Origin: Bacillota bacterium
GTDB lineage: Bacteria > Bacillota > Bacilli > Alicyclobacillales > SLC66
Direction of reading: 5' to 3'
Length of the DNA: 61,189 nucleotides
Assembly: GCA_026627345.1 (NCBI GenBank)
Contig: JAPNUP010000179.1
Location: 1 to 61,189, forward strand
This document shows positions 1-61,189 of this stretch, in pieces. The translations under genes and the position numbers were made by a program. The notes below the pieces were generated by a model. The model had not been told where the DNA came from, did no database searches, and was given only the letters and a program-made list of their open reading frames with translations. Numbering within the stretch: the first letter of the stretch is position 1; every line of letters starts with the position of its first letter.

Positions 1-48
1 GGAGAATCGAAAATTATCTTAGAGAAACGCTTGTTATCTGAGCCGTTC

Positions 49-77
49 TTGACCTAAACCAGCGAAACTGCCATAGT
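49..77 (+). promoter_or_regulatory. possible sigma-A promoter of the histidine phosphatase gene
   Basis: A TTGACC hexamer (49-54) and CATAGT (72-77) are separated by 17 bp, about 110 bp upstream of the phosphatase start. The -10 matches the consensus only moderately, so this is a tentative call. Nothing else is recognised in positions 1-186. Confidence 0.3.
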
Positions 78-186
78 CCCTACCGCTAGACTGGTGCATT
101 ATTATACAGAGAGCCAGCACCGCAGTTCTTGCGCAATCGGGTCGAAGAACGACAGAAGCAAAACGTCGTGTACTGGGGGGATGTTA

Positions 187-732
187 ATGCAAATTTATGT
201 TATTCGTCATTGTGAAGCGGCAGGTCAGTCGGAGGATGCGCCGTTGACTGCCAAAGGATTTGAACAAGCGGAGTTACTTGCCACTTTTCTTCAAGAAATA
301 GGAATTGAGCGAGTCATTTGCAGTCCTTATTTGCGTGCTCAGCAAAGTGTCGCTCCGTTTGTTCAACGGAACAATATTCCACTTACGGTCGATAACCGTT
401 TGTCGGAACGAGTTTTGAGTGACTCAAATATGGATAACTGGTTGCACTGTCTTCGGCAGACGTTCGATGACTTCGATTTGTCATTTGACGGAGGAGAGTC
501 CAGTAAGCATGCCATGGAACGTGCTGTTCGTGCCATAAATGATTTTGTCTCAACTGAATCCACATGCAACGCCGTTGTTACCCACGGAAATTTAATGACT
601 TTGTTGCTCAGACATTTCGATGCACAATTTGGGTTCGATGAATGGGCTAGATTGAGCAATCCCGATGTCTTCTTGGTATCAGTCGATGGGAATGAAGCTA
701 CAGTACAAAGGGTATGGAGAGAAGTTATTTAG
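187..732 (+). CDS. histidine phosphatase family protein (phosphoglycerate mutase-like)
   Basis: A 181-residue protein of the histidine phosphatase superfamily, whose members transfer a phosphoryl group through a catalytic histidine near the N-terminus. The motif is seen as RHCEA at residues 7-11; the usual glycine after RH is a cysteine here. The second conserved histidine is in the VVTHGN segment near residue 137. The ATG at 187 is preferred to the ATG at 181 because a run of six G lies 6 bp before it. The gene ends convergently with the Nudix gene, overlapping by 4 bp. The substrate cannot be read from the sequence; small soluble members act on sugar phosphates, nucleotides or phosphoproteins. 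Confidence 0.8.
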   Translation: MQIYVIRHCEAAGQSEDAPLTAKGFEQAELLATFLQEIGIERVICSPYLRAQQSVAPFVQRNNIPLTVDNRLSERVLSDSNMDNWLHCLRQTFDDFDLSFDGGESSKHAMERAVRAINDFVSTESTCNAVVTHGNLMTLLLRHFDAQFGFDEWARLSNPDVFLVSVDGNEATVQRVWREVI

Positions 733-1193
733 CTCCCAAGTCTTTTCCTCATGGCATAGGCAAGTTTCAGACTTTCCTTCGTCCACGGCGGAGTTGCATC
801 GTCTCGGAGAACTTGCTCAATGGGGAGCCAGAGTACAGCGTCTACTTCATCAGGACTCTTACAAACCGCTTCACCATTCAGGTATTCGCAGAGAAAAACC
901 ACGTCAACAACATTGTCACCGTCATCCGCCACAAACGATGTGCTGTGGACATAATGAATGACATCAGATACTTCAATGCCAATCTCTTCTACAATTTCCC
1001 GTCGAAGAGTACGTTCCAAGATATCACTCTGATTTCCTTCATGTTCCACTGTACCGCCTACTAACGAAACCATGCCTGCAGCATGTGATTCCTTCAGGCT
1101 TCTTCGTATTACCAACCACCTGTCATCTTTGTATATGGCGGCTTCAACGTTGACCACGAACAAGGTGCTCACTCCTTTTTGTACAGCATACAT
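729..1193 (-). CDS. Nudix hydrolase
   Basis: A 154-residue single-domain Nudix protein, expected to hydrolyse a nucleoside diphosphate linked to another moiety. The second half of the Nudix box is intact (REIVEEIGI), but the loop between the conserved GG and the helix is four to five residues longer than the canonical spacing and the first helix acid is Asp instead of Glu. This still resembles active Nudix proteins with insertions. It ends tail-to-tail with the histidine phosphatase gene and has its own upstream region (1194-1422), which also serves the next gene. The substrate is not predictable. Confidence 0.8.
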   Translation of the reverse strand: MYAVQKGVSTLFVVNVEAAIYKDDRWLVIRRSLKESHAAGMVSLVGGTVEHEGNQSDILERTLRREIVEEIGIEVSDVIHYVHSTSFVADDGDNVVDVVFLCEYLNGEAVCKSPDEVDAVLWLPIEQVLRDDATPPWTKESLKLAYAMRKRLGS

Positions 1194-1422
1194 AAAATTG
1201 TAAGTCTACGAAAGCCGTTACCAGACTTGCTATTGCAGTAATGGGTGCGAAAACGCAAGATCGACCGTACCTACAGAGTGAATGAATATACGGAAATGCG
1301 TTAAAAAAACACCAACGTCTTTAAACCATAACACGCGCGACACGCATGTGCCCGCATCAATACTTTTCGTCTCAAGGGTGTATACTAGCGGAAAAACCAT
1401 CCAGAAAGGATGAATTTCCGTT

Positions 1423-3621
1423 ATGAGCACTGACAACGACCAAAAACACACCAATCGTCTTATCCACGAGAAATCCCCCTACCTGCTCCAACACGCACAC
1501 AACCCAGTCGACTGGTACCCATGGGGACCAGAGGCGTTCCAAAAGGCCGCCCGCGAATCGAAGGCTGTATTCCTCTCCATCGGCTATTCGTAGCCCTGCG
1601 GGGCTACGAATAGCTATATACGCTGAAAGTGGAGTACTTTACCGACCTGTCACTGGTGTCACGTTATGGAACGCGAATCGTTTGAGGATGAAGAGGTAGC
1701 CGGCTACTTGAATCAGCACTTTGTCGCCATCAAAGTTGACCGAGAAGAGCGACCCGACGTTGATCATATCTACATGAGTGTCTGTCAGGCGATGACCGGA
1801 CAAGGCGGGTGGCCTCTGACCATTGTGATGACACCCGACAAAAAGCCGTTTTTTGCCGGAACGTACTTTCCTAAGCGTCGGCAATATGGGCGCTTAGGTT
1901 TGGTAGAACTCTTGCAACGACTAGACCAAGTGTGGACTGAAGATCGCGCGAAAGCCGAGGAAGCAGGCGACGAGATTGCACGACAGCTTCAGGGCGGTTT
2001 GGTCGCGGACCGTGTGTCGTCCGAACTGGCAGATAAAAACGAACCTTCGTTGACACTTTGCGAACGCGCCAGCGAGTACTACCGCAAGCAGTTTGACAGC
2101 GTGTACGGGGGATTTGGCGGCGCTCCGAAGTTTCCCTCACCGCATAATCTCTCGTTTCTTATCCGGCAAGCCCAGCTTACGGGGGAAGACTCGCTGGCGC
2201 AAATGGCCTTGCACACGCTTACGTCGATGTATCGTGGGGGTCTTTGGGATCACGTCGGCTTTGGGTTTGCCCGTTATTCAACAGATGAAAAATGGCTGGT
2301 TCCACATTTTGAGAAAATGCTCTATGACAATGCTTTGCTGGCAGAAGCATTTCTCGATGCTTATGTGTATAGCCAAGATCCCTTTTTCGCTCGTGTTGCA
2401 GACGAGATTTTTGTCTACATCAAACGGGAGATGACGTCTGCCGAAGGAGCCTTCTATAGCGCGCAAGATGCAGATTCTGAAGGAGAAGAGGGGAAATTCT
2501 ACCTCTTTAGCCCGGGTGAATTGGCAGAGATTTTGGGGACCCATGATGCCACGTGGTTTGGAAGCCTATTTGGGGTGAGCGCCTCAGGCAATTTTGAGGG
2601 ACGGACGATCTTGAATCTACTTGGGGGTCGAGAAGGTACATCATGGCCTTTGGAGGATGTACAAAATCCACAATACAAACCGGATTTTATCCGATTAAAG
2701 GCCTGTCGGGACAAACTGTATTTAGCGAGAGCGCGTCGCGTTCCCCCCTACAAGGATGACAAGATTCTCACGAGCTGGAACGCTTTGATGATTGCAGCTC
2801 TCGCCAAAGCTGCGCGCGTGCTTGACAATGATGACTATCGCGAGGCTGCCGAGCGTGCGCTGACGTTCATCGATCAGACATTAACAAGGGAAGATGGACG
2901 GTTATTGGCTCGCTATCGAGATGGCGAAGCCAAATACCTAGGCTACTTAGAGGATTACGCCTATCTAGCTTATGCTTTGTTGAATCTCTACGATACGACA
3001 TTGGCCCCAAAGTATCTATCTAGGGTCCTCGAAATGACTCGGATTGTTCAAAGGCTCTTCGCGGATGAAAGAAAAGGGGGTTATTTTTATTACGGCAGTG
3101 ATGCCGAGGAACTGTTGGCTAGACCCAAAGAGTATGATGACGGAGCGATGCCGTCTGGTAATTCGGTATGGGCTCATGTACTGAGTCGCTTAGCGGTGCT
3201 GACCGATGATGAGTCGATCACAAGCTGGCGCGATCGACAGATTGCCAACTGCTATGCGATTGCGAGCCGATATCCGACGGGTTTCTCCCACTTTCTCATG
3301 GCGCTGCAAGTCGCGTTGTCGCCGCCGATCACAGTGGTACTCGCGGCTGCAAACAGGGTTGATGAGGGACTCGACGAGTTGATCCGTACGGCGCGAACCT
3401 ACGGCGGACCGCACGTGGCCGTACTGCTGCGCACAGACGAGTGGGTGTCCCAACTTGCCGAAATTGCGCCATTCACGTCGTCGCAAGTGCCACCAGCGGA
3501 TGGCGGGGTCAATGCTTATGTGTGCGTGGGCTTCGCGTGTAGGCGACCCGTCTCTACAGTGAAAGCACTGATAGAGACGCTGTCGCAGGCGCACGGAACA
3601 CGTGGTCATTCGCTTATTTGA
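1423..3621 (+). pseudogene. yyaL: thioredoxin-domain protein (YyaL/DUF255), interrupted by a 54-bp insertion
   Basis: The encoded product is a YyaL/SSP411-type protein: an N-terminal thioredoxin-like DUF255 domain followed by a large alpha/alpha-toroid glycosidase-like region, normally about 680-700 residues. Codons 1-56 from the ATG at 1423 read as the normal N-terminus ([20 protein letters not shown]) up to SIGYS. The family continues with TCHWCHVMERESF, but here 54 bp (1591-1644) lie between Ser and Thr, starting with an in-frame TAG and holding a second stop (TGA at 1624). The frame then resumes exactly with Thr-Cys-His-Trp-Cys-His and stays open to 3621. Restarting at ATG 1666 would lose the CxxC motif and has no visible ribosome binding site. 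Downstream codons look undamaged, so the insertion seems recent. Either a pseudogene or, less likely, expressed by some bypass. Confidence 0.8.
1583..1644 (+). repeat. hairpin-forming insertion in the yyaL reading frame
   Basis: Positions 1591-1644 are extra relative to the yyaL reading frame. A perfect 14-bp inverted repeat with a TGCG loop spans 1583-1614; eight bases of its left arm (1583-1590) are native yyaL codons, so the inserted DNA carries the complement of the target. A second weaker inverted repeat, AAAGT/ACTTT, lies at 1626-1640. Length is a multiple of three, so the downstream frame is kept apart from two in-frame stops. It has no coding capacity of its own. A remnant of a transposon end or a miniature palindromic element are both possible; the family was not recognised. 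Confidence 0.7.
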
Positions 3622-4357
3622 AAAACTTGGGGTCTAGTTTTGACTTGTTTAATAAATCCAGGAAGGATTCTTCTTCATCTTCCGGGTTTAGCAAAGAGGC
3701 AAAATCTTCGGGCTCTGACCCGGCGGGCGCGCGGTCACTCCTCATCTGCTTAGAGGGTGATCGCAGCGGCGCTGCCTTTTGCCCAGAAGGGGTCTTTGCC
3801 TGCAACTCTGCACGCATTTTGGGTGTCGCCTCTTCTTTTACGCGCATGAGCGCTGCGATCGCTTCGGGATTCAGATGCTGGCCCAATGTTAGCGGATCTG
3901 CCTCACCAGCTGGTGTCGTGCCCGGTTTTACGGCTCCTTGTGTACTCTTTCCTTGGCGGTGCCCGGCCCGATCCGCTGTGCTTTGCTGACCCTCTGTTTC
4001 GCGCGCCGAGCGGCTAGTACGTCTGCGCGACTTACGTCCAGCCCCATGCTTCACGTCCTCGCGCTGTGCCTCTACATAGCCCATCTTTTGAAGCTCATCG
4101 AGAAGAAGATCTGGTACAGAGGTGACGATGAAGATCTCTTGTACGGCTGTGGTCGTTTTCGCGAGTAACTTAAGTCCATTATCCGTGAAATACTGAAACG
4201 TCAGGGACTCCCGATAACTTTTGGATGGGGCTATGGTGCCAGTCAAGATTGATTCAATCTCGTCAAGCTCGGCGATTTGTCGAAGCACCCGACCGAAATC
4301 GCCGATAATCGTGTGCATGACCTTGAGTTTTCCATCGCGATGACGCATGTCTGCCAT
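3614..4357 (-). CDS. DUF2103-like protein with charged, probably disordered C-terminus
   Basis: A 247-residue protein. Residues about 10-95 (LKVMHTIIGDFGRVL, NGLKLLAKTTTAVQEIFIVT) resemble the DUF2103 family, an uncharacterised domain described as a predicted metal-binding protein; this is from memory of the family pattern. Residues about 100-215 are rich in Arg, Lys, Ser, Gly and Pro and look disordered; the end is acidic (NPEDEEESFLDLL). The start has GGAGG 7 bp upstream. It converges with yyaL and overlaps its last 8 bp. No operon partner. Function unknown. Confidence 0.7.
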   Translation of the reverse strand: MADMRHRDGKLKVMHTIIGDFGRVLRQIAELDEIESILTGTIAPSKSYRESLTFQYFTDNGLKLLAKTTTAVQEIFIVTSVPDLLLDELQKMGYVEAQREDVKHGAGRKSRRRTSRSARETEGQQSTADRAGHRQGKSTQGAVKPGTTPAGEADPLTLGQHLNPEAIAALMRVKEEATPKMRAELQAKTPSGQKAAPLRSPSKQMRSDRAPAGSEPEDFASLLNPEDEEESFLDLLNKSKLDPKFFK

Positions 4358-4542
4358 GTGTTGGCCTCCGCTTCCCAGTTGAAATCTTACAGGATACCTT
4401 TATTAGTAGAGTAACGAATCAGGCAGGCACAAAGCAAGAGACCAACTTGAGCCACAGTGATCCCGCTTCCAATATGCTATACTTGGGCTCAGAGAAGAGA
4501 GCGATACGGAGTGGGATTCGCACGGCGAGGTGATGAGGCGAC

Positions 4543-6144
4543 ATGCAAGCGCGACATAGTGAGCGCAAGGCGGAGTTTGCCACTTCTTCCGGCATCCCGA
4601 TTGAACGGGTATATGGGCCTGAGAGTGCGCTAACGATTGAAGAAGCTGTAGATAAATTGGGTGAACCAGGACAGTTTCCCTATACGCGAGGGATTCAACC
4701 GACGATGTACCGAGGCCGTTTGTGGACGATGCGCCAGTATGCGGGTTTTGGCAGTGCCACGCAGACCAACGCCCGGTTTCGCTACCTACTTGAGCAAGGT
4801 CAGACAGGTTTGTCCACAGCGTTTGATTTGCCGACACAGATTGGCTACGATGCGGACCATCCTTTTGCACGCGGGGAAGTGGGCAAAGTCGGGGTTTCGA
4901 TCTCGTCGCTCCGTGATATGGAGACGCTTTTTTCAGGCATCCCGCTGGATCAGGTCAGTACGTCTATGACCATCAACGCGCCTGCATCCGTTTTGCTGGC
5001 TATGTACATCGCAGTCGGTGAAAAGCAAGGCGTTCCGATGGCCAAACTGTCAGGGACGATTCAAAATGACATTTTGAAAGAATACGTAGCCCGCGGTACG
5101 TACATTTATCCACCGCAGGCGTCGATGCGGCTGATCACAGACATTTTTTCATTTTGCGCGCAAAATTTGCCGTCCTTCAACACGATCAGTATCAGCGGTT
5201 ATCACATGCGGGAAGCTGGCAGCACAGCTGTGCAAGAAGTCGCTTTCACGCTTGCCAATGCCCGGGCTTATGTGGATGCGGCGTTGGCGGCTGGTCTCGC
5301 TGTGGACGACTTTGCACCGCGATTATCTTTCTTTTTCAACGCGCACAATCAGTTCTTTGAAGAGATTGCCAAGTTTCGCGCGGCGCGCAGAATGTGGGCC
5401 CGCATTATGCGTGATACGTATGGCGCGCAAAACCCGAAATCTTGGCAACTTCGCTTTCACACCCAGACAGGTGGTTCGACACTGACGGCGCAGCAGCCTG
5501 ACAACAATATTGTACGCGTCACCGTGCAAGCGCTCGCAGCGGCGCTTGGTGGCACGCAAAGTCTCCATACCAATTCGCGTGACGAGGCGCTCGCATTGCC
5601 TACGGAAGAATCGGCCAGAATTGCCCTTCGTACACAGCAGATCATCGCTTTTGAAAGCGGAGCAGCTGATGTGGTGGATCCATTAGGTGGCTCGTACTAT
5701 GTAGAGGCGTTGACAGATGCCATCGAGCAAGAGGCGCTCGCGTACATGGAGATCATCGCAAGCCTTGGTGGTGCAGTGACTGCGGTGGAACAAGGGTATA
5801 TGCAAAGAGAGATTCAACGCGCCGCGTATGAGACGCAACTGCGCATTGAAAGACAAGAAGACATCGTCATCGGAGTCAATTCTTATGCGCTAGAGCACGA
5901 GCCGGAGCCAGAACTGCTGCGCGTGGGTCCTGAACTTGAGCAAGAAGCTTGCGCACGGCTGGCAGATGTACGCGCCTCGCGGGACCAAGAGGCAGTGGAT
6001 GCGGCGCTTAAGGCGCTACATACTGCAGCAAGCGGGGACGACAATCTGATGCCCCCGATTATTGAAGCCGTGCGAACGTACGCGACTTTAGGCGAGATTT
6101 GCGATGTGATGCGCGCCGTATTTGGCGAGTATCGGCCAGTATAA
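4543..6144 (+). CDS. mcmA: methylmalonyl-CoA mutase, large (catalytic) subunit
   Basis: Catalytic TIM-barrel subunit of adenosylcobalamin-dependent methylmalonyl-CoA mutase, interconverting (R)-methylmalonyl-CoA and succinyl-CoA. The 533-residue length matches forms in which the B12-binding domain is a separate polypeptide. Substrate-defining residues point to methylmalonyl-CoA rather than isobutyryl-CoA: Tyr66 in WTMRQYAGF corresponds to Tyr89 of the Propionibacterium enzyme, and Arg184 in KEYVARGTY to Arg207; isobutyryl-CoA mutases have Phe and Gln there. TIQNDILKE and [11 protein letters not shown] are also conserved. A GAGG lies 8-10 bp before the ATG. The small subunit gene follows after 11 bp. 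No MeaB-type GTPase chaperone gene is in this window. Confidence 0.93.
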
Positions 6145-6155
6145 AGGAGGGCAAT

Positions 6156-7010
6156 ATGCCCATGAACCAGGGAGCTTCGACTCGCCCGATTCGCGTCTTG
6201 GTCGCAAAACCGGGGCTCGACGGGCATGACCGCGGCGCGCTGATTGTCGCACAAGGACTGCGCGACGCGGGCATGGAAGTTGTATACACAGGCTTGCGTC
6301 AGACGCCTGAGCAAATCGTGGCGGCTGCGATTCAAGAAGACGTCGATTGTATTGGCCTTTCATCCCTATCTGGGGCGCATATGGCGCTCTTTCCAGCGGT
6401 CATGGAAGCGCTTGGCAAAGAAGGAGCAACCGACATTCTCGTGATCGGTGGCGGCGTCATTCCAGCCGATGATGCGCGCGCCTTGCAGGAACTAGGCATC
6501 GCTGCTGTCTTCACGCCTGGAAGTACGATTGCACAGATGGCGGATTACATCCGTTTGCATGTGCGCGGTCATGTGTCGAGTGCACCTTTTACGCCTCCGG
6601 AGCAGATCGATCACGTAGGGCTCGCTGTCACGTCGATCGATCAGGCGCGTGCGCTTTACACAGACTTTCTCGGTTATTCGTTGGTGGGCTTTGAAGATCT
6701 CCCTGAACAGAAAATTCGCGTCGCTTTTGTCGAGACTGGAGCCACGCGATTGGAACTTATCGAGCCAACGCATGATGACAGCTCTGTGGCGCGATTTATC
6801 GACAAACGAGGGCAAGGCTTACACCACATTGCTTACCGGGTAGATGATGTAGCTGCATGGCTCATGCGGGCTCGCGAAGCTGGTTTGCGCCTGATCGACG
6901 AGCAGCCGCGCAAAGGGGCGCATGGTACGCAAGTAGCATTTGTGCATCCGCAAAGCACAAACGGTGTTTTGCTGGAGTTTTGTCAGGTGGAATCGATTGA
7001 CCAACAGTAA
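6156..7010 (+). CDS. methylmalonyl-CoA mutase B12-binding subunit fused to methylmalonyl-CoA epimerase
   Basis: A 284-residue two-domain protein. Residues 11-135 are the cobalamin-binding Rossmann domain, with the DxHxxG lower-ligand motif as Asp22, His24 and Gly27, followed by GLSSLSGAH and VIGGGVIP. Residues 150-278 are a VOC-fold methylmalonyl-CoA epimerase (DHVGLAV, GLHHIAYRVDD, LLEFCQ); His153, His224 and Glu274 align with metal ligands of the family. A linker of about 15 residues joins them. The ATG at 6156 has AAAGGAGG 7 bp upstream; an in-frame start upstream would run into mcmA. Both parts belong to the same pathway: the epimerase supplies the R isomer used by the mutase. The two halves are more often separate genes. 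A sequencing frameshift joining two genes is possible but both domains are complete. Confidence 0.9.
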   Translation: MPMNQGASTRPIRVLVAKPGLDGHDRGALIVAQGLRDAGMEVVYTGLRQTPEQIVAAAIQEDVDCIGLSSLSGAHMALFPAVMEALGKEGATDILVIGGGVIPADDARALQELGIAAVFTPGSTIAQMADYIRLHVRGHVSSAPFTPPEQIDHVGLAVTSIDQARALYTDFLGYSLVGFEDLPEQKIRVAFVETGATRLELIEPTHDDSSVARFIDKRGQGLHHIAYRVDDVAAWLMRAREAGLRLIDEQPRKGAHGTQVAFVHPQSTNGVLLEFCQVESIDQQ

Positions 7011-7024
7011 GAGGGGTTAGCCAC

Positions 7025-8566
7025 GTGGATGATAGGATCACTGATCTTGAGGATCGCAAAGCGCGCATCGAGCGCGGCGGTGGCGACCGTAGGATCCTCG
7101 CACAACATGAAAAAGGGAAGTACACCGCTCGAGAACGCATCGAGATGCTCTTGGACGCAGGTACCTTTCGCGAAATTGGGGCTTTCATTGAACACAGAGG
7201 TTCTCACTTTGGCATGGATCAAATGGATGCTCCGGCAGAAGGCGTTGTCACTGGCTGGGGTGAGATAGCAGGGCGCACCGTCTATGTTTTCGCGCAGGAC
7301 TTTACGGTCTTCGGCGGCGCACTCGGAGAAATGCACGGCCAAAAAATCGCGCGCATTATGGATCTCGCCGCACAAAACGGCGCGCCAATTATTGGGCTAA
7401 ACGACTCAGGCGGCGCGCGGATTCAAGAAGGGGTCGTGTCGCTTGACGGATACGGTCATGTCTTTTACCGCAATGCCATTTACAGCGGCGTCGTGCCGCA
7501 GATATCAGTCATTATGGGCCCTTGCGCGGGTGGCGCTGTGTACAGTCCTGCGATTACAGACTTTATCTTCATGGTGGAAAAGACCAGTCAGATGTTTATT
7601 ACGGGACCCAAGGTCATTCAGTCTGTCACTGGAGAAGATATCTCCTCGGAAAACCTTGGTGGAGCGAAAATTCATTCTACTGTGAGCGGCGTTGCACACT
7701 TCATTGCGCCGAGTGAGGAACAGGTTTTGGCAGATGTTCGCACGCTACTCACCTACCTGCCGAGTCACCACGAAGAGCAGCCGCCCGTGCTGGCGCCCGA
7801 TGAGCGACGAGAGCCGGATGAGGAAATCGTAAGTCTTGTGCCGACAGACAGCACCAAGGTCTACGACGTGATTGACGTGATCAAACGCATCGTAGACTTT
7901 TCCGATTTCTTGCAGGTCTCTCCGCACTTTGCCCGTAATGCAGTCGTTGGCCTTGCCCGCATGGGAGGTCACACGGTGGGGATCATTGCCAATCAACCTA
8001 AGTTTCTCGCTGGCGGTCTTGATATCGACTCTTCGGACAAGATTTCTCGCTTTATCCGATTTTGTGATTCCTTTTCCATTCCGCTCATTACTTTTGAAGA
8101 TGTCACAGGATTCATACCCGGGGTTTCTCAGGAACACCGAGGCATTATCCGACATGGCGCCAAAATTTTATACGCTTATTCGGAAGCGACCGTGCCGAAG
8201 ATCACCGTCATTTTGCGTAAAGCGTACGGGGGCGCATACGTGGCTCTCAATTCCAAAGCGATTGGAGCCGATCTCGTATTGGCGTGGCCTATCGCCGAAG
8301 TAGCCGTCATGGGGTCAGAAGGCGCGGCGAACGTCATTTTTGCACGTGAAATTGCGCAAAGTGCCGATCCGGATGTCGTTCGTGCGCAAAAGATTGCAGA
8401 ATACAAAGAAAAATTTGCCAACCCCTATATTGCAGCGCAGGCTGGTATGATAGACGATGTCATTGATCCGCGAGAGACGCGTGCTAAGTTGCTCGATGCC
8501 CTACATGTGCTCGCGCATAAAAAAGTCGTTCGGGTCTCGCGTAAACATGGCAATATGCCGCTGTAA
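7025..8566 (+). CDS. pccB: propionyl-CoA carboxylase carboxyltransferase (beta) subunit
   Basis: A 513-residue acyl-CoA carboxyltransferase with both crotonase-fold halves: the N-terminal half has LNDSGGARIQEGV and MGPCAGGAVYSPA, the C-terminal half has KAYGGAYVALNSK and AEVAVMGSEGA. It moves the carboxyl group from carboxybiotin to propionyl-CoA, giving (S)-methylmalonyl-CoA; a decarboxylase alpha subunit (MmdA type) is the alternative, as the families are hard to separate by eye. It starts at GTG with GAGGGG upstream, 14 bp after the mutase-epimerase gene. The order epimerase, carboxyltransferase, M20 peptidase matches B. subtilis yqjC-yqjD-yqjE. Biotin carboxylase and biotin carrier genes are not nearby. 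Confidence 0.88.
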   Translation: MDDRITDLEDRKARIERGGGDRRILAQHEKGKYTARERIEMLLDAGTFREIGAFIEHRGSHFGMDQMDAPAEGVVTGWGEIAGRTVYVFAQDFTVFGGALGEMHGQKIARIMDLAAQNGAPIIGLNDSGGARIQEGVVSLDGYGHVFYRNAIYSGVVPQISVIMGPCAGGAVYSPAITDFIFMVEKTSQMFITGPKVIQSVTGEDISSENLGGAKIHSTVSGVAHFIAPSEEQVLADVRTLLTYLPSHHEEQPPVLAPDERREPDEEIVSLVPTDSTKVYDVIDVIKRIVDFSDFLQVSPHFARNAVVGLARMGGHTVGIIANQPKFLAGGLDIDSSDKISRFIRFCDSFSIPLITFEDVTGFIPGVSQEHRGIIRHGAKILYAYSEATVPKITVILRKAYGGAYVALNSKAIGADLVLAWPIAEVAVMGSEGAANVIFAREIAQSADPDVVRAQKIAEYKEKFANPYIAAQAGMIDDVIDPRETRAKLLDALHVLAHKKVVRVSRKHGNMPL

Positions 8567-8589
8567 TACACAAGGGAGAGTGCAAGACG

Positions 8590-9735
8590 ATGCAACCACG
8601 TAGAACAGGTGTGGATCCGGAGAACTTGATAGCGGAATTTATGACGCTTGTTTCTATCGGCAGTCCATCACGACAAGAAGGGCACGTCGCAGCGTATATT
8701 CGCGGAGTCGCCGAAGAGCTCGGATTTGAGGTGGAGGAAGATGACGCGGGGGTTGCACTCGGCGGAGATTGCGGAAATTTGATCGTGCGTGTTCCGGGTG
8801 ACGAACGGTTCGCGACGGTCCTCATGATGGCGCATATGGACACTGTGACGCCGGCCATGGGTATCAATCCTATTCGCGAAGGCGATCGTATTCGCAGTGA
8901 CGGCACAACGGTGCTTGGCGCAGATGATAAAGCGGGAATCGCAGGACTATTACACATGTTAGGTGTGCTGTCAGCGACGGAAGAAACCAGACCCCCGCTG
9001 GAAATCGTGTTCACTGTTTGCGAAGAAGTCGGACTGCTCGGAGCCAAGGCGCTTGACACTTCGAAGCTGAAGGCAGAGTTCGGCTTTGCGTTTGACTCGA
9101 GCGGCGCGCTCGGCTTCGCGGTCGCACAAGGTCCGGCGCAAGCCAAACTCAAAGCGGTGGTCCATGGGCGTTCGGCGCATGCGGGCGTGGCACCTGAGAA
9201 AGGGATCAGTGCGATCGTCGTGGCGGCAGAGGCTATTACGCAGCTACCGCTCGGCCGTATCAATGCGCAAACCACGGCTAACATTGGCAAAATTTCCGGT
9301 GGACAAGCGACAAATATTGTTTGTGACCGCGTCGAAATCTTTGCGGAAGCCCGCAGTTTGTCCCCCGACGAACTCGCTATGCAGCGTGCAGCGATGTCGC
9401 GAGTGTTTGAAGAAACAGCCGCTCGGCATGGCGTGACTGTCGATCTCGAGTGGCAAGACAGCTACCCTGGACTCACGCTACATCCTGGCACGCCACTGCG
9501 CCTGATCGTCGAGGAGGCGATGAACAGTCTCGGCATTACGCCACACTTCGGATCGACGGGTGGAGGCAGTGACGCCAATGTGATTGCAGGTAAAGGCATA
9601 CCTGTGGCCAACTTAGCGATCGGGTACCAGCAAATTCACACGCTCGACGAGTGGATCGCCACCGATGATTTGGTGACTGCCGCTGAACTGATGCTGCAAA
9701 TCGTGCGTCAATGCGCCAAATCGGTAAAGGTCTAA
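8590..9735 (+). CDS. yqjE: M20 family metallopeptidase (YqjE, PepT-like)
   Basis: A 381-residue zinc peptidase of family M20. Metal-binding signatures are present: MMAHMDTV, LGADDKAGIAG, TVCEEVGLLG, and a late His in YQQIHTLDEW; a dimerisation domain lies around residues 180-290 (HGRSAHAGVAPEKG). It belongs to the PepT2/YqjE group, probably acting on di- or tripeptides in the cytoplasm. It starts 23 bp after pccB and is the last gene of the propionate operon, the same position as in B. subtilis. Confidence 0.85.
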   Translation: MQPRRTGVDPENLIAEFMTLVSIGSPSRQEGHVAAYIRGVAEELGFEVEEDDAGVALGGDCGNLIVRVPGDERFATVLMMAHMDTVTPAMGINPIREGDRIRSDGTTVLGADDKAGIAGLLHMLGVLSATEETRPPLEIVFTVCEEVGLLGAKALDTSKLKAEFGFAFDSSGALGFAVAQGPAQAKLKAVVHGRSAHAGVAPEKGISAIVVAAEAITQLPLGRINAQTTANIGKISGGQATNIVCDRVEIFAEARSLSPDELAMQRAAMSRVFEETAARHGVTVDLEWQDSYPGLTLHPGTPLRLIVEEAMNSLGITPHFGSTGGGSDANVIAGKGIPVANLAIGYQQIHTLDEWIATDDLVTAAELMLQIVRQCAKSVKV

Positions 9736-9760
9736 ATAAGGCTTACGCCTGTCGTCGACA

Positions 9761-9961
9761 CTACGCATGCGCAGGTGGGTTGGACGGTCGCACATCTTGT
9801 ACGGAGAAGGATTGGATGTGCGGATCTGCCAGACGGCTGGCCAACGCGACTTTGAGTGGTGTTTGGCCACCGTCTTCTTGACACAGACTAGACAGATGCC
9901 ATGCGACTTCTTTGGCAGAACCAGAGACCGTGAGGCTGGTTGGTTGATAGGTTATCTTCAC
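9761..9961 (-). CDS. mciZ: MciZ-like small protein (candidate FtsZ inhibitor of sporulation)
   Basis: A 66-residue protein in the otherwise empty 300-bp gap between yqjE and nudF, on the opposite strand. From a GTG at 9961, preceded at 8 bp by AAGGGGTG, it begins MKITYQPTSLTVSGSAKEV. This aligns without gaps with the start of B. subtilis MciZ as I remember it (MKVHRMPKGVVLVGKAWEI): Met1, Lys2, Pro7, Gly14, Ala16, Glu18 and Leu23 coincide and four further positions are conservative. MciZ is a 40-residue peptide made in the mother cell that caps FtsZ filaments, and its gene also neighbours nudF. The C-terminal 40 residues here are different and longer. The call rests on remembered sequence and neighbourhood. 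Confidence 0.55.
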   Translation of the reverse strand: MKITYQPTSLTVSGSAKEVAWHLSSLCQEDGGQTPLKVALASRLADPHIQSFSVQDVRPSNPPAHA

Positions 9962-10034
9962 GATGATCACACCCCTTGTCCATGAATCTATGCCAGGGGC
10001 TCCATGGTCATGACAAGAAAGAGGAGCGTGACTT

Positions 10035-10580
10035 GTGTCGGATCCATCGATCGAATTCACAATCAGTCGGCAAACCCTTTATGAAGGTAAGATTGTTCAC
10101 TTGCGCAAAGACCGTGTCCGTTTACCAAATGGCAAGGAGACCGATCGAGAAGTCGTCCTGCATCCAGGCGCAGTGGCTGTTCTCGCAATCATTGAAGACG
10201 ATGTCTTGTTAGTGTCGCAGTATCGTTATCCGGTGCAAGCGCGGCTGTGGGAGATACCGGCGGGGAAATTAGAGCCGGGGGAGGATCCAAAGTCCGCCGC
10301 TGTGCGTGAACTCGCGGAGGAAACCGGTTATAAAGCCGGTAAGGTCAAAAAGTTGTTCACTTTTTTCACGACGCCTGGTTTTTCCAATGAGGTTCTGCAT
10401 CTGTTCCTGGCCACTGATTTGGTGGCAGGCGAAGCACATCCTGACGATGATGAGTTTGTCGACTGTGAACGTGTCAGCAAAGAAGAAATATCGACACTAA
10501 TCGCAACCGGGGACATAGTGGATGCCAAAACCCTGCTGGCTCTCGTGGCATTTCTGGGCGATCAACTGCCGAAAGGGTAG
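10035..10580 (+). CDS. nudF: ADP-ribose pyrophosphatase (Nudix)
   Basis: A 181-residue Nudix hydrolase of the NudF/YqkG type, which cleaves ADP-ribose to AMP and ribose 5-phosphate. The Nudix box is canonical (GKLEPGEDPKSAAVREL then AEETGY), preceded by the family feature VSQYRYPV and EIPAGKLEPG. It starts at GTG with GAGGAG 8 bp upstream. It sits ahead of spoIIM, xerD and deoB, as nudF does in Bacillus. Confidence 0.88.
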   Translation: MSDPSIEFTISRQTLYEGKIVHLRKDRVRLPNGKETDREVVLHPGAVAVLAIIEDDVLLVSQYRYPVQARLWEIPAGKLEPGEDPKSAAVRELAEETGYKAGKVKKLFTFFTTPGFSNEVLHLFLATDLVAGEAHPDDDEFVDCERVSKEEISTLIATGDIVDAKTLLALVAFLGDQLPKG

Positions 10581-10637
10581 CTCGCGCTTCTTCTAACTTG
10601 GGGTCGTAGCGCATAGCCTCTGGCAGGGGGGATGCTC

Positions 10638-11276
10638 ATGGCCGCGCGCTTTGCTACTGCTCGGTTTCGCTCGCCTGCACAGTCTCCTGGAAGCACTTCT
10701 ATGCGTATTCCGGTCTTTTTTGCAGCCCTTTTTGTCACTGGCGTTTTTTGTGGTGCGGTGTCGATCGTTTGGTTCCCTAGTAGTTTGGCAGAAATGGTTG
10801 CGCGTGGATTTGATCAGGCGGTACCTCTCCTGCAGAACACTGCGAGCGCAGTAACGAGTGCGCGCACAGAACTGGCGTTTGCCTGTGTGCTGTTATTGAT
10901 CGTTTGGCTGGCGTCTCAGTTGCCGCTTCTACCGATCGGCGGGTTGCTTCTCACTGGCGTCTGTTTTGTCCGTGGGGCATCTGTCGGCCTTTGTATCAGT
11001 GAGCTTTTTGTGCAGTTTGGGTGGCGGGGTGCGGGATTTGATTTGCTTGCGCTTGTGCCATGGAATATACTCACGGGAGGGGGACTTGTCCTCGCTTGCT
11101 CTGTCGGGTATGCACATGCGCGAAGACTGCGCAGGCTGTCGCTGCGTCAGGTTGAGGCGCGCTGGTGGTTCACCTTTCATGGTGCCTTTTTGTTCGCACT
11201 TGCGCTCTCTATCGCGGCCATGTGGGTGGAAGGGACGTTATCGCCTCCTGTCGCTCGCTTGCTGGCGTTAGGATAG
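10638..11276 (+). CDS. spoIIM: stage II sporulation protein M
   Basis: A 212-residue integral membrane protein with about five hydrophobic segments (roughly residues 22-45, 75-95, 100-120, 135-160 and 185-205). SpoIIM is the membrane scaffold of the SpoIID-SpoIIM-SpoIIP machine that thins septal peptidoglycan and drives engulfment. The ATG at 10638 is preferred over that at 10632 because the GGGGGG sequence sits 6-7 bp before it. The position between nudF and xerD is as in B. subtilis. The assignment rests on topology, length and location rather than on a sharp motif. Confidence 0.75.
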   Translation: MAARFATARFRSPAQSPGSTSMRIPVFFAALFVTGVFCGAVSIVWFPSSLAEMVARGFDQAVPLLQNTASAVTSARTELAFACVLLLIVWLASQLPLLPIGGLLLTGVCFVRGASVGLCISELFVQFGWRGAGFDLLALVPWNILTGGGLVLACSVGYAHARRLRRLSLRQVEARWWFTFHGAFLFALALSIAAMWVEGTLSPPVARLLALG

Positions 11277-11286
11277 GGGATGGCTA

Positions 11287-11619
11287 ATGAAACGCTTTAC
11301 TGTAAGGAATGAGTCGTTTGTCTGCAGTGTGTGTCAAACGTTAGTTCAGCCGCTTGTGGTGGGGTGTCGCAATCACTGCCCAAACTGTCTTAGCAGTCAA
11401 CATGTCGACAAGAAACCTGGAGATCGGGCAGCAGATTGTGGGGGTGTGATGGACCCCGTATCCGTTTACATACATAGCAAGAAGGGTTATATGGTGGAAC
11501 ATCGGTGTCGTTCATGCGGGTACACATCGGTGAATAAATTGGCGCTCGAGGACCCGATTCAGCCAGACAGTCGCGAGGCTGTCATGAAACTGTCGAGTGT
11601 CAGCGCTTACCGCAAATGA
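11287..11619 (+). CDS. RNHCP domain protein
   Basis: A 110-residue zinc-ribbon-like protein carrying the eponymous RNHCP motif (GCRNHCPNCL, residues 30-39). Other cysteine pairs (CSVC at 13-16, CRSCG near 75) suggest bound zinc. The family is uncharacterised. It follows spoIIM by 10 bp and precedes ald by 29 bp, so it may be cotranscribed; its start has AGGGGATGG upstream. Confidence 0.8.
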   Translation: MKRFTVRNESFVCSVCQTLVQPLVVGCRNHCPNCLSSQHVDKKPGDRAADCGGVMDPVSVYIHSKKGYMVEHRCRSCGYTSVNKLALEDPIQPDSREAVMKLSSVSAYRK

Positions 11620-11648
11620 TTGTAGCGATTTCATAGGGGGACTCCATT

Positions 11649-12773
11649 GTGATCATCGGCTTACCAAAAGAACTCAAAGACAATGAAAATCGCGTCGCTC
11701 TTACGCCAGGCGGCGCCCGAACGCTCATTCGGGCAGGCCACACGGTATTAGTGGAAACGGAGGCCGGAAGCGGCAGTGGATTTCACGATGAAGATTATCA
11801 GTCGGCGGGTGCTACGCTTGTCACAAAAGCAGCAGACGTTTGGGAACGGGCAGACATGATCGTGAAGGTCAAGGAGCCACTGCCGTCTGAGTACGGCTAT
11901 TTTCGGCCAAACCTAATTTTGTTTACGTACCTTCACTTGGCGCCGGAACTCGCGTTGACGCAGGCGCTCATGGACAAGCAGGTCGTGGCGATCGCGTACG
12001 AGACAATCCAGTTACCGGATCGCTCGCTCCCACTTCTGACACCGATGAGCGAAGTGGCAGGGCGCATGTCGATTCAGATCGGCGCGCAGTTTCTGGAGAA
12101 ACCACAGGGTGGAAAAGGCATCGTCTTAGGTGGGGTGCCAGGCGTATTGCCAGGTAGCGTGGTGATTGTCGGCGGTGGGATCGTCGGCATGAACGCAGCG
12201 AAGATGGCTCTTGGCACCGGTGCTGATGTAACCATTATCGATCTGAATCCAGATCGACTACGGGCCTTGGACGATCTTTTTGGAGGACGTGTCAGGACGC
12301 TGATGTCTAACGAGTTCAATATTGAGCAAGCCGTGCGTACGGCAGACCTATTGGTCGGCGCTGTGTTGATTCCAGGGTCGCGCGCACCTAAGTTAGTAAG
12401 CGAGAAGATGGTCGAGCAGATGTCGAAAGGCTCGGTCATCGTAGATGTCGCGATTGATCAAGGCGGGTCGATTGAAACCATCGATCGGGTGACGACACAT
12501 AGTCATCCTACGTATGAAAAGTATGGCGTCATCCACTATGCCGTGGCTAATATGCCAGGCGCCGTTCCGCGCACATCCACACTGGCGTTGACAAACGTCA
12601 CGCTCCCTTATATGCTCCAGCTCGCCGGCAAAGGCTATGTCAGTGCTGTAAGGGACAATGCGGCGCTCGCCAAAGGCGTCAATGTCCTCGCAGGGCACGT
12701 GACCTATGAGGCTGTGGCCAAAGGATTGTCACTTCCTTACACTGCACTCGACACTGTGCTCCAAGGCGCATAG
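11649..12773 (+). CDS. ald: alanine dehydrogenase
   Basis: A 374-residue NAD-dependent alanine dehydrogenase, catalysing reversible deamination of L-alanine to pyruvate and ammonia. Catalytic Lys75 (MIVKVKEP) and His96 (FTYLHLAPE) are at the same numbers as in B. subtilis Ald. The NAD-binding loop is [20 protein letters not shown], about residues 175-194. It starts at GTG with AGGGGG upstream. In Bacillus, Ald supports growth on alanine and normal sporulation, which fits its location among sporulation genes, although ald is not usually at this place. Confidence 0.93.
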
Positions 12774-12847
12774 GTCTATATGCTCCCTCCATGGCATATA
12801 CTCGGGCGCAACGATCCTTGTCCCGTATAGGTCTGGAGGGCTCTCGC

Positions 12848-13012
12848 TTGGTTAATCGATGGATCTATGTCGCCGTTTTTGCTGTGATGACCGTTGCCCT
12901 GGGTCTGCTCACCTTTCATGTGACGCAGACCCTACTTGTCGATGTCGCCGATGTGGGCCATGTCACACCGTTGTGGCATGAGTGGGCGACGTTATTTGTC
13001 GCAGGTCCTTGA
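12848..13012 (+). CDS. YqzK-like small membrane protein (DUF4227-like)
   Basis: A 54-residue protein with one transmembrane segment (WIYVAVFAVMTVALGLLTF) and a short polar tail. The TTG at 12848 has GGAGGG 7 bp upstream; an in-frame ATG at 12791 has no such signal. In B. subtilis the DUF4227 protein YqzK lies directly upstream of xerD, the same location as here. The assignment depends on location and topology; the sequence is too short for a firm family call. Confidence 0.5.
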   Translation: MVNRWIYVAVFAVMTVALGLLTFHVTQTLLVDVADVGHVTPLWHEWATLFVAGP

Positions 13013-13049
13013 ATGGATATCTAGAGGCGGGGATGAAGGAGAGGTTGGC

Positions 13050-13937
13050 GTGGACCACGCACTCGAAGCGTTTATGCACTACGTCTCTGTGGAACAGGCG
13101 CTTGCAGACAATACGCGACAGGCATATCAGCGAGATTTGGCTGCTTATCAGGCATTCGTGCGGGAGAAAGGCATGAGCGACTGGTCGCAGACTTCTCGAA
13201 CGAGTATCGTCTTGTACCTTCAGGATCTTCGCAAGAAGGGGCGGGCTACTGCGACGCTGACGCGCAATCTGGCCAGTATTCGCGCCTTTTACGCGTTCTT
13301 GACTCGTGAACGATTCATCGAGCGAGACCCGGCCCTGCACTTGGATACACCGAAGGCTGATCGTAGGTTGCCGGCAGTGCTGACGACGGAAGAGGTCGAT
13401 CGTTTATTGACTATACCTGATCCTGCGCAACCTGCAGGACTGCGCGATCGGGCGATGCTGGAACTCCTCTATGCCACAGGCATTCGGGTTTCTGAACTGG
13501 TCATGCTCGACGTACCTGATGTGAACCTAACGGCATCCTATTTGCAGTGTTATGGCAAAGGTGCTAAGGAACGAATCATTCCGCTCGGTCAGATGGCGCG
13601 CAAAGCCATCGAAACGTATCTCTTGTCTGCGCGAACTGGTATGTTGCGAGAGCAGAGGGAGCCGGCGTTGTTTGTCAATCACCTAGGCGATCGGCTGACG
13701 CGTCAGGGCTTTTGGAAGATCATCAAAAAATATGCGTTAGCAGCTGGAATTACCGGGCATATTACGCCACATACACTACGGCACTCGTTTGCCACTCATC
13801 TGTTAGACAATGGCGCTGACCTGCGAGCCGTACAGGAGATGCTGGGACATGCAGATATCTCTACAACACAGATTTATACACATGTGACGCGTACGCGTCT
13901 TCAGGACGTCTATGCGAGGACTCACCCACGTGCATGA
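13050..13937 (+). CDS. xerD: site-specific tyrosine recombinase XerD
   Basis: A 295-residue tyrosine recombinase, normal length for XerD, which with XerC resolves chromosome dimers at dif. It has an N-terminal SAM-like core-binding domain (about 1-85) and the catalytic domain with Arg in ATGIRVSEL, Lys in YGKGAKER, HTLRHSFATHLL, GHADISTTQIYTH and the nucleophile Tyr. The GTG at 13050 has AAGGAGAGG upstream. The location before deoB and dacF matches Bacillus. Confidence 0.9.
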   Translation: MDHALEAFMHYVSVEQALADNTRQAYQRDLAAYQAFVREKGMSDWSQTSRTSIVLYLQDLRKKGRATATLTRNLASIRAFYAFLTRERFIERDPALHLDTPKADRRLPAVLTTEEVDRLLTIPDPAQPAGLRDRAMLELLYATGIRVSELVMLDVPDVNLTASYLQCYGKGAKERIIPLGQMARKAIETYLLSARTGMLREQREPALFVNHLGDRLTRQGFWKIIKKYALAAGITGHITPHTLRHSFATHLLDNGADLRAVQEMLGHADISTTQIYTHVTRTRLQDVYARTHPRA

Positions 13938-13985
13938 TAGCATAGGAGAAAATGGCGCCTACAAGGCGAAGAGGAGTTGTCAGAT

Positions 13986-15173
13986 GTGAATCATCGTCGT
14001 GTCATCCTTATTGTTCTCGATTCAGTCGGGGTTGGACAAGCACCCGACGCGGCTGCATATGGCGATGAAGGGGCCAACACACTTGGCCACACCGCTGCAG
14101 CAGCAGGTGGCTTGCATGTACCAAACCTAGCGCGACTCGGCCTGGGGCGCATCACGAACATTCTCGGTGTCACAGAGCAGGAACCGGCGCAGGTTGCCGG
14201 CGCATACGGGTACATGGTGCCTCAATCAGCCGGAAAAGACACGACCAATGGTCATCTGGAATTTGTCGGCGTAACGCTACGAGAGCCGCTGCCGACTTAT
14301 CCGAACGGTTTTCCGGCGGAGATTATGAGGCCTTTTGAAGCGGCTATTGGGCGCAGTACACTTGGCAACAGGCCAGCGAGTGGAACCGTAATTCTACAGG
14401 AACTCGGAGAACAGCACGTACAGACCGGCCAGCCGATTGTGTATACGTCCGCTGACAGTGTCTTTCAAATCGCCGCTCATGAAAAGGTTATCCCGGTCGA
14501 CGAGCTTTATCGGATGTGCGAGATTGCACGTGGATTGCTGAGCGGTCCGCACGCTGTAGGCCGTGTGATCGCTCGTCCTTTTGTCGGAGTGCCAGGCGCG
14601 TATACAAGAACGGCTAATCGTCGGGACTACTCGCGCGACTTTGGTCCTACGCTGCTTACGGCGCTGTCGGACAGTGGGGTATCTGTAATTGGGATCGGCA
14701 AAATTGAGGACATCTATGCAGGACAAGGCATCACGCAAGGCGTGCATACCGCTAACAACGCTGACGGTGTCGTGCAAACCATCAAGGTGATGAAAGCACA
14801 AGTCGGACCTGCGCTTATTTTTACGAATCTAGTCGATTTTGATTCCTTGTATGGACATCGCAATGATCCGATCGGCTTTGCTAAAGCGATCGAGGCGTTT
14901 GACCAGTCGTTTCCCGACATCTTGAACGCCTTGCAAGAGGATGATTTACTCCTGATTACAGCGGATCATGGTTGTGACCCGACGACCCCTTCTACTGATC
15001 ATAGTCGCGAAGGTGTACCACTTTTGGCGTACGGAAAGTGGATGAGGTCACTTACCGCGATCGGGAGGCGTGATACCTATGCCGATCTAGGGGCGACAAT
15101 TGCCCGTCACCTCGGCATTGAGTGGCGGGAAGGCGAAGACTTTTATGCGCAACTGGGAGGAACCACTTTATGA
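13986..15173 (+). CDS. deoB: phosphopentomutase
   Basis: A 395-residue alkaline-phosphatase-superfamily enzyme interconverting (deoxy)ribose 1- and 5-phosphates for nucleoside catabolism. Metal-binding parts are [19 protein letters not shown], and the late [18 protein letters not shown]. The GTG at 13986 is 9 bp after GAGGAG; an in-frame TTG at 13977 lies too close to it. Its stop overlaps the start of pdp by 4 bp, so the two are translationally coupled. Confidence 0.93.
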
Positions 15174-16513
15174 AACCAGCGGACGTGATTGCAACGAAGC
15201 GCGATGGGGGAGAGTGGACCAGTGATGAGCTGCAGTGGTTCCTCACAGGTTATCTCACCGGAGAAATCGCAGACTACCAAATGGCCGCCTGGCTCATGGC
15301 GGTGTGCCTGCGGGGAATGTCTGAGCGCGAAACCGCAGATTTGACGAGAATCATGGCAGAAAGCGGTGATCAAGTTGATCTGTCGGGGCTTGGTTCGCTG
15401 TCTGCAGATAAGCATAGCAGTGGAGGCGTCGGAGATAAGACTTCCTTGATTGTGGGCCCACTGGCGGCCGCGTGCGGGGTAAAAGTCGCTAAAATGTCCG
15501 GGCGCGGGTTGGCCCACACGGGTGGAACGATCGATAAATTAGAGTCCATCCCAGGGTTTCAGACAGACCTTTCACTAGAGCGTTTCATGGCTCAGGTAAA
15601 GCGCGTGGGCCTCGTCATTGCCGGGCAGACAGCCAATCTCGCGCCGGCTGACAAAAAATTATACGCATTGCGCGACGTGACAGGCACGGTACCATCGATT
15701 CCGCTGATCGCTTCATCAATTATGAGCAAAAAAATCGCAGCAGGTGCTAAGAATATTGTTCTCGATGTCAAAATGGGTGCGGGCGCTTTTATGCGTACAC
15801 CCGAGGATGCCGCCATTTTGTCTAAAGCGATGACGGGCATCGGACGCCAGTTAAACAGACGCGTGGTCGCTGTGACCACTGATATGAATGAGCCACTTGG
15901 CATGGCGATTGGGAATGCGCTTGAAGTGAAAGAAGCCATCGATACGCTGCGGGGTCAGGGACCGAAAGACCTGTTGGCCGTGTCTGTGGCTTTGGCAGCG
16001 GAGATGGTGCGACTAGCACACGACATTTCACTCGACGAGGCGGTGCGTCGCGTACGTCAGGCCTACCATAGCGGGCAAGCCTGGCAGGTGTGTATGGACT
16101 GGATCGAGGCACAAGGTGGCGAGACGACTCCAACTGGCCCATCGCTTCCAGAAACTGCACAGAAAATCCCCGTACCGGCACCGCAGACAGGTGTAGTAGC
16201 TGCGATTAACGCTCTCACAATTGGCCAAGGCGCCATGGATCTAGGCGCAGGACGCGCTTATCTAGGGGCTCCGATCGATCAGAAAGTCGGCATTGTGTTG
16301 GCTCGTCGACGCGGTGACCACGTGCAAAAAGGGGACCCGATTGCCTTCTTGCATGTATCGCACCTAGATCATGTAGAACGCGTGCAGGGCTTGATACAGT
16401 CCGCCTTTACATTCTCCGATCAGCCGGTTGCGCCATTGCCGCTTTTCTACGGCCGGGTCGACGAAGACGGGAATGAGACCGATCTTCAGTCTTGGTTGGC
16501 TGCATTTGCATAG
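15170..16513 (+). CDS. pdp: pyrimidine-nucleoside phosphorylase
   Basis: A 447-residue member of the thymidine/pyrimidine nucleoside phosphorylase family, releasing bases from uridine, thymidine and deoxyuridine to give (deoxy)ribose 1-phosphate, the substrate of the upstream deoB product. Signature residues: [32 protein letters not shown] and NVALDVKMG-type segment [13 protein letters not shown]. The ATG at 15170 overlaps the deoB stop, with GGGAGG upstream. In B. subtilis purine phosphorylase pupG follows deoB at this place; here the pyrimidine enzyme does. Confidence 0.92.
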
Positions 16514-16581
16514 GAATCTTCGCTCAGAACACACTACCTCCAAGATACCTGCTGTTACTTTGCGGTAAGGAGGAGTTGTGT

Positions 16582-17817
16582 TTGCCATTTACGAGATCAG
16601 CCCGCAAAATGCGAGGGGCAGTGCTTGCTTTCGCCGCCAGCCTCCTGTTGCTCTCTCCGATTGTGTCAACAGCGCCAACAGCTTACGCAGCTAAGCTGCA
16701 GCCGGAACCTTCGGTCAGCACGCCGCAGTCGCCTGCACTTGCGCGCGAGGCGAAAGCGGCTGTGCTGATGGATGCGGCGACTGGAACGGTGCTTTTTGCC
16801 AAAAACGAACACGCGCACTTGCCCATTGCAAGCGTCACCAAAATTGCGACCATGCTGCTTGCCTTTGAAGCCCTCGATCGCCATCAGGTGACGCTCCAAG
16901 ATCCCGTTCGCACCTCAGATTTTGCGGCGAGTATGGGTGGATCGCAGATCTTTTTGGAGCCAGGGGAGAAGATGTCGCTCGCAGAGATGCTAAAAGGCAT
17001 CGCAGTGGGCTCCGCTAATGACGCCGCCGTCGCTGTCGCCGAGCACATCGCAGGCTCCGAAGCGCAATTTGTCGCGCTCATGAACAAACGCGCCGCGGAG
17101 TTACACTTGAAAGATACCCATTTTTCCAATGTTAATGGTCTGCCCATAGCTAACCATTATTCGAGTGCTTACGATCTGGCCGTTTTATCCAGAGAGTTAC
17201 TCAGGCATGATCAGGTCACTACATATACGGGCTTGTACAGTGACCATCTACGCAAAACCTCCACTAAGCCCTTTTGGCTTGTCAACACGAACAAACTGAT
17301 ACGTTTTTATCCGGGCATGGATGGCCTAAAGACGGGCTTTACGGCAGAGGCAAAGTACTGTCTGGCCGCTTCTGCGAAGCGCGGTAACCTACGCATGATT
17401 GCCGTTGTGCTTGGTGAACCGACATCCAAGGTCCGAAATGCAGAAGTCACTGAGATGATGAATTACGCATTTAGTCACTATGAGGCGAAAGTGGTGTATG
17501 CCAAAGGGCAGATCATCACGCAAGCGCCTGTTTCCCGAGGGCAGACGCCTACAGTGCCGGTCGCTACAACGCGTACGGCTTATCTACTCGCGAGTCGTGT
17601 GGATCACCGGGTGATTGGTCAGGCAGTGACGGAGATCAGGCCGCTGGCGGCACCCGTGCGTAAAGGCGAGCGAGCAGGCGTGGTGAAAATCGTGGCAAAT
17701 GGCGCTGTAGTAGCTGAGTACCCGGTCTATACCACCTCTGCAGTCGATCGTATCTCCTTGCTTGAGATGCTGGGCAGGGCAATGAGAAAGACGCTACTTC
17801 TCGGCGCAGGTCGATAA
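16582..17817 (+). CDS. dacF: D-alanyl-D-alanine carboxypeptidase DacF
   Basis: A 411-residue serine-type penicillin-binding protein of family S11, secreted and anchored at the membrane. A signal peptide (hydrophobic LAFAASLLLLSPIV, cleavage near AYA) is followed by the SxxK motif SVTK, SAN (SAND) and KTG (LKTGFT), and a C-terminal PBP5-like domain. The TTG at 16582 has AAGGAGG 8 bp upstream. DacF trims cortex peptide side chains in the forespore of Bacillus. There the gene is read together with spoIIA, but here a strong terminator and an opposing regulator gene separate the two. Confidence 0.9.
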   Translation: MPFTRSARKMRGAVLAFAASLLLLSPIVSTAPTAYAAKLQPEPSVSTPQSPALAREAKAAVLMDAATGTVLFAKNEHAHLPIASVTKIATMLLAFEALDRHQVTLQDPVRTSDFAASMGGSQIFLEPGEKMSLAEMLKGIAVGSANDAAVAVAEHIAGSEAQFVALMNKRAAELHLKDTHFSNVNGLPIANHYSSAYDLAVLSRELLRHDQVTTYTGLYSDHLRKTSTKPFWLVNTNKLIRFYPGMDGLKTGFTAEAKYCLAASAKRGNLRMIAVVLGEPTSKVRNAEVTEMMNYAFSHYEAKVVYAKGQIITQAPVSRGQTPTVPVATTRTAYLLASRVDHRVIGQAVTEIRPLAAPVRKGERAGVVKIVANGAVVAEYPVYTTSAVDRISLLEMLGRAMRKTLLLGAGR

Positions 17818-17832
17818 GGTAAAGGCACTAGA

Positions 17833-17886
17833 TGACAAAATGACAGACGTCCCGACCGCTGGTCGTGGACGTCTGTCATTTTGTCA
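17833..17886. terminator. bidirectional terminator between dacF and the HTH-TPR gene
   Basis: A perfect 20-bp inverted repeat (arms 17833-17852 and 17867-17886) with a 14-nt loop. Each outer arm contains an AT-rich stretch (ACAAAA/TTTTGT), so the hairpin can end transcripts from either side. It lies between the convergent ends of dacF and the regulator gene. Confidence 0.8.
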
Positions 17887-17887
17887 C

Positions 17888-19210
17888 TTATCTAGTTGCA
17901 GTGGACAGGGCCAAGGTGCGCAACTGGCGGTTCCTCTTGGTTTCTAGTTGGACCTTTTTCTTGAGACATGCTTGGTAGTTTTTGTGGTCACGGATCTCGC
18001 GGTACCGGTCGATCAGTGTCTGAAGTAATTCGCGGCTCTCCGAGATCAGGTGGTGCTTCAATAGCGTACCGAGCGCCTCCTCATAGCTGAGTAATGCTGT
18101 TTCACGATCTCCTTTTAACCACTGCAATTGGGCACGTACGCGTAGTGCTTCCGCGTACTCAGGAGTATCGGGCTCGGCCCAGGAGAAACAACGTTCAAGA
18201 CTGCGTTCGGCATCGTCATTCATCCCGCGTCCGACTTCACATAAGGCACGTTCTGTCCAGGCATTGGTGAGTCGGGTGAGTCGGCCTTGGTCATAGTAAT
18301 CAGTAATGAGGGCCGAGATCGATTTCATAGCATCCCTAAAATTACCAAGCGAGCGATGCACGATCACCTCGTTCATCATCGCGTCAGTCAGCGCCTCCGA
18401 GCGACCTAGGACGCGATATAGGCGAACTGCTAGGCTTGCGAATTTGAGAGCGTTTTCCTTATCCCCTACGTCCATCAACAAGACGCTTAAAAAATGGCAG
18501 ATTTCCGCAAAGTCTTGGTGTTGTACTGAGTCCTGCAATAATTGATAGCATTCAGTGGCCAGTGGCACGGCAGTGGTGCTGTCGCCCATGCGATAGGCAC
18601 AGATAGCCATACTTCGATACGTATAAACAAGGAGGGAAGTAGGGGGGGTAGTCATTTTGCTCAAGTGATCAAGACCCTGGCTATAACAATAAAATGCGCG
18701 CGATAGTTGCCCAATACGCTCATAGTAATCGCCTTGTCGATTGGAACAATTCGCACCAACCAGATGATCGCGCGCGATCATCGCGTCTAAGGCCACTTCC
18801 TCATAGATCGTGAGCGCCTGATCGACAAAGCCCTGTAATTCGCGCGCAAAAGCAAACTCGAGCCGCAATTCAAGGGCCTGTACATAGAGAATGTCTGATC
18901 TTTGCAAGTCACAGATCATTTGCTCTGCCTGGGCGCCGTCACCTGCATGCAGTCTTTCTCTGATGTCCCTTAGAGCCTGGCTTTGTCTGCTTCTTTCCTC
19001 CATATCAGGGACCAAATAGTCTTCGCTGACGCCTAGCTGCTTAGCGATCATCGCAGCCACACGAAGCGACGGTGCGACACGATCCGATTCAATCTGACTG
19101 ATCAAGCCAGGAGTGACATCTCCTTGCGCCAGTTCTCCCTGAGTGAGACCTTTGGCGACACGCAAAGCGCGAATCTTGGCCCCAAGCGTTTGTGGGTGTT
19201 CCTTAGTCAT
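17888..19210 (-). CDS. HTH-XRE transcriptional regulator with TPR sensor domain
   Basis: A 440-residue protein: an XRE-type helix-turn-helix at residues 9-66 (LGAKIRALRVAKGLTQGELA, SQIESDRVAPS) followed by about ten degenerate tetratricopeptide repeats to the C-terminus. This layout resembles peptide-responsive or Rap/PlcR-like regulators of Bacillota, but no peptide-binding residues can be assigned. It is transcribed away from spoIIAA, and the shared upstream region holds a perfect palindrome, suggesting control of itself and perhaps of spoIIA. It lies inside what is a single dacF-spoIIA unit in B. subtilis. Confidence 0.85.
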   Translation of the reverse strand: MTKEHPQTLGAKIRALRVAKGLTQGELAQGDVTPGLISQIESDRVAPSLRVAAMIAKQLGVSEDYLVPDMEERSRQSQALRDIRERLHAGDGAQAEQMICDLQRSDILYVQALELRLEFAFARELQGFVDQALTIYEEVALDAMIARDHLVGANCSNRQGDYYERIGQLSRAFYCYSQGLDHLSKMTTPPTSLLVYTYRSMAICAYRMGDSTTAVPLATECYQLLQDSVQHQDFAEICHFLSVLLMDVGDKENALKFASLAVRLYRVLGRSEALTDAMMNEVIVHRSLGNFRDAMKSISALITDYYDQGRLTRLTNAWTERALCEVGRGMNDDAERSLERCFSWAEPDTPEYAEALRVRAQLQWLKGDRETALLSYEEALGTLLKHHLISESRELLQTLIDRYREIRDHKNYQACLKKKVQLETKRNRQLRTLALSTATR

Positions 19211-19243
19211 ATCTGACCTCTTCTCGAAATCGTGATTGTATAT

Positions 19244-19258
19244 TAGTATATCATACTA
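19244..19258. promoter_or_regulatory. palindromic candidate operator upstream of the HTH-TPR gene
   Basis: TAGTAT-ATC-ATACTA, a perfect palindrome with 6-bp arms, 33 bp before the start of the HTH-TPR gene and about 200 bp before spoIIAA. XRE regulators often bind such sites in their own promoter region. The assignment is inference. Confidence 0.4.
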
Positions 19259-19271
19259 TTGGAAGCACAAC

Positions 19272-19319
19272 GTGGCCGCTAGTCTTCCCGTAAGCTGGTG
19301 GCGCGATCGTTCATGTTAG
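19272..19319 (-). repeat. degenerate third copy of the dispersed palindromic repeat
   Basis: The core GCCGCTAGTCTTCCCGTA (19275-19292) and the following GTGG/GCGA/CATGT blocks align with 41956-42010, with several substitutions and small gaps. It lies in the spoIIAA upstream region. This is a by-eye match that needs an alignment. Confidence 0.35.
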
Positions 19320-19342
19320 GAATTTGTGAAAGGTGGCGAATT
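19318..19342 (+). promoter_or_regulatory. possible sigma-H promoter of the spoIIA operon
   Basis: AGGAATTT (19318-19325) resembles the sigma-H -35 element and GGCGAATT (19335-19342) the -10 element RNNGAAT. The distance from AGGA to GAAT is 20 bp, one less than in the spoVG promoter as I remember it. The spoIIA operon of B. subtilis is sigma-H dependent, so the location fits. Confidence 0.45.
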
Positions 19343-19463
19343 CCCTCGAAATCCCACTAGTTTTGGCTCCTTGCAGGATTCTCCTTTAGCTTGCTCGAAA
19401 TGAGAGGGGAAAGCGGATAAGCCCGCTTTGAGAACGCAGTTGCGCGGGGGGACGGAGCGAGAC

Positions 19464-19820
19464 ATGAAGGTAAAATTGGAGTCAGCGCATCGGGGTTCGA
19501 TGCTCATCGCGTCACTCAGCGGAGAACTGGATGATCATGAGGCGGATACAGTCCGGACGATTCTCGATCGAGAGATGGAAAAATCAGGGGCAAAGCGCCT
19601 GGTTCTCGACCTAGCCGATCTCACGTTTATGGACAGCTCTGGACTTGGCGTTATTCTAGGAAGATATCGAAAACTGAAAGCTCAAGGTGGGCAAATGGCA
19701 ATCGCCAATGTCTCGCCGACCGTTTCCAAGCTATTTGAAATATCTGGTATTCGTAAAATTATGACGGTCTACAGAAAGCGTGAAGATGCGGTTCACGCTC
19801 TAAAGGAGGAAGCTCTGTGA
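19464..19820 (+). CDS. spoIIAA: anti-sigma F factor antagonist
   Basis: A 118-residue STAS-domain protein. When unphosphorylated it displaces sigma F from SpoIIAB in the forespore; SpoIIAB inactivates it by phosphorylating a serine. That serine is Ser58 in FMDSSGLGV, the same position as in B. subtilis. The ATG at 19464 follows GGGGGGACGGAG. Its end overlaps the spoIIAB start by 4 bp. Confidence 0.95.
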
Positions 19821-20269
19821 AACGCCCCAACGAAATGTCCATTACCTTCACCGCCTTGTCTGAAAATGAGGCCTTCGCTCGAGTGGCTGTCGCTGCGTTT
19901 GTTTCTCAGTTGAATCCCACGATGGAAGAGTTGACGGAAATCAAGACCGTGGTTTCAGAGGCAGTGACCAACGCAATCATTCATGGATACCCTGATTTAA
20001 TTGGAGATGTCTTTTTGCATTGCAAGATATTGGGTGATAGAATGGAGCTCGTAGTGGAAGATCATGGTGTAGGCATTGATGATTTAGAAACCGTGCGCCA
20101 GCCTTTGTTTACGTCGCGTCCTGAATTGGAGCGTTCAGGCATGGGATTTACGATTATGGAATCCTTCGTCGACGAGTTTGAAGTCACTTCCGAAGTAGGG
20201 ATGGGTACCCGCCTTCGACTGGTCAAGCGAATGGCGGCCCAGCAGGTCGCAGCCGGCAACGAGGTGTGA
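19817..20269 (+). CDS. spoIIAB: anti-sigma F factor / SpoIIAA serine kinase
   Basis: A 150-residue GHKL-family protein that binds and inhibits sigma F and phosphorylates SpoIIAA. ATP-binding motifs are N box [12 protein letters not shown]1 [10 protein letters not shown] and G2 [10 protein letters not shown]. It starts at GTG within the end of spoIIAA with AAAGGAGG upstream, which allows coupled translation and matched dosage of the partner-switch proteins. Confidence 0.95.
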
Positions 20270-20273
20270 GACG

Positions 20274-21023
20274 ATGGAGCAAGGAACGGCGCGAGAGTTG
20301 CCGAAGTTGACGGACGATCGAGTCCGCACTCTAATTGAGCTCAGTCAGGGGGGAGATTTATCCGCTCGCGACGAGCTCGTGATCGCCAATCAACGATTGG
20401 TTTGGGCGGTCGTCCAGCGGTTTTTAGGTCGCGGTTATGAACCGGACGACTTATTTCAGATCGGCTGTATTGGGTTAATGAAGGCAATCGACAAGTTTGA
20501 TCTGAGTTACGATGTCAAATTTTCGACGTACGCCGTACCGATGATCATCGGTGAGATCCAGCGTTTTTTACGAGACGACAATACCGTCAAGGTCAGCCGC
20601 TCTGTGAAGGAGATGGCCAGACAGATTCGTTACACAAGAGACCGCTTGGCTAAGGAATTCGGAAGGCAGCCCCAGATTAATGAGGTAGCGCAAGCGCTCG
20701 GTGTGGAGCCAGCAGAAGTAGTGCTGGCTCAAGAGGCCATGCGAGTCCCTGCATCCATTCACGAGACGGTCTTTGAAAACGACGGCGATCCGATCTATTT
20801 GATGGATCAAATCGCGGATGCAGAACAGGATAAGTGGTTTGATAAACTGGCGCTTCATGACGCGCTTTCGCGCTTGCCAGAGCGCGAAAGACTGATCGTG
20901 TACATGCGTTTCTTCAAAGACAAGACGCAGTCGGAAGTCGCCGAGATGTTACATATTTCACAGGTGCAAGTCTCTCGGTTGGAAAAGCGGATTTTGCAGA
21001 CAATTCGGGCCACATTGAAATAA
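20274..21023 (+). CDS. sigF: RNA polymerase sporulation sigma factor F
   Basis: A 249-residue sigma-70 family factor of the sporulation SigF/SigG group, acting first in the forespore. Region 2 (DDLFQIGCIGLMKAIDKFDL, FSTYAVPMIIGEIQRFLRDD), region 3 and the region 4 helix-turn-helix (SQVEVA-type KTQSEVAEMLHISQVQVSRL) are complete. It follows spoIIAB after 4 bp. SigF rather than SigG is chosen from operon context. Confidence 0.95.
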   Translation: MEQGTARELPKLTDDRVRTLIELSQGGDLSARDELVIANQRLVWAVVQRFLGRGYEPDDLFQIGCIGLMKAIDKFDLSYDVKFSTYAVPMIIGEIQRFLRDDNTVKVSRSVKEMARQIRYTRDRLAKEFGRQPQINEVAQALGVEPAEVVLAQEAMRVPASIHETVFENDGDPIYLMDQIADAEQDKWFDKLALHDALSRLPERERLIVYMRFFKDKTQSEVAEMLHISQVQVSRLEKRILQTIRATLK

Positions 21024-21149
21024 GGTAAGGGGTTTTACCTCCCGATATCAGTGTCATAATCCCATCTCTGTTGGGTCATCCTAATGCTGCTTCGTGCAGT
21101 CACGCGGGTTTGAAAAAACCGCTGGATGAACTTCTGGAGGTGGGCCTTT

Positions 21150-21605
21150 TTGAGTATGAAACCCAATGTTTCTCAGGCGAAGTATCAGTCGTATCTGAGT
21201 GGTCGGCAGCCGACGAAACCCTGGTTTGCAAATGCCGTGCGCGCCTTTTTGACCGGTGGCACCGTCTGTCTTATCGGGCAGGGTGTACAGGAAACGTTTG
21301 TTCATCTTTTTCACTTCTCGGAGAAGACGGCAGGAAATCCAACCGTAGCCGTAATGATCTTCATTGCGACTTTGCTCACTGGGTTCGGCGTATACGACGT
21401 TTTCGGTCAGTGGGCAGGTGCGGGATCAGCGGTACCTGTAACTGGATTTGCAAACTCGATTACGTCAGCCGCGTTAGAGCACAAAAGTGAAGGGTATGTG
21501 ATGGGCGTCGGTACCAATATGTTTCGCGTCGCCGGGCCTGTGATTGTCTTTGGCGTCGTAGCTGCCTTTTTCGTCGGATTGGTACGCTACCTGGTGGTGT
21601 CGTGA
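21150..21605 (+). CDS. spoVAC: stage V sporulation protein AC
   Basis: A 151-residue membrane protein with about four hydrophobic segments, part of the SpoVA complex that imports dipicolinic acid into the forespore and releases it at germination; SpoVAC acts as a mechanosensitive channel in B. subtilis. The TTG at 21150 has GGAGGTG 7 bp upstream; an ATG two codons later is the alternative. It opens a reduced spoVA operon (AC, AD, AE, AEa) without AA, AB or AF. Confidence 0.9.
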   Translation: MSMKPNVSQAKYQSYLSGRQPTKPWFANAVRAFLTGGTVCLIGQGVQETFVHLFHFSEKTAGNPTVAVMIFIATLLTGFGVYDVFGQWAGAGSAVPVTGFANSITSAALEHKSEGYVMGVGTNMFRVAGPVIVFGVVAAFFVGLVRYLVVS

Positions 21606-22624
21606 TGGCAGAAAATAGACGCGTAGGAAAGCAAACGTGGTCGTTTGACTCTTTGCCAAAAGTCCTGTCGGCAGGTACTGCGGTAGGCCCCAAGGAAGGG
21701 GCGGGTCCACTCGGTAAAGCCTTTGATATCGTTCAGGATGACCCCTATGTCGGTGAGAAAACATGGGAAAAAGCTGAGCTAAAGCTTTTGGAACTCGCAC
21801 AGCAAAAAGCGGTGGATGAGTCCGGGCTTGTGATGGCAGATATCGATGTCACCGTATCCGGTGATTTGTTACCGCAAAATATCACTTCTAACTTTGCCGC
21901 CCGTACGGCAGCTAGACCGCTTCTTGGCGTATATTCTGCCTGTGCCACTTCAATGGAGAGTGTGGCACTGGCGAGTCTTCTGGTGGATAGTGGCGCGTCT
22001 CGCTACGTTTTGGCCTCTACTGGTAGTCATAACAGTGCAGCGGAACGCATCTTTCGTACGCCTACAGAATATGGGGCGCAAAAACCTCCCACGGCCCATT
22101 GTACGGTTACGGGGGCAGGGGCTATCGTTGTCGGTCAGGGACAATCGTCCATTGGCATTCGCTATGCAACAATCGGCAAAGTCGTGGATCTCGGCGTGAA
22201 ATCTCCTTGGGAGATGGGAGCGGCCATGGCGCCTGCGGCGGCCGATACGATCTTTCAGCATATGAGCGACACCGGACTTTCGCCAGATGATTATGACGCG
22301 ATTGTTTCTGGTGATTTGGCACGAGTGGGGCACCCAATCGCCAAAGATTTACTCGAAAAGCGCGGGATCGACCTCGGTGACAAATTTATGGACTGTGGTA
22401 TTTTGATGTACTCGCCCGATCAGGCAGAAGTATTCAGTGGTGGTAGTGGCCCTGGCTGTTGTGCATGTGTGACATTTGCCCACCTTCTGCCTCGCGTAAA
22501 ATCTGGGGAGTGGCAAAGGCTACTGGTAGTCGCCACAGGTGCGTTGCTGTCAGTCATCTCAGCGGGTCAAGGCGAGACTATTCCTTGTATCGCGCATGCA
22601 GTCACCTTCGAACATGTGGACTAA
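21605..22624 (+). CDS. spoVAD: stage V sporulation protein AD
   Basis: A 339-residue thiolase-fold protein that binds dipicolinic acid on the SpoVA complex. The thiolase-like cysteine region is YSACATSMESVALASLLVD, and the glycine-rich end GGSGPGCCACVTFAHLL is typical of SpoVAD. Its ATG overlaps the spoVAC stop by one base. Confidence 0.93.
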   Translation: MAENRRVGKQTWSFDSLPKVLSAGTAVGPKEGAGPLGKAFDIVQDDPYVGEKTWEKAELKLLELAQQKAVDESGLVMADIDVTVSGDLLPQNITSNFAARTAARPLLGVYSACATSMESVALASLLVDSGASRYVLASTGSHNSAAERIFRTPTEYGAQKPPTAHCTVTGAGAIVVGQGQSSIGIRYATIGKVVDLGVKSPWEMGAAMAPAAADTIFQHMSDTGLSPDDYDAIVSGDLARVGHPIAKDLLEKRGIDLGDKFMDCGILMYSPDQAEVFSGGSGPGCCACVTFAHLLPRVKSGEWQRLLVVATGALLSVISAGQGETIPCIAHAVTFEHVD

Positions 22625-22675
22625 ATCGAAGTAGAGCTGTATAAAAGCCAGAGTTTTCCAGATTGGAGGCACGGG

Positions 22676-23038
22676 ATGTCAGGTATAGGGATCTTTATCG
22701 CCGCCTTTGTCGTAGGGGGTCTCATCTGTGTAGTCGGGCAATTACTGATGGATTTGACGAAAATGACGCCAGGGCACGTGATGACTGTGCTTGTCGTCGC
22801 GGGCGCAGTGCTTGATGGCCTGGGTCTATACGACCCATTGATTAAGTTCGCTGGGGCAGGCGCCACCATACCGATTACGTCGTTTGGCAACGCTTTGGTC
22901 CATGGCGCCATGGCCGAGACGTCGCAGTACGGTTTGCTTGGTCTCATTACCGGTATTTTTGAAGTCACCAGCGCGGGCATCTCTGCCGCCATCTTATTCG
23001 GCTTTCTGGCGTCGTTGGTGTTTCGGCCACGGGGGTGA
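22676..23038 (+). CDS. spoVAE: stage V sporulation protein AE (SpoVAEb)
   Basis: A 120-residue, four-segment membrane protein (GIFIAAFVVGGLICVVGQLL at the N-terminus) homologous in layout to SpoVAC, and a component of the DPA channel complex. GGAGG lies 7 bp before the ATG. Its end overlaps a possible GTG of the next gene. Confidence 0.92.
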   Translation: MSGIGIFIAAFVVGGLICVVGQLLMDLTKMTPGHVMTVLVVAGAVLDGLGLYDPLIKFAGAGATIPITSFGNALVHGAMAETSQYGLLGLITGIFEVTSAGISAAILFGFLASLVFRPRG

Positions 23039-23043
23039 CAAGC

Positions 23044-23640
23044 ATGGAGCCAATAGATGTCAAACCGCGCGTGATTCTTGTGACAGACGGCGATCAGATC
23101 GCCCGAACCGCGCTCGAGACTGCGGCCACCCGCGTCGGGGCGCGGGTGATATCGCGTTCGGCAGGCAACCCCACGCCGCTGTCTGGGGCCGAGATCGGGT
23201 CCCTTATTCACACAGCGCTTCACGACCCGGTGGTCGTCATGCTCGATGACAATGGCGTCGGTGGAAAAGGGCGCGGCGAAGCTGCCATTGAAGTACTCAT
23301 GAAAAGTCGGACGCTTCGCATTATCGGGGTGCTTGCAGTCGCCAGCAATACGCAGCATACGAGAGGTGCGAAGGTGGATTTTTCTGTTGATTGTCACGGG
23401 CACATCGTTGATGCGGGAGTCAATAAACACGGCTTCCGGTTTCGCTCGAAGCGAAAAATGGTGTATGGTGACACAGTAGATATTCTTCGCAGATACCACA
23501 AACCTTTGCTTATAGGGATCGGCGATATTGGTAAAATGAAGGGACGAGATGACGTCAACCACGGCTGTCCCATAACAACGGAAGCGCTCAAACTGATTAT
23601 CGAATTGGATCCCCTAGCGCCTTGCTACCACCCTCAATGA
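23044..23640 (+). CDS. spoVAEA: stage V sporulation protein AEa
   Basis: A 198-residue soluble protein of the SpoVAEa family (VILVTDGDQIARTALETAA, SRSAGNPTPLSG, LDDNGVGGKGRGEAA). SpoVAEa is a minor, non-essential member of the spoVA operon. The ATG at 23044 has GGGGGTG 6 bp upstream; a GTG at 23035 overlapping spoVAE is possible. Confidence 0.9.
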   Translation: MEPIDVKPRVILVTDGDQIARTALETAATRVGARVISRSAGNPTPLSGAEIGSLIHTALHDPVVVMLDDNGVGGKGRGEAAIEVLMKSRTLRIIGVLAVASNTQHTRGAKVDFSVDCHGHIVDAGVNKHGFRFRSKRKMVYGDTVDILRRYHKPLLIGIGDIGKMKGRDDVNHGCPITTEALKLIIELDPLAPCYHPQ

Positions 23641-23682
23641 ATGCTATGCTCCCTCTACTTGCACATGAAGTGAGGCGAGCGA

Positions 23683-24996
23683 ATGTTTCTTCAAGGTACG
23701 AGTAGAATAACGCCAGGCGGAGAACTCTCCATCGGAGGCGTGAACACGACGGAGCTCATAGAGCGGTTTGGAACCCCACTTATTGTCTATGATGAAGAAC
23801 TCATTCGATCCCAGATGAGAGCGTATATGGAGCCCTTTAAAGGGCGCAACATGCCACATCGAATTGCGTATGCCTGCAAAGCGTTCTCGGCGATCGCGAT
23901 CTGTCAGATTGCGCAACAAGAAGGACTATGGCTTGATGTGGTATCGGCAGGTGAACTCTATACTGCACAGCGAGCCGGTTTTCCGGCAGACCGGATTTTT
24001 ATGCACGGTAATAACAAGACCCGCGAGGAATTAGAGATGGCGGTTCGCGCAGGTGTAGCCATGATTGTTGTGGATAACTTCTACGAGATCAGCCTGTTAT
24101 CAGACGTGCTGAACGAGTACGACGCAACGATGGATATCTTGCTTCGCATTGCGCCAGGCGTTGATGCGCATACGCACGAGTACATTACGACAGGTCAGCA
24201 GGACTCGAAGTTTGGTTTTGACCTGTTTAGTGGCCAAGTCGATCAAGCGGTGGATCTCATCCAGCGAGAACACGCGCTACGCCTTGTGGGCCTGCACTCC
24301 CACATTGGCTCACAGATCTTTGATGTGGATGGTTTTCGCGCCGCCGCCCTGCGGATGGCTGACACAACCGTCCATTTAAAGACCAAATTTGGTCTGGCTT
24401 TATCGGTACTGAACCTCGGTGGAGGTCTTGGCGTGCGCTATACGCAAGCAGATATGATGCCTCCGATTGCCAAAGCCGTCGCTGGGATTCTGGATGTGAC
24501 CGAGGCGGCTTTTGCAAAAGCTGGTGTGACTATGCCTACGCTGATGCTCGAGCCAGGCCGGAGCATCGTGGCAGCAGCCGGTACTACCCTCTATCGGGTC
24601 GGAAGCCGCAAACAGATTCCTGAGGTGCGAACGTACGTTGCCGTCGATGGCGGGATGACGGATAATCCTCGCCTCGCTCTTTATGGCGCCAAGTACGAAG
24701 CCTGTATCGCAAACCGCATGCTGAGTGTCGAACAAGAGACGGTGTCGATCGCCGGTAAATGCTGTGAGAGTGGGGATATGCTCATTTGGGACGCTGTACT
24801 GCCTGTTTCCCAACCTGGTGATATCCTAGCAGTATCTTGCACTGGCGCTTATAATTATGCCATGGCCAGTAATTACAATCGCATCGCGCGGCCCGCCGTC
24901 GTATTTGTACACAATGGGACAGCGCGTCTTGTGATTCGCCGAGAGACACTGAATGATCTCGTCGCGTTGGATATACCTTTTCTGCAGGACGCATAG
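23683..24996 (+). CDS. lysA: diaminopimelate decarboxylase
   Basis: A 437-residue PLP-dependent fold type III decarboxylase forming L-lysine from meso-diaminopimelate. The PLP lysine is Lys66 (IAYACKAFSA); HSHIGSQIF, LNLGGGLGVRY, EPGRSIV and the C-terminal CCESGDML/GAYNYAMASNYN segments are intact. Placement after spoVA matches B. subtilis, where loss of lysine formation in the mother cell would favour DPA synthesis. Confidence 0.95.
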   Translation: MFLQGTSRITPGGELSIGGVNTTELIERFGTPLIVYDEELIRSQMRAYMEPFKGRNMPHRIAYACKAFSAIAICQIAQQEGLWLDVVSAGELYTAQRAGFPADRIFMHGNNKTREELEMAVRAGVAMIVVDNFYEISLLSDVLNEYDATMDILLRIAPGVDAHTHEYITTGQQDSKFGFDLFSGQVDQAVDLIQREHALRLVGLHSHIGSQIFDVDGFRAAALRMADTTVHLKTKFGLALSVLNLGGGLGVRYTQADMMPPIAKAVAGILDVTEAAFAKAGVTMPTLMLEPGRSIVAAAGTTLYRVGSRKQIPEVRTYVAVDGGMTDNPRLALYGAKYEACIANRMLSVEQETVSIAGKCCESGDMLIWDAVLPVSQPGDILAVSCTGAYNYAMASNYNRIARPAVVFVHNGTARLVIRRETLNDLVALDIPFLQDA

Positions 24997-25068
24997 GCAC
25001 GTGCCGCTACAAGGGCGCGCAGACAGCATATAGTAACAGGACCAACTCGCGTTTGAGGAGGACCTATC

Positions 25069-25215
25069 GTGCTGACTGTAATAGCTTGGATCCCAAGGAT
25101 CGCGCGCTTTTTTGGCATGTTTCGAGGTGTCGCTGGATTCGTCGGGCCGATTTGGCCGTATGTGTCTAAATACTTTCGTGGGCGGCGCATGCCGCAAGGG
25201 GCCTTTGCTCGTTAG
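25069..25215 (+). CDS. unrecognised 48-residue basic amphipathic peptide
   Basis: A short gene starting at GTG with an excellent ribosome binding site (GAGGAGG, 7 bp upstream) and ending just before a terminator, so it is very probably translated. The peptide begins MLTVIAWIPRIARFFGMFRG, has a central Gly/Pro-containing hydrophobic stretch (VAGFVGPIWPYV) and a basic tail (KYFRGRR). Net charge is strongly positive without acidic residues. It resembles no family I can name; a membrane-binding sporulation peptide of the SpoVM kind or an antimicrobial-like peptide are only guesses. It follows lysA by 72 bp. Confidence 0.6.
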   Translation: MLTVIAWIPRIARFFGMFRGVAGFVGPIWPYVSKYFRGRRMPQGAFAR

Positions 25216-25232
25216 TCAAGGAGCACCGCAAC

Positions 25233-25257
25233 GGGCCCCCGGGTGGGGCCTTTTTTA
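25233..25257 (+). terminator. rho-independent terminator after the 48-residue gene
   Basis: GGCCCC (25234-25239) pairs with GGGGCC (25245-25250) around CGGGT, followed by six T and then AT. It ends the spoVA-lysA-small gene unit. Confidence 0.9.
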
Positions 25258-25316
25258 TCGTAACTTTACAACGCTACAGTCGCGTCTGTATACTGTTTCT
25301 ATAACTGCATCGTACG

Positions 25317-25452
25317 TTTCTCCTTCAGGGCAGGGTGAGGCCGCATGGCCAATTCCCGATCGGTGGTGACGCGCAGCGCGCCAAGTCCACGAGCAATTGC
25401 ATGAACTGGTGAAAATCCAGTACCGACGGTATAGTCCGGATGAAAGAGGGAG
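25317..25452 (+). promoter_or_regulatory. FMN riboswitch (RFN element) of the rib operon
   Basis: Conserved RFN blocks appear in order: CAGGGCAGGGTGAG (25326-25339), AATTCCCGATCGGTGG (25351-25366), AAGTCCACGAGC (25383-25394), TGGTGAAAATCCAGTACCGA (25408-25427) and CGGTATAGTCCGGATGAAAG (25427-25446). It binds FMN and is placed directly before ribD with a terminator between, so high FMN should stop transcription of ribDE-BA-H. The whole 25216-25571 gap is explained by this element and the flanking terminators. Confidence 0.95.
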
Positions 25453-25514
25453 GCAAGAACCACAGCAGGTGTCAGATCGGAGTCTGACGACCTTGGTTTT
25501 TGCTTGCTTATTTC

Positions 25515-25542
25515 GCGCCCTGCCTTGTTCAGGGCGCTTTTT
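25515..25542 (+). terminator. riboswitch-controlled terminator before ribD
   Basis: GCGCCCTG (25515-25522) pairs perfectly with CAGGGCGC (25530-25537), followed by TTTTTATT. It lies between the FMN aptamer and ribD, and is the expected expression platform. A smaller hairpin GTCAGA/TCTGAC (25471-25488) lies between aptamer and terminator. Confidence 0.9.
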
Positions 25543-25571
25543 ATTGTTGGTTGGGGCAGGAGGGGCGCAGT

Positions 25572-26693
25572 TTGTCACATGAAGAGTATATGCGGCTGGC
25601 TTTAACGCTCGCGCGCGCAGCCAAGGGGCGCACCAGTCCTAATCCGATCGTCGGTGCGGTGATCGTGCAAGGAGACCGGGTCGTCGGTATGGGGGCGCAT
25701 CTGAAAGCGGGAACGCCGCATGCGGAGGTACATGCTTTGCAGATGGCCGGGCCGCTTGCCAAAGGAGCTACGGTGTACGTCACACTAGAACCGTGTGCAC
25801 ATTTTGGACGCACGCCACCGTGCGCGGATGCGCTTATCGCAAGCGGCGTGGGTGCTGTGTATGTGGCACTAGAAGATCCCAACCCTGCCGTGGCTGGCCT
25901 TGGCATTGCGCGCCTGCGAGCAGCGGGAATTATGGTATCAGTTGGCCTTTTGGCTGAAGTCGCGCAGGAAGATAACAGACCGTATCTACACTATCGTAAG
26001 ACCGGACGTGCCCATGTGACCTTTAAATCGGCGATGTCTATGGACGGCTTTATCGCGTCTTCAAACCCGGGTGCCGAGCCTTATCTCACGGGAGTACCGG
26101 CGCGCGACGCAGTGCATCGACTTCGCGATCAGGTCGATGGGATCGCTGTTGGCGTGGGTACCGTTCTCGCGGATGATCCGTTGCTAACCACGCGCTTAGC
26201 TGATGGGATCGGAAAAAATCCGGTGCGCATCGTTTTTGACAGTCAGTTGCGGACGCCTGTAGAAGCGCAGATTTTGCGCGACCGAAGCGCGCCGACGTGG
26301 CTTTTATGCGGGCAAGAGGCTAGTGCCAAGGCCGAGGCTTTGCTTAACGAACGCGGTGCACGGGTCCTGCGCTTTGCCACTGCGGATGACGGCCATTTGC
26401 CACTCGCTGATGTTTTGACAAGGCTCGGCCAGGAGGGGATTCTCGATCTTTTGTTAGAGGGTGGTCAGACGCTTGCTACCCGTTTTTTGCAAGCGCAACT
26501 GGTCGATCTTCTCTGGCTGTTTCACGCGCCAGTGTTGCTTGGCGGTGGGGTCAAAGTACTCGGCGCAGAGCTTGGAGTGGGTATCAGGCTTGCTCACTGT
26601 CAGATCAGTCAGATCGGACAAGATACGCTTACCGTTGCAAAGCCTGTCTATGCCGCGGACCAAGAGGGAGGCTCTAGGTGTTTACAGGATTAA
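25572..26693 (+). CDS. ribD: bifunctional riboflavin deaminase/reductase RibD
   Basis: A 373-residue two-domain enzyme for the second and third steps of riboflavin synthesis. The N-terminal deaminase has zinc ligands in HAEVHAL (His50, Glu52) and PCAHFGRTPPCADAL (Cys75, Cys84); the C-terminal reductase starts near residue 145 (VTFKSAMSMDGFIA, DLLLEGGQTLATRFL). The TTG at 25572 has GGAGGGG 6-7 bp upstream; the reading frame further upstream runs through the riboswitch terminator and is not translated. Its end overlaps ribE by 16 bp. Confidence 0.95.
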   Translation: MSHEEYMRLALTLARAAKGRTSPNPIVGAVIVQGDRVVGMGAHLKAGTPHAEVHALQMAGPLAKGATVYVTLEPCAHFGRTPPCADALIASGVGAVYVALEDPNPAVAGLGIARLRAAGIMVSVGLLAEVAQEDNRPYLHYRKTGRAHVTFKSAMSMDGFIASSNPGAEPYLTGVPARDAVHRLRDQVDGIAVGVGTVLADDPLLTTRLADGIGKNPVRIVFDSQLRTPVEAQILRDRSAPTWLLCGQEASAKAEALLNERGARVLRFATADDGHLPLADVLTRLGQEGILDLLLEGGQTLATRFLQAQLVDLLWLFHAPVLLGGGVKVLGAELGVGIRLAHCQISQIGQDTLTVAKPVYAADQEGGSRCLQD

Positions 26694-27322
26694 TAGAAGA
26701 AGTAGGCACCCTTTTGCAAGTCGAGCGTGTGCATGATGGAGCTCGATTGGTGATTGCGGCCAAACAGGTGCTTGGCGATGCCCGTATAGGGGACAGTATC
26801 GCAGTCAGTGGTGTGTGTCTCACAGTCACAGGGCTTTACAATGGCTCTTTTGCGGTAGATATGGTGGCTGAGACATTAGCCCGTTCGACACTGTCACGCG
26901 CCCGCCCTGGCGATCGCATGAATCTGGAACGTGCCATGTCCGTACAAGACCGATTTGGCGGGCACATCGTAGCGGGGCATGTAGATGGCACAGGAGTTAT
27001 TACAGGCGTTCAGAACACCGGGATGGGCACCATCTATACCATTACCACTAAGCCCGACCTGACACGTTACATTGTAGACAAAGGTTCGATTACCGTCGAT
27101 GGGGTCAGTTTGACGGTGATGACCTGCGAAGCGGATCGCTTTCAGGTATCGCTGATTCCGCACTCGGCCAATGCCACGACGCTTGGCACGGCGAGAAAAG
27201 GCCAGGCTGTAAACTTGGAGGTAGACGTCCTCGCAAAGTATGTGGAGAAGCTGCTGACACCTCAGGTTCCTGGCGAGGAGCGTGGGCTGACGGCGCTTCG
27301 CTTGCGGGATCTTGGTTATTAG
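26678..27322 (+). CDS. ribE: riboflavin synthase alpha subunit
   Basis: A 214-residue protein made of two homologous lumazine-binding barrels ([46 protein letters not shown]). It dismutates two 6,7-dimethyl-8-ribityllumazine molecules into riboflavin. The GTG at 26678 lies in the end of ribD with GAGGGAGG upstream. Confidence 0.95.
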
Positions 27323-27338
27323 GAAGGGGCGAAACACT

Positions 27339-28532
27339 GTGTTTGCAACGATAGAAGCGGCGATAGAAACACTGAAAAAAGGGTCTGCCATCATAGTCGT
27401 CGACGATGAAGATCGAGAAAATGAGGGCGATTTCGTTGCCTTGGCAGAGTATGCCACGCCTGACGTGATTAATTTCATGATTACACATGGGCGCGGTCTT
27501 GTGTGCGTACCGCTCGAAGAGAGCCGCGCGCAGGCGCTGCAACTGCATCCGATGGTGGAACATAACACTGAAACCCACGCGACGGCCTTTACCATTTCTG
27601 TTGATCACGTCTCTACTGGGACCGGCATCTCCGCAGTCGAGCGCGCGGCCACTATCCAAGCGCTGATTGACAGTGACAGTCGACCTGAAGATTTTAAAAA
27701 GCCGGGGCACGTTTTTCCGCTGATCGCCAAAAGTGGGGGCGTACTGAGACGTGCTGGTCACACTGAAGCGGCTGTGGATCTGGCGAAGCTTTGCGGGGCG
27801 GCCGCAGCCGGTGTCATTTGCGAGGTACTAAAGCCCGACGGAACGATGGCGCGGGTGCCAGACCTGCAAGAGCTGGCTGTGGAACACGACCTACTCATGA
27901 TCACCATTGCCGATCTGATCGCTTATCGCAAAGCCAGCGAGACGTTTGTCTTTCGCGCTGCCGAGACTGAATTGCCGACTGAGTACGGGACGTTCAAACT
28001 GATTGGTTATACGAATGCCCTGGATAACAAGGAGCATGTGGCACTTGTCATGGGAGAGATTCACCCTGATGAGCCGACACTTGTACGGATGCACTCCGAA
28101 TGTCTGACAGGTGACGTGTTTGGCTCCTGTCTATGCGATTGCGGGCCGCAGTTACACACTGCGCTAGAAGCGATTGCGAAAAACGGTTCGGGTGTGCTTG
28201 TCTATTTGCGTCAGGAAGGCAGAGGTATTGGTTTGCTGAACAAGATTCGCGCCTATCATTTGCAACGCCAAGGGCTGGATACGGTGGAAGCCAATCAAGC
28301 GCTGGGTTTTCCTCCCGATCTGCGTGATTATGGTATCGGGGCCCAGATTTTGCGTGATGTAGGGGTCGGGCAAATGCGCCTTTTGACGAACAATCCACGT
28401 AAGATCAGCGGGTTGTCCGGGCATGGTCTGCACGTGGTAGAACGAGTTCCACTGATCATTAGCAGTAGTCCGTTGAATGAGCGCTATCTGTCTACCAAGA
28501 TGACAAAGCTGGGTCATATGTTACAATCGTAG
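27339..28532 (+). CDS. ribBA: bifunctional DHBP synthase / GTP cyclohydrolase II
   Basis: A 397-residue fusion making both precursors of lumazine: the N-terminal RibB domain (about 1-200; [27 protein letters not shown]) and the C-terminal RibA domain with zinc cysteines in [16 protein letters not shown] and the catalytic [10 protein letters not shown]. The GTG at 27339 has GGAAGGGG about 9 bp upstream, which is better than an in-frame start at 27312. Confidence 0.95.
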
Positions 28533-28559
28533 TCGATTCGATACTGAGGAGTGTCATTC

Positions 28560-29030
28560 ATGGGTCAAGTGTTTGAAGGTCATTTAATCGGTCAAGGTTT
28601 ACACTTCGCCATTGCGGTAGGGAGATTTAACGACTTTATCTCCATGCGGCTACTCGCAGGGGCACAAGACGCGCTAACCCGTCATGGTGTGGACCCGGAA
28701 GCTGTGTCAGTCGCATACGCGCCAGGTGCATTCGAGCTTCCGCTGGTCGCCAAATTACTTGCGCAAAGTGGTAAGTATGACGCGGTCATCACCTTAGGCG
28801 CGGTGATTCGTGGGTCAACGCCGCATTTTGATTATGTCGCAGCAGAAGCGGCCAAAGGCGTGGCAGGCGTTTCCCTGCAAACCGAGGTGCCTACGATATT
28901 TGGTATTTTGACAACCGATACGATTGAACAAGCGATCGAACGGGCAGGGACGAAAGCAGGAAACAAAGGCTGGGAGGCGGCCGTGACAGCCATTGAGATG
29001 GCCAATCTCAGCCGCGCTATTCGCGCGTGA
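28560..29030 (+). CDS. ribH: 6,7-dimethyl-8-ribityllumazine synthase
   Basis: A 156-residue lumazine synthase subunit, which normally assembles into an icosahedral capsid. Active-site parts are [33 protein letters not shown] and the C-terminal [16 protein letters not shown]. The ATG at 28560 is 8 bp after GAGGAG. It is the last riboflavin gene and overlaps the next gene by 4 bp. Confidence 0.95.
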
Positions 29031-29824
29031 CACTCGGCGTGATCAAGACCTTGTATCAAGCAAAGTCTGCCCATCAAGACCTTTATGTGGGTGAGCGAAA
29101 CGGCGTTCGCTTTCTGCGTTTCGGTGGCATGCACGCGGGTTGGCAAGGGGCATGTGTTGTCAAGCATCCTGAGCGTTTGTATTTCCCGTATCAGCAGGCG
29201 TTCTCTTTGCATGTCGCTTTTCGACCAACAGTCAAGTCTTTTTTGGCGGTCGGCGTCGGATCCGGAACCGCGATTTCACACGTGCATCGTCGCCATCCGC
29301 AAGCGCAGATTCTGGCGGTTGATCTGGACGGTGAGGTGCTTGATGTAGCCAAACGGTTCTTCTCCGTGCCGACTGATGATCGCGTGTATTATGTGGAGGC
29401 GGACGCACGTGCGTACGTACCGCGGATGCGCTCGCAGTTTGATCTGATCTTCATCGATGCTTTTTACCAGGAAAGAACGCCAAAAACTTTTTTGTCTCCA
29501 GTATTTCTTGAGGCAGCGGCTTCGCGGATGGCGCCTGGCGGGACGTTCGCCATGAACGTTATCATGAGGACAGAGGGAGAGCATAGCGACCACTTTATTC
29601 GCTTGTACGAAGCCCTACAATCGACGATTGGACCGACCTGGATGCTGCCGATTGGCGTGTCCCCGTATTCGCCACGCAACATTATTTTGTTTGCTCAAAA
29701 GAGTCCAGTGATCGTAGATTCCGTCGCACAGGTACGCGCGCGTGCTAGAACCGAAATCGCGCGTTATCCGGCGGTATATGCGCCATACGCACGATTGCTA
29801 CCGCTGTTTTTACGGCGATTATAA
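29027..29824 (+). CDS. spermidine synthase-like protein (SAM-binding)
   Basis: A 265-residue Rossmann-fold protein of the polyamine aminopropyltransferase group: [16 protein letters not shown] is the nucleotide-binding loop, [12 protein letters not shown] the acidic second motif, and [15 protein letters not shown] the active-site region. It may transfer an aminopropyl or methyl group; the polyamine-binding residues cannot be confirmed by eye. GTG start overlaps the ribH stop, so it is likely cotranscribed with the rib operon. Confidence 0.75.
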
Positions 29825-29838
29825 AGGGGAGGCGTCCA

Positions 29839-30468
29839 ATGTTCGATTTTTTCGGTCCAGATATGATTTTTCGCGTGATCGGTTTCGTGATTGCCATTGT
29901 GGTGCATGAGTTCGGGCATGCTTTGATGGCTCTACTCGTGGGGGACGATACGGCCAAGCGTTCTGGACGCGTCACGCTCAACCCGCTCGCGCACTTAGAT
30001 GTGATCGGCCTTTTGATCATTTTCATTGCGCCTTTTGGATGGGCCAAGCCAGTCATGTATGACCCGCGTAATATTCGGATCAATCGCCGCTTGGGGACCA
30101 TTCTGATCGTCCTTGCGGGGCCTGTGATGAATGTGATCACAGGACTGATCTTCATCCTGATTCTCATGCCTATTGTGCACTCGGTGGCGCCATTTTGGAC
30201 GACTACCCTCGGCTCTTTCGTGTTCAACGCAGTGAACTGGATTGTGTTTATCAATCTTTCACTGGCTATTTTTAACCTTATTCCAATCCCACCGCTCGAT
30301 GGGTGGCAGATCCTCCGTTCATTGCTACCTTCTCGAGTCCAATTCAAACTTTTCACATTTGAACGCATCGGACCGTTTATTTTGATTCTCTTGCTATTAA
30401 CGCCGATTGGACAAGCGATGTTTGGCGCCATTATCGACGGCGTGATCGGGTGGTTCGGCATCGCATGA
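29839..30468 (+). CDS. site-2 protease family protein (M50)
   Basis: A 209-residue intramembrane metalloprotease of the short YwhC-like type. Zinc ligands His23 and His27 with Glu24 (HEFGH) and Asp154 in NLIPIPPLDG are all present in hydrophobic segments; about six membrane segments are seen and no PDZ domain. The substrate is unknown. GGGGAGG precedes the ATG, and its stop overlaps the scpA start. Confidence 0.88.
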   Translation: MFDFFGPDMIFRVIGFVIAIVVHEFGHALMALLVGDDTAKRSGRVTLNPLAHLDVIGLLIIFIAPFGWAKPVMYDPRNIRINRRLGTILIVLAGPVMNVITGLIFILILMPIVHSVAPFWTTTLGSFVFNAVNWIVFINLSLAIFNLIPIPPLDGWQILRSLLPSRVQFKLFTFERIGPFILILLLLTPIGQAMFGAIIDGVIGWFGIA

Positions 30469-31220
30469 GTGAGCTGCCCGACGAGCCGTTTCGCCTGCAA
30501 CTGCACTCTTTTGAGGGGCCACTGGATTTGCTGCTGCACCTGATTGAACGCGATGAACTTGATATCTACGAGATTCCGATCGCCCGTGTGACTGATCAAT
30601 ACCTCGCTCTCTTGCACGATTCGCTCGACTCGCATATGGAAGTCGCGAGCGAGTTCATCGTGATGGCGGCTACCTTGATTGCACTGAAAGCGAGATCTCT
30701 TCTTCCCCGCCCAGAGCCTACGCAAGTTCAGTTGCAGTGTGATCTAGACGCCGAATATGTAGATCCTGAATGGGAGTTGACTCAGCGTTTACTGGAGTAT
30801 CGCGCTTACAAACAAGTGTCGCAACAACTGCAGGAGTTGCAGCAACGGCGAAGTCAAGTGGTAGGGCGTATGCCGCTGGTCCTCGATGCTTATCGTGTTG
30901 AATCATCCGTGTCGGACGTCCTGTCTGGGGTTACCTTGGAGACGCTGACCGCCGCATTTGAACGTGCTCTGCAACGGGTGGTGCCGGTACGTGAAGTGAG
31001 TGTCGTGCGTGATCGCGAGACCGTTGCGGATCGCATGCGCAGGATCGAACGGCAGTTACAACAGGGACGGCTCCTCTTTGCGGACTTATTGACAAGACCT
31101 AGCCGAAGGGAAATCGTCACGGTATTTTTGGCTATTCTTGAACTCATGAGAATGAACAAGGTGATTTGTTACCAAGAAGGGTTGTTTGGAGCTTTATGGA
31201 TCGACCGGAGACTGAGTTAA
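30465..31220 (+). CDS. scpA: segregation and condensation protein A
   Basis: A 251-residue kleisin of the bacterial SMC complex, bridging the SMC heads during chromosome condensation and segregation. The N-terminal signature FEGPLDLLLHLIERDELDIY is intact, as is the C-terminal winged-helix part (VTVFLAILELMRMNKV). ATGA overlap with the M50 gene; it shares 25 bp with scpB. Confidence 0.95.
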   Translation: MSELPDEPFRLQLHSFEGPLDLLLHLIERDELDIYEIPIARVTDQYLALLHDSLDSHMEVASEFIVMAATLIALKARSLLPRPEPTQVQLQCDLDAEYVDPEWELTQRLLEYRAYKQVSQQLQELQQRRSQVVGRMPLVLDAYRVESSVSDVLSGVTLETLTAAFERALQRVVPVREVSVVRDRETVADRMRRIERQLQQGRLLFADLLTRPSRREIVTVFLAILELMRMNKVICYQEGLFGALWIDRRLS

Positions 31221-31756
31221 CGAAATCAGATCAGCCGCTGGAAACACTTGATTGGTTGCCAGCTTTGGAAGGACTGTTGTTTGCTGCAGGCACTGAAGGG
31301 CTTACGGACCGTCAGATTGCCAGTGTGTTCGCTTTACGTACAGACCAAGTGCGATACGCCTGTGAACGTTTATTCGAGCGGCAAACGCAAGAACAGCGGA
31401 TGTTTCGGGTCGTGCGCATGGCAGATACCTGGCAACTCGTGACGCATCCGGAGCTGACGCCGTACCTGAGAGAACTGGCGCTTGCACCGACGCCTGCGAC
31501 CTTGTCAAACGCCGCCCTCGAGGTGCTCGCGATCATCGCCTATAAGCAACCTATCACAAGGTCACAAATTGAAGAGATTCGCGGTGTCAAATGTGAGAAA
31601 CCGCTCGGAACCCTGATGGCGCGCGGTTTGATTGAGGAGGTAGGGCGAGCGGAGGGCCCTGGGAAACCATATCTTTATGGTACAACCAAGGAGTTTATGG
31701 ACTACTTTGGAATTCCTTCGGTTAACGAACTCCCGCCGATTCCAATAAGTGAATGA
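31196..31756 (+). CDS. scpB: segregation and condensation protein B
   Basis: A 186-residue partner of ScpA with two winged-helix domains (LEGLLFAAGTEGLT; LEVLAIIAYKQPITRSQIEE, IRGVKCEKPLGTLMARGLIE). The ATG at 31196 lies inside the end of scpA with GGAG 5 bp upstream. It ends the scpAB pair; the next gene starts 59 bp later. Confidence 0.95.
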   Translation: MDRPETELTKSDQPLETLDWLPALEGLLFAAGTEGLTDRQIASVFALRTDQVRYACERLFERQTQEQRMFRVVRMADTWQLVTHPELTPYLRELALAPTPATLSNAALEVLAIIAYKQPITRSQIEEIRGVKCEKPLGTLMARGLIEEVGRAEGPGKPYLYGTTKEFMDYFGIPSVNELPPIPISE

Positions 31757-31815
31757 ATAGTTAGTTTACGGGTTATTCTACCCTCGAACAATTGGGTGGA
31801 AGTGGGGGATAACCT

Positions 31816-32496
31816 GTGGTTGTATGGCTGGTGCTGATTTTGCTCATTGTACTGGTAATCCTGTTGCTTTCACTTCCGCTGTCCCTCGCCGTTCATGCAT
31901 CTTACCGTAACCAGGTATTTGAATTTTCCCTCAAACTGCACTATTTGCGGGTGATCCAACACACTTTTCGTTCTGGGAGGCCGGATTCAAGCACGGCCCA
32001 TCCTACAGAGTCTCAATCTCCGATTCCTGCAGAACAGCAACCAGGTCTGATCGAGCAGTTCGACCGCTTAATGGATCTACTTCCAGATGTCAGAGCCCGT
32101 ATTGTCGATTTTCACATGAAGTCTCTGCGCTGGGAGTCTACGATCGGACTCGGGGATGCTGCGCATACAGCGGTAATCTCTGGTCTTGGTTGGACTGTCA
32201 AAGGACTTGTCATGGGCATTTTGACAGACTGGTTCGCCTTTGATTGCCACCCCGAGCTTTCGATCGTCCCTGTTTACGGTGACTTGGCACTGACGACTGA
32301 GGCCACCTGCATACTGCGCTGTCCGCTCGGTAAAGCTATGTGGGCGGGCTGGAGACTATATCGGCTACTACGTTCTGAGAAGGGGAGGGACGCCCATGCT
32401 AATGGAAGAGCATCCAATCGGTTCCCTGATGCAAACGGCGATGGAGAATCTGAAAGAGATGGTGGACGTGAACACCATTATAGGCGATCCAGTTGA
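31816..32496 (+). CDS. DUF2953 domain protein (YtfI-like)
   Basis: A 226-residue protein with one N-terminal membrane segment (LVLILLIVLVILLLSLPLSL) followed by a DUF2953 region (LGLGDAAHTA-type TIGLGDAAHTAVISGLGW, PVYGDLALTTEATCI). Function unknown; the family regularly precedes gerW. GTG start with GGGGG upstream. The last 34 residues overlap gerW by 101 bp and have low-complexity charged composition, so this tail may just be forced by the gerW frame. Confidence 0.8.
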   Translation: MVVWLVLILLIVLVILLLSLPLSLAVHASYRNQVFEFSLKLHYLRVIQHTFRSGRPDSSTAHPTESQSPIPAEQQPGLIEQFDRLMDLLPDVRARIVDFHMKSLRWESTIGLGDAAHTAVISGLGWTVKGLVMGILTDWFAFDCHPELSIVPVYGDLALTTEATCILRCPLGKAMWAGWRLYRLLRSEKGRDAHANGRASNRFPDANGDGESERDGGREHHYRRSS

Positions 32497-32833
32497 GACG
32501 CCAGATGGAAGCGTCATCTTGCCAATCTCGCGTGTCGGTTTTGGCTTTGCTGCGGGGGGGAGTCAGTACCGCACACGGCGGGAATCACTCGGCCCAGGAG
32601 CCGCGAACCCAGAGCACCTGCCATTTGGCGGTGGCGCTGGTGGTGGCGTTTCTATCAATCCAATGGGCTTTCTCGTAGTCGGTCATGGGAACGTCAAGTT
32701 ATTGTCAGCAGAGTCTGGCAATCAGTTGTATGATCGCTTGATCGACCTAGCGCCGGCCATCATGGATCGACTAGAATCATACGCCAAAGGGCGCACGCAT
32801 GTGGCAGCAAATACTGGCGACCCCGTGATGTAA
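32396..32833 (+). CDS. gerW: GerW family sporulation protein (YtfJ)
   Basis: A 145-residue protein of the YtfJ/GerW family (HPIGSLMQTAMENLKEMVDV, GDPVETPDGSVILPISRV, GFGFAAGG), found in the inner spore membrane region and needed for normal germination in B. subtilis. The ATG at 32396 has GGAGGG 6 bp upstream. It begins inside the DUF2953 gene. Confidence 0.92.
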   Translation: MLMEEHPIGSLMQTAMENLKEMVDVNTIIGDPVETPDGSVILPISRVGFGFAAGGSQYRTRRESLGPGAANPEHLPFGGGAGGGVSINPMGFLVVGHGNVKLLSAESGNQLYDRLIDLAPAIMDRLESYAKGRTHVAANTGDPVM

Positions 32834-32932
32834 AAGGTATTCATTCACATGCTTCTATTTTACAAGCGCCAGCCGTCTTTGCTGCGCTTGTTTTTTCTTC
32901 TCAGGCGGCTTCTAGTAGAAGGGGGATTCTAT

Positions 32933-34150
32933 ATGGACAAGGTGGCGCATAGGGTAAAAGAGCGAAGTGGACAACCAGAGATCAGTCGTGTCAAGCGCCT
33001 AGTTGTCACATTATGCAGCTCACTCATGGTCGTAGGACTCATCTGGCAACCGCTTAGCGCTGACGCGCGCACGCGCACACGTCTACCGCAAGTCGCCGTA
33101 CCGAAGGTCGTGTCTCAGGCGCCGGGCAATTCTGCCGAGACTGCGTGTCTCATCGATGTCGATACGGGCAGGATTCTGTACGAGAAAAACGCTGATAAGC
33201 GCATGCGCATCGCCAGTTTGACAAAAATCATCACGGCATGGATTGCGGTGCGTTCGGGTAAGCTCGATCAGGTTGCGACCGCTTCACAAAATGCAGTACG
33301 ACAAGAAGGGTCTTCTATTTACTTGGCACCAGGCGAGAAGCAGACGCTTCGCGCACTGACTTACGCACTTATGATGCGCAGCGGTAACGACGCTGCGACG
33401 ACCATTGCTGAGTTTCTCGATGGAAGTACGGAGAAGTTCGCCGAGCACATGAATCGCGATGTCCGTGGACTCGGGCTTACCCATTCCCATTTTGTAAACC
33501 CGCACGGTCTCGATCATGACGAGCATTATTCCACGGCACATGATATGGCCGTGATTACCGCAGCGGCGTTACACAATCCGGAATTCAAGAAAATCGTGTC
33601 TACGCGCGCCTATACGATTCCCTGGCAGGGGCAAAAATGGGATCGCAAGATGCGCAACAAAAATAAGCTTCTCTGGATGATGGACGGTGCGGATGGAGTC
33701 AAGACAGGTTATACCAAAAAGGCGGGTCGTTGTTTAGCTTCCTCTGCGACCAAAGACGGTCATCAAGTGGCATTGGTGGTGTTGCGCGATGGTAATGACT
33801 GGGTAGACTCCATGCACCTGCTTACCTACGGGCTAACAGGCTACGAACGACGTAATGTCGCTGAATTGGTGCATCGCGATTACGTGGCGGCCGTCCGTTA
33901 CGGTGTGCGAAATGATGTTGCTCTGCGTACACTCGGCAGCGTGACCTACCCGCTCCTGCGCGATGAAACGGCAGAGATCGAAGCACGTACACAAATCAAG
34001 ACCCTGTCAGCACCAGTGCGAAAAGGGGCCGTCGCCGGTCGCGTAGAGTACTGGTTCAAGGGGCAGAAGCTGGGAGCGGTACAGCTTGTGGCAACGGAGT
34101 CTGTAGAGCCAAAAGGCTTCTGGGGAAGGTTGCGGGGCATCTTCTCCTGA
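32933..34150 (+). CDS. dacB: D-alanyl-D-alanine carboxypeptidase (DacB-type)
   Basis: A 405-residue S11 peptidase. An N-terminal membrane-targeting segment (LVVTLCSSLMVVGLIW) is followed by SLTK, SGN (MRSGNDAA) and KTG (VKTGYT) motifs and a C-terminal PBP5-like domain. The ATG at 32933 has AAGGGGG upstream. In B. subtilis dacB-spmA-spmB is one sigma-E operon in which DacB controls cortex cross-linking; the same order here supports the DacB name. Confidence 0.92.
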   Translation: MDKVAHRVKERSGQPEISRVKRLVVTLCSSLMVVGLIWQPLSADARTRTRLPQVAVPKVVSQAPGNSAETACLIDVDTGRILYEKNADKRMRIASLTKIITAWIAVRSGKLDQVATASQNAVRQEGSSIYLAPGEKQTLRALTYALMMRSGNDAATTIAEFLDGSTEKFAEHMNRDVRGLGLTHSHFVNPHGLDHDEHYSTAHDMAVITAAALHNPEFKKIVSTRAYTIPWQGQKWDRKMRNKNKLLWMMDGADGVKTGYTKKAGRCLASSATKDGHQVALVVLRDGNDWVDSMHLLTYGLTGYERRNVAELVHRDYVAAVRYGVRNDVALRTLGSVTYPLLRDETAEIEARTQIKTLSAPVRKGAVAGRVEYWFKGQKLGAVQLVATESVEPKGFWGRLRGIFS

Positions 34151-34201
34151 GTGTACAGCTAACGATCATCCATGCCGACGAATGGGAGAGGGGTGTCGGC
34201 C

Positions 34202-34807
34202 ATGATGAACGTGATTTGGGTGACGCTATTTGGCGTCGGGATTGTCGTTGCTGGGTTCACCGGCCATATAGAAGCTGTCACTGCAGGTATTTTAAATGGG
34301 GCTAAAGACGGTGTTTTCGTGTCTTTTGGTCTGATCAGCATTATCGCCTTCTGGCTCGGTATGATGAAGATCGCCGAAGACGCAGGGTTAGTCGCGTCCG
34401 TGTCAAAGTGGGTGCGACCGTTCGCCAGATGGTTGTTTCCTTCCGTCCCTGTGGATCACCCAGCTATGGGGTCGCTGATAGCCAACATGAGCGCCAATAT
34501 TCTGGGCTTGGGGAACGCCGCAACCCCACTTGGGCTAAAAGCGATGCGGGAACTGCAGGAGCTGAATGATAAAAAGGACACCGCGTCAGATGCCATGTGC
34601 ACCCTGTTGGCTCTAAACACCGCGAGTTTGACGCTGATACCTGCTACCATGATCGGCTTGCGTATGGAGTTTCACTCCACGTCGCCAGCAGGCATCGTCG
34701 GTGCGACCGCCGTCGCAACTTTGGTGGCCACTGCAGCTGCCATTGTGCTGGATCGGCTCTTTCGTGCACGTTCTCGTCGTGTCAAAAGGGAGGGGATCAC
34801 GCGATGA
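34202..34807 (+). CDS. spmA: spore maturation protein A
   Basis: A 201-residue multi-pass membrane protein of the nucleoside-recognition (Gate) family with GAKDGVFVSFGLISIIAFWL and the conserved NMSANILGLGNAATPLGLKA. SpmA with SpmB is needed for spore core dehydration; the transported molecule is not known. The ATG at 34202 has GAGGGGTG upstream. It overlaps spmB by 4 bp. Confidence 0.93.
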   Translation: MMNVIWVTLFGVGIVVAGFTGHIEAVTAGILNGAKDGVFVSFGLISIIAFWLGMMKIAEDAGLVASVSKWVRPFARWLFPSVPVDHPAMGSLIANMSANILGLGNAATPLGLKAMRELQELNDKKDTASDAMCTLLALNTASLTLIPATMIGLRMEFHSTSPAGIVGATAVATLVATAAAIVLDRLFRARSRRVKREGITR

Positions 34808-35337
34808 TGGGGGTCCTCTCGACCGTATCCACTTGGGCATTGCCGATGACCTTGGCCTTCATTTTGCTTTCCGGCGTGGCTCGCCGCGTGCCCGTCTACG
34901 ATTCGTTTGTAACTGGCGCGAAAGAAGGATTCGGTACGGCGATCAGTCTCATCCCGCAACTGATCGCCATGATGGTTGCAGTCAGCGTGTTTCGCGCGTC
35001 GGGCGCCTTGACGATGCTTGTACGAGCACTGGATCCACTATTACACCTCTTACATTTTCCTCCTGAGTTGCTGCCACTCGCGTTACTTAGACCTATTTCC
35101 GGCTCTGCCTCTTTAGCGCTTGTGATCGATGTATTTAAAATCCATGGACCGGATTCTTTTCTTGGCAAAATAGCGTCTGTGATGCAGGGGAGCACAGATA
35201 CCACGATGTATGTGCTAACGGTGTATTTTGGGAGTGTTGGCATACGCAATCCACGATATGCGGTAAAAGTGGGCCTACTCTCTGATCTTGTCAGTGTTAT
35301 TGCCTCTGTGTTTTTTGTGACATGGATGCTACAATGA
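34804..35337 (+). CDS. spmB: spore maturation protein B
   Basis: A 177-residue partner of SpmA and a Gate-domain membrane protein (VTGAKEGFGTAISLIPQLIA, RPISGSASLALVIDVF, MQGSTDTTMYVLTVYFGSVG). ATGA overlap with spmA and GGGAGGGG 8 bp upstream. Confidence 0.94.
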   Translation: MMGVLSTVSTWALPMTLAFILLSGVARRVPVYDSFVTGAKEGFGTAISLIPQLIAMMVAVSVFRASGALTMLVRALDPLLHLLHFPPELLPLALLRPISGSASLALVIDVFKIHGPDSFLGKIASVMQGSTDTTMYVLTVYFGSVGIRNPRYAVKVGLLSDLVSVIASVFFVTWMLQ

Positions 35338-35341
35338 AAGT

Positions 35342-36205
35342 ATGAAAAAGGGCGAAATGAATCGAAAAGCAGGATTTACGGCAGTGAAGAAGGATGCTGT
35401 GTCAGCGCCGAAAGTAGCGATATCGGCAAATAACACGGTACAGGGACCTATGCGTCTGCAAAAGATGCTTGCCTCGGCGGGTGTTGCCTCGCGGCGTCAA
35501 TCAGAAGAGTGGATTGCAGCTGGACGTGTTCAGGTCAATGGGCAGGTCATACGGGAAATGGGTTTTCAGGTTACGGCCCAAGACCGTGTGGTGGTTGACG
35601 GCAAACCGATCGCCGGTCCTGAGGAGCTGGTGTATATCTTGTTGTACAAGCCTACGGGATGTGTAACAACGACCTCTGACCCTTATGACCGCAAGAAGGT
35701 GACGGATTTTGTGACGGGGGTAAAAGCCCGTCTCTTTCCAGTTGGACGGCTGGACTATGAGACAGATGGCGCGCTCATCTTGACCAACGATGGCGAGTTG
35801 GCCAATCGTCTGATGCACCCGCGGTTTGGGGTCACGAAGGCCTATCAGGCGGTCGTTCAGGGGCAGATGACTGCCGAAACGATCGCAATCCTCGAGCGCG
35901 GCGTTTTGCTTGATGGGGAAATGACAGCACCTTCACAGGCAGTCATGCTCGGTACAGACGGCAAGACGACCAAGATTGAGATCCGCATTCACGAAGGGCG
36001 CAATCGACAGGTCAGACGCATGTTAGAAGCTGTACGCCATCCCGTTCTGTCGCTTACGCGCGTCGCGTACGGACCCCTCTCTTTGCGTGGACTGCGACCC
36101 GGTACTTGGCGTCATCTTACTGAGTACGAAGTCCAACTGTTACAGACGCCCCCGGCGCCTGCCCAAAAGCCGCGCGAAAAGGGACCTCGTAAAAGACGAT
36201 CCTGA
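35342..36205 (+). CDS. rluB: 23S rRNA pseudouridine synthase RluB
   Basis: A pseudouridine synthase of the RsuA/RluB group. The S4 RNA-binding domain is at about residues 37-85 (MRLQKMLASAGVASRRQSEE) and the catalytic Asp is in FPVGRLDYETDGALILTND. A basic tail (KPREKGPRKRRS) follows. The 36 residues before the S4 domain are poorly conserved in such proteins, so starts at ATG 35357 or 35450 are also possible. It follows spmB directly, as in Bacillus. Confidence 0.88.
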   Translation: MKKGEMNRKAGFTAVKKDAVSAPKVAISANNTVQGPMRLQKMLASAGVASRRQSEEWIAAGRVQVNGQVIREMGFQVTAQDRVVVDGKPIAGPEELVYILLYKPTGCVTTTSDPYDRKKVTDFVTGVKARLFPVGRLDYETDGALILTNDGELANRLMHPRFGVTKAYQAVVQGQMTAETIAILERGVLLDGEMTAPSQAVMLGTDGKTTKIEIRIHEGRNRQVRRMLEAVRHPVLSLTRVAYGPLSLRGLRPGTWRHLTEYEVQLLQTPPAPAQKPREKGPRKRRS

Positions 36206-36291
36206 TCAATTTGCAGAATGTCTATTCTCTCGTGTACTCTTGATATGAGATCTATTAGGTTGCTAGGGATCTGAATAGGGAGGTTTGTGCG

Positions 36292-37005
36292 ATGGAAGCT
36301 CTCAAGGAACGTGTACTCGTGGTAGACGACGAGGACCGGATTCGCCGTCTGGTGCGCATGTATCTAGAACGTAACAACTTTGAGGTAGACGAAGCACAGG
36401 ACGGGAACGAAGCGTTGGCCAAGGCTTTGGAAACCAGCTATTCATTGATTATCCTTGATCTGATGCTGCCTGGGATGGATGGTAGAGACGTGTGTGCGGA
36501 AATTCGCCAATATAAAGAGACACCGATCATTATGTTGACGGCCGCAGGTGATGAAAGTCAGCGTGTACAAGGGTTTGAGATCGGCGCCGATGATTATGTG
36601 GTCAAACCTTTTAGTCCGCGCGAGCTGATTATGCGCGTAAAGGCGCTATTGCGCCGTAGTGGTGTCAATTTGGTAGAGAGCCAGCCTTCTATGGGGCATC
36701 TCCTTACATTTCCTGGGCTGCTCATTAATATTGATGCGCGTAAAGTCATTGTAGAAGAGCAGGAAGTGATGCTCACGCCAAAAGAGTTTGAGCTGTTGCT
36801 CTATCTTGCCCAGCGGCCCGAGAAAGTCTTCAGTCGCGAGGAACTGCTTCGCGATGTCTGGAATTATCAGTTCTTTGGCGATCAACGCACCGTGGACACG
36901 CATGTCAAACGTCTGCGCGAGAAACTTGGACGGGCCTCTGAACTGGTCCCACATCATATACACACCGTCTGGGGTGTAGGGTATAAGTTTGAGGTCTCTG
37001 AGTAG
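36292..37005 (+). CDS. resD: two-component response regulator ResD-like
   Basis: A 237-residue OmpR-family regulator: receiver domain with phosphoacceptor Asp56 (LIILDLMLPGMDG) and Lys in VVKPFSP, then a winged-helix DNA-binding domain (FSREELLRDVW, RTVDTHVKRLREKLG). In B. subtilis ResD controls respiration and anaerobic genes. The name follows from location after rluB and before the kinase; the resABC cytochrome c maturation genes that stand between in B. subtilis are absent. GGGAGG precedes the ATG. Confidence 0.85.
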   Translation: MEALKERVLVVDDEDRIRRLVRMYLERNNFEVDEAQDGNEALAKALETSYSLIILDLMLPGMDGRDVCAEIRQYKETPIIMLTAAGDESQRVQGFEIGADDYVVKPFSPRELIMRVKALLRRSGVNLVESQPSMGHLLTFPGLLINIDARKVIVEEQEVMLTPKEFELLLYLAQRPEKVFSREELLRDVWNYQFFGDQRTVDTHVKRLREKLGRASELVPHHIHTVWGVGYKFEVSE

Positions 37006-38771
37006 TGATTCGGCGTAGTATTGTACTGAAACTATGGTTGACGATCATCGCGCTGGTGGTGGTCGTTTTAGCTATTCTATCGCTCTATTTGGAGCAATTC
37101 TTTGACTCTTATGTGGTCACGATGCAGCGGCGAGACCTGATGAGCCAAGCCATCCTCGTCAGTGAATTACTAGAACAAGAACCGGATCCGGTTCTTGCGT
37201 ACGATATCGGCGTCCACGTGGTGACAGAATTGCATAGTCACTTGGATATCGTATCGCCGCCTGAAGAAAACGTCAGTATGCGTCATTTTCTGCAAGGTCT
37301 GAGTGCGGAGCAAAGAAAGCAGCTCTCCGAAAATCAACCGATTATTTTGCAAGGCATACCTTCTTTTATGAAATCACCGGATCCTCTAACGGATATGTAT
37401 GCGTTGGTTCCTGTCGTTTTGTCATTCGGTCAAACCACTGCATTCGTTGTCATCTCTGAATCGCGCGATGTGGCAGGAAACCCGGCTGGAACAATTGGTG
37501 GTTTTATATCCGTCGCAGTTTTGGTTGGGCTGCTTATGACGACGGGCCTGGCTTTTGTGGTGCTGAAAAATTTGTCGCGCCCGTTACTTGAAATGAACCT
37601 CGCAGCAGAACAGATGGCTCGCGGTCAGTTTGATATGCGCGTACGCGTCGTCACGCGAGACGAAGTAGGGCGCTTAGGAAATACGTTTAATCACGTGGCC
37701 CAAGAGCTCGAAAAGTCTGTTTACGCGTTGACTCAGGAAAAAGAGGAGATCACAGGCATCCTGAGTGCCATGATCGACGCGGTCATCGCGACTGACACTG
37801 AAGGTCAGATTACCCTCTTAAACCCAGCCGCTAAACAGCGAATACAGCACAATCGGGCGCTATCCAATGATGAAACATCATCGATCGTTCTCCCACAAGA
37901 GTTAGTGCAATTGCAAAAGGACACACTAGAAGCGAGACAGGCAACCACACGCGAGTTTGAATGGAACAGGCACACACTGATCGCTCACATGACCCCTTTG
38001 TATGCACCGAACGATCCTTCCGTACTGCGTGGAACTCTGGCAGTGGTGCGCGACGTGACCGACGAGCGTAAACTGGATCGTTTACGTAAAGACTTTGTGA
38101 CTAACGTCTCGCATGAACTGCGCACACCCCTCGCGATGCTGCAAGGGTATGCAGAGGCATTGCTCGATGATTTTGGTGACGATCCGGAACAACGGATGGA
38201 ATTCATTCAGATTATCCATGACGAATCTCTTCGTATGCGGAGGCTCGTCAATGAATTGCTCGATCTGGCTCAGCTCGAATCCGGACATTTTTCGATGCAG
38301 CTTGACGACCTTGATATAGTGGCTCTCGCCCGACGTGTCGTACGTAAATTCCAGGGGCTGGCGATGGAACGAGATGTCTCCCTGAGCGTGCATACGGATC
38401 GCGATGAAATCACCATTCAAGGTGACAATGATCGACTTGAACAAGTATTGACCAATCTTGTGGATAACGCGTTACGCCACACGTTTACAGGTGGAGTGAC
38501 TATGCAACTTGCGACGGGGGCTGAGCATGCCATTGTTCGCGTGATCGATACAGGTGAAGGAATTGCACAAGAAGACTTGCCATTCGTCTTTGAACGCTTT
38601 TATAAAGCAGATAAAGCGCGTACGCGCGCGCGCGGTGGTACGGGAATCGGCTTGGCTATTGCACGAGGTCTGATTCGCGCACATGACGGTGAGATTGTTG
38701 TGCAGAGTGAGCGCAACGTAGGCACAGTCTTCACCATTTTATTGCCGCTACGTGGTCAAGTGAGTGGTTGA
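37005..38771 (+). CDS. resE: sensor histidine kinase ResE-like
   Basis: A 588-residue membrane kinase: membrane segments at about 10-30 and 165-188, a 135-residue external loop, HAMP (about 188-240), PAS (about 250-350), HisKA with His370 in VSHELRTPLAMLQGY, and HATPase (NLVDNALRH, DTGEGIAQED, GGTGIGLAIARGLI). It begins at GTG sharing one base with the resD stop. Signal unknown; by homology of location, redox or oxygen state. Confidence 0.88.
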   Translation: MIRRSIVLKLWLTIIALVVVVLAILSLYLEQFFDSYVVTMQRRDLMSQAILVSELLEQEPDPVLAYDIGVHVVTELHSHLDIVSPPEENVSMRHFLQGLSAEQRKQLSENQPIILQGIPSFMKSPDPLTDMYALVPVVLSFGQTTAFVVISESRDVAGNPAGTIGGFISVAVLVGLLMTTGLAFVVLKNLSRPLLEMNLAAEQMARGQFDMRVRVVTRDEVGRLGNTFNHVAQELEKSVYALTQEKEEITGILSAMIDAVIATDTEGQITLLNPAAKQRIQHNRALSNDETSSIVLPQELVQLQKDTLEARQATTREFEWNRHTLIAHMTPLYAPNDPSVLRGTLAVVRDVTDERKLDRLRKDFVTNVSHELRTPLAMLQGYAEALLDDFGDDPEQRMEFIQIIHDESLRMRRLVNELLDLAQLESGHFSMQLDDLDIVALARRVVRKFQGLAMERDVSLSVHTDRDEITIQGDNDRLEQVLTNLVDNALRHTFTGGVTMQLATGAEHAIVRVIDTGEGIAQEDLPFVFERFYKADKARTRARGGTGIGLAIARGLIRAHDGEIVVQSERNVGTVFTILLPLRGQVSG

Positions 38772-38834
38772 TCCGGTATACTACCCACAAAGCCCTTACG
38801 GATGATCAGCCGTGAACGACAGGAGGTGATCCCT

Positions 38835-38999
38835 GTGGCCTGGGTTTACACAGGCAAGCTGTATGACAGTGAATTTCAAGCCGGGTGCCATGCTACGCGG
38901 ATCCGGGAAGAAGGCTTCCTGGTCGCCAATCTTTTTCCTCGCTACGTGTATGTCTTTCGCACCAGAAAGGGACGCTACGGAGTGAAGTGCATGTGCTAA
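38835..38999 (+). CDS. small protein, paralogue of the 48743-48937 gene
   Basis: A 54-residue protein starting MAWVYTGKLYDSEFQAG and ending VFRTRKGRYGVKCMC. The GTG at 38835 has GGAGGTG 6 bp upstream. The paralogue 10 kb away shares WVY, LYDS, RTR, G and YGV in the same order. No family is recognised. Predicted strands at both ends and a central helix suggest a small folded domain. It stands alone between resE and a CoA-binding protein gene. Confidence 0.65.
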   Translation: MAWVYTGKLYDSEFQAGCHATRIREEGFLVANLFPRYVYVFRTRKGRYGVKCMC

Positions 39000-39024
39000 C
39001 AGCACGGGGAACAGGGGGCTCACC

Positions 39025-39447
39025 ATGAACGGGTATACAGATCGCGAAGTGGCAGATTTCTTAGCCGGCAGCAAGACTGTTGCTGTCGTAGGGCTATCGC
39101 AAGATCCAGGTAAAGACAGCTATCAAGTGGCTTCATACCTACAGTCTCAGGGTTACGAGATCATTCCCGTGAATCCTAATGCTCGGACTATACTCGGGCG
39201 ACCCGCACGCGCCAGTTTAACCGAAATTTCAGAAACGGTCGATATTGTAGTCGTCTTTCGCAAGTCAGACGATGTTGCGCCGATCATTGACGGGGCGATT
39301 AAGATCGGAGCCAAAGGAGTCTGGTTGCAACTGGGCATTACTTCGCCTGCGGCCGAAGCGAAAGCGCTGGGGGCAGGTTTATTTGTCATCTCAGATCGCT
39401 GTATCATGACACAACATCGGCGACTGTTAGCGCGCGCTCAAATGTAG
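39025..39447 (+). CDS. CoA-binding domain protein (YneT/YccU type)
   Basis: A 140-residue Rossmann-fold CoA-binding domain protein like the N-terminal part of succinyl-CoA synthetase alpha: VAVVGLSQDPGKDSYQVASY, IIPVNPNA, VWLQLGITSP and DRCIMTQHRR. The last two motifs are typical of the YccU subgroup. Its cellular role is not known. Confidence 0.88.
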   Translation: MNGYTDREVADFLAGSKTVAVVGLSQDPGKDSYQVASYLQSQGYEIIPVNPNARTILGRPARASLTEISETVDIVVVFRKSDDVAPIIDGAIKIGAKGVWLQLGITSPAAEAKALGAGLFVISDRCIMTQHRRLLARAQM

Positions 39448-39510
39448 CAGGAGAGAAGACCGGCTTTTAAACCTCGTATCGTTCATGATATGATGATCAG
39501 ATGAAACGCT

Positions 39511-39539
39511 AGGCTGCCTTGCATGGGGCAGCCTGCTTT
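39511..39539 (+). terminator. terminator-like hairpin between the CoA-binding and PHP genes
   Basis: AGGCTGCC (39511-39518) pairs with GGCAGCCT (39527-39534) around an 8-nt loop, followed by GCTTTTG. A TATGAT (39489-39494) lies just upstream, so the hairpin could also act as an attenuator in the leader of the PHP gene, whose start is 27 bp downstream. Confidence 0.6.
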
Positions 39540-39565
39540 TGTAACAGAGGAGGAGAAAAAGATAC

Positions 39566-40378
39566 ATGTTAACCGATTATCATACGCATACTGAGCGGGG
39601 CCCTTATACGGTAGAATGGCTAACACAATTTCTCGATAAGGCCAAGCAGGGCCAAATCGCAGAATATGGTGTCAGCGAGCATGCTTACCGGTTCAAACAA
39701 GCTGCATCCCTGCTCGATAATCCATGGACCCGCGAGCGGCGAACAGAGGATCTGGATCAGTACTTTGAGATGGTTCAAGAAGCTCGGCGCGCCGGACACC
39801 ACGTCAAGTTTGGCATCGAACTCGATTACGTTCCTGGTAGCGAAAAAGAGCTGGCACGCTTTATCGAATCTTATCCTTTCGACTATATCATCGGCTCGGT
39901 GCATTGGTTGGGCGACTTCGGCTTTGACTTGCTTGAGATGAAAAGTCAATGGGAGAATCGTGATGTAGAAAAGACATACTCCGAGTATTTCTCGATTCTC
40001 ACGCAGATGGTGGAGAGCCGACTTTTTGACTTTGTCGGACATGCAGACGTCATCAAAGTGTTTGGTTATGAACCAACGAATGAAGCTTTCTTACGATCCT
40101 GGTACGAGCGTATGGCAGAAACCTTTGCTCGCTATGACAGTGTGATCGAAGTCTCCACGGCGGGCCTTCGCAAACCTGTAGGGAAAATGTATCCAGCGCC
40201 CGATTTCCTTCGCGCCTGCCGTGCCGCAAATGTTCCTATTCTACTGAACTCTGATGCTCATCGTCCGGAGGATGTGGGCGCTGACTACGATATTGCGATT
40301 CCATACGCGAAAGCCGCCGGCTATGACACGCTCACCGTTTTCACGCAACGGGAGCGATCTACATTTCCGATTGGGTAA
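39566..40378 (+). CDS. PHP-domain histidinol-phosphatase family protein
   Basis: A 270-residue metal-dependent phosphoesterase of the PHP superfamily (HisK/HisJ type). Metal ligands are seen in DYHTHTERG, GVSEHAYR, FGIELDYVPG, IGSVHWLG, DFVGHADV and LLNSDAHRPEDVG. It may dephosphorylate histidinol phosphate, although no other his genes are nearby and other substrates are possible. GAGGAGG precedes the ATG at a somewhat long distance. Confidence 0.85.
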   Translation: MLTDYHTHTERGPYTVEWLTQFLDKAKQGQIAEYGVSEHAYRFKQAASLLDNPWTRERRTEDLDQYFEMVQEARRAGHHVKFGIELDYVPGSEKELARFIESYPFDYIIGSVHWLGDFGFDLLEMKSQWENRDVEKTYSEYFSILTQMVESRLFDFVGHADVIKVFGYEPTNEAFLRSWYERMAETFARYDSVIEVSTAGLRKPVGKMYPAPDFLRACRAANVPILLNSDAHRPEDVGADYDIAIPYAKAAGYDTLTVFTQRERSTFPIG

Positions 40379-40455
40379 TCACGCATATTGCCCCCTTTGT
40401 CCTCATATATTGGCCACAGACACTCATGCGCTAGACAATGGAGCGATGAAGGCTT

Positions 40456-41262
40456 ATGGCTACCGGACAAAGTGGGCGTTCCCATCTTCGTAAACGCTCG
40501 TACTCGCAAGAGGAGTTAACATTCATTCACGAGGTCGCGGCCAGTGGAGCGAGCGAGGACGAGATGCAAATCTTGCTTCTGCTCGCACGCAAGTACGGGC
40601 TCGATCCCCTCCGTGGTGACATCTGTTGGAAATCCCATTACTTCTTTGTTCGTCAAGAGGTCTATGCTCGCATCGTTCGTAACGAATCATCGTACGCAGG
40701 TGTGCATTCGTTTGTCGTCTGTGCCGGTGACGATGTTGAGCTGCAGTTGTCTGAAGGTGTCATTCGACACCACTTTGGTTCGCGCCGCGGTCCGGTCGTT
40801 GGGGCGTGGGCGACTTGTGCGCGAACGGACAGGACACCTGAAATGTGTTATGTCGACGCTGCCACCTGGAAGCGGACTTCCCCTTATACAGAACCCTTGT
40901 CAGGCCAGTTACAAGCTATGGCAGAAGTGCTAGCCATGCGCAAACAGTTCAATCTTGAGGACCTGCAGACCTTCGAAGAATGGGCGTATTGGGGTAGAGA
41001 GGAGTCTCCTGCAGGGGAGGCATCCTCTCTGCCTGATGACCTATCGGGTCTGCCGGCGTCTGACAACGCTAGTAGGATGACGGACGCTTCTTTGACGCTT
41101 CGTGATCGCATTACTGTGATGCAGGAGCTGCGTCAGCTCGGTGAGGCGCACGGCGTTAACGCCAGTGAATTGCGTGCGATGGTAGAAGCCCAGTGCCCAG
41201 GTGTCAAGGTGCCATCTATGGATGTTTTGGAAGGGATTCGATCGCATCTTGGCAAATACTGA
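40456..41262 (+). CDS. RecT/Bet-like single-strand annealing protein
   Basis: A 268-residue protein. Residues about 20-175 follow the RecT/Bet pattern: an EEDM-like helix then LLLARKYGLDPLRGDICW, REV-type VRQEVYARIVRN, YAGVHSFVVCAGDD, FGSRRGPVVGAWATCARTDR, and EVLAMRKQFNLEDL. These phage-type annealases pair complementary single strands. The C-terminal 90 residues are variable, with a possible helical end. There is no exonuclease, single-strand-binding or phage gene next to it. AAGG lies close to the ATG. The family match is by pattern and should be checked. Confidence 0.7.
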   Translation: MATGQSGRSHLRKRSYSQEELTFIHEVAASGASEDEMQILLLLARKYGLDPLRGDICWKSHYFFVRQEVYARIVRNESSYAGVHSFVVCAGDDVELQLSEGVIRHHFGSRRGPVVGAWATCARTDRTPEMCYVDAATWKRTSPYTEPLSGQLQAMAEVLAMRKQFNLEDLQTFEEWAYWGREESPAGEASSLPDDLSGLPASDNASRMTDASLTLRDRITVMQELRQLGEAHGVNASELRAMVEAQCPGVKVPSMDVLEGIRSHLGKY

Positions 41263-41332
41263 ATATCTGCAAATACAGTCATGTGAGCATTGTCTGATAG
41301 TAGCTCTGAAAAGAAACCTTATACAGACAGTT

Positions 41333-41749
41333 TCACTCCAACTCGCTCATCGTGCCTCGAAGCCGTTTGCGTTGGGCCATGATGTCAACCATTGTACTCA
41401 AGACCTGGTAGTCGGACGCGTCGAGGCTGCTCACGCGATGGGCCATGGCGACGTAAGGATGGGCGCCTTCCCTAAGTACGAACGATTTCAGATAGCCGGG
41501 CAAGGGACCGCTGCTATATCCGGTGTCATCCGGGAGGCTGGTGATGGCATTCGATTCACAGAGCATGCCGATCGTTACGCCAAGTGCTTCCGCGATGCGC
41601 ATCGCATATTCCAGTGATGGATGTCGCTCTCCGCGCTCTAGCGAACTGATGTGGGGGATCGAGATACCTGTGCGATACCCGACTTCTTGTTGCGTGAGTC
41701 CTCTGCTTTGTCTAAGTAAGCGCATCTTCCTTCCAAGTTCGTTGCCCAA
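41333..41749 (-). CDS. XRE-family transcriptional regulator
   Basis: A 138-residue protein with an N-terminal helix-turn-helix (residues 6-62; MRLLRQSRGLTQQEV, GISIPHISSLERGERHPS) and an unassigned C-terminal 70 residues. The start is TTG with GAGGTG 6 bp upstream. A good promoter with a small inverted repeat (TACAC/GTGTA) lies directly upstream, suggesting autoregulation. It sits alone between the RecT-like gene and serA, convergent with the former. Confidence 0.82.
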   Translation of the reverse strand: MGNELGRKMRLLRQSRGLTQQEVGYRTGISIPHISSLERGERHPSLEYAMRIAEALGVTIGMLCESNAITSLPDDTGYSSGPLPGYLKSFVLREGAHPYVAMAHRVSSLDASDYQVLSTMVDIMAQRKRLRGTMSELE

Positions 41750-41794
41750 TTACAACACCTCACTATTTATATATTAATTACACTTACAGATGCT

Positions 41795-41824
41795 ATTATA
41801 CTACACGGATGTGTAAGCAGTAAA
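41795..41824 (-). promoter_or_regulatory. promoter of the XRE regulator gene
   Basis: On the minus strand, TTTACT (41819-41824) and a consensus TATAAT (41795-41800) are 18 bp apart. The spacer holds the inverted repeat TACAC-ATCC-GTGTA, a candidate operator. Confidence 0.6.
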
Positions 41825-41880
41825 TAGTTCCAAGGAATATTTTTGTATAATTGATATTATCCTATTGCATAATCCATAGA

Positions 41881-41911
41881 AACGGAGGGTGCGTATTTCG
41901 CACCCTCCGTT
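41881..41911 (-). terminator. hairpin terminator downstream of serA
   Basis: Perfect 13-bp inverted repeat (41881-41893 and 41899-41911) with a 5-nt loop and a short T stretch on the minus-strand side. It lies about 120 bp beyond the serA stop, after the repeat cluster. Confidence 0.65.
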
Positions 41912-41930
41912 TAGCTGCATATTTGGATTC

Positions 41931-42026
41931 AGCACCATGTCACCGTCTGTCTCGGAATAACGGCGTTAGCCGCTTATTCTTCCCGTAGACGGTGGTGCGA
42001 GAGCACCATGTCACCGTCTGTCTCGG
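41931..42026. repeat. 25-bp direct repeats flanking a palindromic core
   Basis: An identical 25-bp sequence beginning AGCACCATGTCACCG is at 41931-41955 and 42002-42026, so the period is 71 bp. Between them is the palindromic core. The second copy stops 5 bp before the serA stop codon. This looks like 1.4 copies of a 71-bp unit. Confidence 0.85.
41956..42006 (-). repeat. dispersed palindromic repeat, copy A
   Basis: Reverse-complemented, this 51-bp stretch matches 60967-61016 with two substitutions and one single-base gap. It contains the imperfect palindrome GAATAAGCGGC/GCCGTTATTC. A weaker relative lies at 19272-19319. Confidence 0.85.
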
Positions 42027-42031
42027 GATCG

Positions 42032-43624
42032 TCAGGCAAGAGGCAACTCGATATAGGTGACGCGGTCCATGTCCATGGCATCGCGTATCGCTTGCACGCT
42101 GTCTTCAGCTACAGGACGATCGACCGCCATTAACATGATCGCTTGTCCACCTTCCTCGAGCCGACCGACCTGCATAGAAGCGATGTTAATCCCGGCTAGC
42201 CCGAGCACGCTCCCAACACGGCCGATGATCCCCGGACGATCTCGGTGCCAAGTCATCAGCATGGTCGCGGTTGGAGCCACATCGACCGGGTAGCCGTTAA
42301 TCTCTTCGATGCGCATACCATGCCCTTTTAGCACCGTGCCGGCAACCGTGACATCACCAGTCTTACCTTTGAGCGTCACGCGCATTGCCGAGGGATGAGA
42401 TGTGCTTTGGGATTTGCTTTCTGTAATATCTACACCAAGTTCGTCTGCAACGAGACGAGCGCTTAGGATGTTCACTTCTTCGGTATGGAAATGCGACAAC
42501 AGACCTTTGAGGGCGGACCTCGTCATCGGATCTAACGTGTGCACAGCAATTTCACCTTCGTAATGCATGTGCGCTTGAACAATACTGTCACCTGGCACTA
42601 GTTGCGCGGCGAAAGAGCCTAGCACCTCTGCGAGTTCCACGAAGGGGGCGAGGGCTTGTTGCGTCTCCGCAGGTAAAGGTGGGAGGTTGACGGTATGCGG
42701 ATAGCTCCCACCGCGTAGTAACTTGACCACACCGTCCGCCACGTCGATCGCGACATTGACCTGCGCCTCTTCAGTTGAGGCGCCAAGGTGGGGAGTGGCA
42801 ATCACCTGATCGTAGGACAACAGTGGGTTGCCGACAGCAGGTTCCTCTTCAAAGACGTCGAGCGCCACTCCACTCACAATGCCTGCATCGAGCGCACGGA
42901 TTAATGCGGCCTCATCGATAATGCCACCCCGAGCGCAGTTAAGCAGACGCACACCTGGTTTCATCAAGGCAAATTCCTTGTCGCTGATGAGATGGCGCGT
43001 CTCTTTGGTCAGGGGAGTGTGCACAGTAATAAAATCGGCGACTGAAATGGTCTCCTGTAAGGTTGCAGCTTTTAAACCCAGCTTATCAGCGCGCGCAGGC
43101 GTCAAGAAAGGGTCGAATGCGACGACATCCATGCCGAATGCTTGAGCTCGTTTGGCGACTTGCGCACCGATGCGGCCTAATCCCACGACACCGATCGTCT
43201 TGCCGCGTAACTCGACGCCTTGAAAGCGACTGCGCTCCCAACGTCCTTCATGAAGGGAGAGGTGGGCTTGCGCAATGTTTCTCGCCAAAGCAAGCATCAT
43301 GGCAAATGTAAACTCTGCCGTCGTGATCGTGTTGCCGTCTGGCGCATTGATCACTAGAACGCCTGCCTTCGTAGCTGCGCGCACATCGATGTTATCGACG
43401 CCGACGCCGGCACGGCCCACAACTTGTAGCCGTTTGCCTGCTTGTAGGATCGCTGGCGTGACTTTCGTTTGACTGCGGACCAGCAATGCGTCGAAATCGG
43501 CGATGACGGCGCAAATCTCATCTTCGGTGGCCCCTATGTGCTGAACCACTTCCATGTCTGTGGCTTCCAAGAGCTTCTGCAACCCAAGTTCCGATAGTGG
43601 GTCGGTGACCAAGATGCGATGCAT
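42032..43624 (-). CDS. serA: D-3-phosphoglycerate dehydrogenase
   Basis: A 530-residue full-length SerA: NAD-binding dehydrogenase domain (VGLGRIGAQVAKRAQAFGMD), catalytic Arg, Glu and His in NCARGGIIDEAAL and TPHLGASTEEAQ, an intervening domain, and a C-terminal ACT domain (MLMTWHRDRPGIIGRVGSVL). It makes 3-phosphohydroxypyruvate, the first step of serine synthesis. The ATG at 43624 has GGAGGAGG 7 bp upstream. A T-box leader precedes it. The B. subtilis resDE-serA neighbourhood is partly kept. Confidence 0.94.
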   Translation of the reverse strand: MHRILVTDPLSELGLQKLLEATDMEVVQHIGATEDEICAVIADFDALLVRSQTKVTPAILQAGKRLQVVGRAGVGVDNIDVRAATKAGVLVINAPDGNTITTAEFTFAMMLALARNIAQAHLSLHEGRWERSRFQGVELRGKTIGVVGLGRIGAQVAKRAQAFGMDVVAFDPFLTPARADKLGLKAATLQETISVADFITVHTPLTKETRHLISDKEFALMKPGVRLLNCARGGIIDEAALIRALDAGIVSGVALDVFEEEPAVGNPLLSYDQVIATPHLGASTEEAQVNVAIDVADGVVKLLRGGSYPHTVNLPPLPAETQQALAPFVELAEVLGSFAAQLVPGDSIVQAHMHYEGEIAVHTLDPMTRSALKGLLSHFHTEEVNILSARLVADELGVDITESKSQSTSHPSAMRVTLKGKTGDVTVAGTVLKGHGMRIEEINGYPVDVAPTATMLMTWHRDRPGIIGRVGSVLGLAGINIASMQVGRLEEGGQAIMLMAVDRPVAEDSVQAIRDAMDMDRVTYIELPLA

Positions 43625-43738
43625 GTGTGTGCCTCCTCCTCTTATATATCCCTGTCTCACCGATTCGTCGAGTCGCAAGCAGTGAAGCGAGCTGCCCATA
43701 AATAAACAGACGTCGCCCGTCTGCAGTGCGAACTCTGC

Positions 43739-43975
43739 AAAAAGGGGCGAGCGTCTGTGTTCACTCGCGGTGCCACCCTTGTTCCTAACTTGTCTCCCGA
43801 CAAGATAGCTCCATCGGTTTTCTACCGTTACGATAACGCCGTAATCGCGGAACTAGCTACCTCAGGGCTGCTGTGCCCTATGCTCGCCGTTCACTCAGGA
43901 ATGCTCAATCACCTGTTCACCGTTGACTCGCACCTACCGTCAACTCTCTGAAAAGTGAATAAAGGGATTCGTTTC
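43739..43975 (-). promoter_or_regulatory. T-box riboswitch leader of serA
   Basis: On the minus strand the hallmark T-box AAGGGTGGCACCGCGA (complement of 43765-43780) is followed by a terminator in which GCGAG pairs with CTCGC before CCCTTTTT (T run 43739-43743). Upstream are Stem I-like pairings such as GAGTTGACGG/CCGTTGACTC parts within 43911-43945. It should sense uncharged tRNA; tRNA-Ser is expected for serA, but the specifier codon was not fixed. A further CAGACG/CGTCTG hairpin lies at 43708-43724. Confidence 0.9.
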
Positions 43976-44052
43976 CGTCTTCATTTTGTATATCTGATTT
44001 GCTGGCAAGAATACTATATCCATCGCGTGTTAGTCAAGGGGAGGAACGGGTC

Positions 44053-44754
44053 ATGACGCTTACGACTGCGCACTGGTCACAAAATAGAGGGTTTGCAGGG
44101 CGCACGGTGGTCGCCATTACCGGTGCGGGAATTAGTGCTGCAAGCGGGCTGCCGACGATCTCCGGAGGCTTTCAAGGGCGTTCTCTAAAGGATCTGTTCA
44201 AACTGGACAACGCCCGTAGACACGTCAACGAGTATCGGCAACTATACGAGGAGATGATGTTTCTCTGGCTTCAGGCGCGACCAAATGCTGCCCATATGGC
44301 TTTAGCGAGCCGAGGTATTCGCGTCATTACGCAAAATGTCGACGGTCTGCATAAAAAGGCGGGAACTCGTGAGGTAATCGAATTGCACGGCACATTAGCT
44401 CATCAGCGGTGCATCGCTTGTGGACGCAGAGGAGCATCGCTGCATACGGTCAAGTCTGAAACTGGCAGTTTTTCCGTAGGTAGGTGCGGAGCCTGCGGCA
44501 GTGATTTGATACCGGATCTCGTACTAGAAGGTGAACCAGTCAGGCACCTAGCGCTAGCGCTCAATTGGGTGACGACCGCACAGATCGTCATTATTGCAGG
44601 GACTGCACTGGAAATGCATCCGGTCAATCAGCTGCCGCTAGTGGCGTTACGCGCGCATAAGCCGGTGATAACGATCAATGAAAACGCAGAAAAGGAGTTA
44701 CCGCGAAGGCTGTCAAGGCAACTTCGAAGTATATCCTCCCTGTCTTTCCAGTGA
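44053..44754 (+). CDS. divergent Sir2-family NAD-dependent deacylase
   Basis: A 233-residue sirtuin-like protein. Seen are the NAD loop AITGAGISAASGLP, TQNVDGLHKKAG, catalytic His in IELHGTLAHQ, and four zinc cysteines (CIACG, CGACG). The usual DFR after SGIP is replaced by TISGGFQG, and GTS near the end is GTALEMHP, so this is a divergent branch. The ATG at 44053 has AAGGGGAGG 8 bp upstream. Substrate unknown. Confidence 0.82.
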   Translation: MTLTTAHWSQNRGFAGRTVVAITGAGISAASGLPTISGGFQGRSLKDLFKLDNARRHVNEYRQLYEEMMFLWLQARPNAAHMALASRGIRVITQNVDGLHKKAGTREVIELHGTLAHQRCIACGRRGASLHTVKSETGSFSVGRCGACGSDLIPDLVLEGEPVRHLALALNWVTTAQIVIIAGTALEMHPVNQLPLVALRAHKPVITINENAEKELPRRLSRQLRSISSLSFQ

Positions 44755-44761
44755 TATTGGG

Positions 44762-45052
44762 TTAGTCAGTCAGGTGCAACGCATTGTAGATCCGTTCTCC
44801 GAAGTCGGCGGCTGTTTCACCGATGCGCACAGGCTCATCCACAATCAAGCGCAAGTAGCGTTCAAACTGCTGTTTGGCCGCCTGCAAGCTCGTGTAGTAA
44901 AACGGATTGGATGCAAAAGCCTCTTCAGGATCGTATACGTACACGAGGAATTGTCCCGCTTCTTCATGCAGATCGACGTCAAACGTATGCAATTCTCCGT
45001 CTATGGACTTCGATAGCGTCATTCTTTCAATCAGTGTGCGCGCATTGCGCAT
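44762..45052 (-). CDS. conserved-looking protein of unknown function
   Basis: A 96-residue acidic protein (MRNARTLIERMTLSK, ELHTFDVDLHEEAGQFLVYV, YYTSLQAAKQQFERYLRLIV). Composition is that of a folded soluble alpha/beta protein. It converges with the sirtuin gene and diverges from pepA; AAGGAG lies about 10 bp before the ATG. No family recognised. Confidence 0.65.
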   Translation of the reverse strand: MRNARTLIERMTLSKSIDGELHTFDVDLHEEAGQFLVYVYDPEEAFASNPFYYTSLQAAKQQFERYLRLIVDEPVRIGETAADFGERIYNALHLTD

Positions 45053-45131
45053 GGCTCCATGTCTCCTTCACGGCTTCGGTAAAAAGAGTATACTAAAAAT
45101 ACAGGCTAACGAAGAGGGTGGGAACAGATCT

Positions 45132-46544
45132 ATGGAGATTATCCTTTCACAAGACTCAGTCGATCAGGCTGAGGCGGCGCTTGTTTTTTTAACCAGTCCG
45201 CTGGCCACTGAAGCGGCCACAGGGTTATTCCTTGAACATCATACAAAAAGAGGAACCTTAACGACCGTTAGAAAGCAAAACGGGAAAACGGTCGTCGGCC
45301 TTGGCCTCGGCGACGCGAGCACCCTGACGATGGAGCGAGTGCGCGACGCTGTAGGTGCAGCCGTTCGGGCAGTGACGGCTGAACGCTACGCTTCGCTATC
45401 GGTCACGTTGCCAGGCATACATGCACAGAGCGAAGAGGTCACTGCCATCGCGGAGGGCCTGTTGCTCGGCGCCTACACATTTGACAAATATAAGCGAGAC
45501 AAACACCCGCTGGCGCTCGGGAAAGTATACCTGCATGCAGCGCAAGACCTGGAGTCTGCCAGGATCAAAGGGCAGTTTCTTGCACGCGGTGCGATCCTCG
45601 CGCGTGATCTTGGCAACGAGCCGCCGAACCGACTTCGTCCAAGTGTCCTGGCCGATTTTGTCGTTCAACATTTTGCATCGACTGCCGCTAAAGTGGAGGT
45701 TTGGGATCAGGCGCAACTGAATGACGCTGGTATGAATGGCATTTTGACGGTAGGCAAAGGAAGCAAGTATCCACCGCGACTGATCGTCATCCGCTATGCG
45801 GGGGATGAGACCAAAGAATTAGTCGCGTTAGTGGGTAAGGGAATCACTTTTGACACAGGTGGTATCAGTCTCAAGAGCGGTCGCGATCTGTCTGACATGC
45901 GCCTCGATATGGCCGGTGCGGCTGCTGTCGTAGGCGCCATAGACGCGCTGGTGGCGTCGCAAGCTCGCTGTAATGTCGTCGGGATCATTGCATCGGCGGA
46001 GAACATTCCTAGTAGTAGTGCAATGCTTCCTGGCGAAATCATTACGTATAGCAACGGCTTATCTGTACAGGTCGGCAATACCGATGCTGAGGGTCGCTTG
46101 GTGTTGGCAGATGCTTTACTGTATGCCGGTCAACTCGGCGCTGCAAAAATCGTGGATATCGCGACACTCACTGGTTCCGCCGCAAGTGCGCTCGGCAAGC
46201 GATACGCCGCTGTGTTTGGAGAAGACGCGCTGGTCGCCGATTTGCTTGACGCAGGTGATACGTCTGGAGATTACCTGTGGCGGATGCCGCTAGTAGACGA
46301 GTATGAGAGCAAACTGGACAGTGTCTATGCAGATATGAACAATATTGGAGGCACTTCGGCTGGAGCGATCATCGCGGCACTGTTTTTACGCCGTTTTGTC
46401 CCACAAGGGACGGCGTGGGCACACGTGGATATGGCAGGTCCGATGGAAAGTGACCAGACAGACGGCTATCGGCCTAAAGGGGCGACAGGTTTCGGTGCAC
46501 GGCTTTTGACTGAGTACGTTTGGTCGACTGTAGAAAACAGGTAG
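45132..46544 (+). CDS. pepA: leucyl aminopeptidase (M17)
   Basis: A 470-residue cytosol aminopeptidase. The catalytic domain has VGKGITFDTGGISLKSG, DMRLDMAGAAAVVGA and NTDAEGRLVLADALLYA, holding the two-metal ligands; the N-terminal domain is about 150 residues. It removes N-terminal residues from peptides. The ATG at 45132 follows GGGTGGG; the frame open upstream overlaps the divergent gene and is not used. Confidence 0.93.
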   Translation: MEIILSQDSVDQAEAALVFLTSPLATEAATGLFLEHHTKRGTLTTVRKQNGKTVVGLGLGDASTLTMERVRDAVGAAVRAVTAERYASLSVTLPGIHAQSEEVTAIAEGLLLGAYTFDKYKRDKHPLALGKVYLHAAQDLESARIKGQFLARGAILARDLGNEPPNRLRPSVLADFVVQHFASTAAKVEVWDQAQLNDAGMNGILTVGKGSKYPPRLIVIRYAGDETKELVALVGKGITFDTGGISLKSGRDLSDMRLDMAGAAAVVGAIDALVASQARCNVVGIIASAENIPSSSAMLPGEIITYSNGLSVQVGNTDAEGRLVLADALLYAGQLGAAKIVDIATLTGSAASALGKRYAAVFGEDALVADLLDAGDTSGDYLWRMPLVDEYESKLDSVYADMNNIGGTSAGAIIAALFLRRFVPQGTAWAHVDMAGPMESDQTDGYRPKGATGFGARLLTEYVWSTVENR

Positions 46545-46690
46545 TAGGCCTACTCAAAATGCGGGAATTGTCGGAAAATCAGGAGAATGGCACAACTTCC
46601 TCGGATGTCCACAAATTTTGACTCCCATTTCTGCGCGTGATCAGTTATACTACTATCAGAGTAAGGCTATGCAACACCGCGTGAAAGAAT

Positions 46691-46731
46691 GCCCCCTAAT
46701 CAGGTTGGTTGACCGCAGGGGGCGTTTTCTT
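46691..46731 (+). terminator. terminator-like hairpin ahead of the 120-residue gene
   Basis: GCCCCCT (46691-46697) pairs with AGGGGGC (46717-46723) around a 19-nt loop, followed by GTTTTCTT. It is 147 bp after pepA and 41 bp before the next start. A TATACT lies at 46646-46651, so it may be either the pepA terminator or an attenuator. Confidence 0.6.
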
Positions 46732-46771
46732 CTCGCGCATAACCACGGCACTCAGGCGAGGATTGAACACC

Positions 46772-47134
46772 ATGCTTCGTTTCGGACTACTGACCGATCA
46801 GAGTCGTAAATCCAAGGCTGCAAGACTGCTATATGAGCACGTGCGGACGAAGGGCAAAGCGACACCGACTACCGCTACACAAGTAGGGCCATGGCCTGTG
46901 CAGGCTGGCTACGACTTGGCAACTACTGATCGGGCGCGAGTCGTCGATCTGCGCTTACATGAAGAACACATGAGTCCCTATTTTAAGACGGACATGAACC
47001 TGTTCCATCTACTGATGCTTGACGACAAGATCGAGATGGCCATTTACAAGACATCTGAAGGTATTCTCTTGGCGTTTGAAGGCTTGCCCGAGAACCCCGA
47101 GCCTTTTGGGGCGCACGGGCACGATATGAGGTAG
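46772..47134 (+). CDS. hypothetical protein, 120 residues
   Basis: Begins MLRFGLLTDQSRKSKAAR; the middle is basic and polar, and the second half (DLRLHEEHMSPYFKTDMNLF, LLMLDDKIEMAIYKTSEGIL) looks folded. GAGG precedes the ATG at about 10 bp. It converges with prsW. No family recognised. Confidence 0.6.
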   Translation: MLRFGLLTDQSRKSKAARLLYEHVRTKGKATPTTATQVGPWPVQAGYDLATTDRARVVDLRLHEEHMSPYFKTDMNLFHLLMLDDKIEMAIYKTSEGILLAFEGLPENPEPFGAHGHDMR

Positions 47135-47140
47135 TCGGTG

Positions 47141-47812
47141 TCAGTGTGCCAGTGGAGACCCTTGGCTTTGTCGGCCGTGCAAAGGAAGTGCTTGGTAATA
47201 GGCGAAACGCACCAACCACATCAGATACGCGATCAAAAGCATGTTGGACACAAAGCCTTGGGCTAGCGCGAAGGCATCATATGTACCGTGCAAGATCGCC
47301 GGTAGCCAGAACGCTTTGCGATAGGAACCTCCGTAGAATTTCGCGCGAGCAAACGCGCTACCCATCACCACACCAAACAGTGCATGCCCGGGAACTGCTG
47401 TGAACGCCCTGACAAAAGCGGTTGTGATGCCGGAACTTGTTACATACAAGACGTTTTCGACAGCTGCAAATCCAAGTCCGATGGCCACCGCGTACACTAC
47501 CCCGTCATAAGGTTCGTCAAATACTGGTTTGTGGTAGACAAACCGCCAAAACACCACACCTTTACATGTTTCTTCCACGGCTCCCGCCACGAAAAAAGCG
47601 GTGAGTAGTGTGGCCAAATAGCCGGTAGGCATATCGGGTGCGGCACTATAGGCATCGAGCAAAGTCCGCTCAAAGAGCCCTGCAGGCAGCACGACCAGCG
47701 CCCCCAGGATAAACAGTCCGGCGACATACAGGGGCGGTTCGCGATGGCGATCGAGCATATAGACGATGACTAGGCCGATGATTGCAGGCAGGATGGCAAG
47801 CGTGATCAGCAT
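47141..47812 (-). CDS. prsW: PrsW family intramembrane metalloprotease
   Basis: A 223-residue multi-pass protein with about seven hydrophobic segments. The family motifs are present: EETCK (Glu80, Glu81, Lys84), FAAVEN (Glu119), and two His regions, PGHALFG and HGTYDAF. PrsW of B. subtilis makes the site-1 cut of anti-sigma factor RsiW; no rsiW or sigW is nearby, so the substrate here is open. AAGGGGG precedes the ATG. Confidence 0.9.
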   Translation of the reverse strand: MLITLAILPAIIGLVIVYMLDRHREPPLYVAGLFILGALVVLPAGLFERTLLDAYSAAPDMPTGYLATLLTAFFVAGAVEETCKGVVFWRFVYHKPVFDEPYDGVVYAVAIGLGFAAVENVLYVTSSGITTAFVRAFTAVPGHALFGVVMGSAFARAKFYGGSYRKAFWLPAILHGTYDAFALAQGFVSNMLLIAYLMWLVRFAYYQALPLHGRQSQGSPLAH

Positions 47813-47883
47813 GGTGAATAACCCCCTTTTGACGACACATCGATAGTGTGTGCAAATGGGGAGTTGCTTAGTTTGAAGGGGCG

Positions 47884-48681
47884 ATGGATGTGCATGGATT
47901 TATGCGAGAACTCGATCACAGTGCGGCGAACCCTGTGCAGTACACGATTCGCTTGGGTGACGACGAAGCGGCAGTCAACGAATGGATTGGCCACACCGTG
48001 ACTGTCACTTTTTTGAACGAGAAGCGTTGCATTGTTTGTAATCGCAAGGTCAACAAACTGTATCAAGGTGGGTACTGTTTTCCGTGTGTCACGTCATTGG
48101 CGCAAACAGATCTTTGCATCGTCAAGCCACACGAATGTCATTTTCACCTCGGTACATGCCGGGATGCCACTTTCGGCGAAACTCACTGCATGATCCCGCA
48201 CTATGTCTATTTGAGTGTCAGCAGTCAAGCCAAAGTGGGACTTACGCGTAAAGGTCGACAACTTCGACGGTGGGTTGACCAAGGCGCGACCAGCGCCGTC
48301 TTGCTGGCTCAGGTCCCGACGCGCAAAGATGCAGGCGAACTGGAAATGGAGATCGCGCGTACGATGCCGGACAAGACGGACTGGCGTAAGCTTGTTCAAG
48401 GCGTGAGCGCCAAGGTCGATTTAATGGAGATGGCTGAAACGGTGAGAGAAGCGCTCTCCGAGCGCTGGCATCCGTTCTGGCTATCCGAACGGGAACTGCA
48501 CACCTTCGAGTATCCTGTTTTGGCCGATCGCACGCCTAAAGCAAAATCTTTTTCCCTGGACAAGACCCCGGTGGTATCTGGCGTATTGATCGGAGTGCGG
48601 GGGCAGTATTTGCTGTTTGACGACGGCGTGCTGCAGATGCGTAAGCATGCAGGTCTGCTTTGTGAGGTAAAAGTCGGATAA
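47884..48681 (+). CDS. DUF2797 domain protein
   Basis: A 265-residue protein with cysteine pairs (CIVCNRKVNKLYQGGYCFPC) followed by CIVKPHECHFH and GETHCMIPHYVYLSVSSQ, the DUF2797 pattern, and GLTRKGRQLRRWVDQGA reminiscent of a GIY-YIG-like segment. Function unknown. GTG at 47890 is an alternative start with better spacing (8 bp) to AAGGGG. Confidence 0.82.
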   Translation: MDVHGFMRELDHSAANPVQYTIRLGDDEAAVNEWIGHTVTVTFLNEKRCIVCNRKVNKLYQGGYCFPCVTSLAQTDLCIVKPHECHFHLGTCRDATFGETHCMIPHYVYLSVSSQAKVGLTRKGRQLRRWVDQGATSAVLLAQVPTRKDAGELEMEIARTMPDKTDWRKLVQGVSAKVDLMEMAETVREALSERWHPFWLSERELHTFEYPVLADRTPKAKSFSLDKTPVVSGVLIGVRGQYLLFDDGVLQMRKHAGLLCEVKVG

Positions 48682-48742
48682 ACACGCCTTTGGCGGGCAT
48701 AATGAGCGTACCACGTCTCGCTTAGCCAAAGGAGGACATCCA

Positions 48743-48937
48743 TTGACCTGGGTGTATGAAGCTCGCTTGTATGACTCGCGTTCAGTGGCCAATTACGTTG
48801 CGATGTGTGTACGGGACGATCAAGTACTGAGAGGTTGCGGTCAACCTTTGGTCCAGATTTATCGGACTCGCCGAGGTAATTACGGCGTTCGGTACACTGC
48901 AGGCCTCTCGTCGCTCGATTCCCATTTGGGGATGTAG
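48743..48937 (+). CDS. small protein, paralogue of the 38835-38999 gene
   Basis: A 64-residue protein starting MTWVYEARLYDSRSVANYV, with IYRTRRGNYGVRYTAGL after a Gly/Cys-rich middle. TTG start with AAAGGAGG 7 bp upstream. Shared positions with the 54-residue paralogue cover WVY, LYDS, RTR, G and YGV. The two copies differ in the middle and in tail length. Unknown family. Confidence 0.65.
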   Translation: MTWVYEARLYDSRSVANYVAMCVRDDQVLRGCGQPLVQIYRTRRGNYGVRYTAGLSSLDSHLGM

Positions 48938-49017
48938 GTTACGGCTACCCACTTGTGTTATGATAGAATGCGTGCACGCAAACGGCGGGCACCATTTATT
49001 GCTGGGAGATGATCCGT

Positions 49018-49326
49018 TTGCCGTCGCCGATTCAAGTGGTCTTTTGTAAAAAGAATCTGGAGCTCCACTCGCAGTCCGTTTATGAGGCTATTGCCCGGGA
49101 CTATCCACACGTAGATCTCGAGATCAAGGATTGTGTAGATCACTGTGGTACTTGTACTGATGTGCCGTTTGCTATTCGCAATAACGGACTGATTGGGGGC
49201 CGTGACGCACGTGATCTGTATCGCAAGCTCGTTCGCGGCATGCAGTTTCTAGAACGTCCCAAGTTGCCGGGAACAGCTGGTTACGAAGAGCCTGTGAAGA
49301 CCGAGGCGCCTACGAAGCAAGCCTAA
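49018..49326 (+). CDS. DUF1450 domain protein (YuzB-like)
   Basis: A 102-residue protein with an N-terminal DUF1450 region (VVFCKKNLELHSQSV, DCVDHCGTCTDVPFAI) including the cysteine cluster CVDHCGTC, which suggests a thioredoxin-like or metal-binding fold. A Pro/Thr/Glu-rich tail follows. The TTG at 49018 is 9 bp from GGGAG; an ATG at 49009 abuts that sequence and is less likely. Confidence 0.82.
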   Translation: MPSPIQVVFCKKNLELHSQSVYEAIARDYPHVDLEIKDCVDHCGTCTDVPFAIRNNGLIGGRDARDLYRKLVRGMQFLERPKLPGTAGYEEPVKTEAPTKQA

Positions 49327-49480
49327 CTTTGGGCTTCCCGGGTCATTTGTCCATATCGAAAAGAGTCACCACGAATATCCTGACACCATACAAGACGTTT
49401 AGGGCGCACCCGCGCCACCAGACGCGAAGGGGAATATGCGGTACGCCGCTATTTCAGGTCAGGAAGCGAGGTGGCTTCTT

Positions 49481-50236
49481 TTGCGTGACGGCAAAGCCCA
49501 AAATCAAAAGCCTGCAAAAAAGGGGTCTCCAAGTAGCAAAGCGGCTAGTCCTATTCGTAAATTAGGAAGTAGCCTGGACTTTGTCACTATCGTCGACCGT
49601 TACAAGGATGCCGTTGTCAATATCGAGGTTGAACAGCCACGCAGTCGTACACGCGTACGTCCGCTTGGGTTTCCTTGGGAGACTCTGCCGGACACGGAAC
49701 CACATGCGATGAATATTGGCACAGGGTTCATTTTTGATCCGCGGGGGTATATCCTGACCAACGAGCATGTGATTCACGGCGCCGACATTGTTCGGGTACA
49801 GGTATTGGGACGAGAAAAGCCGATCACTGCACGCGTGATTGGCAGCGACTACGAACACGACCTCGCCGTTTTGAAAATCACTTTGCCACGTAGTATCCCT
49901 GTCTTAAAGCTCGGACGTTCAAAAGATGTTCGGGTAGGTGAGTGGGTGCTCGCAATTGGTAACCCACTCGGGCTCGATCATTCGGTAACTGTGGGCATCG
50001 TCAGCGCCAAGGAACGACCGATGCAAATCGGCGATCGCTCTTATCCGCACTTACTGCAGACTGATGCGGCGATCAATCGCGGAAATTCAGGCGGACCGCT
50101 GATCAACATGCGGGGTCAAGTGATTGGCATCAACACTGCGGTAAGCCAAAGTTCTCATGGGATTGGTTTTGCCATCGCTGTTGATGTGGTTCGGGAGAAG
50201 CTGAAAGGGATCATGCGCGACGTTTCCAACTGGTGA
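49481..50236 (+). CDS. trypsin-like serine protease (S1C, HtrA type) without PDZ or anchor
   Basis: A 251-residue protein consisting almost only of an S1C protease domain. The catalytic triad is His96 (LTNEHVIHGAD), Asp127 (YEHDLAVL) and Ser203 (RGNSGGPL). HtrA proteins of Bacillota usually have an N-terminal membrane anchor and a C-terminal PDZ domain; neither is present, and no signal peptide is visible, so it may be cytoplasmic. The first 30 residues are basic and probably disordered. The TTG at 49481 has GAGGTGG 6 bp upstream; ATG at 49436 is an alternative. Confidence 0.85.
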   Translation: MRDGKAQNQKPAKKGSPSSKAASPIRKLGSSLDFVTIVDRYKDAVVNIEVEQPRSRTRVRPLGFPWETLPDTEPHAMNIGTGFIFDPRGYILTNEHVIHGADIVRVQVLGREKPITARVIGSDYEHDLAVLKITLPRSIPVLKLGRSKDVRVGEWVLAIGNPLGLDHSVTVGIVSAKERPMQIGDRSYPHLLQTDAAINRGNSGGPLINMRGQVIGINTAVSQSSHGIGFAIAVDVVREKLKGIMRDVSNW

Positions 50237-50240
50237 ACCA

Positions 50241-50269
50241 TTGCATTATTATTCAGGTGACAGTATAGT
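50241..50269 (+). promoter_or_regulatory. sigma-A promoter of the gltB leader
   Basis: TTGCAT (50241-50246) and TATAGT (50264-50269) with a 17-bp spacer, about 20 bp ahead of the structured leader. Confidence 0.7.
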
Positions 50270-50286
50270 AGAAACACAGAGGAAGT

Positions 50287-50411
50287 GCACCTAGGGATCC
50301 GGCTGGGCGTACCAGACAGGACCAAGCGGTGCAGGCCAAACTGAGCCACACCGTGGGGATAAAAGACTCGGCGGAGAGGTTCCCTGATGAAGGGGCTTCA
50401 CCGCTTTTTTG
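50287..50411 (+). promoter_or_regulatory. ykkC-family riboswitch (probably ppGpp type) with terminator, upstream of gltB
   Basis: Conserved ykkC blocks appear in order: CTAGGGATCCGGCTGG (50291-50306), GGACCAAGCGGTG (50319-50331), and CACCGTGGGGATAAAAGACT (50349-50368) followed by GGCGGAGAGG. The last block can instead pair with CTTCACCGC (50396-50404) to form a terminator ending in TTTTTT. Ligand binding would then prevent termination, so an ON switch is expected. Subtype 2a (ppGpp) aptamers are known before amino-acid synthesis genes, including glutamate synthase; guanidine and PRPP subtypes are the alternatives. Confidence 0.8.
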
Positions 50412-50438
50412 TATGCACCGAGAGAAGGAGTGGTAGAC

Positions 50439-53400
50439 GTGGCCTTTTTAGAGAGAGAAGAGCACGATGCGTGTGGGATCGTCGCTTGGGTCGAGAAATC
50501 GTCGGCCCCCACGCGCGATAACGTCGAGCAAGTCTTGCGGGCGCTTGATCAGATGCGTCACCGTGCCGGGTTTGTTTCGCAAGAAGGGGATGGATCCGGC
50601 ATTTTAATGGACATCCCGCGCATCATTTGGGCGCAGCGTTTGGAAACCGAGGGACAAAGCGGATTGCTCGCATTTCAGGAATCTTTCGCGGTCGGACATA
50701 TCATGGCGACTGCGGGCATGCAAGTGAATGAGGACACCTTGCTACCTATGGTCGCACAACTTGCCGAAGCGCACGGTTTTAGACCTTTATGCAGCGTGTG
50801 TGATGCGGTCGATCCAGATGTGTTAGGCCCGGGTGGACGCGCGGAAGACGTACATTTTTATCAGTTTGCCTGGTTGTCGTCTGCACAAGGGAAACAGCAG
50901 ACGGAACGCAACTGTTTCGCGCTATCGCTCGCCATTGAAGAGCAACTAGGTGTACACGTGGCATCATTATCGAGCCATTCGGTCGTGTACAAAGTGCGCG
51001 GTGACAGTGGCACGTTACGCGCTTTTTTCAACGATTTTCGGCATTCGGAGTTTGCCAGCCGGATTACGATCGGACACAATCGGTACTCAACGAACACGAC
51101 GACATCGTCGGAACGGGTTCAGCCGTTCTCCCTTCTCGGTCACAACGGTGAACTCAACACGATTCACCGACTGCGCGAAGAATCTCTCATGCTCGACATC
51201 CAGCCGATCCGGGGGGCCAGTGACTCGCAAGACTTGAATCGCTTGCTCGAAGGGCTCCTTCATCGGTACGGCTATAGTTTGCTAGAAGCCATGGAGCTCA
51301 CGTTTCCCCCTATTATCAATGAGATTAAAAAACTACCTGGTCACCTTCAAGACCAATACATGTATAACCGAGGTCTGTTTGGACCTTTCGCGCAAGGACC
51401 CGCAGGCATTGTATCGCGCTATGGGACAGAAGCGGTGTTTTCTGTCGACGCACTCGGTCTGCGGCCACTTTGGATGGTGGAGACGGCCTCTAGCGTCGTA
51501 TTTAGCTCGGAGCAAGGCGTAGTCCCGATGCCAGACATGGTGCAGGACCCGAAACCGCTATCTCCTGGAGAAAAGGTGTACGTCGAGCTGACTGAAGATG
51601 CAGGTAGCATTGTGTACAGCTACGCGCAGGCGCAGGAGATCGCTCACAGGCGTATGAGCGTTCGTCATGATATGCGCGGCTATGGCCGTAGCCTGTCGTA
51701 TGGAGGACCGGCGCAGAACGAGGAAGTGCAGTTGACACCGAGTCGGGCGCACGATGCACCGCGTGAAGCGCGAATGGCTGCCTTCGGATGGGATTTGGAA
51801 GATACGCGTATCTTGGAAGCGCACGCCAGCAGCGGGGCTGAACCGATTCGCTCACTGGGGTTTGACGGCCCGCTTGCCATCTTGGCTGAGCAGCGACAGA
51901 ATGTCGCGGATTTTCTCAAAGAGACTGTGGCTGTCGTCACGAATCCAGCCATTGATCGCGAACGAGAAATTGAACACTTTTCGACACGCGTTGTGCTCGG
52001 GACGCGACCGGTCATACAGGGAGGCAGCAAAGGGAAACGGCGTCTAGAGATTCAAAGTCCTCTGCTTTTGGGCGGGAGCACACTCCCTGAAGCCGATCGC
52101 TATCGTGCCACCGCGCACAAAGTCGGTACACAATTGTTTGAAGACGTTATTCGCTTTTTTGCACAGCGTCCCGAGGATGTGGCAGAACTGTTTCCCCGGA
52201 TAGAACCTGAGGAAAGCATTCCTGATGCACTCGCTAGACTTCATGAAGAGGTGCGTCATGCTGTCGCTAAAGGGGCTACTATCGTCATTCTTGATGACCG
52301 ATTTTCCTTTGACGATGGGGCGACTTTCCTCGATCCTGCGCTGTGTGTGAGTTTGGCGCATCAAACCCTTCGCGACGATCGCGTCGACGGCGTCAGCGCC
52401 AGGCGACAAGTGAGTGTGCTTGTCCGCTCAGGCGCGATTCGCAGTCTGCATGATATCGCCGTGTTGATTGGGCTCGGTGCCGATGCGTTGTGCCCGTACC
52501 TGTACTTTGAATCTGCGCATGCGATCGATGGTTACAAAGGTATTGAAAACGCCTATTTAGCTCTGACAAAAGGGCTCGAGAAGGTGATCTCCACACTCGG
52601 TATTCATGAGCTAAGAGGATATGATCGACTGTTTTCTGGTATCGGCTTGGCACAAGAAGTTGCCCAACTGCTAGAGATCAAGTCCTTCTTCGAACAAGCT
52701 GCGATAGGGGCTTCTTTTACAGCCTTTTGCGAGACAGCTCGGTTACGGGCGAAGCAGCTACGGAGTAGTCAGAAGACGGCGCTGCCGCGGCCTTATCAGT
52801 TGTGGCCACGTATCTGGAAGTCCGCTGGAGACGTGGCGGCGGGCACGTTGGCGTATAGTGCCTACAGTGGAAAACTGCAAGAGCTCGAAGAAAAGCAACC
52901 CATTTCGCTACGTCACTTGCTTGATGTCGCATGTGGAGACTCCACTGTGCATCCGCGTGATGTGGATCTGTCTGTTGCGGATCATTCGCTTCCTTTTCTC
53001 ATCAGTTCGATGTCTTTTGGCTCCCAGGGGGAGACAGCCTTTCGGGCCTACGCGCATGCGGCAGCGCAGCTTGACATGATCTCGCTCAATGGCGAAGGCG
53101 GCGAGATCAAAGATATGCTTGGCAAGTATCCGAAGCATCGGGGGCATCAGGTCGCTTCAGGTCGCTTTGGTGTCAACGCTGAGCTTTGCAACTCTGCAGA
53201 CTTACTGGAAATCAAAATTGGTCAAGGAGCAAAACCTGGCGAAGGCGGTCATTTGCCAGGGTCCAAAGTCTCTGTGAAGGTCGCGGCGGCTCGAAATGCA
53301 CGGCAAGGAACGGACCTGATTTCGCCTTCTAACAATCACGACATCTATTCCATCGAAGATTTGGCGCAGATGATCGACGAACTAAAGACGGTGAACGCGC

Positions 53401-54962
53401 GCGCCAAGATTGCCGTGAAGGTACCCGTTGTGCCAGGTATTGGCACGATCGCAGTCGGCATTGCCAAGGCCGGTGCGGACGTGATCACGCTAAGCGGGTT
53501 TGATGGCGGTACGGGTGCCGCACGCGCACACGCTCTCAAGCACGTAGGACTCCCTGTGGAAATTGGTGTGAAACTTGCACATGAAGCATTGCTCGATGCT
53601 GGACTGCGTGATATGGTAGAAATATGGGCTGACGGTGGTATGAAGTCGGGACTTGACGTCGTGAAAATGGTCTTGTTAGGGGCTAATCGTGTCGGATTTG
53701 GGACGATGGCCATGGTGGCTGTCGGTTGCACGAGTTGCCGTGCCTGTCATAAAGACACTTGTCACGTCGGGATTGCGACGCAGATCGAGACTGTCGAGCA
53801 GGCTACAGCTCATGGTTTAAAGGCGTTTGTGCCGCGCGATTTTGACACCGCCGTGAAACAGCTCAGTCGGTTTTTCTTAGGGGTGGCAGGTGAGGTGCGC
53901 GAGATCGTCGCGGCGCTCGGGGAGCATTCGCTGCAAGCGCTTGTCGGTCACTCGGAGAGACTGGTGCAAACGCGGGGGTTGGATCGTCTCGGACTAGATG
54001 ATCTGATCCGACATCACAGCCGCGTGGCCTATACGTACCAACGTACCGAGGTTCGTCGCAGTACCGTGTCTGAGCAGTCGTTGACTGCTTTGTTGGCACG
54101 CGAAGCGATGTCTGCACTGGCGGTGGGCGACGAATTGTTGTCGTTCGGCGCTGATCAAGTGCACTCAGGCGAGCGTGTCATTGGGGGTATGCTGTCAGGA
54201 TCGGTGGTGCGATCAGAGATTCGCGAACGACAGAGTCGCCTGAAGCACGCTTCTATTCGCCTTGTGAGCGGGTCCGTGGTAGGTAATGGCTTCGCAGCCT
54301 ACAATGCGAGAGGCGTCCATCTGCGGGTCGAAGGTGGGGCCCAAGATGGCGTCGGCAAAGGGGCTATCGGCGGTAAGGTGATTATTATGAAAGGCCTGAA
54401 CCGTGCAGGCCAGCGCGTAAATGGTAGTGTCGGCAAAGGGCTCGCTTACGGCGCGCAACGGGGCTTGTTTATCGTTCAGGGCAATGCAGATGCGCGAGCT
54501 GGCATTCGTTTGTCAGGCGCTGACATCATCATTGGCGGAGAGGTTAAGGAGCCACTCGACGATTCTCAAGGTCTCATCGGCGCGCGCGCGAATATTAAAG
54601 GTTTTGCGTTTGAGTACATGACTGAAGGCCGTGCACTGGTGATGGGGGACCCGGGGCCGTGGATCTGCTCTGGGATGACGGGAGGCACGGTGTATCTGCG
54701 CCTGAAACCTGAAGTTGGGTTGACAGCGCAGGCGCTGCGTAGCCGTATCGCTAAAGGTGCCAAAGTCGCCTTGATGCGCCTCGACGCACAGGGTGTCAGT
54801 GATGTCCAGGACTTGCTTGGCCAGTACCAAAAAGAGTTGGTTCGCTCGATGCAACCAGAAGAGGCGAAACGACTCTTAGCGCTTTGGGAACGTCCTGATG
54901 AACACTTCATGATGGTGCGGCCAGGTGCGGAGCAAACTGATCAGGACATTGCGACAGAGTAA
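50439..54962 (+). CDS. gltB: glutamate synthase, large subunit
   Basis: A 1507-residue glutamate synthase making glutamate from 2-oxoglutarate and glutamine. Domains in order: class II glutamine amidotransferase with Cys12 after a short propeptide (HDACGIVAW), central domain (about 450-730), FMN-binding synthase domain with the 3Fe-4S cysteines CTSCRACHKDTC, and a C-terminal GXGXG beta-helix. The GTG at 50439 has AAGGAG 8 bp upstream. The small subunit gene gltD is not adjacent. Expression is probably controlled by the upstream riboswitch. Confidence 0.95.
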   Translation: MAFLEREEHDACGIVAWVEKSSAPTRDNVEQVLRALDQMRHRAGFVSQEGDGSGILMDIPRIIWAQRLETEGQSGLLAFQESFAVGHIMATAGMQVNEDTLLPMVAQLAEAHGFRPLCSVCDAVDPDVLGPGGRAEDVHFYQFAWLSSAQGKQQTERNCFALSLAIEEQLGVHVASLSSHSVVYKVRGDSGTLRAFFNDFRHSEFASRITIGHNRYSTNTTTSSERVQPFSLLGHNGELNTIHRLREESLMLDIQPIRGASDSQDLNRLLEGLLHRYGYSLLEAMELTFPPIINEIKKLPGHLQDQYMYNRGLFGPFAQGPAGIVSRYGTEAVFSVDALGLRPLWMVETASSVVFSSEQGVVPMPDMVQDPKPLSPGEKVYVELTEDAGSIVYSYAQAQEIAHRRMSVRHDMRGYGRSLSYGGPAQNEEVQLTPSRAHDAPREARMAAFGWDLEDTRILEAHASSGAEPIRSLGFDGPLAILAEQRQNVADFLKETVAVVTNPAIDREREIEHFSTRVVLGTRPVIQGGSKGKRRLEIQSPLLLGGSTLPEADRYRATAHKVGTQLFEDVIRFFAQRPEDVAELFPRIEPEESIPDALARLHEEVRHAVAKGATIVILDDRFSFDDGATFLDPALCVSLAHQTLRDDRVDGVSARRQVSVLVRSGAIRSLHDIAVLIGLGADALCPYLYFESAHAIDGYKGIENAYLALTKGLEKVISTLGIHELRGYDRLFSGIGLAQEVAQLLEIKSFFEQAAIGASFTAFCETARLRAKQLRSSQKTALPRPYQLWPRIWKSAGDVAAGTLAYSAYSGKLQELEEKQPISLRHLLDVACGDSTVHPRDVDLSVADHSLPFLISSMSFGSQGETAFRAYAHAAAQLDMISLNGEGGEIKDMLGKYPKHRGHQVASGRFGVNAELCNSADLLEIKIGQGAKPGEGGHLPGSKVSVKVAAARNARQGTDLISPSNNHDIYSIEDLAQMIDELKTVNARAKIAVKVPVVPGIGTIAVGIAKAGADVITLSGFDGGTGAARAHALKHVGLPVEIGVKLAHEALLDAGLRDMVEIWADGGMKSGLDVVKMVLLGANRVGFGTMAMVAVGCTSCRACHKDTCHVGIATQIETVEQATAHGLKAFVPRDFDTAVKQLSRFFLGVAGEVREIVAALGEHSLQALVGHSERLVQTRGLDRLGLDDLIRHHSRVAYTYQRTEVRRSTVSEQSLTALLAREAMSALAVGDELLSFGADQVHSGERVIGGMLSGSVVRSEIRERQSRLKHASIRLVSGSVVGNGFAAYNARGVHLRVEGGAQDGVGKGAIGGKVIIMKGLNRAGQRVNGSVGKGLAYGAQRGLFIVQGNADARAGIRLSGADIIIGGEVKEPLDDSQGLIGARANIKGFAFEYMTEGRALVMGDPGPWICSGMTGGTVYLRLKPEVGLTAQALRSRIAKGAKVALMRLDAQGVSDVQDLLGQYQKELVRSMQPEEAKRLLALWERPDEHFMMVRPGAEQTDQDIATE

Positions 54963-55062
54963 TTGCGAATCACTGCGCGACGCAGGGACCCACTTCTCTG
55001 GCGGCATAGAGACCGGTTGATGGACATATTCTCTTGCAGTGGTCGCAAGGGAGGGGTCATTC

Positions 55063-55470
55063 GTGCAATCTCGTGAACAAGCTCCTGGCTTATTTCTGGC
55101 TGCCATTGCTATGAGTCTGATCGGTAAACCCTTTTATGAACGTGGCGCAAGCCCTGACACAGGATTTGACTGTGCAGGGCTTGTTTCCTATGCGCTCAGT
55201 CGCATAGGAATCGACGCGCCGCACAGCCTTTGGCCACAATACCGCCTCGGTGTTCCTGTAAGCACGGCACATATGAAACCGGGAAATCTGCTTTTTTTCT
55301 CCACGTATGCAAGTGGACCCACGCATGTCGGCATTTATGTTGGAGAAGGGCGCTTCGTGCATTGTACGGACACTCGTGGCGTGATGCTGGCCCGTATCTA
55401 TGATCCTTTCTTTGCCGCTCACCTACTCGGAGCGCGCTGCTTGACCGTGCGCAAGCGAGTCTCATTATAA
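55063..55470 (+). CDS. NlpC/P60 family peptidase
   Basis: A 135-residue single-domain cysteine peptidase. Catalytic Cys37 (FDCAGLVSYAL), His88 (THVGIYVGEG) and a third polar residue near His100 (FVHC) are visible. Such domains cut D-gamma-glutamyl-diaminopimelate bonds of peptidoglycan, but there is no signal peptide or wall-binding repeat here. GTG start with AAGGGAGGGG upstream. Confidence 0.85.
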   Translation: MQSREQAPGLFLAAIAMSLIGKPFYERGASPDTGFDCAGLVSYALSRIGIDAPHSLWPQYRLGVPVSTAHMKPGNLLFFSTYASGPTHVGIYVGEGRFVHCTDTRGVMLARIYDPFFAAHLLGARCLTVRKRVSL

Positions 55471-55476
55471 CGATTC

Positions 55477-55851
55477 TCAGTCACGAATCACATGCCGTTC
55501 GAGGAAGAAATAGAGTCTTGGGTTATCCGCATACATCGCAGCTAGTAAAGCTACGACACCGGAATGATCAAGTTCCTTGCGAGCCCTCAGTTCCGTCAGA
55601 TCCTCGAGCCGAATAGTGGAATCTCGAAAAAATACACCATCCCCTTGCAAATCTCCAAGTGGGTGCTTCAAGATGGCGGCCCGCAAAAAATTGTGTCGCG
55701 AATCCAAGGCGTATACCTTATAGACTTGATCCGGATAAACGATACAAACGGCCTCAGGTGTGAAGTACGTCTCGTATTCTCCTTCTACCCATACCAAATA
55801 AGCTGAAAAGTGAACCTCTGATGTCTCGCGCTTCTTCCCTTGACTGGACAT
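55477..55851 (-). CDS. hypothetical protein, 124 residues
   Basis: Starts MSSQGKKRETSEVHFSAYLV; contains WVEGEYETYFTPEAVCIVY, an Arg/His-rich middle and the end MYADNPRLYFFLERHVIRD. Probably a small soluble alpha/beta protein. An in-frame ATG at 55902 is an alternative start with no better signal. It converges with the NlpC/P60 gene. No family recognised. Confidence 0.55.
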   Translation of the reverse strand: MSSQGKKRETSEVHFSAYLVWVEGEYETYFTPEAVCIVYPDQVYKVYALDSRHNFLRAAILKHPLGDLQGDGVFFRDSTIRLEDLTELRARKELDHSGVVALLAAMYADNPRLYFFLERHVIRD

Positions 55852-55980
55852 GCTATCCCACCACCGCAGGCAAGTGTACCGCTTTGCGCTCGTCTTACGC
55901 AAGTATCGTGTGTAAAGGCACCAGCGCTCACACGATCACGTACACTGATGTGACACTTGTCACAGATAGGGGAGAGTCGC

Positions 55981-56697
55981 GTGGATTACCATGAGGCATT
56001 GGCCAAACTAGGAATCGGCAGCGCGCATCCGGGGGGGTTCTCCAGTACGCGACGCGCACTGCGGGAGGCAGGTATACGCCCCGGACAACGCGTCTTGGAG
56101 GTAGGGTGCGGTACAGGGCGAACCGCTTGCGAGCTTGCAATTCGTTATCAGGCGTGTGTGACTGCCCTCGACCTGCGACCGTCGATGCTCGAAAAAGCGA
56201 ATCAGCGTGCCAACGAGAATGGCGCTCAAATCGAGTTCAAACGCGTGATCGGTAAACGCTTGCCAGTGCTGGACGCCAGCTTCGATTTTGTTATCGTCGA
56301 GTCTGTGACGGTGTTTAACTCGATCGCTCGAATGCTATCGGAATATGCGCGCGTTTTGGTGCCTGGCGGCTATGTGCTCGATACAGAAATGTGTGCGGCA
56401 GCCACACTTCCGACAGAGGTCAAGCGCGCATTTGCCACTACCTACGGGGCAACGGCCGTGCCGACCATGAGCGAGTGGAAGGACTTGTTTCACCAAGCTG
56501 GGTTCGCCGACACGCGCATTGTGCACTCAGGATCCGTTCAATCAGGAATCGGTCAAGAGGAGGAACCTGACTTATGGGGACTCAGCCACAGTGAAACTAC
56601 AGGTAAGGAAGTATGGAGCATCATCGAAGAGAATCAGCGCGTCATGAGCCAATATGCACATTGGCTCCAATACGCGACTTTCAAGGCGATGCGCTAA
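55981..56697 (+). CDS. class I SAM-dependent methyltransferase
   Basis: A 238-residue methyltransferase: motif I VLEVGCGTGRTACELA at about residues 40-55, acidic TALDLRPSML, and the later FDFVIVESV and LVPGGYVLDTEM. The methyl acceptor is unknown. GTG start close to AGGGGAG. It stands alone before the PBP gene. Confidence 0.85.
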   Translation: MDYHEALAKLGIGSAHPGGFSSTRRALREAGIRPGQRVLEVGCGTGRTACELAIRYQACVTALDLRPSMLEKANQRANENGAQIEFKRVIGKRLPVLDASFDFVIVESVTVFNSIARMLSEYARVLVPGGYVLDTEMCAAATLPTEVKRAFATTYGATAVPTMSEWKDLFHQAGFADTRIVHSGSVQSGIGQEEEPDLWGLSHSETTGKEVWSIIEENQRVMSQYAHWLQYATFKAMR

Positions 56698-56776
56698 GCC
56701 GAGAAGATGTCGAACGGTGTCAAAAGGGGTCGCAAATGGAGTAGCCAACATGTACAATACATGAGAGGTGATAGAT

Positions 56777-59089
56777 TTGCCCCCACACACTGCGCGGCAG
56801 ACGCGTTCATCGGTTCATCCAAGGCGTCGGCCGGGGAAACGAAAGCGAAAGTCCCTCGCCTTTCGCTTGGTGATCAGTTTCGGGATCACCGTTCTCTTTA
56901 CAGGCGCCGTCACTGGCGCAATTCTATATACACTTACGACGGCGAGGTTTGACCCATCTCAGCTCTTACTCGGTGTCACGAATCCAACCATCGTGTATGA
57001 CCGCTACGGACGTGTCGCGTTTACCATCGAGCCTACAGGGACGCGACGCGTGTCGTTGAAGCAGATCCCAGTGAATCTGCAGCGGGCGCTGATTGCCACT
57101 GAAGACGTTCGCTTCTACCACAACTATGGAATTGACGTGCGCTCGTTGATGCGATCACTGATAGCGGACTTGACCCATCACAATCGAGCTGAGGGTGGAA
57201 GTACGATCACCGAACAACTCGGTAAGGTCGTCTATTTGAAAGACGATAAATCCCTTCGATATAAGCTCGAAGAAGTCATGATCGCGCTACAGATTAATCA
57301 CCACTTTTCTAAAAACCAAATTTTAGATATGTATTTCAATACGATCGACTTTAACGGCGAAACCCCTGGCGTGGAGAATGCGGCGGAGATCTACTTTCAA
57401 AGGGATGTGAGTCAGCTTGATCTCGCGCAGTGTGCGCTGCTGGCCGGACTGCCACAAGGCCCTACGGAATACGACCCGTTTTTGCACCCGCATGCAGCAC
57501 TTGTAAGGCGCAATACCGTTTTGCGGCAAATGGCGAAGTATGGATTTATTACGCAACGCTTAGCGGCGCAAACAGAGGCTAAACCGCTTGAACTCGCGAA
57601 GCAGGAAGGCCTGATCTCCGATGGTGTGCCTCCGCAGTACGCTTCTTACAGGGACTATCTGTACGAAGAGGCTAATCAGCTAGGGATCGGACAAAATGCA
57701 TTGCAAGCAGGCGGCCTGAGAATCTACACGGAGCTAGACCCAAAGCTGCAACTCGCGGCTTTCGAGCAATTCTCCAATGACAAATTCTTCCCACCTGCAA
57801 TGGACGGCAATATGGCGCAGGCAGGCGCTGTATTCTTGAATCCGCAAAGTGGCGGTGTCGAAGCGATCGAAGGCAGTCGACCGTCGCTCTATGAGTACGG
57901 CGGGTTTGATTACGCGACCGAGACTGAACGGTCGCCTGGGTCGTCGATTAAGCCTCTTGTCGTTTACGGGCCCGCTCTGGACAGCGGCCGCTATACGCCG
58001 GATTCGCTGCTCTACGACGGTCCTCTAGATATTAACGGATATCAGCCCGAAGATTGGGAGTACCATCCGACGATCAATCAAGAAGTCACTGTGCGAGATG
58101 CCCTGGCTATGTCCTGGAATATTCCTGCGGTGTGGCTGCTGAATCAAATCGGCATTGCGAACGGATTGGATTTTGCAGAGCGCGCTGGCCTTACCTTTGA
58201 GACGCCCGATTTCAGCCACCTCGACGTATCGCTAGGTGATATTCACCCTGGCACCAATCCGCTGCAGATGGCAGATGCGTACACGAGCTTTGACAATAAT
58301 GGTCAAAGAGTTGCGTCTCACGCCATGATCCGAATCATGAATGATAACGGAGACACCCTCTACGATGCGCCGGATGTCTCTATGTATGTCATGAAGTCAG
58401 AGACAGCTAACACGATGGTAGGACTTTTGCGCAATAACGTGGTCAACGGGATTGCGCAGGTAGCCAGTGTAGAAGGTCAGGAGATCGCGGGAAAGACAGG
58501 TTCGGTCGCCTATCTTCCTCCAGGTGCAGATGCATCACTTGGAGACAGTGATTTGTGGTTCTGCGGCTTCTCACCTTCAGTGGTAGGCGCCATCTGGGAA
58601 GGATTCCCGGATCCCGGCGAGCATGCGTATGTACCTAACTCTGTAGGCGGCAGCGCGCTACCTGCTGAACTTTTTAGCGCGATCATGACACAGGGGTTGG
58701 CAGGGCGCAATGGTGGGACTTTCGAAAGTCCTGTGAATGCCTCTGTGACCAAAGAAGCCGTTTCCTCACTCGATCTCGTGGCGAATTACGACCCGTTACT
58801 GCGCGGGGTTCGTTTATCTTGGAAGGCGGCAGATGACCCACATGCGTACTATCTTGTGTTTCGCGGTTTGGCAGGGCAACAGAATCTGTATTATAATCGA
58901 TCTTTGGCGAAAGTAACGACTTTTCAGTATGTGGATCCGCTGAATCAAACCGGACGCTTCGGTTATCAAGTAGTGGCTTTTGACGCGGCCACGAATGCCA
59001 TCGTTGGAGAATCGGGCATTGCAACAGCGAATATCGCACGATCCACAGTCCCCACCCTTAAAGGAGTTGACCCAAGTGGCATTCGATGA
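56777..59089 (+). CDS. class A penicillin-binding protein (transglycosylase/transpeptidase)
   Basis: A 770-residue bifunctional peptidoglycan synthase. A basic cytoplasmic tail and one membrane segment (about 29-52) precede the GT51 domain ([25 protein letters not shown]) and the transpeptidase with SSIK (SPGSSIKPL), SWN and KTGS motifs. A C-terminal fibronectin type III-like segment ends the protein. The TTG at 56777 has GAGAGGTG 6 bp upstream. It resembles PbpG/PonA-like enzymes of Bacillota; sporulation role not determinable. It overlaps folE by 14 bp. Confidence 0.92.
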
Positions 59090-59645
59090 AGCGAAGATTC
59101 AAACAGCAGTTAGAATGATTCTCGAAGCGATCGGAGAAGATCCGAGTCGTGAAGGGCTACTCGATACACCTGCACGCGTGGCGCGCATGTACAGCGAGGT
59201 GTTTGCCGGAATTGATCAGGATCCGAGTGAACAATTACTGACGATTTTTAACGAAGACCACAATGAACTTGTACTCGTCAAAGACATCACTTTTTATAGT
59301 ATGTGTGAGCATCACTTGGTACCGTTTTTCGGAAAGGCGCATGTGGCTTACGTGCCGCAAGGTGCGCGCATCACGGGACTGTCCAAACTAGCGCGCCTAG
59401 TGGAATCGGCAGCCCGACGGCCGCAGTTGCAAGAGCGACTGACAGCGAGCGTGGCAGACGGGTTATCTTCACGCCTTCAGCCGCTTGGCGTCGCTGTGAT
59501 GGTGGAGGCGGAGCATTTGTGTATGGCGATGCGTGGCGTCAACAAACCTGGAACCAAGACACTGACGACGGCTGTGCGCGGTTGCTTTGCCGATGATGCA
59601 GCGATGCGGGCGGAAGTCTTTGCTCTAATGCGCACACCTTCTTGA
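59076..59645 (+). CDS. folE: GTP cyclohydrolase I
   Basis: A 189-residue FolE converting GTP to dihydroneopterin triphosphate for folate synthesis. Zinc ligands are in [10 protein letters not shown] (Cys77, His80) and [21 protein letters not shown] and PGTKTLTT are conserved. The GTG at 59076 has AAAGGAG upstream and lies within the end of the PBP gene. Confidence 0.94.
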
Positions 59646-59706
59646 TTTGACTTGCCTGACTCCCATGCTTTCTACGTGATCCTTTTGTAGCGAATGTGCA
59701 TAAAGC

Positions 59707-60405
59707 TCAGGCGGGATCAGGGACAAGCATGGGAGCAAAGCTTAAATAGTCTGCGGAGACGAGATGATAGTGTACACCGCGCACCGAGCCTTCTACGCGC
59801 ATCTTGTGGGCAGATCCATGAAGGTGCCCGTATACGCAGACTCGAACATTGTAGGCCTCTAGCAAATCGCTAATGGGTGTAGGGTGCAAAGAAGTCGTCA
59901 GTGGCGGAAAGTGTACCATGGCCCATAAGGGCAGCCCAGTTTCGCGACCTGCCTCAAGCGACAGACGCAGCCTTTGTACCTCTCTGTCATAGATCGTTTT
60001 GTCTTCTACCGTCGCCCCTTGACTAGGAAGATCCCAGCCTCTCGTGCCGACAACCGCGATTCCTTTGTCCGCCAGGACAATCGCGTTGTTCTGTAAAATT
60101 TCACAAGTTTCCCCCGCCCAGTTAGCCACTTTACTTCGCGTAGCCCACCAGTAGTCATGATTGCCCCGCAGTAAGATTTTTCTCCCCGGCAACTCGGATA
60201 GATAGGCTAAGTCGGGCCTGACTTCCTCGTACCTCATGGCCCAGGAGATATCACCTGCGATCATGATGGCGTCTTCGGGTTGCACGGTTTGCAACCAAGC
60301 CTGCTTGACTTTGGTGGCGTGGTCGGTCCACGCTGAACCGAAAATATCCATTGGCTTGTTGACGCCAAAGGACAGATGCAAATCTCCTATCGCGTATATC
60401 CGAAT
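59707..60405 (-). CDS. metallophosphoesterase (YmdB/YkuE-like calcineurin fold) with ATT start
   Basis: A 232-residue calcineurin-like phosphoesterase: IYAIGDLHLSFG, MIAGDISWAM, LLRGNHDYWW, AMVHFPPL and VYGHLHGSAH give the full two-metal site. The family protein normally starts right before IYAIGDLHLS. In that place there is an ATT codon (60403-60405) with AAAGGGGG exactly 8 bp upstream, and no ATG, GTG or TTG in frame nearby. A longer frame reaching 60747 would overlap the divergent sprT gene and codes for an unlike sequence. ATT initiation is therefore inferred. Substrate unknown. Confidence 0.88.
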   Translation of the reverse strand: MRIYAIGDLHLSFGVNKPMDIFGSAWTDHATKVKQAWLQTVQPEDAIMIAGDISWAMRYEEVRPDLAYLSELPGRKILLRGNHDYWWATRSKVANWAGETCEILQNNAIVLADKGIAVVGTRGWDLPSQGATVEDKTIYDREVQRLRLSLEAGRETGLPLWAMVHFPPLTTSLHPTPISDLLEAYNVRVCVYGHLHGSAHKMRVEGSVRGVHYHLVSADYLSFAPMLVPDPA

Positions 60406-60498
60406 AGTACTTGCCCCCTTTGCGAATCGATTGTACCATGAAGAAGGAGTTGGGCGAAGACCTTGCTTGGCCCGATCATTTAGGGGGAGGTAGGGTCC

Positions 60499-60999
60499 GT
60501 GAACGCGACGCCGTCTGTGCCAGAGACCGACGAGGCTTTGACAGCCTTGGCGCGTACCCTGTCTCGCCACGCTTTTGGACGCGCGTTTGACCACGCCTGC
60601 CGATATAACACACGGTTGCGGGCCGTTGCTGGGCGCTATCTGCTGGCGACACACGACATCGAGATCAGTGTCACGCACGTAAAGCGCTACGGCTTTGACG
60701 AGTTGAAAGGGACCCTTTTGCACGAACTCTGTCATTATCATCTTCATCTTTTAGGACGTGGGTACAGACATCGTGACCAGGACTTTAAGCAACTCCTCAA
60801 GGCGGTAGGGGGATCGCGTTATGCGAAACCGGGTACCCAAGCTGTATATCGTTATGTATACTGTTGTACAAGCTGTGCTAGGCGGTACGAGCGGCGGCGC
60901 AAGATCGATACGAAACGATACGTCTGCGGACATTGCCGCGGTATTTTACAGTTAGACGCTGACCTAGTGCTCTCGCACCAGCGTCCACGGGAAGAATAA
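60499..60999 (+). CDS. sprT: SprT-like zinc metalloprotein
   Basis: A 166-residue SprT family protein with the zinc site HELCHYHLH (His75, Glu76, His79) and a C-terminal zinc ribbon (CCTSCARRY, YVCGHCRG). Eukaryotic relatives (Spartan) cut DNA-protein crosslinks; the bacterial role is not settled. GTG start with GGGGGAGG upstream. The last ten codons and the stop lie in a copy of the dispersed repeat. Confidence 0.88.
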   Translation: MNATPSVPETDEALTALARTLSRHAFGRAFDHACRYNTRLRAVAGRYLLATHDIEISVTHVKRYGFDELKGTLLHELCHYHLHLLGRGYRHRDQDFKQLLKAVGGSRYAKPGTQAVYRYVYCCTSCARRYERRRKIDTKRYVCGHCRGILQLDADLVLSHQRPREE

Positions 61000-61016
61000 G
61001 CGGCTACGCCGTTATT
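60967..61016 (+). repeat. dispersed palindromic repeat, copy B, over the sprT 3' end
   Basis: A 50-bp stretch matching copy A (41956-42006, reverse strand) with two substitutions and a single-base gap. It encodes the final ten residues of SprT and its TAA stop, then continues as a palindrome (GAATAAGCGGC/GCCGTTATT) in the gap to the next gene, where it could work as a terminator-like hairpin. Confidence 0.85.
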
Positions 61017-61042
61017 GAGAATTTTCAAGGGAGGCACGGGTA

Positions 61043-61189
61043 ATGGATACCAACGTGGCACAAAGTATTAAGACGGCACTGGAATGGTTGCAAGACTGCT
61101 CGCGGGAGACAGCGGTGACAGTCGATGAAGGAGCATTAGAGTCACGGGTGATGGATTTGTTTCGAGCGGAAGACATGGATGGCATTGCG
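61043..61189 (+). CDS. unknown protein, N-terminal part only
   Basis: First 49 codons of a gene cut off by the window edge (MDTNVAQSIKTALEWLQDCS, then DLFRAEDMDGIA). GGGAGG lies 8 bp before the ATG. Not recognisable from this part. Confidence 0.6.
   Translation, partial: MDTNVAQSIKTALEWLQDCSRETAVTVDEGALESRVMDLFRAEDMDGIA

Follow-up and report, generated by a model that had tools for sequence, protein, structure and literature searches.

The window, i.e., the whole 61,189-nt stretch of DNA analysed here, holds two copies of a small two-hairpin repeat that is dispersed through its genome. The repeat is probably a non-autonomous, BOX-like mobile element that targets TAG-like sites; its sense copies in leaders would persist because they affect the transcript mildly or usefully. 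The placement of most copies just upstream of unrelated housekeeping genes and their shifts between close relatives suggest a small mobile leader element rather than a REP. "BOX-like small interspersed element" serves as a working name, chosen by likeness of description and with no claim of homology. Small bacterial repeats are usually seen as parasites tolerated at gene ends, whereas this one sits mostly at gene starts, in sense orientation; if it affects mRNA fate, it would provide a natural test of the speed at which 5' leaders are acquired and rewired. Additionally, its ends, together with the lack of a linked transposase, pose a clean question on the mode of copying.

Structure and distribution of the repeat

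An earlier note on this DNA had described segment 60967-61016 (+) as a near-identical, oppositely oriented copy of 41956-42006 (-). The match indeed covers the full 50 bp save for two substitutions and one 1-base indel, and a repeat finder places the two copies as 53-nt inverted arms (60954-61006/41967-42019) that are 91% complementary. The 50-bp limits were too narrow: with the covariance model R1, the full elements extend over about 60949-61021 and 41951-42024 (Table 1).

Table 1. Coordinates of the two element copies and of the adjacent genes in the window
Feature	Position	Strand	Basis or remark
sprT	60499..60999	+	ORF; residues from about 152 on element-encoded
Element copy 1, full unit	60949..61021	+	R1 match 82.7 bits, model span
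Hairpin H1, copy 1	60954..60986	+	Fold, sequence, pairing counts
Hairpin H2, copy 1	60994..61016	+	Stem, one bulged base; sequence, pairing counts
Gene downstream of copy 1, start only	61043..61189	+	ATG 61043, GGGAGG upstream; leaves window
Element copy 2, full unit, 3' of serA	41951..42024	-	R1 match 93 bits
Hairpin H1, copy 2	41986..42019	-	Sequence, fold
Hairpin H2, copy 2	41955..41979	-	Sequence, fold
Truncated second unit behind copy 2 (5' arm of H1 only)	41931..41954	-	Direct repeat, period 71
serA (D-3-phosphoglycerate dehydrogenase), upstream neighbour of copy 2	42032..43699	-	ORF, Pfam

The unit comprises about 69-73 nt, runs from TAG to GATAG and consists of two imperfect hairpins, each with its bulge on the 5' side; it has no coding capacity of its own. 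In an alignment of 31 good copies from the own genome (76 columns), the H1 consensus has an outer stem AGACGGT/ACCGTCT, a bulge of 5-6 nt on the 5' side, an inner stem GGTGC/GCACC and a four-base loop; in copy 1 of the window, the outer stem reads GACGCT/AGCGTC and the inner stem GTGC/GCAC, with the bulge likewise on the 5' side. H1 and H2 are joined by a linker that mostly reads CGGGAA, and H2 is made of GAATAA, one bulged base, CGGC, a small loop, GCCG and TTATTC. G014, which has the most uniform set of copies (five sampled copies have a mean identity of 0.89), shows the limits of the element clearly: its copies are conserved from TAGACGG to CTGGATAG. As TAGACGG at one end is not complementary to GGATAG at the other, the element is without terminal inverted repeats, and the TAG found at both ends fits either a target plus an element end or a 3-bp duplication.

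Compensatory changes preserve the pairing across genera. Among the 31 own-genome copies, 92.8% of cells are paired, nine pairs show changes on both sides, and cells with a double change number 26, against 7.8 in shuffles. In a cross-genus alignment, also of 31 sequences (own genome, G014, G001/G002, G010 and G011-G013), there are 54 such cells against 15.9 in shuffles; H2 is paired in 97.7% of its cells despite change at six of its ten pairs, and the H1 outer stem is largely lost in G011-G013. The balance of G.U and A.C mismatches (15 vs 20 in A1, 7 vs 28 in A4) is confounded by the loss of this stem in some genera and was not used as evidence for a folded strand.

The modules vary in number, occurring as single, double and triple units and also as lone halves. 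Tandem units are spaced 69-71 nt apart and have one TAG in common, and at L007, L017, L001 and L038 both tandem units carry the same locus-specific variants. Since tandem units, including the truncated unit behind copy 2, carry such common variants, arrays appear to grow in place.

A whole-genome search with the 50-bp unit, as the earlier note had proposed, returned many copies, in agreement with its suggestion of a dispersed palindromic family of this lineage. The own genome (2,757,036 bases in 186 contigs) contains 54 matches to the pattern GGGAAGAATAAGCGGCT with at most two mismatches, 27 on each strand, against none for the reversed control, 45 matches in a DNA search with the 41.9-kb copy as query and 86 matches to R1 at E<=1. 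The counter-case that the note itself had named, namely that only two copies exist and that both belong to longer homologous regions, is thus false for this unit. Within the family, matches occur in nine of 18 genomes (72 and 45 in the window's own genus; 18, 6, 1, 27, 74, 33 and 40 in further genera; the copies per genome include 45 in G014, 18 in G001 and 27 in G010), and the other nine are entirely without the element. The consensus differs lineage by lineage, with one variant per genus. Across the order, 11 of 59 genomes match the multi-genus model R2, among them two of the 41 genomes of the other family, with merely three and one weak matches. Among named records, the matches lie in six stretches, all from the MAG Bacillota bacterium CF.Solf.bin.4, and the element was not found in the viral contigs, plasmid records or phage records searched. 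In the open-access literature searched, the repeat was not found described by title or abstract start. Likewise, Rfam gave no match at the element in eight loci (E<=5) nor in the window at gathering scores, and identity with a known Rfam leader or riboswitch was rejected, as no family model matches it. The window carries an FMN riboswitch at 25317-25455 (+), at gathering score.

Placement relative to genes

Placement was counted for the best 63 of the 86 own-genome matches, the weaker 23 having been dropped beforehand, and the neighbours were classified with a small purpose-made gene caller trained on the codon usage of the window or of the G011-G013 loci. Relative to the element, the upstream and downstream neighbours are oriented (+,+) at 38 copies, (-,+) at 16, (-,-) at six and (+,-) at none, with three copies having no neighbour; the (+,+) class still includes the 41.9-kb copy, which is not a leader, since it lies 3' of serA and is separated from the next sense ORF by a terminator-like hairpin (~41880). 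This inverted repeat, AAACGGAGGGTGCG/CGCACCCTCCGTTT, occupies 41880-41912, with the element on one side and that minus-strand ORF on the other. A called downstream gene is present at 61 copies and is in sense orientation at 55 of them (52 of 58 by site, as the former figure counts tandem units separately); such a neighbour may still be separated from the element by a terminator. In the tandem-gene gaps of the own genome, 38 copies are sense and six antisense (p about 1e-6). About half of the sense copies (28 of 55) are no more than 30 nt away from the start codon, and their edge often adjoins the Shine-Dalgarno sequence. Correspondingly, none of 60 element copies falls into a convergent gap, compared with 28 of 182 control gaps from the same genome that are at least 40 nt long and element-free (Fisher p 0.0003).

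The bias recurs among relatives to different degrees. The 56 copies of G011-G013 include 31 sense and eight antisense copies in tandem-gene gaps, eight divergent and four convergent ones, with a called gene spanning the element in five of the 56 rows; the sites of G012 and G013 are partly orthologous, so that the significance of this sense excess is optimistic. G014 is less biased, its 33 copies being distributed as (+,+) 13, (-,+) seven, (-,-) five and (+,-) four. Insertion directed by the replication strand was considered as a cause of the sense bias, and the 14 divergent sites speak against it: orientation runs with the regional coding majority at seven and against it at seven, and the split by GC skew is also 7/7.

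Candidate sigma-70-like promoters are found upstream of 18 of 45 copies, against 10.3 in shuffles (shuffle maximum 20). The downstream genes include those for glutamate racemase (racE), dnaG, cysS, thrS, leuA (2-isopropylmalate synthase), a mreB-like gene, gyrB, mqo (malate:quinone oxidoreductase), selA, MsrA, ispG, NAD(P)H-hydrate dehydratase, a thiolase, a pyruvate carboxylase-like protein, LarE, GcvPA, endonuclease III, SpoIVA and a SpoVD-like protein. NCBIfam models were run on 50 of the 53 distinct downstream references (L022, L131 and L056 were left out), and a regulon defined by gene function was rejected, the genes having no common theme. For the gene that begins at 61043 in the window, a Pfam search with the partial product gave no match. 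The leuA leader (L133:1501-1856, minus strand) has a T-box at 1605-1856, behind it a weak element copy and then the start codon, and a c-di-AMP riboswitch lies farther upstream at the same locus.

These positions, 5' of the Shine-Dalgarno sequence and in sense orientation, together with the covarying hairpins and the empty convergent gaps, are also what could be expected from a host cis-regulatory leader RNA that is bound by a global RNA-binding protein, was copied to many genes and is kept by selection. We regard such a leader as unlikely, given that the positions of the element are not common to relatives, that the downstream genes are without common function, that half of the family genomes lack the element entirely and that antisense copies and copies 3' of genes occur. 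A further possibility, which appears distinctly doubtful to us, is that the mobile, covarying two-hairpin RNA module acts as a portable leader, inserted again and again, for the most part in sense orientation, into the stretch that separates a TAG-like site from the Shine-Dalgarno sequence of one or another unrelated housekeeping gene; one trans-acting factor could then govern a set of genes assembled anew in every species.

For the BOX-like mobile element that we prefer, placement would follow from copying and subsequent loss. A candidate enzyme reading the folded single strand would paste new copies 3' of a TAG-like site, and arrays would then grow in place by duplication of 69-70 bp. In mRNA, hairpins located just upstream of the Shine-Dalgarno sequence would mildly alter stability or translation, possibly by keeping RNase J away from the 5' end, an idea that draws on what is generally known of mRNA decay in Bacillota. 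Such an effect in sense orientation would be tolerated or useful, and copies elsewhere would be lost.

Element turnover and the search for a transposase

The earlier note had taken copies in unrelated contexts as a sign of mobility or conversion, and the species-specific placement of the dispersed family backs this reading. When the sprT loci of 15 other family genomes and the serA loci of 16 were searched, the element was found in none of them, only at the own two loci. Similarly, an all-against-all comparison of the neighbours of the 63 own copies with those of the fetched G014 copies yielded few similar pairs, namely C69/L142 (on one side), C71/L164 and C146/L138, the last of which may be paralogues. 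In the divergent gap C128/L181, the own genome and G011 both carry the element, each with the variant of its lineage.

Gain and loss of the element between congeners, partly as tandem change, is seen at four sites that differ in element presence between close relatives. At L186/L116, where G012 and G013 are 96% identical, a 69-nt unit directly after GGGATAG is present in just one of them, and the same stretch also shows the reverse presence and absence, with a remnant retained in G012. At the L187 and L115 sites, the unit occurs in G012 and G013 and is absent from G011. The L188 site carries one partial and one full unit in G012, one unit in G011 and none in G013; this difference is more likely due to deletion in G013, given the unit that is still present in G011. 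With the exception of this deletion site, the empty sites carry an element-like module end (...TTTTCGGGATAG), and no clean insertion into a naive site was seen among the compared sites. As the element adjoins an existing module end at these sites, gain and loss in tandem explains part of the turnover. A second dispersed module of G011-G013, a hairpin of ~85-98 nt (e.g., L115:1376-1473 and L187:1386-1470), is usually fused directly to the element via ...TTTTCGGGATAG; the apex of this palindromic module is conserved and its arms vary yet stay complementary, with 18 or more of the 26 arm bases complementary in each of the 18 copies found and 13 distinct arms among them. Additionally, L005 and L010 (G000 C51 and C39) have a stretch of ~0.87 kb in common that is 98% identical and loses its similarity where an element copy ends, a boundary as expected for rearrangement through the repeat.

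REPs and REPINs resemble the element in being dispersed palindromes with bulged stems that are often clustered, according to PMC3733652, PMC8266576 and PMC3116915. A REP/REPIN-type element moved in trans by an HUH tyrosine transposase (RAYT or IS200/IS605 TnpA) would, moreover, agree with the TAG at both ends, with tandem arrays around a common TAG and with elements that start right behind TAG stop codons. We nevertheless consider this origin improbable. The tyrosine-type REP transposase that the earlier note had advised looking for did not turn up: the own genome encodes a single Y1_Tnp, an IS605-type TnpA of 142 aa, divergent from an adjacent TnpB-like gene at L079 (G000 C115), in an element whose ends, compared by eye, are unlike the repeat. 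Y1_Tnp was not found in the carrier genomes G014, G001 and G010 (G014 being 88% and G010 81% complete), and G015-G017 have several Y1_Tnp and zero element copies; a REP-RAYT pair is therefore not supported. Neither did the all-against-all neighbour comparison reveal a recurrent transposase-like neighbour that could be an autonomous parent adjoining the copies. The orientation of the element is independent of the replichore, and its 5' placement is opposite to that of REPs, which PMC3733652 describes as lying mostly downstream of coding regions and bearing a GTAG or CGTC tag. No such tag is conserved here, a reverse-strand GTAG occurring at the foot of H1 in 12 of 31 own copies and being mostly GCAG in G014; the unit also differs from a REP in consisting of two different hairpins and in forming direct tandems. 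Membership among REPs with a RAYT was thus rejected on tag, linked transposase and downstream placement. That the repeat is a family of intrinsic terminators or attenuators which ordinary recombination has duplicated is very improbable: the G+C-rich hairpins and the tandem duplication in place would suit it, but H2 has no T-run behind it, copies are not enriched 3' of genes, and many of them are at most 30 nt from the start codons of essential genes.

Of the "REP/MITE-like" label proposed in the earlier note, the dispersed palindrome of this lineage stands, the REP part fails on placement, ends and linked Y1, and the MITE part fails on terminal inverted repeats. Similar to MITEs such as RUP, bcr1 and NEMIS (PMC3733652), the element is non-autonomous, short, intergenic and presumably moved in trans; unlike them, it is without terminal inverted repeats, and a parent insertion sequence was not found in the own-genome and G014 neighbour search. 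The closest likeness in description is to the BOX elements of Streptococcus pneumoniae as presented in PMC3049150: both are short, structured, non-coding and modular, vary in tandem number, are dispersed in a Gram-positive chromosome and have no link to gene function, and BOX copies can alter genes and adjoin T-boxes. According to the same paper, the gaps between convergent genes hold an excess of pneumococcal BOX, RUP and SPRITE, these repeats are regarded as parasites, and BOX has terminal inverted repeats and target duplications (PMC3049150); the present element, in contrast, avoids convergent gaps in the own genome and has no terminal inverted repeat.

Gene ends and repeat-encoded C-termini

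The sprT gene of the window was identified by the Pfam models SprT-like and Zn_ribbon_SprT, which match up to residue 151, just ahead of the element. As the earlier note had stated, the repeat encodes the end of SprT: ten residues come from 60967-61016, and the stop codon TAA at 60997-60999 is the first TAA of H2. The whole element, from 60953 on, supplies about 15 C-terminal residues. Conservation among SprT relatives reaches as far as the zinc ribbon and gives way to variation beyond it, so that the element-encoded tail replaces a variable end. The gene ends with which the note had associated the repeat are not its typical site, which is upstream of a sense gene and often directly 5' of the Shine-Dalgarno sequence; just three of the 63 own copies, that of SprT included, contribute C-terminal codons to the upstream gene, in each case in a frame that reaches the TAA of H2, and the resulting tails are LDADLVLSHQRPREE (SprT), LDGDMALLRHRPREE and IDANVALSRQRPREE. 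Three unrelated proteins thus bear a repeat-encoded C-terminal tail, and these tails are a side effect of the element. Rickettsia palindromic elements occur inside genes and are read in frame into proteins, a likeness that extends here to these three copies, all of them C-terminal.

Among copies with a locatable left end, the left TAG of the element is the stop codon of the upstream gene in nine rows (TAA in one; one duplicated region is counted twice). Eight such upstream genes were scanned, and arsC, gpmI and pyrC could be named at the cut-off; their products reach the end of the family profiles, so that the stops are natural and the element lies right behind them.
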